Shown: piece after piece, positions 1 through 35,566 of the stretch
Position numbering within the stretch: position 1 is the first letter of the stretch
Layout: the number at the start of each line of letters is the position of its first letter
Origin: Woeseiaceae bacterium
GTDB taxonomy: Bacteria; Pseudomonadota; Gammaproteobacteria; Steroidobacterales; Woeseiaceae
NCBI GenBank assembly: GCA_021773135.1
Contig: JAJFKP010000032.1
Span: 1-35,566, forward strand
Direction: 5' to 3'
Length of the DNA stretch: 35,566 nt
The notes under the pieces: generated by a model
Seen by the model: only the letters and a program-made list of their open reading frames with translations
Databases searched by the model: none
Told to the model about the DNA's origin: nothing
Made by a program: the position numbers and the translations under genes

Positions 1-1
1 T

Positions 2-937
<936 letters not shown>

Positions 938-945
938 GTGACGCC

Positions 946-980
946 TGATTTACAGGCGATCTTTGATCGCCTGTAAATCA
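946..980 (+). terminator. Perfect 16-bp inverted repeat just after hppA, without a T-tract
   Basis: TGATTTACAGGCGATC (946-961) is repeated exactly in inverse at 965-980 around a 3-base loop. It begins 8 bases after the hppA stop codon. No T-run follows on either strand, so it is not a standard intrinsic terminator. It may protect the 3' end of the mRNA or assist the T-rich terminator at 1058-1090. Confidence 0.45.
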
Positions 981-1057
981 ACACGGCGGAATTTATGCCC
1001 GCGAAGCGGAGGTTTGCAGGGTATGGGTAGGCCGACTACCAAACGCTGTCAGGAAAC

Positions 1058-1090
1058 AAAAAAAGCCCGGCCGTATGCTGGGCTTTTTTT
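1058..1090 (+). terminator. Intrinsic terminator after hppA, symmetric
   Basis: Seven A's, then GCCC (1065-1068) pairing with GGGC (1080-1083), then seven T's (1084-1090). The A-tract and T-tract extend the stem, so it could work in both directions. It ends hppA transcription. Confidence 0.8.
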
Positions 1091-1134
1091 GCTCTGCAGC
1101 GCGGCAGTCCGCCTCAGGGCGAAGCGATCCGTCG

Positions 1135-1223
1135 GCGAATAGGAAGTATAAGCCGCCTTTGTTTGATCAGCGGATTCGGTCGAATCGTCAGGGGCGTGTT
1201 GCAATCGGGGTGTTGATGGCAGG
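1135..1223 (+). repeat. 89-bp direct repeat, copy 1 (left of nhaB-usp)
   Basis: This segment, from GCGAATAGG to TTGATGGCAGG, matches 3993-4081 in the same orientation with only three differences by eye. It encodes nothing recognisable. It lies 198 bp after the hppA stop. The two copies bracket nhaB and the universal stress gene. Confidence 0.9.
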
Positions 1224-1643
1224 ACTGATTCGACCTGAGGTGGCATAGACGTTGTCTTGCCTTTCAGTTTGGATGCGGTTCTACTTCAGCTGAACCCGTG
1301 TTGGTTCTGTCGGAACAGTGCAAATCACGCCACCCGTATGAACCGATAGGAACGACATTTCAATAAAAAGGTGCCTGTACCAGAAACTGCGCGTTGGTCC
1401 AGGTTGCAAAGTCGCTGCAGATATCGCAATAAGCCTCAAAAATTGGCTGAGAATTTTACTATACTGGGGTAGAATCCGTTCGATTTCGCCCGGACCCGAT
1501 CGGCCAATTAGAATTGTCGATCTCGCCCGGGCATTTTATGTTCAGGCTTTCCTGATTTCAGAAAAAGAAAGGAGAAATCCTCTGGAATCAATTTGCAGCG
1601 ATGCAAGAGCGCTCGGACAAACGTCAATCTAAGGAAGCAATCG
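1224..1643. other. Non-coding leader region between repeat copy 1 and nhaB
   Basis: No gene is seen here. A TATACT hexamer at 1460-1465 resembles a -10 box but has no convincing -35 at a usable distance. The stretch is A+T-richer than hppA. The sequence AAGGAA at 1631-1636 is the ribosome binding site of nhaB. I recognise no riboswitch. Confidence 0.5.
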
Positions 1644-3173
1644 ATGTCAACTGCAATTGCAAGTGATACCCACAATCCAGCTACTCTTTTGGACACGTTC
1701 CTTGGTCCAACGCCAATGTGGTACAAGAAGGCGGTAATTGCCGCACTTGTTTTGAATATTCCAGCGTTCTTTATCCTGGGACCACTAGTTACTTCATGGA
1801 TCATTCTGTTTGAGTTTATTTTTACACTGGCAATGGCATTGAAATGCTTCCCGCTGCAGCCAGGGGGCTTGCTTGCAATACAAGTTCTGGCGCTGGGGCT
1901 AACGGATACCTACCACGTTTATGAAGAAGTGCTACACGGGCTGCCGGTGATTCTCCTGGTTGTCTTCATGGTGGCCGCTGTGCATTTTCTCAGGGAGATG
2001 CTCTTCAAGTTCATCAACAAGGTGTTATTGGGAATTAGGTCCCGAGTCATAATGAACTTTGCGACGGTGGTAGTTGTTTCCGTGCTTTCAGCCTTTCTTG
2101 ATGCCTTGACCATTCTGGCAATTCTTATTGCGCTAACTACGACCTTCTACCTTGTGTATGAAAGAGTGATCACCAAGGTCGGGCACGAACCTGGATTGCC
2201 ATCCGATGACAGCCATATTGAAGAATCGCATTTGGAAGATCTGGAAGCTTTTCGCGGCTATCTCCGTGGCTTGTTGATGCATGGTGCGGTTGCTACTGCG
2301 ATCGGTGGAGTTAGTACCCTGGTAGGCGAGCCCGAGAATATCGTTATCGGTAGCCATACCGGCTGGGACTTCGTGACATTCTTTCTGATCAATGCTCCCG
2401 CCACGATGCCAACCCTGGTGTCTGGCTTCATCATGTGCCTCCTGTTGGAGAAGATTCGACCCTTCGGAAAGTTTTTCGGCTATGGCAATGAACTGCCGGA
2501 AGACGTGCGCACAGTACTCGCGGATGAAGATGCACGTATTCAAGAATCAGAAACTGACAGGGATCGCCTGGTTATCAAGATTCAAGTCGTTGTATTCTTA
2601 ATAATGGTCATAGCATTGTCACTGCACCTGGCTGAGGTCGGCTTGATTGGCCTCGGTATAATCATTCTCGCTTCATCCATGCTGGGTGAGACTGACGAGC
2701 ATAGTATTGGAAAGGCTTTTGTGGAAGGTCTACCCTTTGCATCACTCCTGGTCGTGTTCTTCGCCATTGTTGCAATGATTAACGATCAGCAGATGTTCAC
2801 GCCAGTTATGGAATGGGTATTGTCGCTGGATGGCAGGATGCAGGTGTTCATGGTGTTCGTGACCAACGGTGCCTTATCCGCTATTAGTGATAATGTATTC
2901 GTAGCAACTATCTACATGGACCAGATCTCGCCACTATTGGAGGCAGGTGTTTTGTCACGCGAATTATATGAGGCGCAATCTGTTGCGGTGGTGATGGGTA
3001 CAGGTATTCCTAGTATGTCTACCCCTAACGGGCAAGCAGCTTTCCTGTTCCTGTTAATGTCAGGCATAGCACCGAAGATCAGATTGGGATATGTCACAAT
3101 GGTATTCATGGCCCTGCCGTACTTTATAATCACATCAATTACGGCCGGCATCGTCATGTATAACTGGTTGTAG
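1644..3173 (+). CDS. nhaB: Na+/H+ antiporter NhaB
   Basis: A 509-residue inner-membrane protein that exports Na+ in exchange for protons, contributing to sodium and pH homeostasis. It shows the NhaB pattern from the start: LGPTPMWYKKAVI, then EFIFTLAMALKCFPLQPGG and SAFLDALTILAI, with about a dozen hydrophobic segments and a hydrophilic central loop (about residues 180-200). Length matches E. coli NhaB (513). I chose the ATG at 1644 because AAGGAA lies 7 bases before it and the protein then begins like its family; an upstream in-frame ATG at 1593 has its purine-rich stretch too far away. Codon use is visibly A+T-richer than in neighbouring housekeeping genes, and the gene lies between 89-bp direct repeats, so acquisition by transfer is plausible. 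A terminator follows at 3219-3256. Confidence 0.95.
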   Translation: MSTAIASDTHNPATLLDTFLGPTPMWYKKAVIAALVLNIPAFFILGPLVTSWIILFEFIFTLAMALKCFPLQPGGLLAIQVLALGLTDTYHVYEEVLHGLPVILLVVFMVAAVHFLREMLFKFINKVLLGIRSRVIMNFATVVVVSVLSAFLDALTILAILIALTTTFYLVYERVITKVGHEPGLPSDDSHIEESHLEDLEAFRGYLRGLLMHGAVATAIGGVSTLVGEPENIVIGSHTGWDFVTFFLINAPATMPTLVSGFIMCLLLEKIRPFGKFFGYGNELPEDVRTVLADEDARIQESETDRDRLVIKIQVVVFLIMVIALSLHLAEVGLIGLGIIILASSMLGETDEHSIGKAFVEGLPFASLLVVFFAIVAMINDQQMFTPVMEWVLSLDGRMQVFMVFVTNGALSAISDNVFVATIYMDQISPLLEAGVLSRELYEAQSVAVVMGTGIPSMSTPNGQAAFLFLLMSGIAPKIRLGYVTMVFMALPYFIITSITAGIVMYNWL

Positions 3174-3218
3174 ATACATTATCTCGTCCTTGGGTCTCAT
3201 CCCTGGGTGAAAACGAAT

Positions 3219-3256
3219 AAAACACCGAGTAGGTAAAATACCCGCTCGGTGTTTTT
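3219..3256 (+). terminator. Intrinsic terminator of nhaB
   Basis: ACACCGAG (3222-3229) pairs with CTCGGTGT (3245-3252), with a further GGT/ACC inside, followed by a T-run (3252-3256). It lies about 50 bp after the nhaB stop. Confidence 0.85.
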
Positions 3257-3371
3257 CGTTTGGTAGTCAGGATTCGAAAAGAGAGATTGAGAAATTCACC
3301 TACTGCTGGCGAGGAGAATTTCAAGCTACACTCTTTAAGCCCTTGTAAGAAATTTTGATGCGACTAAATGC

Positions 3372-3399
3372 AAAAAGCTGCTAAGGGAGTAGCAGCTTT
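3372..3399 (-). terminator. Intrinsic terminator of the universal stress gene
   Basis: On the minus strand AAAGCTGCTA (3399-3390), a 6-base loop, then TAGCAGCTTT (3383-3374) running into a T-run of five in total. The 10-bp stem is perfect. It lies about 70 bp downstream of the stop at 3471. Confidence 0.8.
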
Positions 3400-3470
3400 A
3401 GAATGCTTGTTACAAATGTTTTTGAATATTCATAACTTTATTTGTTTTTCTGGAACTGTTTTCCAGCGAC

Positions 3471-3908
3471 TTAGGTAGCGTCGCCTGCATGCACTGTCAA
3501 GATGTCACTCTTGGAACCATGCAATAATTTATTAGCGGTGGTTCCAAGCATGCGCCTTTCTCGTGAGTACCCGTGACTGCCGATCACAATAACATCTGCT
3601 TCAATGTCTTCGCATGTTCTGCGGATTTCTCCGGCTCTATCTCCTACCACAGTATGTATTTGATCTGCTGGAATCTTATCTGAAGTCTCAAATTCCTTTA
3701 GCTGTGCAGCGGCCTGCTCAACAGCATCGTCTTCCAAGGCTTGAAAGTTTTCTTTATAGACTTTCAAGGCATAGCCTTCGGTCACCGGTTGAACAACATG
3801 GATGAGATGTATTCTCGCGGGGTTATCGTTCGTAAGCCTTAGGGCAGCATCCAATACTTTTCGGCTGGTCTCGGAGAAATCCACTGCCGCTAGAACTTTC
3901 TTGTACAT
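3471..3908 (-). CDS. Universal stress protein, UspA family
   Basis: A 145-residue single-domain cytoplasmic protein of the UspA fold. It starts MYKKVLAAVDFSETS, as is typical, and ends with the nucleotide-binding loop GSHGYSRERRMLGTTANKLL (G-x2-G-x8-G-T), so ATP binding is likely. The start at 3908 is preferred to an upstream ATG at 3941 because AAGGAA lies just before it and the family begins with this MYKK segment. It is convergent with nhaB and has its own terminator. Both genes sit between the 89-bp repeats, suggesting they arrived or moved as a salt/stress cassette. The precise role is unknown; these proteins generally support survival during stress. Confidence 0.93.
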   Translation of the reverse strand: MYKKVLAAVDFSETSRKVLDAALRLTNDNPARIHLIHVVQPVTEGYALKVYKENFQALEDDAVEQAAAQLKEFETSDKIPADQIHTVVGDRAGEIRRTCEDIEADVIVIGSHGYSRERRMLGTTANKLLHGSKSDILTVHAGDAT

Positions 3909-3992
3909 GACTATTTCCTTGGTAAATTTTCGAGATTGCAATTAAAGCCTAAGCCAGATTAAAGCTCAAGCCGGAAATGGGATAGTTGACCT

Positions 3993-4081
3993 GCGAATAG
4001 GCAGTATAAGCCGCCTTTGTTTAATCAGCGGATTCGGTCAAATCGTCAGGGGCGTGTTGCAATCGGGGTGTTGATGGCAGG
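3993..4081 (+). repeat. 89-bp direct repeat, copy 2 (right of nhaB-usp)
   Basis: Same orientation and length as 1135-1223, with three substitutions by eye: A/C, G/A and G/A. It lies upstream of the usp start and before the hppA remnant. No integrase or transposase is nearby. Confidence 0.9.
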
Positions 4082-4241
4082 TTGAACGCCGCGATGCAGG
4101 CGGAGCCGCACCCTGGCGACGTCGTTGGGTCCGTGATTCTTCCCCTTTCACCCGGAAATGCCAGCAGGCAAAGCCGCCGGTCAACACGCGCATGGCCTGA
4201 TCCTCTGGGTCCAGTGCAGTGGGCGATCAACAATCAAGGCT

Positions 4242-4568
4242 CTGTTCGCCGAGTTCCTGACCTGTACCGATCTGCTGCCAGCGCGGCCGCGTTTAAGATG
4301 ATCGAGGAAGTGCGGCGTCAGTTCCGCGACGATCCGGGCATCATGGAAGGCACCAGCGATCTGGGCGTCAAACGCGGGCGGCGCCTGGGACAACGCCATG
4401 AAGTACATCGAAGCCGGCAATCTCGGTGGCAAGGGCACCGACGCCCACCAAGCTGCAGTCACCGGCGACACGGTTGGCGACCCTTACAAGGATACTGCAG
4501 GCCGGGCGATCAATCCGCTGATCAGGATTATCAACATAGTCGCGCTGCCGATGGTGCCGCTGCTCTGA
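4242..4568 (+). pseudogene. Broken chimeric remnant of a second pyrophosphatase gene
   Basis: Three blocks match hppA in order. Block 1 (4242-4280) matches 281-319 moderately. Block 2 (4281-4360) matches 447-526 with three mismatches. Block 3 (from about 4358) matches 694-780 closely. The 170-bp gap between blocks 2 and 3 lies between two GCGATC motifs in the intact gene (522-527 and 692-697) and shifts the frame. After about 4444 the sequence stops resembling the local hppA and instead encodes [21 protein letters not shown] and [13 protein letters not shown] up to a stop at 4566-4568. That ending is typical of K+-independent H+ pumps. The remnant therefore joins pieces of two pyrophosphatase types and cannot give a working protein. 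The stretch 4082-4241 before it shows nothing I recognise. Confidence 0.88.
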
Positions 4569-4620
4569 TCTGTGTGCAGGAACTGCGGACGTAAGTTCAG
4601 GCCGGCTCGATATTCAAGAA

Positions 4621-4647
4621 CGCCTGGCGCAGATCAGGCGGCTTTTT
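4621..4647 (+). terminator. Intrinsic terminator after the hppA remnant
   Basis: CGCCTG (4621-4626) pairs with CAGGCG (4635-4640), followed by GC and five T's (4643-4647). It is probably the retained terminator of the former second hppA gene. It also lies just beyond the stop of the minus-strand GGDEF-EAL gene. Confidence 0.7.
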
Positions 4648-4657
4648 GTGGCAGGCT

Positions 4658-7018
4658 TCAGGAATCGAGCGCCCTGAACGTCCCGGTATTAGCGGCACCA
4701 AGGATGGCAGGAGGTTCAACGAAATTTCCCTGCACATAGTCGATCCCTACCTCACGCAGCCAGTCGAAGTCTTCCTGCTCCTCAACCTGTTCGGCCACCA
4801 CTTTGAAATCCATCGTGCGCGCGAGCTTTATCATTGCACCGACCATTTCCTGGTTTACCTGGTCGGTGGTCAGGTTGCGCGTGTAGGTGCCATGAATTTT
4901 GAGGTAGTCAATAGGCAGGCTTTTCAGACTGGAAAACGCACCCAGCCCGCTGCCGAAGTCGTCGAGTGCAAATTCACAGCCAATGCCATGCAGTACTTCA
5001 ATAAATCTTTGCGCATACTGCACATTGGTTGATATCGCGCTTTCCGTCACCTCGAAACAAACGTCACCCGGCTGTACACCGCTGTGATCCAGGGCTTCGA
5101 CAACGAAGGTAAGAAATTCCTCGTCGCCCAATGTCTGCGCGGATATGTTTATTGCGCAGCTGCGGTTGCTCGCCAGCTTGATCTCGCCTGACTTGATGGC
5201 CGCAAGTGTTGTGTTAACCACCCAACGATCAATTTGCGGCATCAATTGGTAACGCTCCGCCGAGCGCAGGAAATCAGCAGAGTTCGGGCTGCGGCCGCGC
5301 TCATCCGGCAAGCGTATTAGCACCTCGACTGCCGGCCCGGTGGCGGCACCTGTTCCCGTGGCGATAATCGGCTGGGTCGCCAGTTCAAATTTACTTTCCT
5401 GCAGAGCGTCCTGGAGCATCCGCAGCCACTGGATATCACCGCGCTCGCGCGCCACTGCCTCGTCACGCGCCGAGTAGACGTGTACCTGGCCGCGCCCGCG
5501 CTGTTTCGCCACGTAACACGCAGAGTCTGCCGCACTCATCAGATCCTGGATCGAGCCGCTGTTGCCGCTGATCTCGACTAACCCGATTGATATGCCGATA
5601 TTGAAAATCTTGTCCTGCCACACGAAACGGTAATCTGCGACCGCAGTGCAGATATCAGCAGCGATTTGCTGTGCCTTTTCGAGCGGGCACCCGATCAGCA
5701 GCGTACCGAATTCATCTCCACCCAGTCGTGCCACGAAATCCGAGTCGCGCACCTGGTCACGTATTAGGCTGGCAACTTCACGCAGCATGTTGTCGCCGGC
5801 CATATGACCACAGCTGTCATTGACCGCCTTGAATCGGTCGAGGTCCATGTAGAAAAGGATATGTACCGCCTCTTCGGAGTGTGCTGTATCCATTGCCTCC
5901 TCAAGCCGCCGCTCGAATTCACGTCGATTGATGAGCCCCGTCAGTGCATCGTGTGCAGCCTGGTAACTCATCTGACGAGTGAGGCCGCGTATTTCGCTGA
6001 CATCATGAATAACGACCACCGCACCGGAAATCCCTGTCCCTGGCGCCTTGATCGGCGAGGCAGTTATTTCTACCGAGTGTTCGTTGCTGCCCTCGCGGCT
6101 GACAAGCAGTGCCCGGCGCCCCATGTTTACTCGCCGTCGAATTGACAGGCAGCGTTCCACCGGATCCCCGAGCGCCCTTCGATCGACCTCATCAATCAGA
6201 GCAAACAGTTCCCCTGTTCTGTGACCGGCAGCATCATCGCGATTGACATTAGTCATCAACTCCGCCGCATGATTCATGTAATCAATACGGCCTTCGGTAT
6301 CCGTCGTAATGACTCCTTCAGAAATTGACTCGAGCGTGTATTGCGCCTGGAGTTTGCTGCGGCTCAGTGAAACTTCGAGGTTTTTTCGATAACTTACATC
6401 GCGGGCGATGGTCAGAACGGCGTTGCTGCCATGATGCTCGATCAGGGAACTCTGTGCCTCTACCCACATCCCGGTTTCGTCGCCGTTGATAAGCTGAATC
6501 TCGAGCTTGTTGGGCGCGGTATCGCCGCTTAAGTGCTTGGCCATCGTCTTGCGAAACAGGGCGCGATAGGCGGGCTTGACCAGATCGGCAACATCCCTGC
6601 CCTGAAGCTGCTCCGGGTTCAATCCGATCAGGCTCGCTGCACTTTGATTCGCGAGCAATATGCGTTCGTCATGCACCAGCACGATCTCTGGCAACGTTTG
6701 CGCAAAGTCGGCGAACAAACGATCTCTGTCGTGAATTTCTTCGTCCCGTTCACCGATGGCATCGAACAATCTGTTGATGGTTTTTGCGACTTCACTGATG
6801 CCACCGCTGCCGCGCTCCGACAGGCGCCGACCAACCGATGAATCGGCTGAGACTGCAATCAGCTCGTCGTTTAGCCGTTTGACCCGACCCACGATTCGGC
6901 TCTTGTCTCGCCAGATAAGGAAAAGTGCCAGTGCGACCGCCGCCAGCAGAATGCCGAGCATTATGATGATAACGTTCGGTGCCATTAGCGGTTCGCCGCG
7001 CGCCACAGAAAGCTGCAC
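4658..7018 (-). CDS. Membrane-anchored PAS-PAS-GGDEF-EAL cyclic-di-GMP signalling protein
   Basis: A 786-residue protein that probably makes and/or degrades cyclic-di-GMP. The order is: one membrane helix (about residues 14-36), a HAMP-like linker (40-95), two PAS sensor domains (about 100-215 and 220-345), GGDEF (about 352-520) and EAL (about 540-775). GGDEF is intact at 433-437 and an RxxD inhibitory site (R424, D427) lies five residues before it. In the EAL domain the signature reads EVL (565-567). N624, ExTE (656-659), DD (686-687), K707, E743 and Q763 are present, but the usual Asp two residues after the Lys is His709. The phosphodiesterase may therefore be weakened. The GTG start at 7018 has GGGGAG 14 bases upstream; an ATG at 6985 is an alternative that keeps the helix. 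Confidence 0.93.
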   Translation of the reverse strand: MQLSVARGEPLMAPNVIIIMLGILLAAVALALFLIWRDKSRIVGRVKRLNDELIAVSADSSVGRRLSERGSGGISEVAKTINRLFDAIGERDEEIHDRDRLFADFAQTLPEIVLVHDERILLANQSAASLIGLNPEQLQGRDVADLVKPAYRALFRKTMAKHLSGDTAPNKLEIQLINGDETGMWVEAQSSLIEHHGSNAVLTIARDVSYRKNLEVSLSRSKLQAQYTLESISEGVITTDTEGRIDYMNHAAELMTNVNRDDAAGHRTGELFALIDEVDRRALGDPVERCLSIRRRVNMGRRALLVSREGSNEHSVEITASPIKAPGTGISGAVVVIHDVSEIRGLTRQMSYQAAHDALTGLINRREFERRLEEAMDTAHSEEAVHILFYMDLDRFKAVNDSCGHMAGDNMLREVASLIRDQVRDSDFVARLGGDEFGTLLIGCPLEKAQQIAADICTAVADYRFVWQDKIFNIGISIGLVEISGNSGSIQDLMSAADSACYVAKQRGRGQVHVYSARDEAVARERGDIQWLRMLQDALQESKFELATQPIIATGTGAATGPAVEVLIRLPDERGRSPNSADFLRSAERYQLMPQIDRWVVNTTLAAIKSGEIKLASNRSCAINISAQTLGDEEFLTFVVEALDHSGVQPGDVCFEVTESAISTNVQYAQRFIEVLHGIGCEFALDDFGSGLGAFSSLKSLPIDYLKIHGTYTRNLTTDQVNQEMVGAMIKLARTMDFKVVAEQVEEQEDFDWLREVGIDYVQGNFVEPPAILGAANTGTFRALDS

Positions 7019-7342
7019 TTAATGAATGCTCTCCCCGTGCTATGTTTGATGTGTAAGCGCAAGTGCTGCCTGTCCCTGTATGGCCGTCTCGGCAAATAAT
7101 GTTGCGAAACGATCATTTGTTATTATTATGCGCTCGCGCAGTGTCTCCGACACTGGGAGCCGAGGCATTTTTTGGCATTGTGGTTTATGCACGCTTAAGG
7201 ATATCTCAGCAGCCCCACCGCACCGGGGCGATTCACCATAATTCGGAAAGCGCTCGCATTTAAACGTCGTGCAAGGTGGCAATTTGCCTGCCTGAATCTT
7301 CGTATCTTTATATATTTCAATCGATTACAGGCCCAAACCGCA
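7019..7342. other. Divergent intergenic region between the GGDEF-EAL gene and the pcm-like gene
   Basis: No gene is seen. It holds two short hairpins: CAGTGTC/GACACTG (7139-7145 and 7149-7155) and GCCCC/GGGGC (7212-7216 and 7225-7229). TTGCGA (7102-7107) and TATTAT (7124-7129), 16 bases apart, form a possible rightward promoter. An A/T-rich TTATAT at 7308-7313, 18 bases after TTGCCT (7284-7289), is a second candidate closer to the gene. Confidence 0.4.
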
Positions 7343-7993
7343 ATGAATACTGAACCGATCCGCCACCAGATGGTCATGCAGCAAATTCGCACCTGGGATG
7401 TCTTCGATGCGAACATTTTGCGTACTTTCGACGACCTGCCCCGCGAGCAGTTCGTACCGGCAGAATTCGTGGACGTTGCGTATGCGGATACCGAGATACC
7501 GCTGCCGCACGGGCAATGCATGCTGCGCCCTTCTATCGTTGGCAAAATACTGCAAGCGCTGGTCCTGCAATCGCACGAGTCTGTGCTTGAGATCGGCACC
7601 GGGAGTGGCTATCTGACTGCATGCATCGCGAGGCTGGCCGGTTCCGTCACGAGCATCGACATTTTCGAGGATTTCATCAATAGCGCCGGGCGTAAACTGC
7701 AGGATGCCGGGGTGGTAAACGTGACACTCGAGTGTATGGATGGCATGGCAGAGCTCCCGGATGGCGAATTCGACGCAATCGTCATGACCAGCGCGGTGCC
7801 GGAGCTGAATCAGGCCTATGCAGAACCGCTCAAACCCGGTGGACGATTGTTTGTTGTTGCCGGCCCGGCACCCGTTCGCACCGCAATGCTCGTTACGAGA
7901 GCTGCAGATGGCCAATTCGAAGTCGACGAATTATTCGAAACGGACATACCGGAGCTCATCAACCTGGAACAGGAGACAATTTTTTCGTTTTGA
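7343..7993 (+). CDS. Protein-L-isoaspartate O-methyltransferase-like protein
   Basis: A 216-residue cytoplasmic SAM-dependent methyltransferase of the PCMT family, which repairs isoaspartyl residues in aged proteins. It starts MNTEPIRHQMVMQQIRTWDV, has the family segment LPREQFVP, and SAM motif I as VLEIGTGSGYLTACIA (about residues 81-96). Proteins next to tolC and a rhodanese form a divergent branch of this family, and repair activity is not certain for that branch. The gap to the rhodanese gene is 74 bp and to tolC about 100 bp more, so the three are probably co-transcribed. No strong Shine-Dalgarno precedes the ATG, but the N-terminus aligns with relatives. Confidence 0.85.
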   Translation: MNTEPIRHQMVMQQIRTWDVFDANILRTFDDLPREQFVPAEFVDVAYADTEIPLPHGQCMLRPSIVGKILQALVLQSHESVLEIGTGSGYLTACIARLAGSVTSIDIFEDFINSAGRKLQDAGVVNVTLECMDGMAELPDGEFDAIVMTSAVPELNQAYAEPLKPGGRLFVVAGPAPVRTAMLVTRAADGQFEVDELFETDIPELINLEQETIFSF

Positions 7994-8067
7994 ACGAAAC
8001 TACCTGGCGCGCTGGAGCATCTATAGCTGTGTCCGGTCGCGCATGATGTTGGGTAAGGAATCGAGTT

Positions 8068-8388
8068 TTGGTTGAAGATATTTCACCGGCAGAATTTGTC
8101 CGGCGCCGGGAATCTGACTCCCGTTGGCAGTTGCTTGACGTGCGTGAACCCTGGGAAGTCGAAACGGTGTCGATCGCAGGTTCAGTATTTATTCCGATGG
8201 CTGAAGTTCCCGCAAGACGGGCTGAGCTGGACAAGCATTGCCCGACCGCGGTGCTCTGTCACTCCGGTGGTCGAAGCCGGCGGGTAGCCGAATTCCTGTT
8301 TGCGGCAGGTTACACCCAAGTGGCCAATATCGCCGGTGGTGTCGATGCGTGGGCGCAGGATTTAGACTGTACCTTGCCGCGGTACTAG
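8068..8388 (+). CDS. Single-domain rhodanese-like protein
   Basis: A 106-residue sulfurtransferase-type domain similar in size to GlpE. It has the LLDVREPWE segment and the active-site loop CHSGGRS (about residues 65-71), so the catalytic Cys is present and a persulfide could form. The physiological sulfur donor and acceptor are unknown. The start is TTG at 8068, supported by AAGGAA 7 bases upstream; nearby ATGs at 8043 and 8046 are out of frame. It lies between the pcm-like gene and tolC. Confidence 0.88.
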   Translation: MVEDISPAEFVRRRESDSRWQLLDVREPWEVETVSIAGSVFIPMAEVPARRAELDKHCPTAVLCHSGGRSRRVAEFLFAAGYTQVANIAGGVDAWAQDLDCTLPRY

Positions 8389-8491
8389 ACAGCACCGGAA
8401 GGTCAGTAGAAAAACGGGCTTGACTGATATAGTGATATAGTTGACCATAACACCTGTCGGATTACGCGACCGGTCCTCTGGAAAAATACGA

Positions 8492-9937
8492 ATGAAAAAT
8501 CTGAATAATTTCAATATTTTAGTCATTGCCGTTTTCTGTTTTGCGGTACCGCAACTGGCTTCAGCAGATTCATTGCTCGAGGTCTATCAGCAGGCGCTGC
8601 AAAGCGATCCGCTGATTCATGAAGCAGAGGCTCGCCGTATGGCGACTTATGAGGCGGTACCGCAGGCACGGGGCTCGTTGTTGCCACAGTTGAGCGCGGG
8701 CGGATCGTGGGCCAGCGGCTCCAATACCGGGCAACAAAGTTTTCAGCAGGAAGTGTCCCCGGGTGTCGTCGAGTTTCGAACCGTTGAGGCGGAATCGGAA
8801 TTTGACTCCTTTGGCTGGAATGCGGAGCTTCGTCAGACCGTTTTTCGCTGGGATCAGTTTGTAGGGCTGAAGCAGGCGAACAAGCGCGTTGCCAAAGCAG
8901 AGATCGATTTTGAGGCCGCGCAACAGGACCTTATCGTGCGTGTTGTGCTGCGCTATTTTGATGTCCTCGGCGCCGAGGACCGGTTGACATCAATCCATGC
9001 CGATCGCCTGGCCATTGCACGACAGCTCGAGCAGGCAAAACAGCGCTTTGATGTCGGTCTGATCGCCATAACAGATGTGCAGGAATCCCAGGCGGCCTAC
9101 GATCAGTCAATCGCATCGGAAATTCAGGCCAAGAGGGAAGTGGCGACGGCAAGAGAATTGCTGCGCGAGATAACCGGCGAGTACACGCCCTCCCTGTCAG
9201 CGCCCGGTGAGGATTTTCCTTTGCTGTCGCCGAATCCTGCAGACGAAGGTAGCTGGATCGATCTTGCCATGAACCAGAACCTGGCGCTGATATCCAGTCG
9301 ATTCGACGAAGAGATTGCGCGCGACGAGATTTCATTTCGGCGAACCGGTCATTATCCAACACTCGATCTGGTCGCAAACTATGACACCAGTGATACCGAC
9401 ATTAGTAACGTGACCATTGGCGGCATGCTCAGCCCGAACCCGAATTTTCCGACTGACAACACCCGCGACTCGATTTCGCTTCAGTTTACGGTACCGCTTT
9501 TCGAAGGAGGCAGAACGTCGTCCCGGGTTCGCGAGGCTGTCTACCTGCATCGCGCCAGCCGTGAGCAGCTGCAGCGCGTTTCACGCGAAACTGAGCGACA
9601 AACGCGGGATGCCTATCTCGGCGTGCTGTCGGAAATCAGTCGTGTAAATGCACTGGCCCAGGCGGTCGAATCCAGCCGGACGGCGCTGGAAGCCACCCAG
9701 GCCGGGTTTGAAGTTGGCACGCGCACAATTGTTGACGTGTTGAACTCGCAGCGTTCTTTATACATCGCGATTACGAACTATTATGCAAGTCGCTACACGT
9801 ACATCAGAAACGTATTGGGTTTAAAGCTCGCTGCCGGTACTTTACAGATACAGGATCTGGAACAGATTGATCGGTTCCTGACCGATCGACGACCGCCAGA
9901 GGATGTCATTGCGGAAGAAGAAGCGAATCAGCCCTAG
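8492..9937 (+). CDS. tolC: TolC-family outer-membrane efflux channel
   Basis: A 481-residue outer-membrane protein that forms the exit duct of tripartite efflux pumps and type I secretion. A signal peptide (about residues 1-25, ending LASA before DSLLEVYQQAL) is followed by two outer-membrane efflux repeats with long helical stretches; the second contains VREAVYLHRASREQL and ends near VDVLNSQRSLY. No inner-membrane pump or adaptor is encoded nearby, so the channel probably serves several systems. I chose the ATG at 8492 because the signal peptide begins there; an upstream TTG at 8441 would put a charged segment before it. The 3' end overlaps the convergent waaA by 4 bp. Confidence 0.93.
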   Translation: MKNLNNFNILVIAVFCFAVPQLASADSLLEVYQQALQSDPLIHEAEARRMATYEAVPQARGSLLPQLSAGGSWASGSNTGQQSFQQEVSPGVVEFRTVEAESEFDSFGWNAELRQTVFRWDQFVGLKQANKRVAKAEIDFEAAQQDLIVRVVLRYFDVLGAEDRLTSIHADRLAIARQLEQAKQRFDVGLIAITDVQESQAAYDQSIASEIQAKREVATARELLREITGEYTPSLSAPGEDFPLLSPNPADEGSWIDLAMNQNLALISSRFDEEIARDEISFRRTGHYPTLDLVANYDTSDTDISNVTIGGMLSPNPNFPTDNTRDSISLQFTVPLFEGGRTSSRVREAVYLHRASREQLQRVSRETERQTRDAYLGVLSEISRVNALAQAVESSRTALEATQAGFEVGTRTIVDVLNSQRSLYIAITNYYASRYTYIRNVLGLKLAAGTLQIQDLEQIDRFLTDRRPPEDVIAEEEANQP

Positions 9938-11205
9938 CCAACTTTCACAATCAGCGGCTCGATAAGTCGCAAAAGGCGTTCAAGCGCGCCGCGATTCTGT
10001 TGAATAATCTCGAAGCCGCGGTTGCCGATATCCTGCGCTGATTCTTTGGATGAAAACAGATCGGCAACGGCCGAGCCAAGCTGGCCGGCATTGTTGACCG
10101 TAATTGATGCGCCCACCTTCTCAAATTTATCGGCAATATCCTGGGTGTTGAACAAATGCGGGCCTGTGACGACCGGCTTGCGCAGCGCTGCCGGTTCGAG
10201 CAGGTTATGTCCGCCGACGGGCACCAGCGTGCCACCAACGAACGCAACGTCTGCCGCCGCATAGAACAGCGGCACTTCCCCCATTGTGTCCACCAGGTAG
10301 ACTTCGGCATCCGGGGTACACGGCAGGCCTTCGGTCCTGGAAATAAAATTGTAGCCGTCCTTGTGCAGGTTCGCGCGCACCGCGGCGAACCGTTCGGGAT
10401 GCCGCGGAATCAGTACGAGGATTGCATCCGGAAACTGTTCTCGAACCAGTTTGTGCGCATGCAGGACCTGGCTTTCTTCGCGGTCATGTGTGCTCGCAGC
10501 TACCCACACAGGTCGGTTCTCAAAATTATCCCGGCGCAGCGCCACGCCTCGTTCTTCCAGGTCCGCAGGTAATTCGATATCGAACTTGATGTTACCTGTC
10601 ATCCAGGTCCGCTCCGGTGCCGCACCGAGTGAACGAAACCGTTCGGCATCGGCTTCCGATTGCGCGGCAATGACGATGCCATGCGAAAGCGTTTCACGAA
10701 ACAGCGGCAGAAACTTGCGATATGAGCTAACAGACTTTGGCGATATTCTCGCACTGACCAGGATCAGTGGAATTTTCCGCCGGCCACATTCGTGGTAAAG
10801 ATTTGGCCAGATTTCAGTTTCCAGGATCAACGCAATTTCGGGATTTAACGAGTTAAAAAAACTGGTTACAGCATCAGGTGTTTCAAATGGAATGTAACTG
10901 TGGAGTACTGAGTCACCAAACAGCATGCGCACTCTTTCTGCCCCGGTCGGCGTTACGGTTGTTATCAGCAGGTGCCGGTCCGGAAACCGCTCCATCAGCG
11001 ACCGGACGAGTGGCACAGACGCCTGTACTTCGCCGACGGAAACCGCGTGAACCCAAATGCAGCCACCGACTGGATTTGGATAATTTCGGCCAAATCGTTG
11101 CCCCAGCCGATCCCAATAGGACCGATTGCTGATGCCACGGAGAAACCAGTAGGCGGCGTAGACGGGCAGCAGCAGGTAGGTCAATGCGGCGTAAGCGAAG
11201 CGCAT
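9934..11205 (-). CDS. waaA: 3-deoxy-D-manno-octulosonic acid (Kdo) transferase
   Basis: Transfers Kdo from CMP-Kdo to lipid IVA at the inner face of the inner membrane, the first step of lipopolysaccharide core assembly. The 423-residue protein has an N-terminal membrane anchor (about residues 3-22), the YWDRLGQRFG segment, the WVHAVSVGE motif containing the catalytic Glu, and a C-terminal GT-B half with GGTLVPVGGHNLLEPAA. Length is usual. It follows hldE on the same strand with a 29-bp gap, so the two probably form an operon for core biosynthesis. Confidence 0.96.
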   Translation of the reverse strand: MRFAYAALTYLLLPVYAAYWFLRGISNRSYWDRLGQRFGRNYPNPVGGCIWVHAVSVGEVQASVPLVRSLMERFPDRHLLITTVTPTGAERVRMLFGDSVLHSYIPFETPDAVTSFFNSLNPEIALILETEIWPNLYHECGRRKIPLILVSARISPKSVSSYRKFLPLFRETLSHGIVIAAQSEADAERFRSLGAAPERTWMTGNIKFDIELPADLEERGVALRRDNFENRPVWVAASTHDREESQVLHAHKLVREQFPDAILVLIPRHPERFAAVRANLHKDGYNFISRTEGLPCTPDAEVYLVDTMGEVPLFYAAADVAFVGGTLVPVGGHNLLEPAALRKPVVTGPHLFNTQDIADKFEKVGASITVNNAGQLGSAVADLFSSKESAQDIGNRGFEIIQQNRGALERLLRLIEPLIVKVG

Positions 11206-11234
11206 GTCAGGAGTAAGTTGGCTGCGGCACAGAA

Positions 11235-12653
11235 CTACGGGTTCAGCTTGTCGATGATCCGGCTTGACGAATGACCGTCGCGAAAAGCCAGAACGCGCAC
11301 TTCGCCGCCATTTTGCAAAACTTCTTTTGAACCGACTATTTGGTCCGCCCGGTAGTCACCGCCTTTAACGAGCACATCCGGCACGACCATGCGGATTAAA
11401 TGTTGTGGCGTATCTTCGGAAAAGGGGACTACCCAGTCAACGGCGGCCAGTCCTGCCAGGACAGACATTCGGTCCTGCAGTTCGTTGATCGGTCGCGGCT
11501 CGCCTTTCAGACGACGTACCGAGTCGTCATCATTGATGGCAACGATCAGCCTGTCTCCGAGGCTTTTCGCTTCCTCTAGATAGCCAACGTGTCCCGCATG
11601 CAGCACGTCGAAACAGCCATTGGTCATGACGATTTTTTCGTCACGTTCTCGGGCTTCTTCGACCAGTGATTTAAGCTCAGTCTCTGTCACCAGTCCACGC
11701 CCACCCTGTCCGCGCCGATGCAGCGCTACCCTGAGTTCCGACGGAGTTACGGACGCTGCACCGATCTTGCCCACGACCAGACCGGCAGCGAGATTGGACA
11801 ATTGAGCGGCTGATTTCAGCGGTTCACCGCTCGCCAGTGCGGCGGCCAGAACGGCAATCACGGTATCACCCGCACCGGTTACATCGAACACCTCCCTTGC
11901 CCTGGTTGAGAGAAATTCCGGTTCACCGCCGTCTTCCAGCAGCAGCATGCCTTTTTCGCTGCGCGTCACCAACAGTGCGGCAAGATCCAGATCCGTAATG
12001 AGTGCTGCGGCACTGGCAACGAGATCCGCGTCGGTTTCAGTATTTCCGGCCACGGCCTCAAATTCGCCCTGGTTTGGTGTGAGCAGGGTGGCGCCACGGT
12101 ACTTGCCAAAATCGGTCCCTTTCGGATCGACGAAGGCGGGCACACCGGCGTCGCGACACGCGGGTATCATTGCAGCGACATCTGCAAGACTGCCTTTGCC
12201 GTAGTCCGACAAGACGACAGCATGGGTATTCTCGAGATGCTTAGTCAGCACCCGCGTCAGCGCAGTGCTGCCCGAGGCAATTGATGCCTCTCGATCCAGG
12301 CGAATCAGCTGCTGTCCACGACTCTGCACTCGGGTTTTGGTGATTGTTGGCCGGTCTTCTAAGGTCGTGAAATGACACTCGACGGATTGCTTCCGCAGCG
12401 CGGATTCAAGCGCCTTAGCCTCGTCATCCCTGCCGACGACGCCAAGCAACGTCGTTTTTACGCCGAGGCGCGCCAGGTTAACTGCGACGTTTGCCGCGCC
12501 GCCCGGTCGATCGTCCGTATCGTTTACGTGCACGACGGGGACAGGTGCCTCGGGAGAAATGCGCCCGGTTTTGCCGAACAGGTAGCGGTCCAGCATTACG
12601 TCACCGACAACGACTACGCTGGCATTCGAGAAATCAGGAATGGAAATAGTCAC
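11235..12653 (-). CDS. hldE: Bifunctional heptose 7-phosphate kinase / heptose 1-phosphate adenylyltransferase
   Basis: Makes ADP-heptose for the lipopolysaccharide inner core through two separate activities. The N-terminal ribokinase/PfkB domain (about residues 1-315) has GDVMLDRYLFG, the substrate segment PGGAANVAVNLARLG and DVTGAGDT with the catalytic Asp. The C-terminal nucleotidyltransferase domain (about 340-472) has TNGCFDVLHAGH with the HxGH motif. Length (472) equals that of the E. coli enzyme. The likely start is GTG at 12653. The 297-bp gap upstream, to nrdJb, contains only two short hairpins (12722-12735 and 12772-12794) and no gene. Confidence 0.96.
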   Translation of the reverse strand: MTISIPDFSNASVVVVGDVMLDRYLFGKTGRISPEAPVPVVHVNDTDDRPGGAANVAVNLARLGVKTTLLGVVGRDDEAKALESALRKQSVECHFTTLEDRPTITKTRVQSRGQQLIRLDREASIASGSTALTRVLTKHLENTHAVVLSDYGKGSLADVAAMIPACRDAGVPAFVDPKGTDFGKYRGATLLTPNQGEFEAVAGNTETDADLVASAAALITDLDLAALLVTRSEKGMLLLEDGGEPEFLSTRAREVFDVTGAGDTVIAVLAAALASGEPLKSAAQLSNLAAGLVVGKIGAASVTPSELRVALHRRGQGGRGLVTETELKSLVEEARERDEKIVMTNGCFDVLHAGHVGYLEEAKSLGDRLIVAINDDDSVRRLKGEPRPINELQDRMSVLAGLAAVDWVVPFSEDTPQHLIRMVVPDVLVKGGDYRADQIVGSKEVLQNGGEVRVLAFRDGHSSSRIIDKLNP

Positions 12654-12950
12654 GGCGGGATATTACACCATGTCAATAGGTTTTCTGTGTCAATTGGCAG
12701 CCAGAGCGGGGCGCATCGCAGTGCCGCAAGCGGCAAAATGAATCAAGAGCGGCCAGCGACGACATAAATGCCGGGCGTTTTTCCAGGACGCCCGATCCAA
12801 GGCAGTCAGCTGAAGAACGCGGCGTTAGGATTGACGCCGGGTCTGTCGGATGCGAGACAAAGTCAATGCCGGCGAGAAGGTGGAACGTACTCAAATTACG
12901 GACGCTCTCTCGCTGGTTTTAAACGCCGTATTGCGCCGCCTGAACCGGCG

Positions 12951-13664
12951 TCAGCCGCATTTGGAGTCGCCGCAGGAAAGACAGGTCATGCACCCATCCA
13001 TCATGATGATGGCAACAGTGCTGCACTTGATGCAGAGCTGTGCGCCTTCGGGATACTCACTCTTCGAAAAAGCATCCTGTTGTTTGGCGCTCTCTTCGAA
13101 CTCGGCCCGCTTTTCGGCAATCAATTTTTGCTGGCCTTCATCGAGCTCAGGCTTGGCCAGCAGTCCGATTGAAATCAGGTGCTTCTCCACGATATAGCCA
13201 AGCTCGGCAATAATTGACGGCATGAATTTGCCGCCCGGCTGCCAGTAACCACCGCGGGGGTCGAAGACTGCCTTGAGTTCGTCGACCAGAAACGTGACAT
13301 CGCCGCCTTTGCGAAATACGGCAGATATAATTCGCGTTAACGCTACAATCCACTGGTAGTGATCGAGATTCTTCGAGTTAATGAAGATTTCGAACGGCCT
13401 GCGCTTTTCGTGCTCGGTGCCTTCGTTAAGAATGATGTCATTAATTGTGACGTACATCGCGTGATCCGAAACCGGTGTCTTGACCTTGAACGTCGACCCG
13501 ACCAGCATCTCCGGCCGCTCGAGCCTCTCGTGCATGCGGATGACTTCGGCTCCGCCCTCGGTCATCTCCCGCCGAAACTCCGGCCGCGGCGCTTCTTCTT
13601 TCTTTTCGTCCGGCTGGTTAACTGCATACCCGACGATCTTTTTCTCAATCTTTAACCTGCTCAC
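12951..13664 (-). CDS. nrdJb: Class II ribonucleotide reductase, separate C-terminal subunit NrdJb
   Basis: A 237-residue protein matching the C-terminal part of large adenosylcobalamin-dependent reductases, here a separate polypeptide as in Pseudomonas. It has the LVGSTFKVKTP segment, a middle part with GGYWQPGGKFMPSIIAELGYIVEKHL, and a C-terminal cysteine cluster: C-x2-C, then C-x2-C-x2-C-x4-C ending the protein. In class II enzymes a C-terminal Cys pair carries electrons from thioredoxin to the active site; the rest of the cluster probably binds zinc. The start is GTG at 13664, with GAGG 9 bases upstream. It lies downstream of nrdJa with a 209-bp gap in which I see no gene. Confidence 0.9.
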   Translation of the reverse strand: MSRLKIEKKIVGYAVNQPDEKKEEAPRPEFRREMTEGGAEVIRMHERLERPEMLVGSTFKVKTPVSDHAMYVTINDIILNEGTEHEKRRPFEIFINSKNLDHYQWIVALTRIISAVFRKGGDVTFLVDELKAVFDPRGGYWQPGGKFMPSIIAELGYIVEKHLISIGLLAKPELDEGQQKLIAEKRAEFEESAKQQDAFSKSEYPEGAQLCIKCSTVAIIMMDGCMTCLSCGDSKCG

Positions 13665-13873
13665 GTTTATCTACCTCAATTTCCGCGTCGTTTCAGCCCG
13701 GCTTTTCTCTTGCCGTCAGAAACAGACGCCGCCGCCTTGCGGCTCGTATCTGTCGGACAAAGCCAGCTCGAACGCTGCTCCGTCAATTTGTTAGTCAGTC
13801 CACCCGTTCTTTTCTTCCACAATTCACTCGGACTCATTTCGCCAGGCTCCATCTTGTATTCAGTTTCTGCAAA

Positions 13874-16030
13874 TCAAAACTTTCCGTAATATCCCTCTTT
13901 GAGCGCATCGAATAAATTCGCGGCAGTATGCACTTCACCGTCATACTCGATTTCCTCATCGCCCTTAAGGTCCACCTTCGAGCCATCGTCCAGGGTGAAT
14001 GTGTAAAGGGTTTTCTTGAGATCCTGCTCTTTAACCAGCACACCCTGAAAAGCTTCCGGATTGAAGCGGAATGTCGTACACCCCTTCAAGCCCTTTTCGT
14101 AGGCGTACAGATAGATATCTTTGAAGTCTTCATAAGGATAGTCGGTCGGTACATTCGCGGTCTTGGAAATCGACGAATCGATCCACTTCTGAGCGGCGGC
14201 CTGAATATCCACATGGGCCGTCGGCGTAATGTCCTCGGCGGTGATGAAATAATCGGGCAATGTATCTTCCGATCTTGTGTTCTCATCAGGCGTTGCCGCG
14301 GCATTGGGGTTTATCAGTTCGCGGTATGCCAGCATCTCAAAAGAGAACACATCAACTTTTTCCTTACTCTTCTTGCCCTCCCGAATCACATTGCGGAAAT
14401 AATGGTGCGCGAAGCTCGGCTCGATACCATTACTCGCATTGTTGGCCAAGGAGAGCGAAATCGTTCCGGTTGGCGCGATTGAGCTGTGGTGCGTAAACCT
14501 TGCACCTATCTTCGCGAGCTCTGAAACGAGTTCCGGTGCTTCCTTACTGATTCTTTGCATATAGCGGCTGTAACGACTGTGCAGGAGCCGGCCCGGTATC
14601 TTGTCGCCGACTGAATAACCGTCCGCGATCATCTCGGGGCGCTTCGCCAGCATTTCCGCGGTTACTTCAAAATCTTCAAGCATGATCGGTGCCGGTCCTT
14701 TCTCTCGTGCCAGCTCGAGCCCCATTTCCCATCCCGCAAGGGCCAGCTGCTTGGAAACCTCTTCCGTAAAACGAACCGCTTCAGGATCTCCATATTTCAT
14801 GCGCATCATCGTGATGGTCGAGCCCAGACCAAGGAAGCCCATACCATGTCTGCGCTTGCGTACAATTTCATCGCGCTGCAACGGCAGTGGCAACCCGTTG
14901 ATTTCGACAACGTTGTCCAGCATGCGCGTGAACACCTTGACGACTTTACGGAACTCATTCCAGTTGAATCGCGCTTCACTGGAAAATGGTTGCTGTACAA
15001 ATTTCGTCAGATTTACGGAACCCAGCAGGCAGGAACCGTACGGCGGCAGCGGCTGTTCACCACAAGGATTTGTGGCTCTGATGTTTTCGACAAACCAGTT
15101 GTTGTTCATTTCATTTACTTTGTCGATCAGTACAAAGCCAGGTTCGGCGAAATCGTAGGTCGATGCCATAATGACATCCCAGACTCGTCGCGCCGGCAGG
15201 ACTTTATAGATCTTGCAGCAGACCAGTCCATATTCATTTCGCAAATAATTGTCCGGCTCGGGCCATTCCCGCCACACGAATTGTCCCTCCGCCGTGATGT
15301 CCAACCCGTCTTGCTGCACCTCTTTCGGCGTTACCGGAAAGGCAAGCTGCCAATCCGTATCGTTTTTTACGGCCTGCATGAATTCATCCGTCACGAGCAG
15401 CGACAGATTGAACTGACGCAACCGACCGTCTTCCCGTTTCGCTCGAATAAATTCCATTACGTCCGGATGACCGACGTCGAATGTACCCATCTGCGCGCCA
15501 CGTCGACCACCGGCCGAAGATACGGTGAAACACATCTTGTCGTAGATATCCATGAACGACAGCGGACCCGATGTGTAAGCACCGGCGCCGGTTACATAGG
15601 CGCCTTTCGGTCGCAGCGTCGAAAACTCGTAACCAATACCGCAGCCCGCTTTCAGTGTCAGCCCGGCTTCATGGACCTTGTTGAGAATGTTGTCCATTGA
15701 ATCCGCGACTGTGCCCGACACAGTGCAATTAATGGTCGAGGTCGCCGGTTTGTGCGCGCGGGCGCCTGCATTCGAAATTATTCTTCCGGCCGGTATCGCG
15801 CCAGAACGCAATGCCCACAAGAATTGCTCGTAGCACTCGTCCCGCAATGACTCCAGTTCGACGTCGGCCAGTGCACGAGCAACCCGTCTGTAGGTTTCAT
15901 CAATTTCCTGATCAATAACACGGCCGTCTTTGGCGCATAGCCGGTATTTGGTGCTCCAGATGTCTAATGAGGCTGGCTGAAACGGAATCTCAGCCACAGA
16001 ATGTGCTTGAAGATGTACTGCGGACTTCAT
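13874..16030 (-). CDS. nrdJa: Adenosylcobalamin-dependent ribonucleotide reductase, catalytic subunit NrdJa
   Basis: A 718-residue class II reductase that converts ribonucleotides to deoxyribonucleotides using vitamin B12 rather than a metal-tyrosyl radical, so it works with or without oxygen. Visible motifs are ATSTINCTVSGTVADSMDN, carrying one active-site Cys, the AGCGIGYEFSTLRPKGA segment, and NPCGEQPLPPYGSCLLGSVN with the thiyl-radical Cys in NPCGE. The C-terminal domain found in long NrdJ proteins is absent and is supplied by nrdJb. The start at 16030 has GAGG 5 bases upstream. A long structured leader, a promoter and NrdR-like sites lie before it. Divergent from hsp20. Confidence 0.95.
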   Translation of the reverse strand: MKSAVHLQAHSVAEIPFQPASLDIWSTKYRLCAKDGRVIDQEIDETYRRVARALADVELESLRDECYEQFLWALRSGAIPAGRIISNAGARAHKPATSTINCTVSGTVADSMDNILNKVHEAGLTLKAGCGIGYEFSTLRPKGAYVTGAGAYTSGPLSFMDIYDKMCFTVSSAGGRRGAQMGTFDVGHPDVMEFIRAKREDGRLRQFNLSLLVTDEFMQAVKNDTDWQLAFPVTPKEVQQDGLDITAEGQFVWREWPEPDNYLRNEYGLVCCKIYKVLPARRVWDVIMASTYDFAEPGFVLIDKVNEMNNNWFVENIRATNPCGEQPLPPYGSCLLGSVNLTKFVQQPFSSEARFNWNEFRKVVKVFTRMLDNVVEINGLPLPLQRDEIVRKRRHGMGFLGLGSTITMMRMKYGDPEAVRFTEEVSKQLALAGWEMGLELAREKGPAPIMLEDFEVTAEMLAKRPEMIADGYSVGDKIPGRLLHSRYSRYMQRISKEAPELVSELAKIGARFTHHSSIAPTGTISLSLANNASNGIEPSFAHHYFRNVIREGKKSKEKVDVFSFEMLAYRELINPNAAATPDENTRSEDTLPDYFITAEDITPTAHVDIQAAAQKWIDSSISKTANVPTDYPYEDFKDIYLYAYEKGLKGCTTFRFNPEAFQGVLVKEQDLKKTLYTFTLDDGSKVDLKGDEEIEYDGEVHTAANLFDALKEGYYGKF

Positions 16031-16209
16031 GTGGTCCTCTACTCCCTAATTTCCCTGAGGAGATCCTGATCCCTATGCCACACGCCCACGCACTGCCCTT
16101 TCGTGAAGCGAATAGTTCCCCGCTTGCCGCAGCCCAAACGCTTAGCGGCAAGTGCCATAATGGCTTCTGAATCTCTTTATCGTTGGCACAAGATGTTGTG
16201 CCTGCTAGG
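16031..16209 (-). promoter_or_regulatory. Structured 5' leader of nrdJa
   Basis: The predicted transcript begins near 16209, so the leader is about 180 nt. It holds an 8-bp perfect stem, CTTGCCGC (16152-16145 on the minus strand) with GCGGCAAG (16130-16123), around a 14-base loop, followed at once by AAGCG/CGCTT. The palindrome at 16185-16202 can also fold. I find no B12-box of the classical cobalamin riboswitch. A published nrdJ candidate RNA motif exists and an Infernal search would decide whether this is it. Confidence 0.5.
16185..16202. promoter_or_regulatory. Candidate NrdR box A
   Basis: GGCACAAGATGTTGTGCC is a perfect 7-bp-arm palindrome. Its central 16 bases fit the NrdR-box consensus as I recall it (aCaCwAtATaTwGtgt) at 12 of 16 positions, including the conserved C, C, A, A, T, T and G. 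It lies just downstream of the predicted nrdJa -10 box, where a bound repressor would block initiation. Confidence 0.6.
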
Positions 16210-16216
16210 AGTCAAG

Positions 16217-16243
16217 ATTATGCCTGGAGCGGTCTACTGTCAA
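16217..16243 (-). promoter_or_regulatory. Sigma-70-type promoter of nrdJa
   Basis: On the minus strand a perfect -35 TTGACA (16243-16238) is followed after 15 bases by CATAAT (16222-16217). The spacer is short; TAATCT with 17 bases is the alternative. Either places the start of transcription near 16209. Confidence 0.55.
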
Positions 16244-16456
16244 GACCTAACTTGAAATTTTTACAGAGATCAAAGTTAATAAAAAACAACAACTTGCAAA
16301 ACTAATTATAAAAACTTGTTTAAATTCAGAGACAAAAAAATGACACTATTGTGAAATTTACGATCCACAACATATAGTGGCATTAAGTAAAAGGGATTTT
16401 GCCTTTTTTGGCATCATTCTTGCCGTTATTTTCACTGCTTTTGACGCGCTGTCCGG
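16244..16456. other. A+T-rich divergent region between nrdJa and hsp20
   Basis: No gene is seen. The region is strongly A+T-rich, especially 16250-16340, and contains NrdR-like box B. A short symmetric motif, CACTATTGTG, lies at about 16344-16353. Confidence 0.5.
16365..16380. promoter_or_regulatory. Candidate NrdR box B
   Basis: CCACAACATATAGTGG fits the recalled NrdR-box consensus at 13 of 16 positions, better than box A. It lies 179 bp from box A, near a whole number of helical turns, rather than at the usual spacing of about 31 bp. It could belong to a second upstream promoter or act through looping. Confidence 0.5.
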
Positions 16457-16485
16457 GGTTGAAATGCATATTTGAGGCCCTATTA
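16457..16485 (+). promoter_or_regulatory. Sigma-32 (heat-shock) type promoter of hsp20
   Basis: TTGAAA (16459-16464) and CCCTATTA (16478-16485) are separated by 13 bases, close to the RpoH consensus of CTTGAAA and CCCCATnT. It lies about 75 bp before the hsp20 start. Confidence 0.75.
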
Positions 16486-16495
16486 ATGGCCTCAA
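16472..16495. promoter_or_regulatory. Inverted repeat overlapping the hsp20 -10 box
   Basis: TTGAGGCC (16472-16479) and GGCCTCAA (16488-16495) are perfect 8-bp arms around 8 bases. The repeat covers the -10 element and start site, so it may be an operator. The transcribed right arm contains CCTC, which could also pair with the GAGG of the ribosome binding site at 16544-16549. Confidence 0.5.
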
Positions 16496-16557
16496 TAACG
16501 CTTGCAAAGCGTGCGGCAGCAAATGCCGAAATTACCCCTAATTGAGGAGCTCGTAGC

Positions 16558-17007
16558 ATGAACATCAATAGATTCGAACCGTTCAGTCTGCTCAACGTCT
16601 TGCAGCGTGAGGCAGATGAGCTGGCGGCACGACGCCTGGGTCCCGCGTCATCCACCCTGACCGGCGAAAGCCTGTCTGACTGGATGCCTCCGGTCGATAT
16701 TGTCGAGGAAACGGACCGGTTCGTATTGCGAGCTGATCTACCCGGAGTGAAGCCAGACGATATAGAAATCAGTATGGATAAAGGTGTATTGAGCGTTGCG
16801 GGAAAACGCGCCAGGGAAGTTTGCGAAGAGACCGCTAGCGTGAAACTGGTCGAGCGAACCAGCGGCACTTTTCACAGACGATTTGCGCTACCTGAAACGG
16901 CCGACGCGGAAGGCATTTCGGCACGGTGTACCGACGGCATTCTCGAAGTGATCGTGCCAAAACAAGCGGCAGTCAAGGCTCGCCGGATTACGGTGCAGGC
17001 AGCCTGA
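16558..17007 (+). CDS. Small heat-shock protein, Hsp20/alpha-crystallin family
   Basis: A 149-residue ATP-independent holdase that keeps unfolding proteins soluble in the cytoplasm. The alpha-crystallin domain spans about residues 40-135 with DIVEETDRFVLRADLPGVKPDDIEI at its start and FHRRFALPETAD and DGILEVIVPK near the end; the C-terminal tail is short. GAGGAG (16544-16549) lies 8 bases before the ATG. A sigma-32-type promoter and an overlapping inverted repeat precede it, fitting heat induction. Confidence 0.95.
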   Translation: MNINRFEPFSLLNVLQREADELAARRLGPASSTLTGESLSDWMPPVDIVEETDRFVLRADLPGVKPDDIEISMDKGVLSVAGKRAREVCEETASVKLVERTSGTFHRRFALPETADAEGISARCTDGILEVIVPKQAAVKARRITVQAA

Positions 17008-17018
17008 AACAACGGCGC

Positions 17019-17071
17019 AACGAAATGTTCGCCTCCGGCATCTTCGTAGTGATTCCGGAGGCGATTCGTTT
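17019..17071 (+). terminator. Hairpin terminator after hsp20
   Basis: TCGCCTCCGG (17029-17038) pairs with CCGGAGGCGA (17055-17064), and the stem is extended by AACGAA/TTCGTT (17019-17024 and 17065-17070) after a small bulge. The T-tract is weak. Confidence 0.6.
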
Positions 17072-17081
17072 AGGATTAGAA

Positions 17082-17110
17082 TGAACTTTTGGCGAGGTCT
17101 CCCTGTCTTT
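17082..17110 (+). promoter_or_regulatory. Possible sigma-E-type promoter of the DegQ-like gene
   Basis: TGAACTT (17082-17088) resembles the RpoE -35 GGAACTT, and TCTTT follows after 17 bases at 17106-17110. The -10 match is poor. The idea rests on the known envelope-stress control of many deg genes. Confidence 0.25.
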
Positions 17111-17192
17111 TGCCAAACCGGCTATTATCTAGCCCGGACCGGGCATACGTCAGAAGACGGCCGGTCCAGCGTTGTGAAAAAAGGATAACCAC

Positions 17193-18590
17193 TTGATAAA
17201 TAGAAATCGGATCATGAACAACCTGAGGTCGACAAACAGGCGTGCCGACAGAACCGGTCGGGCAATTTTGACGACGCTGCTTCTGTTCATGACCGCGATC
17301 GGTCATGCCGCCTTGCCAGATAGCGTTGATGGGCAGCCGCTGCCGAGTCTTGCGCCGCTCGTCAAACGGGTCGCGCCCGCCGTAGTCAATATTCGCGTCA
17401 GCCAGACGGTCAATGCGCCGTCCGTGTATGGCGACGAAATGTTTCGTCGTTTCTTTGGTATTCCTGAGGGTAGCGACGGACCGGGGCGAGAAGTTGCCAG
17501 CGCGGGATCCGGGGTCATTGTCGATGCCGCAAACGGCTACATCTTGACAAATCATCACGTCGTCGAAAATGCGGACATGATCCAGGTGTCGCTTCTTAAT
17601 GAAGATTCGCTGGATGCGGAAGTCATAGGCTCTGACGCTGCAACTGATATCGCCGTCATCAAGGTTGATCCAGCAATGTTGACCGACCTGCCTATCGGCG
17701 ACTCCAGCCAGGTTGAGGTTGGCGATTTCGTCATTGCCATCGGTAATCCATTTGGGTTAGGGCATACGGTAACGTCCGGCATTGTAAGTGCACTGGGCCG
17801 GACAGGCATCAGCCGCAACGGGCTGGAAGATTTTATCCAGACTGACGCGTCGATCAATCCAGGCAACTCCGGTGGCGCATTGGTTAACATGCGCGGTGAA
17901 CTTGTCGGTATTAACTCAGCCATTATTAGCGGCACGGGCGGCAACGTAGGAATCGGATTTGCCGTGCCATCCGAAATCGCTCAATCGATCATGAACCAGA
18001 TCCTTGAATTTGGCGAAGTTCGGCGCGGCCTGCTCGGAGTAACCATCCAAACGATGGACGAGGAAAGTGCGGAAGCTCTCGGTACGGATATCGACCGAGG
18101 CGCATTGATAACCGGTATTGAACCGGGCTCTGCCGCTGAGCAAGCCGGCCTGCGCGTGGATGACATTATCACCGCCGTCGATGATAAACGTATCAATAAC
18201 AATCGTGAACTTGCCAACGCGATCGGTCTGCGGGGTTCCGGTGATGAAGTACAGATCGAATTTGTGCGGAATGGCCGTGAACGCTCAGTGACCGCGGAGC
18301 TGGGGCAACAAAATGCCCTTAGTGTTCGGGGTGAAGAAATTCATCCGCGACTGGCAGGCGCACAGTTCCCGAGGTCTTCGGCCAGTGCCACAGACGGTGT
18401 CGAAGTTTTGTCGGTCGAACCCGACAGCCCCGCCGCACAGCGGGACCTGCGGGCCGGCGATATTATCGTTCAGGCAAATCGGCAGGAAGTAGCCAATCTT
18501 AACGAGCTAGGCCAAATTGCCTCCGGAAGCCGCATTCTGTTTCTACTTGTGCGTCGCGGCGATCGGCAGTTGATGCTGCAAATTCGCTGA
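17193..18590 (+). CDS. Periplasmic serine protease, Do/DegQ family
   Basis: A 465-residue HtrA-type protease and chaperone that degrades misfolded envelope proteins. A signal peptide (about residues 22-39, cleavage near GHA) is followed by a trypsin-like domain with the catalytic triad His122 (TNHHVV), Asp152 (ATDIAVI) and Ser226 (NPGNSGGAL), then two PDZ domains (about 270-360 and 385-460). The short LA-loop favours DegQ/DegS-like over DegP. The TTG start at 17193 has AAGGA 7 bases upstream; an ATG at 17214 would remove only seven residues. The neighbouring hsp20 suggests a protein-quality region. Confidence 0.93.
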   Translation: MINRNRIMNNLRSTNRRADRTGRAILTTLLLFMTAIGHAALPDSVDGQPLPSLAPLVKRVAPAVVNIRVSQTVNAPSVYGDEMFRRFFGIPEGSDGPGREVASAGSGVIVDAANGYILTNHHVVENADMIQVSLLNEDSLDAEVIGSDAATDIAVIKVDPAMLTDLPIGDSSQVEVGDFVIAIGNPFGLGHTVTSGIVSALGRTGISRNGLEDFIQTDASINPGNSGGALVNMRGELVGINSAIISGTGGNVGIGFAVPSEIAQSIMNQILEFGEVRRGLLGVTIQTMDEESAEALGTDIDRGALITGIEPGSAAEQAGLRVDDIITAVDDKRINNNRELANAIGLRGSGDEVQIEFVRNGRERSVTAELGQQNALSVRGEEIHPRLAGAQFPRSSASATDGVEVLSVEPDSPAAQRDLRAGDIIVQANRQEVANLNELGQIASGSRILFLLVRRGDRQLMLQIR

Positions 18591-18610
18591 TAGCGTCAGC
18601 CATCACTAAA

Positions 18611-18635
18611 GGGCTCGATCATCGCGGTCGAGCCC
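18611..18635 (+). terminator. Hairpin after the DegQ-like gene, no T-tract
   Basis: GGGCTCGA (18611-18618) and TCGAGCCC (18628-18635) form a perfect 8-bp stem with a 9-base loop, about 20 bp after the stop. Without T's it is more likely an mRNA 3'-end stabiliser or part of factor-dependent termination. Confidence 0.4.
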
Positions 18636-18696
18636 GATACGCTACAGGTGGGCCTAATTGATTGCGGCAATCCCGCCGCATGGTTAAGGTAGAGCC

Positions 18697-20673
18697 ATGG
18701 TCACGCGACCCGCATTAGTCAACGCCCTGTTTTGTCTCGCTGCTCTCCTGGCAAGCGCGCTTACAGCTGCTGATGACGCTCTACTTGAGCAGCAGCGCGC
18801 CGCTTTTCGCGCCGTGCGGGCCGACGTCGAACGCGGCAACTGGCAGGCCGTAGAACCCCATGCAGCCGTCCTCAAATCGTATCCTTTGTGGCCGGATCTG
18901 CGTGCGCTTGATTTAAAGGCCCGAATCAAGGATGCCGACCATGGGGAAATCGATGCGTATCTCAACGAATATGGCGTTCTGAAACCGGCCCGTGAGTTGC
19001 GCTATCGATATGCCTTACACCTTGTTGACGAGGGACTTCTGCAGGAATACCTGTCGATTTACCAGCAGTTCTACCAGGGCCTGGATTTAGCGCAACTGGA
19101 TTGCCTTGCCCTGCAGGCAGAAATCGCCGCCGGACAGTCTCATCGCATTGTAAGTCGAGCACTCGATTTGTGGAACGTGGGACGAAGTCAGGCCGAAGAA
19201 TGCGACCTGGTTTTTGATGAACTGCTGAATCGCAAGCTGTTGACGCGTGATCAGTACATCAGTCGGTTTGAGCTGGCTATTGATGCGAAGCAGTTTGGCC
19301 TGGCGCGTTACCTCGCCAAATCTCTTGACGCAACATACGCAAAACGGGCCGACGAATGGCACCGAGCCCACAACAGTCCCACAGCGCTGGTTGACGAATA
19401 CCTCGATTACGCGGACACGACGCTCGCCAAAAAACTGTTCGCCTATGCTGTCGAGCGAATCGCATACAAAGACCCGCTGGCTGCAAACCGATATTGGCGG
19501 ACGCTGAGCGGGCATTTCTCGTTTAGCGACGAACAGGCCAACAGGAATCTGCGTCATATTGCACTGTGGGCCGCGCGTAACCATCGTCCCGAAGCGGCCC
19601 AGATGCTTTCGACATTGGCAGAATCCGTGCGTGATGCGGAAACCGGGCGGTGGCTGATCAGGAACCACCTGCTCCATCGCCGCTGGCAGTACGCACTTGC
19701 GGCGATTCGAATGCTGCCGGACGAGGAGTTAAACAGGAACGAATGGCGCTATTGGGAGGCAGTAACACTTGAGCAGCTCGACCAGCAGGCGATTGCAGAA
19801 CAGAAACTCGACAACCTGACGGTGGAACGAGGCTACTACGGATTCCTCGCTGCGGACTCGAGAGGCGCAGCCTACGCATTGACCGATGCACCGTTAACAC
19901 GGGATGCATCCATAGTGGCACGACTTGCGGAAATTCCCGGCCTCGTCCGCGCGCGCGAACTGTTTCACGTGGGCCTCGAAAGCAAGGGGCGCTCCGAGTG
20001 GGACGCCGAAATGCGCATGCTCACCGCCGCCGAGCAGATACAGGCGGCTCTTTTGGCGGATGAATGGGGATGGCACTCCAGGGCTATCGCAACAGTCGCC
20101 AAAGCCGGTGAATATGACGATTTGCAGGTGCGTTATCCACTACCCTGGCGAACGGACTTTGAACAGCAGGCGACCACAGCGGGGATTAACAGCAGTTGGG
20201 CGTATGGGATTGCCCGCAGCGAAAGTCTCTTCATGCGGGATGTTCGCTCCAGCGCAGGTGCCATCGGCTTAATGCAGTTGATGCCGGCAACCGGCCGCGA
20301 ATCTGCCCGTGAAATCAAATTGCCTTGGTCTGGCCAGGCGACGCTGACCGACTCTGTCAGCAATATTCGTCTTGGCACGCACTACCTAGGCAAGATGTTT
20401 ACGCGCTTCAATGACAACCGTGTTCTGGCAACGGCCGCCTACAATGCAGGGCCCGCTCGGGTCGAGGCGTGGCTGCCACCGTCAGGTACGCTCGATGCCC
20501 GCATCTGGATCGAAAATATTCCGTTTAATGAAACCCGCGCTTATGTGCGCCGAGTTCTCACCGATGAATCGATTTTTCACTGGCGCATGACCGGTCAATT
20601 GCGACGCATTTCAAGCGAACTGCCGCTGATCGCCGCAGCCGGCACTGCAGGGAAAGTAGTCAACAGTGACTAG
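18697..20673 (+). CDS. slt: Soluble lytic murein transglycosylase
   Basis: A 658-residue periplasmic enzyme that cleaves peptidoglycan glycan strands to anhydro-muropeptides. A signal peptide ends near LTAA (about residue 25). A long all-helical superhelical U-domain fills residues 30-470, and the C-terminal lysozyme-like domain carries the catalytic Glu509 in ARSES, then AGAIGLMQLMPATGRESA and the NIRLGTHYLGKM and ATAAYNAGPARV motifs. Length resembles Slt70. AAGGT lies 8 bases before the ATG. It is convergent with the aminopeptidase-like gene, with 7 bp between them. Confidence 0.94.
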   Translation: MVTRPALVNALFCLAALLASALTAADDALLEQQRAAFRAVRADVERGNWQAVEPHAAVLKSYPLWPDLRALDLKARIKDADHGEIDAYLNEYGVLKPARELRYRYALHLVDEGLLQEYLSIYQQFYQGLDLAQLDCLALQAEIAAGQSHRIVSRALDLWNVGRSQAEECDLVFDELLNRKLLTRDQYISRFELAIDAKQFGLARYLAKSLDATYAKRADEWHRAHNSPTALVDEYLDYADTTLAKKLFAYAVERIAYKDPLAANRYWRTLSGHFSFSDEQANRNLRHIALWAARNHRPEAAQMLSTLAESVRDAETGRWLIRNHLLHRRWQYALAAIRMLPDEELNRNEWRYWEAVTLEQLDQQAIAEQKLDNLTVERGYYGFLAADSRGAAYALTDAPLTRDASIVARLAEIPGLVRARELFHVGLESKGRSEWDAEMRMLTAAEQIQAALLADEWGWHSRAIATVAKAGEYDDLQVRYPLPWRTDFEQQATTAGINSSWAYGIARSESLFMRDVRSSAGAIGLMQLMPATGRESAREIKLPWSGQATLTDSVSNIRLGTHYLGKMFTRFNDNRVLATAAYNAGPARVEAWLPPSGTLDARIWIENIPFNETRAYVRRVLTDESIFHWRMTGQLRRISSELPLIAAAGTAGKVVNSD

Positions 20674-20680
20674 TGATCCA

Positions 20681-21751
20681 TCAGTCGACCAGTTCGTTTA
20701 ACGCTGCGGCTCGAGTCTCAATGGGCAGGGCTGCGATTTTCTCAGCGCGTTGATAAAAGCATTCAATCTTGTTTTCGCATTGTTCCATGATCTTCCGGAA
20801 CGCGGTTGTTCGTCCCTCGTAGAGGTTTAATGAAACCAGGCGGGCGTTGTTCAGTGGCGCAGCCAGCCAGTTTCTCGCGTTGGTGCCGGACGCCTCTATG
20901 AAGGCAGCGGCGTCCGCCGAAACCTTGTTGAGAATATTGGCCTTCCGGGCGCGCTTTAATTCGATGTCTATTTCCTCGGCATACAATTTTTCTAACTGTT
21001 CCCGAGCAGTCGACACCAGCGACATCATCTCCTGTCGCACCGATCGCAAATCATCGGCACCGTCGAGATTCTGAAGCTCACCGCGCGCATAAAGCCATCT
21101 TTCCGTGCCAAAATTTGCGACGGCAGTAGCAAACGATTCATTAAATTCGCTGTCGCCTTTCACGTAGAGTTTCTGGTGAGCGAGCTCATGAAAAATCGTC
21201 GATATCAGCTCTATATCGGACCAGCGCATCATCGTATTAAGAACGGGATCAGAAAAACGACCCAGTGTCGAATAGGCAGAAACACCACCGAACGCAACGT
21301 CGAAGCCTTTATCTTCGAGCCGTTGTCCATACGCTTTCGCTGCTGACTCGCTGAAATAGCCGCGATACGCCACACACCCGGCGACCGGGAAACACCAGGT
21401 TTTGGGCTCGAGCGAAAACTCGGGTGCCGCGAAAACATTCCAGACCACGTAATCCCTTTCCAGATCGGCATACGAGCGATAGCTGTCATTGTCAGGCAAC
21501 TTAAGCTCCGACACTGCAAAGTCGCGCGCTGCGTTCACAAGCGCGAGTTTTTGCCGCAGTTCTTCCGGAGAATCAGCGTCTGCTATGACTTCGTCCGTCG
21601 GCCTGCGTCGGCTCATCAGGTCCGCATGCCCGCGGACCGCCTGCATGTAGTAGCAACCCTCTGTCTGCAGGACAATCAGCAGGAGAGCGGCCGCCAGAAT
21701 TCCGCGTCGCCACTGTCGCAGTCTTGCCGATTTTCCTAACCTGAGGGACAA
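20681..21751 (-). CDS. Putative zinc aminopeptidase lipoprotein (PF10023-type)
   Basis: A 356-residue protein of a family annotated as putative aminopeptidase. It has an N-terminal hydrophobic segment (about residues 17-30) ending QTEGC, a probable but non-ideal lipoprotein cleavage site at Cys33, followed by YYMQAVRGH, typical of the family. The metal-binding HELAH (residues 188-192) and a later NESFA (Glu205) fit a gluzincin-type zinc site. The likely place is the periplasmic face of a membrane. Substrate is unknown. The start appears to be TTG at 21751 because no in-frame ATG precedes the signal segment; no good Shine-Dalgarno is seen, so the start is uncertain. Confidence 0.8.
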   Translation of the reverse strand: MSLRLGKSARLRQWRRGILAAALLLIVLQTEGCYYMQAVRGHADLMSRRRPTDEVIADADSPEELRQKLALVNAARDFAVSELKLPDNDSYRSYADLERDYVVWNVFAAPEFSLEPKTWCFPVAGCVAYRGYFSESAAKAYGQRLEDKGFDVAFGGVSAYSTLGRFSDPVLNTMMRWSDIELISTIFHELAHQKLYVKGDSEFNESFATAVANFGTERWLYARGELQNLDGADDLRSVRQEMMSLVSTAREQLEKLYAEEIDIELKRARKANILNKVSADAAAFIEASGTNARNWLAAPLNNARLVSLNLYEGRTTAFRKIMEQCENKIECFYQRAEKIAALPIETRAAALNELVD

Positions 21752-21768
21752 GCCGACATCGCTAAGGA

Positions 21769-21774
21769 TAGAAT
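21769..21774 (+). promoter_or_regulatory. Possible -10 box of cca
   Basis: TAGAAT lies 7 bases before the ATG of cca, which would start transcription at about the initiation codon and give a leaderless message. No ribosome binding site at proper spacing is visible. No clear -35 is seen. Confidence 0.25.
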
Positions 21775-21781
21775 CATAGGT

Positions 21782-23017
21782 ATGGAAGTTTACCTTGTTG
21801 GTGGCGCAGTACGAGACGATCTGTTGGGATTACCTGTAACAGAACGGGACTGGTGCGTGGTTGGCGCGACGCCTGAGGAACTCAAGCAACTTGGATACCG
21901 ACCCGTCGGCAAGGACTTCCCGGTGTTTCTGCACCCGCAAACCGCGGAGGAATATGCGCTGGCGCGGACGGAACGCAAAACCAGCGCCGGCTATCACGGT
22001 TTCGATTTCCACGCGGCACCCGATGTGTCGATTGAAGAGGATCTGGGTCGGCGTGATCTGACCATTAACGCGCTCGCCCGCGATGCCGACAACCAACTTA
22101 TCGATCCCTTTGACGGCAAGCAGGACCTTGAGAAGCGCATTTTACGCCACGTCTCAGCGGCATTTGCAGAAGACCCCGTGCGTATATTGCGAACAGCACG
22201 ATTCGCGGCCCGTTTTCATAAACTTGGTTTTCGTGTTGCTGCAGATACGATGCAGTTAATGCGTCACATGGTTGAAGACGGCGAAACTGACGCCCTTGTG
22301 TCGGAGCGCGTCTGGAAAGAGACGGCAACTGCACTGGGAGAGTCTCATCCACAGGTGTTCTTCGAGGTATTGCGCGACTGCGGCGCTCTGCGGGTCATTT
22401 TTCCGGAAATCGACGCGTTGTTTGGCGTGCCTCAGCCGGAAAAATGGCACCCGGAAATCGACACCGGCGTGCATACGTTAATGTCCCTGGAGCAGGCTGC
22501 AAAGCTGTCGACATCGATTGATGTCCGATTTGCGGCGTTAACCCATGACCTCGGCAAAGCCACTACAGATAAGAGTCGGCTTCCCAGTCACCCCGGGCAC
22601 GAGGCTCGCAGCGCAAAACTGGTCAAAAAGCTGGCAAGTCGATTGTCGGTGCCAAACGCGTGTCGTGACCTTGCCGCGCTTGCCGCGGAATACCACACGC
22701 ATTGCCACCGCGCATTTGAATTGCGGGCAGATACGGTTTTGAAGGTGCTGGACCGCACGGATGCATTCAGGCGGCCGGATCGCTTTGAGAAAGTCCTTTT
22801 GGTATGTACGGCAGATGCACGCGGCCGGACCGGACTGGAAGATCGAGCATACCCGCAAGCCGACTTCTTCCGCGCCGCGGCAGATGCCGCTCGCGCGGTC
22901 GGGATTGATGACGTTATCAGCAGCGACCAGGCCGGCGATGCCATTGGCAGGGAAATCAGGCAAAGGCGCTTAAGCGCGATTCGTACCTGCAAAGAAAACT
23001 ACGTGCCGCCGAAATAA
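21782..23017 (+). CDS. cca: CCA-adding tRNA nucleotidyltransferase with HD domain
   Basis: A 411-residue multifunctional enzyme that builds or repairs the 3'-CCA end of tRNAs. The class II nucleotidyltransferase head begins VYLVGGAVRDDLLG with the catalytic acidic residues in TERDW; RRDLTINALA and EDPVRILRTARFAARF follow. The C-terminal HD domain has LTHDLGKA and YHTHCHRA, giving phosphatase or phosphodiesterase activity as in E. coli. The start is separated from the divergent aminopeptidase-like gene by 30 bp. The 3' end overlaps the convergent barrel gene by 19 bp. Confidence 0.95.
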   Translation: MEVYLVGGAVRDDLLGLPVTERDWCVVGATPEELKQLGYRPVGKDFPVFLHPQTAEEYALARTERKTSAGYHGFDFHAAPDVSIEEDLGRRDLTINALARDADNQLIDPFDGKQDLEKRILRHVSAAFAEDPVRILRTARFAARFHKLGFRVAADTMQLMRHMVEDGETDALVSERVWKETATALGESHPQVFFEVLRDCGALRVIFPEIDALFGVPQPEKWHPEIDTGVHTLMSLEQAAKLSTSIDVRFAALTHDLGKATTDKSRLPSHPGHEARSAKLVKKLASRLSVPNACRDLAALAAEYHTHCHRAFELRADTVLKVLDRTDAFRRPDRFEKVLLVCTADARGRTGLEDRAYPQADFFRAAADAARAVGIDDVISSDQAGDAIGREIRQRRLSAIRTCKENYVPPK

Positions 23018-23835
23018 TAAATATATACAGAGAATGAAGTGGTGTTGCCGAACGACTCCGAATCATCGAATGCGACACGAAGCTCCATATCGACGCGATC
23101 GCTGATCGGCGTCAGGAATCCAAGGCTGTATGAATCCACCTCGCTGCCGTCAACCGCCGTTTGCCACTGACTCACTCCGACATCAACACTGCGCAAGCCG
23201 AAGCGGTATTCAAGCCCTGCATTTATCCTGCTGTCGATAAGGCTGTTTATCGTGCTCAGTCGAGACGCGGTGAGAAACGCCAGGACACTGATGTCCGGCT
23301 GCAAACGAAGGTTCCTCGAATAGTCGTAACTCATACCGCCCAGGCGGAAACTCAGATTGTCGCCAAGCTCCACGCGTGCAGTTGCACCGACTCCGTTAGC
23401 ATCGAACTTCGCCGTTCGACCGCGCAAAAAGTCCGTTTGCAGGTCGAATTCAAAATTGCGTTTCTGATAGTCCAGTGACAAGGAGCCCGGAGCACCCCGC
23501 ACGTAAATCGACGCGCGCAGATCCCTTGAATCCAGAATGTCTGCGTTGCCCCAGTAGGCAGCTCCCACGCGAACGCCAACTGGTTCGAAATAGTGATCGA
23601 CGCCAACGTCGGCTAATAGCGTGTCATTCCTGCGCACCAGTCCGTCCGTTTGCGCTGTGCTCGTCGTCACCGACAGCCAGGTCTCGTCACCGACACCAAA
23701 GTCCCCAAAGGCGGTCAGGGAGCGTCCGTCGGCGGAATCACCATCGACACCTAGTCCCAGCACATAGCCTTCTGCAAACCCATTCACTGAGAGCAACGTC
23801 ATGGCAAGAAGTACGATGAGTCTAGATGAGAACAT
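22999..23835 (-). CDS. Unknown outer-membrane beta-barrel-like protein
   Basis: I do not recognise a family. The 278-residue protein has a signal peptide (about residues 1-21, ending GFA before EGYVLGLG) and then alternating polar/hydrophobic segments typical of amphipathic strands, such as VGVRVGAAYW, NAGLEYRFGL, DSYSLGFLTPI and TSFSVYIYYF, with acidic turns. The last strand ends near a terminal aromatic. This fits an outer-membrane barrel of perhaps 12-14 strands. The ATG lies 14 bp inside the end of uppP, so translation is probably coupled. A link to envelope lipid recycling is possible only by context. Confidence 0.7.
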   Translation of the reverse strand: MFSSRLIVLLAMTLLSVNGFAEGYVLGLGVDGDSADGRSLTAFGDFGVGDETWLSVTTSTAQTDGLVRRNDTLLADVGVDHYFEPVGVRVGAAYWGNADILDSRDLRASIYVRGAPGSLSLDYQKRNFEFDLQTDFLRGRTAKFDANGVGATARVELGDNLSFRLGGMSYDYSRNLRLQPDISVLAFLTASRLSTINSLIDSRINAGLEYRFGLRSVDVGVSQWQTAVDGSEVDSYSLGFLTPISDRVDMELRVAFDDSESFGNTTSFSVYIYYFGGT

Positions 23836-24619
23836 AAACGATGATGCCTGCTAACAATATTCGGTAAATGGCAAACGGTAACAATCCAATAGCACCGACG
23901 AATCGCATGAAAAATTCGATGCTCAGGTAGGCCACAATGGCCGATATCAGCACCGCGAGCGACAGATTATCCCATGCCACAGTGGTACCCCCTGTGACCA
24001 GGATCACTACTTCATAAATCGTCGCCAGGAGAATAACCGGTACTGACAGCAGAAATGAGAATCGGGCAGCATCCTGCCTCGCGATACCCAGCAGTCGGCC
24101 TGCGGTGATTGTTACGCCGGAACGCGATGTGCCAGGTATGAGCGCCAGCGCCTGAGCCAGGCCGATAAGCACGCCTTCCCGTATGCCAATGTGCGAAATG
24201 TCCCTCTCACGAGACGCGAATCGATCGACGATCGCCATCAGAATGCCGTACCCGGCCAGTGTAGCCACAACAACCCTGGGGTCTCGAAGGTTGGCCGCAA
24301 TCCAGCCGGCGAACAGGAGACCCGCGATCGCCGCCGGGATCGTACCCAGTCCGATACTCCACGCCATACGGGCTTCGGGAGACGCGTAGTTGCCGGTCAG
24401 GATTGCGGCCGCTCCCTGTAACAAACCCAGAATGTCGTAACGAAAATAGACACAAACGGCGATTAGTGAGCCAAAATGCACGGCGACGTCGAAAGTGAGG
24501 CCCTGATCGGTCCAGCCGAAAATGCTTGGAACCAGCACAAGGTGGCCTGAGCTCGAAACCGGCAGGAACTCGGTCAGGCCCTGAACAACAGCCAGGACGA
24601 TTATTTGCGTTAAAGTCAT
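23822..24619 (-). CDS. uppP: Undecaprenyl-diphosphatase
   Basis: A 265-residue integral membrane enzyme (BacA type) that dephosphorylates undecaprenyl pyrophosphate so the carrier lipid can be reused for peptidoglycan and O-antigen synthesis; higher levels give bacitracin resistance. Both catalytic motifs are present: GLTEFLPVSSSGHLVL near the N-terminus and PGTSRSGVTITAGRLLG in the middle, among about eight hydrophobic helices. AGGA lies about 8 bases before the ATG. It follows the MidA-like gene by 22 bp and overlaps the barrel gene, so the three probably form an operon. Confidence 0.96.
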   Translation of the reverse strand: MTLTQIIVLAVVQGLTEFLPVSSSGHLVLVPSIFGWTDQGLTFDVAVHFGSLIAVCVYFRYDILGLLQGAAAILTGNYASPEARMAWSIGLGTIPAAIAGLLFAGWIAANLRDPRVVVATLAGYGILMAIVDRFASRERDISHIGIREGVLIGLAQALALIPGTSRSGVTITAGRLLGIARQDAARFSFLLSVPVILLATIYEVVILVTGGTTVAWDNLSLAVLISAIVAYLSIEFFMRFVGAIGLLPFAIYRILLAGIIVYVLI

Positions 24620-24641
24620 TGCAGAATTCCTTTTCCTTGCT

Positions 24642-25832
24642 TCACAAACGATGCATCCTGTCGGACATGCCTAGTGCGGGAGGCACGCTCAAATCTCCTC
24701 GCGCCAGTACAATGCACTTGAAATTTTCGCCCATCTCCGCGGGCAGCGTAAGCAATTTAACCTGCGCCGACAATTTTATCTGCTCTGTCATGGACAGCTT
24801 TGAGAAGTCCGCAAGCTCTTCCTGCAAGCCTCCGTGCAACAACAAGTCCGCCTGAGTCAGATAACCGGCTACCGTCATGCCTGACGAGCAGGCAGCCTCT
24901 GCAATGGCGCTAAAATCGACCCACGAAGTCACGTCTTGAATTCCGGGGAGGATTAACGGGTCGTTGTGTGCGTGATGGCGAAAGTGACAGCGCAACCACC
25001 CCTCATGTCGCTCTTGCGCATAATACTCGCGACGAGAAAGTCCATAATCAATGACGAATATAAAGCCTGTCGAAACAGCGTCCGCCACATCGGACAACCA
25101 GTGCCGTGCGCTCAATGACACTTCGGATTCGTATCCCTCTGCAAATTCGACGCCCAGCTCAGACTCGATTTGGGTCACCGCTTTCTGTAAGGCCGCAGGC
25201 GCATCTGCGTATGACCAGGCAAAGCGCGGGCCTTCGGCACTGACCCTGGCCTGCAACACTTTTCCGGCACTGATTCTGAAACGCTCAACCGGCAGCGCAT
25301 CAACCACCTCGTTCGCAATGACGACGCCTGAAAAATTCTGCGGCAATTGCGCGACCCAGGTAACCCTGGAGAGTAACTCTGGCACCTCTGCTCGCAGGCG
25401 TTGCTCCTGACGTTCCTGTAAATCAGGAGAGACCTCGAGAATCAGGTAGCGTCCCGGCAGTGCGTCCAGTTCTCGAAGCTTGCGCAAAACAGAAACGGCC
25501 AAGGCTCCTGTGCCCGCGCCCGGTTCCAGCAAATCGCCGCCACCGAGCTGCGCAAACACGCACGCAACTTGCTGCGCCAGGACAGCGCCGAACAGCGGTG
25601 ATATTTCCGGCGCCGTTACGAAATCGCCTGCTGCACCGAATTTCGCGGCACCTGCACTGTAATAACCCAGCCCCGGCGCATACAGGGCGTGCTGCATATA
25701 CTCTGCAAATGAAATGCTGCCGCCCGCGGCATCGATCGCCACACGAATGGCGGCCGCCACCTTGCGGCTATGGCTCGCGCTTATCGCGTCGGGCTTGGGC
25801 AATTCGAGCCGATCGGTCCGTTTCGGTTGCAT
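24642..25832 (-). CDS. MidA/NDUFAF7-family SAM-dependent methyltransferase
   Basis: A 396-residue protein of the family whose mitochondrial member (NDUFAF7/MidA) methylates an arginine of complex I. It has the ISFAEYMQHALYAPGLGYY segment, GDFVTAPEISPLFG, the SAM loop EPGAGTGALAVSVL and the conserved ANEVVDALPVERF. The bacterial substrate is not known. I placed the start at the ATG 25832 (MQPKRTDR); a longer frame from 25922 would run into the divergent reductase region and has no family similarity there. Confidence 0.9.
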   Translation of the reverse strand: MQPKRTDRLELPKPDAISASHSRKVAAAIRVAIDAAGGSISFAEYMQHALYAPGLGYYSAGAAKFGAAGDFVTAPEISPLFGAVLAQQVACVFAQLGGGDLLEPGAGTGALAVSVLRKLRELDALPGRYLILEVSPDLQERQEQRLRAEVPELLSRVTWVAQLPQNFSGVVIANEVVDALPVERFRISAGKVLQARVSAEGPRFAWSYADAPAALQKAVTQIESELGVEFAEGYESEVSLSARHWLSDVADAVSTGFIFVIDYGLSRREYYAQERHEGWLRCHFRHHAHNDPLILPGIQDVTSWVDFSAIAEAACSSGMTVAGYLTQADLLLHGGLQEELADFSKLSMTEQIKLSAQVKLLTLPAEMGENFKCIVLARGDLSVPPALGMSDRMHRL

Positions 25833-25943
25833 TGCTCGTCCGGCTTTCCAACAATGTCGACAATGTATGCTGGCTGACTCACAAATGCCATGAGTCCAAT
25901 AGCAATTCCAGGCATTGTTCATGACGGATCAACGAATCTACAA

Positions 25944-26702
25944 ATGAAGAAAACCAAACAGTTGGCACTGGACGGCAAAGTTGCTCTGGTTACCGGCGCA
26001 GCTCGACGTATTGGTGCAGCGATAGCGACCACGCTCCATTCAGCGGGCGCAGATGTTCTTATTCATTATCGGGGTTCGAAAGACGCAGCTGCGAATCTTG
26101 CTGCTCACCTGAATAGCAGCCGGGTCGACTCGGCAATGATCGTTCAGGCCGAACTCTGCCAGCCCGAGGCAGTAGAAAATTTGATTGGTGCGGCAATTCA
26201 GTGGGCTGATCGACTTGATGTATTAGTGAATAATGCGTCTTCATTTTACCCCACAGCGATTGGTCAAATTACGGAAGAAGCGTGGTCAGATCTCGTTGGA
26301 ACCAATTTGAAAGCGCCGCTTTTTCTGTCCCAGGCGGCAGCACCACATCTCGAGAAAACGCGTGGCAACATCGTTAACATCGTCGATATCCACGCGCGCA
26401 AGCCGCTGCGCGATCACCACATTTATGGCGCGGCGAAAGCAGGCCTGGTGATGCTCACGCAGTCATTCGCGAAAGACCTGGCACCGCGAGTTCGCGTAAA
26501 CGGAGTTGCTCCCGGTGCCATTGCGTGGCCGGAGAATGGCATGTCCGCTGCGGTCAAGGAGAACATTATCGCGCAAATTCCGCTGGGTGAGGCGGGACAG
26601 CCGTCCGATATTGCCAATGCTGTGCTTTTCCTGGTGCGCGACGCGCCCTATATGACCGGGCAAATCATTTCGATTGACGGTGGACGTTCCATCGGCTGGT
26701 AG
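25944..26702 (+). CDS. folM: Pteridine reductase-like short-chain dehydrogenase
   Basis: A 252-residue NAD(P)H-dependent reductase. The cofactor loop is TGAARRIG, whose TGxxxRxG form is typical of pteridine/dihydrofolate reductases of the PTR1/FolM type rather than FabG (TGxxxGIG). NNASSFYP, and the catalytic Tyr and Lys in YGAAKAG (with Asp replacing Ser in VNIVDIHARKP, as in the pteridine reductases) strengthen this. It probably reduces dihydromonapterin or dihydrofolate, which fits folB and folK nearby. The start at 25944 has a weak ribosome binding site; an upstream ATG at 25890 is possible. It ends 6 bp before the convergent S41 gene. Confidence 0.82.
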   Translation: MKKTKQLALDGKVALVTGAARRIGAAIATTLHSAGADVLIHYRGSKDAAANLAAHLNSSRVDSAMIVQAELCQPEAVENLIGAAIQWADRLDVLVNNASSFYPTAIGQITEEAWSDLVGTNLKAPLFLSQAAAPHLEKTRGNIVNIVDIHARKPLRDHHIYGAAKAGLVMLTQSFAKDLAPRVRVNGVAPGAIAWPENGMSAAVKENIIAQIPLGEAGQPSDIANAVLFLVRDAPYMTGQIISIDGGRSIGW

Positions 26703-26708
26703 CCTTTG

Positions 26709-28028
26709 TCAGAACGCACCGGCGAGTTTTTGCCAGACAGGACGATGCCGCAACTGGCGAGGCGTATGCCCGGCAAGCGCTGGTTTTCGAGAATTGGCTG
26801 TTGCAGCAGGCGGCGTGGGGCACGCACCATTTTCCAGCAGATAAAGAGCGGTTTCGAGGTTGGGATCCAGGTCGTCTCCGACCGCTATAGCCAGGTCATC
26901 GGCGGCAGGGCAGTTGACCGGGAGCCCGCCAAAATATCCACCCTCATCATTGGCGTTGAGCGTCTCGAATGCAGTTGGTCGCAGTATCTTGTCGCAGAAC
27001 TGAATGCCCAGCTGCCCGACCGGTTTTCCCAGTGTCGGTGAACCTACGATTGACACATTGGCATAGGGAAACATGCTGTTGGTTACCAGTTCACTTGCCG
27101 ATGCTGTTCGGTCCGTCGCTATCACGACGAGGCTGGATAGATTGATTGACACTGTGGGTTGCTCGAATAACGCGATCCGATTTGACAGCGAATTGTTATC
27201 GTTGAACTGGGTTTTCGAGAAAACCAGTCCGTCATTAACCGTGCCACCGAGGTAATCGCCGAGCAGTTCCGCAGTATCGACGCGGCCGCCGCCGTTGTAG
27301 CGAAGATCGATAATGACGTCGGTTACGCCTGCTTGGGCAAAGTCTGCAAAAACCGTCGCGAAGGTCTCGTGAGCGGTGCCAATGAATGAGGTCAGCAACA
27401 GGTAGCCGACCGAATTGCCACTTTGCAGGTCGATGATCCGCGTACGCGGCACTGGATCGATGGTCACCAGGCTCTTGTCGACGGTTACCTGGAACTCGCT
27501 ACTGTCCGGTCGACGCACCGTGAATTCAAGCGACGGCAACGCAAACAATTCACCGACACCCTCGTTGGACTCGATATCGGCGATGGTCCTGCCATTCAAC
27601 CTGACAATTCGCTGGCCGCGGGCGAATCCTGCGACCGCAGCAGGACTTTCGGCAAACACGCTCAGGAAGCGCAACTCATCAGCGGATTCGAAACGTGAAC
27701 TGAAACCGAAGCCTTCATATTGCCCTTCATTGAAGAACTGCGAATCGGCTGCGAGCTCATCGATATAGCTGTAATTGTCAAGCGGTTGCACGGAAATCAG
27801 ATCTTCGAGCAAATCATCGGCCGTTGCATAGGCGTCCAGGTCGACGACGTCGGGCAGCAGGTCATTCCAATAGTAAACATCGCGCATTGCGTCGAGAACA
27901 AACTGTTTTTGCTCATCGATCGGGCACTCAGCGGCAACCGGCGGGGCGCTTAGCGGACTGTCGGAACTGCCACATCCTGCCATTACGAGAACAGCAATAA
28001 GCACAGCAATGAACAAACGTTTAGGCAC
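26709..28028 (-). CDS. S41-family (C-terminal processing type) peptidase lipoprotein
   Basis: A 439-residue envelope protease. A signal peptide ends in the lipobox VMAGC, so the mature protein is probably lipid-anchored. A PDZ domain (about residues 110-190, with SPAAVAGFARGQRIVRLNG) precedes the S41 catalytic domain, where DLRYNGGG, the nucleophile Ser in TASASE and a Lys in TLGKPVG are visible. Substrate unknown. I chose the GTG at 28028 because GGGAG lies 6 bases upstream and the signal peptide starts there; a longer frame from 28118 has a non-signal N-terminus. Confidence 0.9.
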   Translation of the reverse strand: MPKRLFIAVLIAVLVMAGCGSSDSPLSAPPVAAECPIDEQKQFVLDAMRDVYYWNDLLPDVVDLDAYATADDLLEDLISVQPLDNYSYIDELAADSQFFNEGQYEGFGFSSRFESADELRFLSVFAESPAAVAGFARGQRIVRLNGRTIADIESNEGVGELFALPSLEFTVRRPDSSEFQVTVDKSLVTIDPVPRTRIIDLQSGNSVGYLLLTSFIGTAHETFATVFADFAQAGVTDVIIDLRYNGGGRVDTAELLGDYLGGTVNDGLVFSKTQFNDNNSLSNRIALFEQPTVSINLSSLVVIATDRTASASELVTNSMFPYANVSIVGSPTLGKPVGQLGIQFCDKILRPTAFETLNANDEGGYFGGLPVNCPAADDLAIAVGDDLDPNLETALYLLENGACPTPPAATANSRKPALAGHTPRQLRHRPVWQKLAGAF

Positions 28029-28133
28029 CAGCGGCTCCCGGAGTTGGCACACCCAGACGGCTGCTATTATTGCGTTATTGTTGCGGCAAACCCGTGACGG
28101 GTAGCCGATTTTGGGCATCCGGCTGAGCAGGAT

Positions 28134-28622
28134 TTATAAGACCAGGTCTTGTTTCGTGAGCAGTTCCGGCCCGTGTTCGAATTCCGCCCAGTGAGCACGC
28201 ATTGGCCTGCCGGTGCCGGGATGAACACAATCAGGCGCAATCTCCGCCAACGGCCCAAGCACGAAAGCATAGTCCAGCACGTCTTTGCGCGGCACGTGCA
28301 CGGGCGGCTCGTCGATGATCAGATCGTCATACAGCAAAAGATCGATATCCAGCGTCCTGGACATGAATGCGCTTGCGCCGCGCTCGCGCCCCGACAGCGC
28401 GTGAATCTCTTCAAGCTGCTGCCAGACTTCGGTGGGCGACTGCTCTGTTTCAATGCACGCGACTGCATTAAGAAAGTCCTGTCCATCAAAGCCAATCGCC
28501 TTGTTGCGGTAAACAGGCGAAATCGTCAATACGCTGAATCGCCGCCGCAATTCACGCGCACACAGGCGCAGATTCTGCTCGGGTTTTTTGTTGCTGCCGA
28601 GGCCCAAGTAGGCAATCGACAA
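28134..28622 (-). CDS. folK: 2-amino-4-hydroxy-6-hydroxymethyldihydropteridine pyrophosphokinase
   Basis: Transfers pyrophosphate from ATP to hydroxymethyl-dihydropterin, the step before dihydropteroate synthase in folate synthesis. The 162-residue form begins SIAYLGLGSN and carries SPVYRNKAIG, QDFLNAV and RTLDIDLLLYDD with the Mg-binding aspartates. The TTG start at 28622 has AAGGAA 7 bases upstream and lies 4 bases after the folB stop; a longer ATG frame from 28673 would overlap folB by 47 bp and add a non-conserved N-terminus. Confidence 0.92.
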   Translation of the reverse strand: MSIAYLGLGSNKKPEQNLRLCARELRRRFSVLTISPVYRNKAIGFDGQDFLNAVACIETEQSPTEVWQQLEEIHALSGRERGASAFMSRTLDIDLLLYDDLIIDEPPVHVPRKDVLDYAFVLGPLAEIAPDCVHPGTGRPMRAHWAEFEHGPELLTKQDLVL

Positions 28623-28626
28623 CGGA

Positions 28627-28998
28627 CTATTCCTTGCACCGATAAATCTTGATACCGACACCCTTCGCCCCACGGATTGCGCCAGGCTTGTTTACCTCTA
28701 CCCGAATCCATGGCACGTCAAATTCGGCCAGGACAGTTTCTGCTATTTTTTCCGCCATCGTCTCGACAAGTTGAAACCCGGAATCGGCGACGTACTGCTG
28801 GACGCGCTTGGCGACACTTTTGTAGTTCAACGTATCGTCAATACTGTCGCTCGCCGCCGCGCGACGAATGTCTGCGCCCATTTCGAGGTCGATGCTGACC
28901 GTCTGTTTGATTTTCCGTTCCCAGTCCCAGATGCCAACCGTAGTTTCGATCCGCATGTCGCTCAGAAAAATCGTGTCCGGGTAAGCGTCGTCGTCCAT
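28627..28998 (-). CDS. folB: Dihydroneopterin aldolase
   Basis: A 123-residue cytoplasmic aldolase of folate synthesis that cleaves dihydroneopterin to hydroxymethyl-dihydropterin and glycolaldehyde. It has FLSDMRIETTVGIWDWERK, LNYKSVAKRV, the ETMAEKIAE helix and VEVNKPGAIRGAKGVGI with the conserved Lys. Length is usual. It starts 11 bp after tsaD and is followed by folK in the same operon, so the product passes to the next enzyme. Confidence 0.95.
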   Translation of the reverse strand: MDDDAYPDTIFLSDMRIETTVGIWDWERKIKQTVSIDLEMGADIRRAAASDSIDDTLNYKSVAKRVQQYVADSGFQLVETMAEKIAETVLAEFDVPWIRVEVNKPGAIRGAKGVGIKIYRCKE

Positions 28999-29009
28999 AT
29001 GCGTCTTTC

Positions 29010-30026
29010 CTAGCTTGCGGCCAGCGGTGTGGCCAACGTGTCCAGTGACCAGCGTGCGGTGGCCTGAATGTCGGCGGGTGGCTGCGCGTCTGCAAGGCGC
29101 AGTGCGCCCGCGATGGCAATCATCGCCCCGTTGTCAGTGCAGAATTTCAGGCGTGGATAATGGACCGTGCCCTGAAATTGATGCGTCAGTTCGGCGCGCA
29201 GAAGCCTGTTGGCACCGACACCGCCGGCCACAACAATCCTATCGGCATTTTTAGCACGGGCAGCCTTGAGCGTCCGCGCGACCAGCGTATCAATTGCCGC
29301 GCGCTGAAAGGATGCCGCAATATCGGCCCTGGCCTCGTCCAGCATTCCCGCCGCCTCGTTCTCCCGGACCTTACGCATCACCGCGGTCTTCAGGCCACTG
29401 AAACTGAAGTCGAACCCGTCGCGATGCAGCATCGGCCGGGGAAAATCCAGGGCCTTGTCATCGCCCTCTTCCGCGAGCCTCGCCAACGCGGGACCCCCGG
29501 GATAGCCGAGATCAAGCAGCTTGGCCGTTTTATCGAATGCCTCGCCGACGGCATCGTCCAGCGTGCTGCCGAGGACCGTGTAGGCACCGAGTGCCGCAAC
29601 CCATACCAGCATGGTATGCCCGCCAGAGACCAGCAGCGCCAGAAACGGGTAGTCCGGCGGGTTGTCCTCCAGCATCGGGGCAAGCAGGTGGCCTTCCATA
29701 TGGTGCACGGGTATGACCGGACACCCCCACGACAGCCCGAGTCCATTCGCCATGCCAGCGCCCACCATGAGTGCGCCCACGAGTCCGGGTCCGGCCGTAT
29801 AGGCAATGGCGTCGGGCCGCTCGACCTGGGCTTCGGCCAGCACCTGCTGAATGAGGGGTAGCAGCCGCCGGAGATGGTCTCTTGAGGCGATTTCGGGAAC
29901 AACGCCGCCATAAATGGCGTGCAGGTCAACCTGGCTGTGCAGCGCCTCGGCCACCAGCCCGTGTTCCGTGTCATACAGCGCCACGCCCGTCTCGTCGCAG
30001 CTCGTTTCCAGTCCCAGTATCAGCAT
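29010..30026 (-). CDS. tsaD: tRNA N6-threonylcarbamoyladenosine transferase TsaD
   Basis: The catalytic subunit that transfers the threonylcarbamoyl group to A37 of ANN-decoding tRNAs with TsaB and TsaE. The 338-residue ASKHA-fold protein starts [14 protein letters not shown], and has the metal-binding [30 protein letters not shown] and the [13 protein letters not shown] region. Divergent from rpsU with 149 bp between, the common gammaproteobacterial order. The isoleucine tRNA with a CAU anticodon at the window's end is a plausible substrate class. Confidence 0.97.
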
Positions 30027-30085
30027 AGGCGGCGCATCATACCTTTTTGTCGCGCCGGAACTCGCCCAAATCGCTGATTTTTGCT

Positions 30086-30114
30086 TTGCAAATTGCCCTG
30101 AGGGCCGATATCAT
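30086..30114 (+). promoter_or_regulatory. Sigma-70 promoter of rpsU
   Basis: TTGCAA (30086-30091), a 17-base spacer and TATCAT (30109-30114). It would give a leader of about 55 bases before rpsU and is the probable entry promoter of the rpsU-yqeY-dnaG-rpoD cluster. Confidence 0.65.
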
Positions 30115-30175
30115 GATTGGTTCAGTCCCGGCCCTGTGTCGGGTTTCTTTGTATTTGAAGTAGACAGAAATTCGT

Positions 30176-30391
30176 ATGCCGAGTGTTCGTGTAAAAGAAA
30201 ATGAGTATTTCGACGCCGCGTTGCGTCGATTCAAGCGTGCTTGTGAGAAGGCTGGCGTCCTGACGGAACTCCGTCGACGTGAATTCTATGAGAAGCCAAC
30301 GCAGGAAAGAAAGCGCAAGAAAGCCGCTGCGGTGAAACGCCACCTGAAGCGTGTGTCGCGCGAGGCGTCCCGACGAAAGCGCCTCTATTAA
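30176..30391 (+). CDS. rpsU: 30S ribosomal protein S21
   Basis: A 71-residue small-subunit protein that helps 16S rRNA base-pair with mRNA at initiation. It begins [20 protein letters not shown] and ends in the strongly basic RRKRLY. It is the first gene of the macromolecular-synthesis cluster, followed by yqeY, dnaG and rpoD. A long antisense frame over this gene is a shadow. Confidence 0.98.
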
Positions 30392-30457
30392 TAAGCGATC
30401 GATGATTTTTAATCGTCCCAATTTTCCAAGCGGCGTCTAAGCCGGTTGGCGCCCGTT

Positions 30458-30904
30458 ATGTCTCTTAAGGGCAAGATTCTCGACGACGTCAAGGGTGCTA
30501 TGAAAGCCGGCGAGAAAGAGCGGCTTAAAGTGTTGCGCCTGATTACCGCCGCGATCAAACAGGTAGAGGTAGACGAACGCATCGAACTCGACGATGCCGC
30601 AGTCTTAAACATCCTGAACAGGATGGTGAAGCAGCGACGCGATTCAATCACCCAGTTTGAGCAGGGTAATCGTCAGGACCTGGCAGATATCGAGCAGGCA
30701 GAAATCGAAATTGTTGCTGAATATCTCCCCGAACAACTGTCTGATGCGGAACTCGATGCACTCATCGAAGATGCCATTTCTACAACCGGGGCTGAGAGTA
30801 TTCGCGACATGGGCAAGGTTATGGGCGCGATAAAATCGAAAGCCCAGGGCCGTGCTGACATGGGCGCCGTCGGCGGCAAAGTAAAGGCCCGACTCAGCCA
30901 ATAA
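30458..30904 (+). CDS. yqeY: GatB/YqeY-domain protein
   Basis: A 148-residue protein of the YqeY family, similar to the tail domain of the amidotransferase subunit GatB. Family starts of the form MSLKxxI agree with the ATG at 30458; an in-frame TTG at 30446 is less likely. GADMGAVGGKVKARL-type ending (RADMGAVGGKVKARL) is well conserved. Its function is not established; tRNA-related roles are inferred from GatB. It lies between rpsU and dnaG as in many gammaproteobacteria. Confidence 0.93.
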   Translation: MSLKGKILDDVKGAMKAGEKERLKVLRLITAAIKQVEVDERIELDDAAVLNILNRMVKQRRDSITQFEQGNRQDLADIEQAEIEIVAEYLPEQLSDAELDALIEDAISTTGAESIRDMGKVMGAIKSKAQGRADMGAVGGKVKARLSQ

Positions 30905-30993
30905 TCCGCAGGTAATTGCTGGCGAATGGCTGCTATTCTTGCGCTTCTTGAGGAACGATTCTCAGGGCGTCTGAACTAATAAAAATAACAATG

Positions 30994-31008
30994 CGGGGCC
31001 TGACCCCG
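30994..31008 (+). other. Short G+C-rich hairpin between yqeY and dnaG
   Basis: CGGGG (30994-30998) and CCCCG (31004-31008) form a tight stem. Without a T-tract it is probably a processing or attenuation structure at most; E. coli has a terminator upstream of dnaG in the same cluster. Confidence 0.3.
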
Positions 31009-31042
31009 GGCAGCGCAGTTGCGGGTGAATAGGCACAAGCAG

Positions 31043-32803
31043 ATGAGCGGACTTATCCCACAGCATTTTATAGATGACCTCATTACGCGAGCGGACATCG
31101 CAGAGGTTGTTGGCCGCAGGGTACAACTGAAGAAGGCCGGCAAAGAATTCAAGGGCTGCTGTCCGTTTCATGATGAGAAGACACCTTCATTTACGGTGAG
31201 CCCCGATAAAGGCTTCTATCATTGCTTCGGTTGTGGGGCCCACGGAACAGCGATTGGGTTTCTCATGGAACATGACCACATGGATTTCGTCGATGCGGTT
31301 GAAAGTCTTGCCAACAGCATGGGCATTGAGGTGCCGCGCGAGGAAGGACAGCGCCCTGCCCGCAGCTATGATGCGCTTTTTGAGCTCGTCGCTCGCGCCG
31401 GTCGCTACTTCGAATCACAGCTGAAGGGAAACCAGGCCGCGATCGAGTACATCAAGGCTCGCGGCATTGACGGCGGAACGGCGAAACGCTTTGGCATTGG
31501 CTATGCGCCGGCCGGCTGGAGCAATGTACTGGACAAGTTTGGCACTTCCCGGGAAGCCATCGATCGCCTGCTCGCTGCCGGCCTGATCATTCGCAAAGAC
31601 AATGGTCAACACTATGATCGCTTCCGTGATCGAATCATGTTCCCGATTCGTGATTCGCGCGGTCGCGTGATTGGTTTCGGCGGCCGTGTCCTGGCCGACG
31701 AAGAACCGAAATACCTGAATTCGCCGGAAACTGTCTTGTTTCACAAAGGCCGCGAACTATACGGACTGTACGAGGCGCGACAGGCCTTGCGCAGCATTGA
31801 AAGGCTGGTGATTGTCGAGGGTTACATGGATGTCATTGGCCTGGCGCGGCATGGCATCGATTTTGTAACAGCAACACTCGGCACCGCGACGACGGATGAG
31901 CACCTGAATCGCGTCTTCCGCGTCTGTGAAGAAATCGTTTTTTGTTTCGATGGTGACCGCGCAGGTCGCGCTGCCGCCTGGCGAGCACTTGAAAACGCCT
32001 TACCCCAGATCAGGCAAGGCAGGCAGATTCGATTCGTTTTTCTGCCGGACGGCCAGGACCCGGATTCGTTTGTGCAGGAACATGGCGCAGGTGCGTTCGA
32101 AGAGGCACTAAACACGGCGCTGCCGTTGTCGGATTTTCTCATCGAGGAACTTTCACGCCAGGTTGACATGAACTCTGTGGATGGCCTGGCCCGGATGGCC
32201 GAGCTCGCCCGCCCCCTGCTTTCGAAGATTCCGGCAGGCGTCTACAAGGAATTGCTGACTGAGCGCCTCGCCGGCGTCGTGGGCCTGCCGACGGAGAAAC
32301 TGGAATCCATCATTCGCAAGGATGTCGCCAGGCAGCCCAAGCACAGTTCGATGCCTGCCGCCCGCCCAAAACCCAGAGCAAGGGGAACGGGCAATCCATC
32401 GATCATTCGACGGGCAATAACGCTCTTGCTGCACCAGCCTGGTGCCGGGCAGAGCCTCGACGTGGAGAAACTGGTCGGCGTTTCCAAACCGGGCGCCGAT
32501 TTATTGCGCGACCTGATTGAAACCGTCCAGGCCGAACCCACTATCACTACCGCGGGGCTACTCGAGCGCTGGCGAAGCCATGAAGACGGTCGGCACCTGG
32601 GAACGCTCGCAGCAACCGAGCTGCCGGAATCCGAAGAATTTGACGCTGGCGCCGAGCTGGCCAACTGCATCGCGCAGCTGGCCGTGACCGCGCGCAAGGA
32701 TCGAATCGATTTTCTCATTGAAAAACAGACACTTAAAGATCTCTCAGAGCTTGAAAGAAGCGAGCTGAGGGCATTGAGCCAGGGATCCGCATTTAGCGGA
32801 TAA
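31043..32803 (+). CDS. dnaG: DNA primase
   Basis: Makes RNA primers for replication together with the replicative helicase. The 586-residue protein has the N-terminal zinc finger with Cys40, His43, Cys61 and Cys64, the catalytic core with FRDRIMFPIRDSRGRVIGFGGR, the TOPRIM segment LVIVEGYMDVIGLARHG and FDGDRAGRAAA, and a C-terminal helicase-binding domain (about residues 440-586). I chose the ATG at 31043 (MSGLIPQHFIDDL), where relatives begin; the upstream start at 31019 adds eight unconserved residues. Confidence 0.96.
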   Translation: MSGLIPQHFIDDLITRADIAEVVGRRVQLKKAGKEFKGCCPFHDEKTPSFTVSPDKGFYHCFGCGAHGTAIGFLMEHDHMDFVDAVESLANSMGIEVPREEGQRPARSYDALFELVARAGRYFESQLKGNQAAIEYIKARGIDGGTAKRFGIGYAPAGWSNVLDKFGTSREAIDRLLAAGLIIRKDNGQHYDRFRDRIMFPIRDSRGRVIGFGGRVLADEEPKYLNSPETVLFHKGRELYGLYEARQALRSIERLVIVEGYMDVIGLARHGIDFVTATLGTATTDEHLNRVFRVCEEIVFCFDGDRAGRAAAWRALENALPQIRQGRQIRFVFLPDGQDPDSFVQEHGAGAFEEALNTALPLSDFLIEELSRQVDMNSVDGLARMAELARPLLSKIPAGVYKELLTERLAGVVGLPTEKLESIIRKDVARQPKHSSMPAARPKPRARGTGNPSIIRRAITLLLHQPGAGQSLDVEKLVGVSKPGADLLRDLIETVQAEPTITTAGLLERWRSHEDGRHLGTLAATELPESEEFDAGAELANCIAQLAVTARKDRIDFLIEKQTLKDLSELERSELRALSQGSAFSG

Positions 32804-32829
32804 ATATAGATCAAATACGGTCAAATCAG

Positions 32830-32835
32830 TATAAT
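32830..32835 (+). promoter_or_regulatory. Perfect -10 hexamer upstream of rpoD
   Basis: TATAAT lies about 38 bases before the rpoD start. The region 17 bases upstream (TAGATC) is a poor -35, so it may be weak or need another factor. An internal promoter for rpoD is known in related clusters. Confidence 0.4.
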
Positions 32836-32872
32836 TGGTCGTTTGCATTTTTTACGCAGAGGGAAATTTGTC

Positions 32873-34699
32873 TTGACGGAAAAACGCACAGTCATCAGTA
32901 GCAGCAAGCAAGCCCAACAGTTGAAGGAATTGATTGCACGGGGCAAGGAGCAAGGCTACCTGACCTACGCAGAGGTCAATGACCATCTGCCCAACGATAT
33001 CGTCGATCCCGAGCAGATTGAGGAAATCGTCAACATGATTAACGACATGGGTATCGCCGTTCACGAAAAGGCGCCTGATGTTGATTCGATAACATTGTCA
33101 GAAACTGCGGTTTCAAACGATGACGAAGACGCTGCCGTTGAGGCGGAAGCCGCACTGGCAACCGTTGACGCCGAGTTTGGCCGAACGACAGACCCGGTGC
33201 GCATGTACATGCGCGAGATGGGTACGGTCGAACTGCTAACCCGGCAGGGCGAGATCGAAATCGCCAAGCGCATCGAAGACGGCCTGAACCAGGTCAAATA
33301 TCATATGGCACATTTCCCGCCAACCATCGAGAAGCTGATCGAGGTTGCCGATGCTGTCAATGCCGGCGAGACCAGAATGCAGGACTTTGTGGTTGGCTTT
33401 ATTGACCCGAATGCACCGGACGAGATCAAGTCGCCAGTACAGAAGACAGACGATGACGACGACGATGACGAAGTCGTGGACACGGGTCCAGATCCGGAAG
33501 AAGTTGCCGCACGCTCGAAGAAGATCAAGCGACTTTTCAAGCGTTCGCTTACCGCGATCGATAAATATGGCGCCAAGGACAAAAAGACCGTCAAGGTTCA
33601 GGGAGAGCTTGCCGACCAATTGATGGAACTCAAACTGGCGCCGAAATTGACGGACGTGCTGGTACGAAACCTGCGCGCATCAGTTTCGGTCATCCGCACG
33701 CAGGAACGGCAGGTCATGCAAATCTGCGTGCGTGACGCAGGAATGCCAAGGAAGGACTTCCTGGCGAGCTTCCCGAAGAGCGAGACAGATCTTTCCTGGA
33801 TCGAAAAACATATCCGGGCCAAGCGCAAGCATTCCTCGGTTCTCGGCAAACTGCGAGACGATGTATTGCGCGCGCAGCGCAAGCTGCTCGCGGTAGAAAC
33901 CCTGACGAACCTGAAGATTGCTGAAATCAAGGAAATCAATCGCCAGATGTCCATTGGCGAAGCCAAGGCGCGGCGGGCGAAAAAAGAAATGGTGGAGGCC
34001 AACCTGCGCCTCGTGATCTCAATCGCGAAGAAGTACACAAACCGTGGGCTGCAGTTCCTGGATCTCATCCAGGAGGGCAATATCGGGCTGATGAAGGCAG
34101 TCGATAAATTCGAATATCGACGCGGTTACAAATTCTCGACTTACGCCACCTGGTGGATTCGCCAGGCAATCACGCGCTCAATTGCTGACCAGGCAAGAAC
34201 CATCCGCATTCCGGTGCATATGATCGAAACGATTAACAAACTAAACCGGATTTCGCGCCAGATGTTGCAGGAAATGGGTCGTGAGCCTCTCCCCGACGAG
34301 CTGGCCGAGCGCATGGAAATGCCGGAGGACAAGGTCCGCAAGGTCTTGAAAATTGCGAAAGAGCCAATCTCAATGGAAACGCCGATCGGCGACGACGAAG
34401 ATTCGCACCTGGGTGATTTCATCGAAGACCAGACCGTGCATTCTCCTGTTGATTCGGCAACCTCAGAGGGCCTGAAGGAAACGACCCATTCGGTTCTTGC
34501 CGGGCTGACCCCGCGCGAAGCGAAAGTTTTGCGCATGCGATTTGGCATTGACATGAATACTGATCACACGCTGGAAGAAGTCGGCAAACAGTTCGACGTG
34601 ACTCGCGAGCGTATACGGCAGATAGAAGCCAAAGCGCTACGTAAATTACGGCACCCGACCCGTTCGGATCAGTTGAGAAGTTTCCTGATCGAGGACTGA
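32873..34699 (+). CDS. rpoD: RNA polymerase primary sigma factor RpoD (sigma-70)
   Basis: Directs RNA polymerase to housekeeping promoters. The 608-residue protein has region 1.1 ([24 protein letters not shown]), region 1.2 ([21 protein letters not shown]), a non-conserved insertion with an acidic run (nt 33448-33479), region 2 ([26 protein letters not shown] and [10 protein letters not shown]), region 3 and region 4 with the -35-binding helix-turn-helix ([19 protein letters not shown]). The start is probably TTG at 32873, with AGAGGGA 8 bases upstream; an in-frame TTG at 32843 is not supported by a binding site. Confidence 0.97.
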
Positions 34700-34724
34700 C
34701 GGTATTTTATTGAATGGTGTATAT

Positions 34725-34752
34725 AAAAACCGGGCATTGCCCGGTTTTTTTT
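34725..34752 (+). terminator. Strong intrinsic terminator after rpoD, symmetric
   Basis: AAAACCGGGC (34726-34735), a 3-base loop and GCCCGG followed by eight T's (34745-34752). The A-tract mirrors the T-tract, so it can also stop the minus-strand HNH-like frame, whose stop lies just 4 bases away. Confidence 0.9.
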
Positions 34753-34755
34753 GGC

Positions 34756-35190
34756 CTAGGTCTTGAGCATGCAATTCGGGTTGTGAATTTCTTTGTGACA
34801 GTTTGAACAAACGAGATTGCATTTTCGCGCCTCGATCAAAATCGCAGACCACATTCGATTTGATAGTGAACGTAAATCCAGCAAGAACTTCTTGGCGGTT
34901 GCGACCTGGTGATGTGAATCCAGAGCCGCTATATTGCCGTTATACCTATATCGCGAGCAGCAATATCCCTGCTTCCTAACAAACGCTCTTTTTCGAGGTG
35001 GACCTCGACGCTGCTGAGCTCGACAGGACTGATGATTCTTGTTCGTGCCGTCAATCTTGCACCGACGTGAGCAGAAAAGACGCTGCCATCCGGCAAGGCT
35101 CCTCTTACATGTGACGCACCGACTCAGGTGTGGATCATGGGTGGACGGAACCCGGTGCTCGAGGCCGGGAATCGCGGCAAACTTGTCGGT
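34756..35190 (-). pseudogene. Decaying HNH endonuclease-like gene beside the intron-bearing tRNA
   Basis: The minus strand is open for 145 codons between a TAA (35193-35191) and TAG (34758-34756). In order it encodes CVTCKR, FCSRRCKIDG, a basic linker, RKQGYCCSRY, NIAALDSHHQVATAKKF, SNRMWSAILIEARKC and CSNCHKEIHNPNC. This is the layout of small HNH nucleases with zinc knuckles. No ATG, GTG or TTG lies in frame before the first knuckle; the nearest ATG (35138) is out of frame and meets a stop at once. At 34950-34948 a Tyr (TAT) stands where relatives, as I recall them, have the second Cys (TGT) of a C-x2-C pair. Loss of both start and metal ligand suggests a dying gene, although a CTG start (35127) cannot be excluded. 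It may once have been a homing endonuclease for the intron; that is inference. Confidence 0.7.
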
Positions 35191-35197
35191 TTAGCGA

Positions 35198-35226
35198 TGC
35201 TTAATTCCCGCCAGATCTGATAGAAT
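35198..35226 (+). promoter_or_regulatory. Candidate promoter of the interrupted tRNA gene
   Basis: TAGAAT (35221-35226) is a good -10, followed by the G+C-rich discriminator GCGGCC typical of stringently controlled stable-RNA promoters. The -35 (TGCTTA, 35198-35203) is weak. The leader up to 35325 holds the hairpin GATGCC/GGCATC (35282-35287 and 35291-35296). Confidence 0.4.
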
Positions 35227-35325
35227 GCGGCCTCGAAAATGCGATCAATTTACCGGATTGCTCGAAAATCATGACCGAGCAGATGCCAATGGCATCAAAA
35301 CTCATTTAAGGAATAAAAGACATTT

Positions 35326-35362
35326 GGGCCTGTAGCTCAGTTGGTTAGAGCAGGGGACTCAT
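35326..35362 (+). tRNA. 5' exon of a tRNA with CAU anticodon (probably tRNA-Ile2), interrupted by a group I intron
   Basis: Acceptor strand GGGCCTG, then TA, D-stem GCTC with loop AGTTGGTTA and GAGC, then the 5' side of the anticodon stem GGGGA and loop CTCAT with the anticodon CAT at 35360-35362. The tRNA sequence then stops and intron sequence begins, instead of the expected AA and the 3' half of the stem. tRNA-Ile2, with its lysidine-modified CAU, is the usual host of such introns. An elongator tRNA-Met is the alternative; the 3' half lies outside the window. Confidence 0.9.
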
Positions 35363-35566
35363 CAAAATGGTGCGTTTGCGTCGAAAGATGCAAAGCGAAC
35401 GGGATGAATTCAGGGGAACCTTAGCAGTACGGCTGATGGCAATCCTGAGCCAAGCCGGCAGTACACTGCCGGAAGGTGCAGAGACTACCTGAGAACTTTA
35501 GTGTTCTTAATGACAGGCTAGAGCGTCCCGCCCCTAACAATTCGGTTGAGGGTGATGAGATAGTCC
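35363..35566 (+). ncRNA. Group I self-splicing intron in the tRNA anticodon loop (3' end outside window)
   Basis: The core can be folded by eye. P1 pairs CATCA (35360-35364) with TGGTG (35368-35372), placing a U-G wobble at the 5' splice site after CAU. P2 is 35373-35397 with a GAAA tetraloop. P3 pairs CGGGA (35400-35404) with TCCCG (35526-35530). P4 pairs TCAGG (35410-35414) with CCTGA (35444-35448). P6a is CCGGCAG/CTGCCGG (35455-35461 and 35466-35472). P7 pairs GACTA (35483-35487) with TAGTC (35561-35565). P8 lies at about 35532-35552. An extra hairpin (CCTG/CAGG with AGAAC/GTTCT, 35488-35517) lies between P7 and P3. The blocks GAGCCAAGC, GAAGGTGCAGAGACTA and ATAGTCC match the Azoarcus tRNA-Ile intron pattern. 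The intron should excise itself using a guanosine cofactor. No protein is encoded inside the visible part. Confidence 0.93.

Follow-up and report, generated by a model that had tools for sequence, protein, structure and literature searches.

A tRNA-Ile2(CAU) gene of a Woeseiaceae bacterium very probably interrupted by a group I ribozyme that clusters with phage introns and not with that of Azoarcus

The stretch of DNA examined here (35,566 nucleotides, referred to as the window) ends in what looks like a tRNA gene that breaks off just after its anticodon. Is this a real split gene, which tRNA would it produce, and from which family of ribozymes does the intervening sequence come? The initial annotation had proposed that a group I intron interrupts a CAU tRNA here, and had named the tRNA-Ile intron of Azoarcus as the parallel. 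The evidence supports the interruption, and we consider it highly probable, from comparisons of sequence, that the locus is a genuine split tRNA-Ile2(CAU) gene, in which a group I ribozyme of 233 nt directly follows U36 and belongs to a lineage that groups with phage introns rather than to that of Azoarcus. Introns in tRNA-Ile2 are already known (in Azoarcus, Acidovorax and Burkholderia); what is added here is another lineage at the same site.

The 5' exon occupies positions 35326–35362 of the forward strand (37 nt, GGGCCTG...CTCAT), exactly the coordinates first given for a tRNA that stops right after its anticodon. It comprises the acceptor strand, the D arm, the 5' strand of the anticodon stem, C32, U33 and the anticodon CAU. 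The next 204 nt (35363–35566, forward strand), which reach the end of the window, had been ascribed to a group I intron, and the Rfam model RF00028 indeed matches 35350–35566 (56.0 bits for a gathering cut-off of 50, E 8.8e-12, truncated at the 3' end). When the whole genome is searched, the intron scores 49.8 bits (E 1.9e-11), just below the cut-off, and is the sole RF00028 place reported. The genome is assembled in 64 contigs, one of which (C26) is the window, so that the window stops at a contig end. The first 141 bases of another contig, C37, are the last 141 bases of the window; after this overlap, C37 holds the last 29 nucleotides of the intron (L006:142-170), down to ...GAGTG with its terminal G, and then AATCCCTTGGTCCCAGGTTCGAGTCCTGGCGGGCCCACCA, the 3' half of the tRNA (L006:171-210). 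The initial annotation had made its reading depend on a group I match and on a 3' half complementary to the GGGCCTG and GGGGA strands: besides the RF00028 match, CGGGCCC and TCCCT on C37 pair with the 5' half.

A gene reconstructed from two contigs could be an assembly chimera, made of halves from different places or strains, all the more as the assembly breaks at the end of the window and the two contigs meet by 141 shared bases, a length that resembles an assembler k-mer. However, C26 and C37 are the only contigs of the genome that match the intron, the order rpoD, tRNA-Ile2, monomeric isocitrate dehydrogenase is found in four loci of the same genus (L207, L203, L015 and L018), and the complete split gene lies on a single contig in 13 loci of related genomes. 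A chimera is thus very improbable. The upstream marker of the locus, rpoD, is recognized in the window by its Sigma70 domains (sigma-70, 32843–34699, forward strand); among 49 related loci, 21 also contain it, and a good number of the others are too short to extend that far. The support for the proposed C26–C37 join comes from the overlap and from gene order.

ARAGORN detects no tRNA within the window, as expected for half a gene. Run on the joined sequence with introns allowed, it does find a tRNA, but misplaces the boundary by two bases and names the tRNA Gln(ctg); given the spliced sequence, it reads the anticodon as CAT and assigns the label Met(cat). Standard tRNA finders would therefore miss or misname such a split gene, so that tRNA-Ile2 can look absent in the genomes concerned. 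The tRNAscan-SE 2.0 paper mentions 36 genomes in which introns hide fMet or Ile2 from standard finders (PMC8450103). None of the six frames of the intron stays open for more than 50 codons, so that it contains no homing endonuclease gene. A search of plasmids returned two records, both of which match the tRNA exon alone (query 1-37).

Splicing is predicted to give a 77-nt cloverleaf bearing the anticodon CAT, base for base identical to the uninterrupted gene in 10 of the 30 loci of relatives; five of these 10 are from the same genus (G001, G004, G007, G008 and G010). TilS converts C34 to lysidine. The pairs C4-G69 and C5-G68 in the body of the tRNA presumably designate Ile2 rather than Met, and a TilS_N domain is found in the genome (168.9 bits, above its cut-off); on these two grounds, we take the interrupted tRNA to be tRNA-Ile2(CAU), its identity being deduced from the body. 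RF00005 detects 35 tRNA places in this genome, and no CAT tRNA occurs among the 29 distinct tRNAs that ARAGORN reads in 30 of them. The split gene is therefore, provisionally, the only tRNA-Ile2 candidate found in the assembly, and, provided that the assembly lacks nothing here, the cell would depend on its splicing; this "only copy" argument is weak, because the same decoded set also lacks Met, fMet, Ile-GAT and Ala.

The fold of the intron had been described from the sequence of the window as comprising P1, P2, P3, P4, P6a, P7 and P8; all of these helices are recovered as described except P8, which can be drawn but in two possible registers. We compared the structure drawn on the window's own sequence with an alignment of 54 introns out of 96 non-redundant ones. 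P1 (35360–35372, forward strand, as are all the elements below) pairs CAUCA with UGGUG and places U35362 opposite G35370 at the 5' splice site, as had been suggested; this U-G is present in 54 of the 54 introns, while the fifth pair of P1 is present in only 29. The P2 hairpin (35375–35394), closed by a GAAA loop, shows two-sided changes at eight of its eight pairs, with 95.6% of the cells paired. The 5' strand of P3 (35400–35406) pairs with 35524–35530 (99.7% paired, four of seven pairs invariant), and that of P4 (35410–35415) with 35443–35448 (100% paired, four of six pairs invariant). The P6a hairpin, CCGGCAG/CTGCCGG (35455–35472), shows two-sided changes at all seven pairs (99.2% paired). 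P7 is a pseudoknot formed by GACTA (35483–35487) and TAGTC (35561–35565, located from both the RF00028 match and the alignment); it is invariant and paired in 100% of the cells. Between the 5' strand of P7 and the 3' strand of P3, a P7.1/P7.2-like stem-loop (35488–35517) contains the helices CCTG/CAGG and GAAC/GTTC, paired in 97.7% and 98.6% of the cells, with two-sided changes at one and three of four pairs, respectively. As for P8 (35532–35552), only 54.4% of the cells are paired in the register drawn, and RNAalifold favors a shifted 5-bp register.

Taken over the 54 introns, 92.7% of 3600 cells are paired, against 82.1% in shuffled alignments and 31.9–43.4% when slid by 1–3 columns; two-sided changes are seen at 36 of 67 pairs (25.2 when shuffled), and covariation scores 0.335, as compared with 0.128 when shuffled. 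Not one of 500 shuffles, which ignore relatedness, reaches the observed pairing, number of two-sided changes or covariation score. The covarying elements are P2, P6a, P9, P9.0 and the stem-loop between P7 and P3, while P7 and the greater part of both P1 and P4 fall outside this test because they are invariant. Covariation thus supports the proposed fold. The intron has the features of group I: a core from P3 to P8 with the guanosine site in P7, a covariance model match and a U-G pair at the splice site. The terminal G is found in 128 of 128 introns, but this is so by construction, as the pattern that defined the boundaries demanded CTCAT before the intron and G at its end.

From this architecture, we infer that the transcript would fold so that an external guanosine held in P7 could attack directly behind U36, where P1 has its U-G pair. 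The 5' exon released in this way would then attack behind the terminal G, and the joining of the anticodon arm would yield the 77-nt tRNA, whose C34 would be converted to lysidine by TilS, which would make it read AUA. It could be argued, conversely, that the intron is a degenerate relic that does not splice, the locus being a pseudogene and another tRNA-Ile2 doing the work: the assembly does break inside the intron and the set of tRNAs is incomplete. Yet the core helices are intact, the exons are those of the relatives' uninterrupted genes, and the uninterrupted pattern occurs in none of the 13 intron-bearing genomes, which leaves very little likelihood to a relic.

Is this intron of the Azoarcus type? 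The latter was reportedly first described by Reinhold-Hurek and Shub in 1992; it is inserted directly after the anticodon. The Azoarcus tRNA-Ile(CAU) intron (IC3) resembles that of the window in interrupting the same tRNA, with the same CAU triplet at the end of the 5' exon and the same GUG guide, and in being small and devoid of ORF. The shared gene, insertion position and CAU/GUG guide would be expected if the window held another Azoarcus-type IC3 intron, of common ancestry, which later acquired an insertion between P7 and P3. The structure argues against this. In the Azoarcus sequence as printed (197 nt, vs 233 nt here), the 5' strand of P7 runs straight into the 3' strand of P3, GACTA|GACGGC (PMC8890501), whereas 36 nt separate these strands in the window, which therefore lacks the direct junction that characterizes the Azoarcus type. 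This spacing is 35–100 nt in 127 of 128 tRNA-Ile introns, the remaining one being unreadable by the pattern. The small group I introns that interrupt the anticodon loops of tRNA-Leu(UAA) and tRNA-Arg(CCU) in other Gammaproteobacteria (L023, L024, L249, L251 and others) differ from the window's in the same way, having the direct P7-P3 junction of Azoarcus and falling in a separate clade. On the contrary, introns in tRNA-Thr(UGU) and tRNA-Lys(CUU), two tRNAs that we identified by eye on the basis of the 5' half, share the arrangement of the window. We observed such window-type introns, after anticodons that end in U, in L221, L223, L226, L229, L009 and L232.

The phylogeny agrees with the structure. 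Trees were built from 117, 45, 43 and 32 rows; their groups were named once the sequences had been seen, and they come from short alignments and contain long branches. The window-type and Azoarcus-type sets separate with 98–100% bootstrap support, the split being supported at 100/100 with 45 rows (without Azoarcus) and at 100/99 with 43 rows. The Azoarcus intron falls with the tRNA-Leu and tRNA-Arg introns, and the window type on the opposite side, with phage introns. In AU tests, a single clade of Azoarcus and the window-type tRNA-Ile introns is rejected (p-AU 3.7e-5, 43 rows), and so is a single clade of all CAU-site introns (p 0.0033 with 43 rows; p 0.0009 with 45 rows, without Azoarcus). 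Common ancestry with a later insertion is therefore improbable. The Azoarcus parallel drawn at first thus holds for the insertion site and fails for the ribozyme. That the window-type ribozyme belongs to another lineage than that of Azoarcus is firm on structural grounds, and good if not final on phylogenetic ones. From the P7-P3 stem-loop, the grouping with phage introns and the rejected joint clade, we conclude that two ribozyme lineages occupy one anticodon-loop site, as far as sequence comparison can tell.

Four phage introns fall together with the window type in the 32-row tree (98/97): two in the terminase genes of Vibrio phages (L217, L218), one in psbA of a Synechococcus phage (L327) and one from a Twortvirinae/Staphylococcus phage (L325). 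They share with the window's intron its core sequence and, by eye, the stem-loop inserted between P7 and P3, but they sit in phage genes, whereas the window's sits in a bacterial tRNA. A window-type clade that leaves out these phage introns is not rejected (p 0.208, 32 rows), so that they may branch between the two sets; still in this tree, one tRNA-Arg intron (L251) is assigned by the midpoint branch to the opposite side, although weakly. Helices P7.1 and P7.2 between P7 and P3 define subgroup IA. Helices resembling these are present in the window intron, and the window type may belong to IA. According to one study, more than half of viral group I introns are of subtype IA2, which is otherwise notable only in bacteria (PMC11835236).

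The searched, partly accessible open literature contains no mention that we found of a lineage difference between the Azoarcus and window-type introns. The tRNA-Ile2 introns of Acidovorax and Burkholderia interrupt the same gene, which standard tRNA finders miss there too (PMC8450103). Across the class, a pattern describing an Azoarcus-like intron behind CAU matched in 2 of 369 genomes, and neither match passed the tRNA and intron filter; the pattern is strict, so that Azoarcus-type introns may nonetheless occur in this class.

Among 60 genomes of the genus, family and order, 18 match RF00028, at 20 places: 14 at the tRNA-Ile site (in 13 genomes, including that of the window), one in tRNA-Lys, two in tRNA-Leu and three in 23S rRNA. 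The latter are group I introns in the 23S rRNA genes of family or order relatives (L019, L020 and L026). The uninterrupted tRNA-Ile2 pattern (with at most three mismatches) occurs in 30 of the 60 genomes; none has both the intron and this pattern, and 17 have neither. Within the genus itself (12 genomes), the site is filled in three genomes, empty in seven, and neither form is seen in two. Since filled and empty sites coexist within one genus, the spread of ORF-less tRNA introns is directly testable. A quick tree (117 rows) does not unite the three introns of the genus (three changes), but starred branches permit a single group.

A strict pattern built on the window intron matches at least 119 stretches in the genome collection and one stretch in viral contigs; in an even draw across the class, 23 of 369 genomes match the window-intron pattern. 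Named hosts, among the matches listed, are Lysobacter, Luteimonas, Rhodanobacter and Dyella. The two splice sites are legible in 128 loci, which include that of the window and three phage or viral ones; 8 of the 119 collection loci are excluded because they end inside the intron or the 3' exon. Three window-type tRNA-Ile introns lie on contigs labelled Actinomycetes, Cytophagales and Halobacteria (L064, L082 and L141), which are likely mis-binned or phage DNA.

Phage tRNA genes are split at this site as well. In the Klebsiella jumbo phages Muenster, KP13-7, RCIP0023 and phiKp_21, a tRNA(CAU) is interrupted at the same place, where no feature is annotated, and two of these introns score 104.1 and 103.7 bits with RF00028. 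They share the site and the lineage group of the window's intron and differ from it in being in a phage gene, in the body of the tRNA and in the intron itself (65% identity). We located Klebsiella jumbo-phage tRNA(CAU) introns at L027:3018-3260, in L028 and in L216. ARAGORN calls no tRNA on the joined Muenster exons, whose arms pair by eye, and calls one on L148. In OU509535 (L216), the intron gives a 91% match covering 80% of the query; the body of the tRNA around it is a different one, and a compensating change in P1 is visible by eye.

The Azoarcus-like pattern also has matches in viral contigs, at 61 loci. Flanks of a tRNA(CAU) and an intron core are found in 17 of them (the 3' exon being identified by script in 14 and by eye in three), while flanks or core are missing or unclear in the other 44. 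These 17 loci are L266, L273, L274, L280, L281, L282, L285, L288, L289, L294, L295, L301, L303, L304, L314, L315 and L322; the introns of L273, L314 and L322 end in A instead of G. Five of the 17 viral contigs with Azoarcus-type tRNA(CAU) introns exceed 100 kb. Phage protein families were matched in three of the four viral contigs checked (L266, L304 and L315; none in L289). A 2014 review states that all phage introns seen to date were in protein genes (PMC3984707), and a 2019 paper describes "enigmatic" tRNA introns in Lak phages (PMC6784885).

The position after U36 of CAU tRNAs therefore appears to host two separate ribozyme lineages, in bacterial and phage tRNA genes. It may be, although we hold this only as a tentative and rather unlikely scenario, that introns of the phage lineage colonized the bacterial tRNA-Ile2, tRNA-Lys(CUU) and tRNA-Thr(UGU) genes across Gammaproteobacteria by way of the tRNA genes of jumbo phages, and so hit the site of the Azoarcus lineage independently. 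If this were true, the CAU anticodon loop would be a convergent landing site for two lineages of ribozymes, each present in bacteria and in phages.

Last, we note some other features of the same genome. The last 25 nt of the tRNA (L006:186-210) are directly repeated on C37 at L006:303-327, 92 bp downstream, which may be either an integration scar or a tRNA-end repeat. Among the 128 intron loci scanned, such a copy within 3 kb is seen only in this locus and in L132; by eye, the empty-site relative L206 also has one. At a contig end, C63 carries a tandem array (L004:1-361, period 173, 2.1 copies) of degenerate tRNA-like units with a CAT anticodon, and this array is not in the RF00005 list. In the window, an open frame at 4082–4594 contains stretches that resemble, by eye, the ORFs at 41–937 and 541–948, as if it were a duplicated fragment of that gene.
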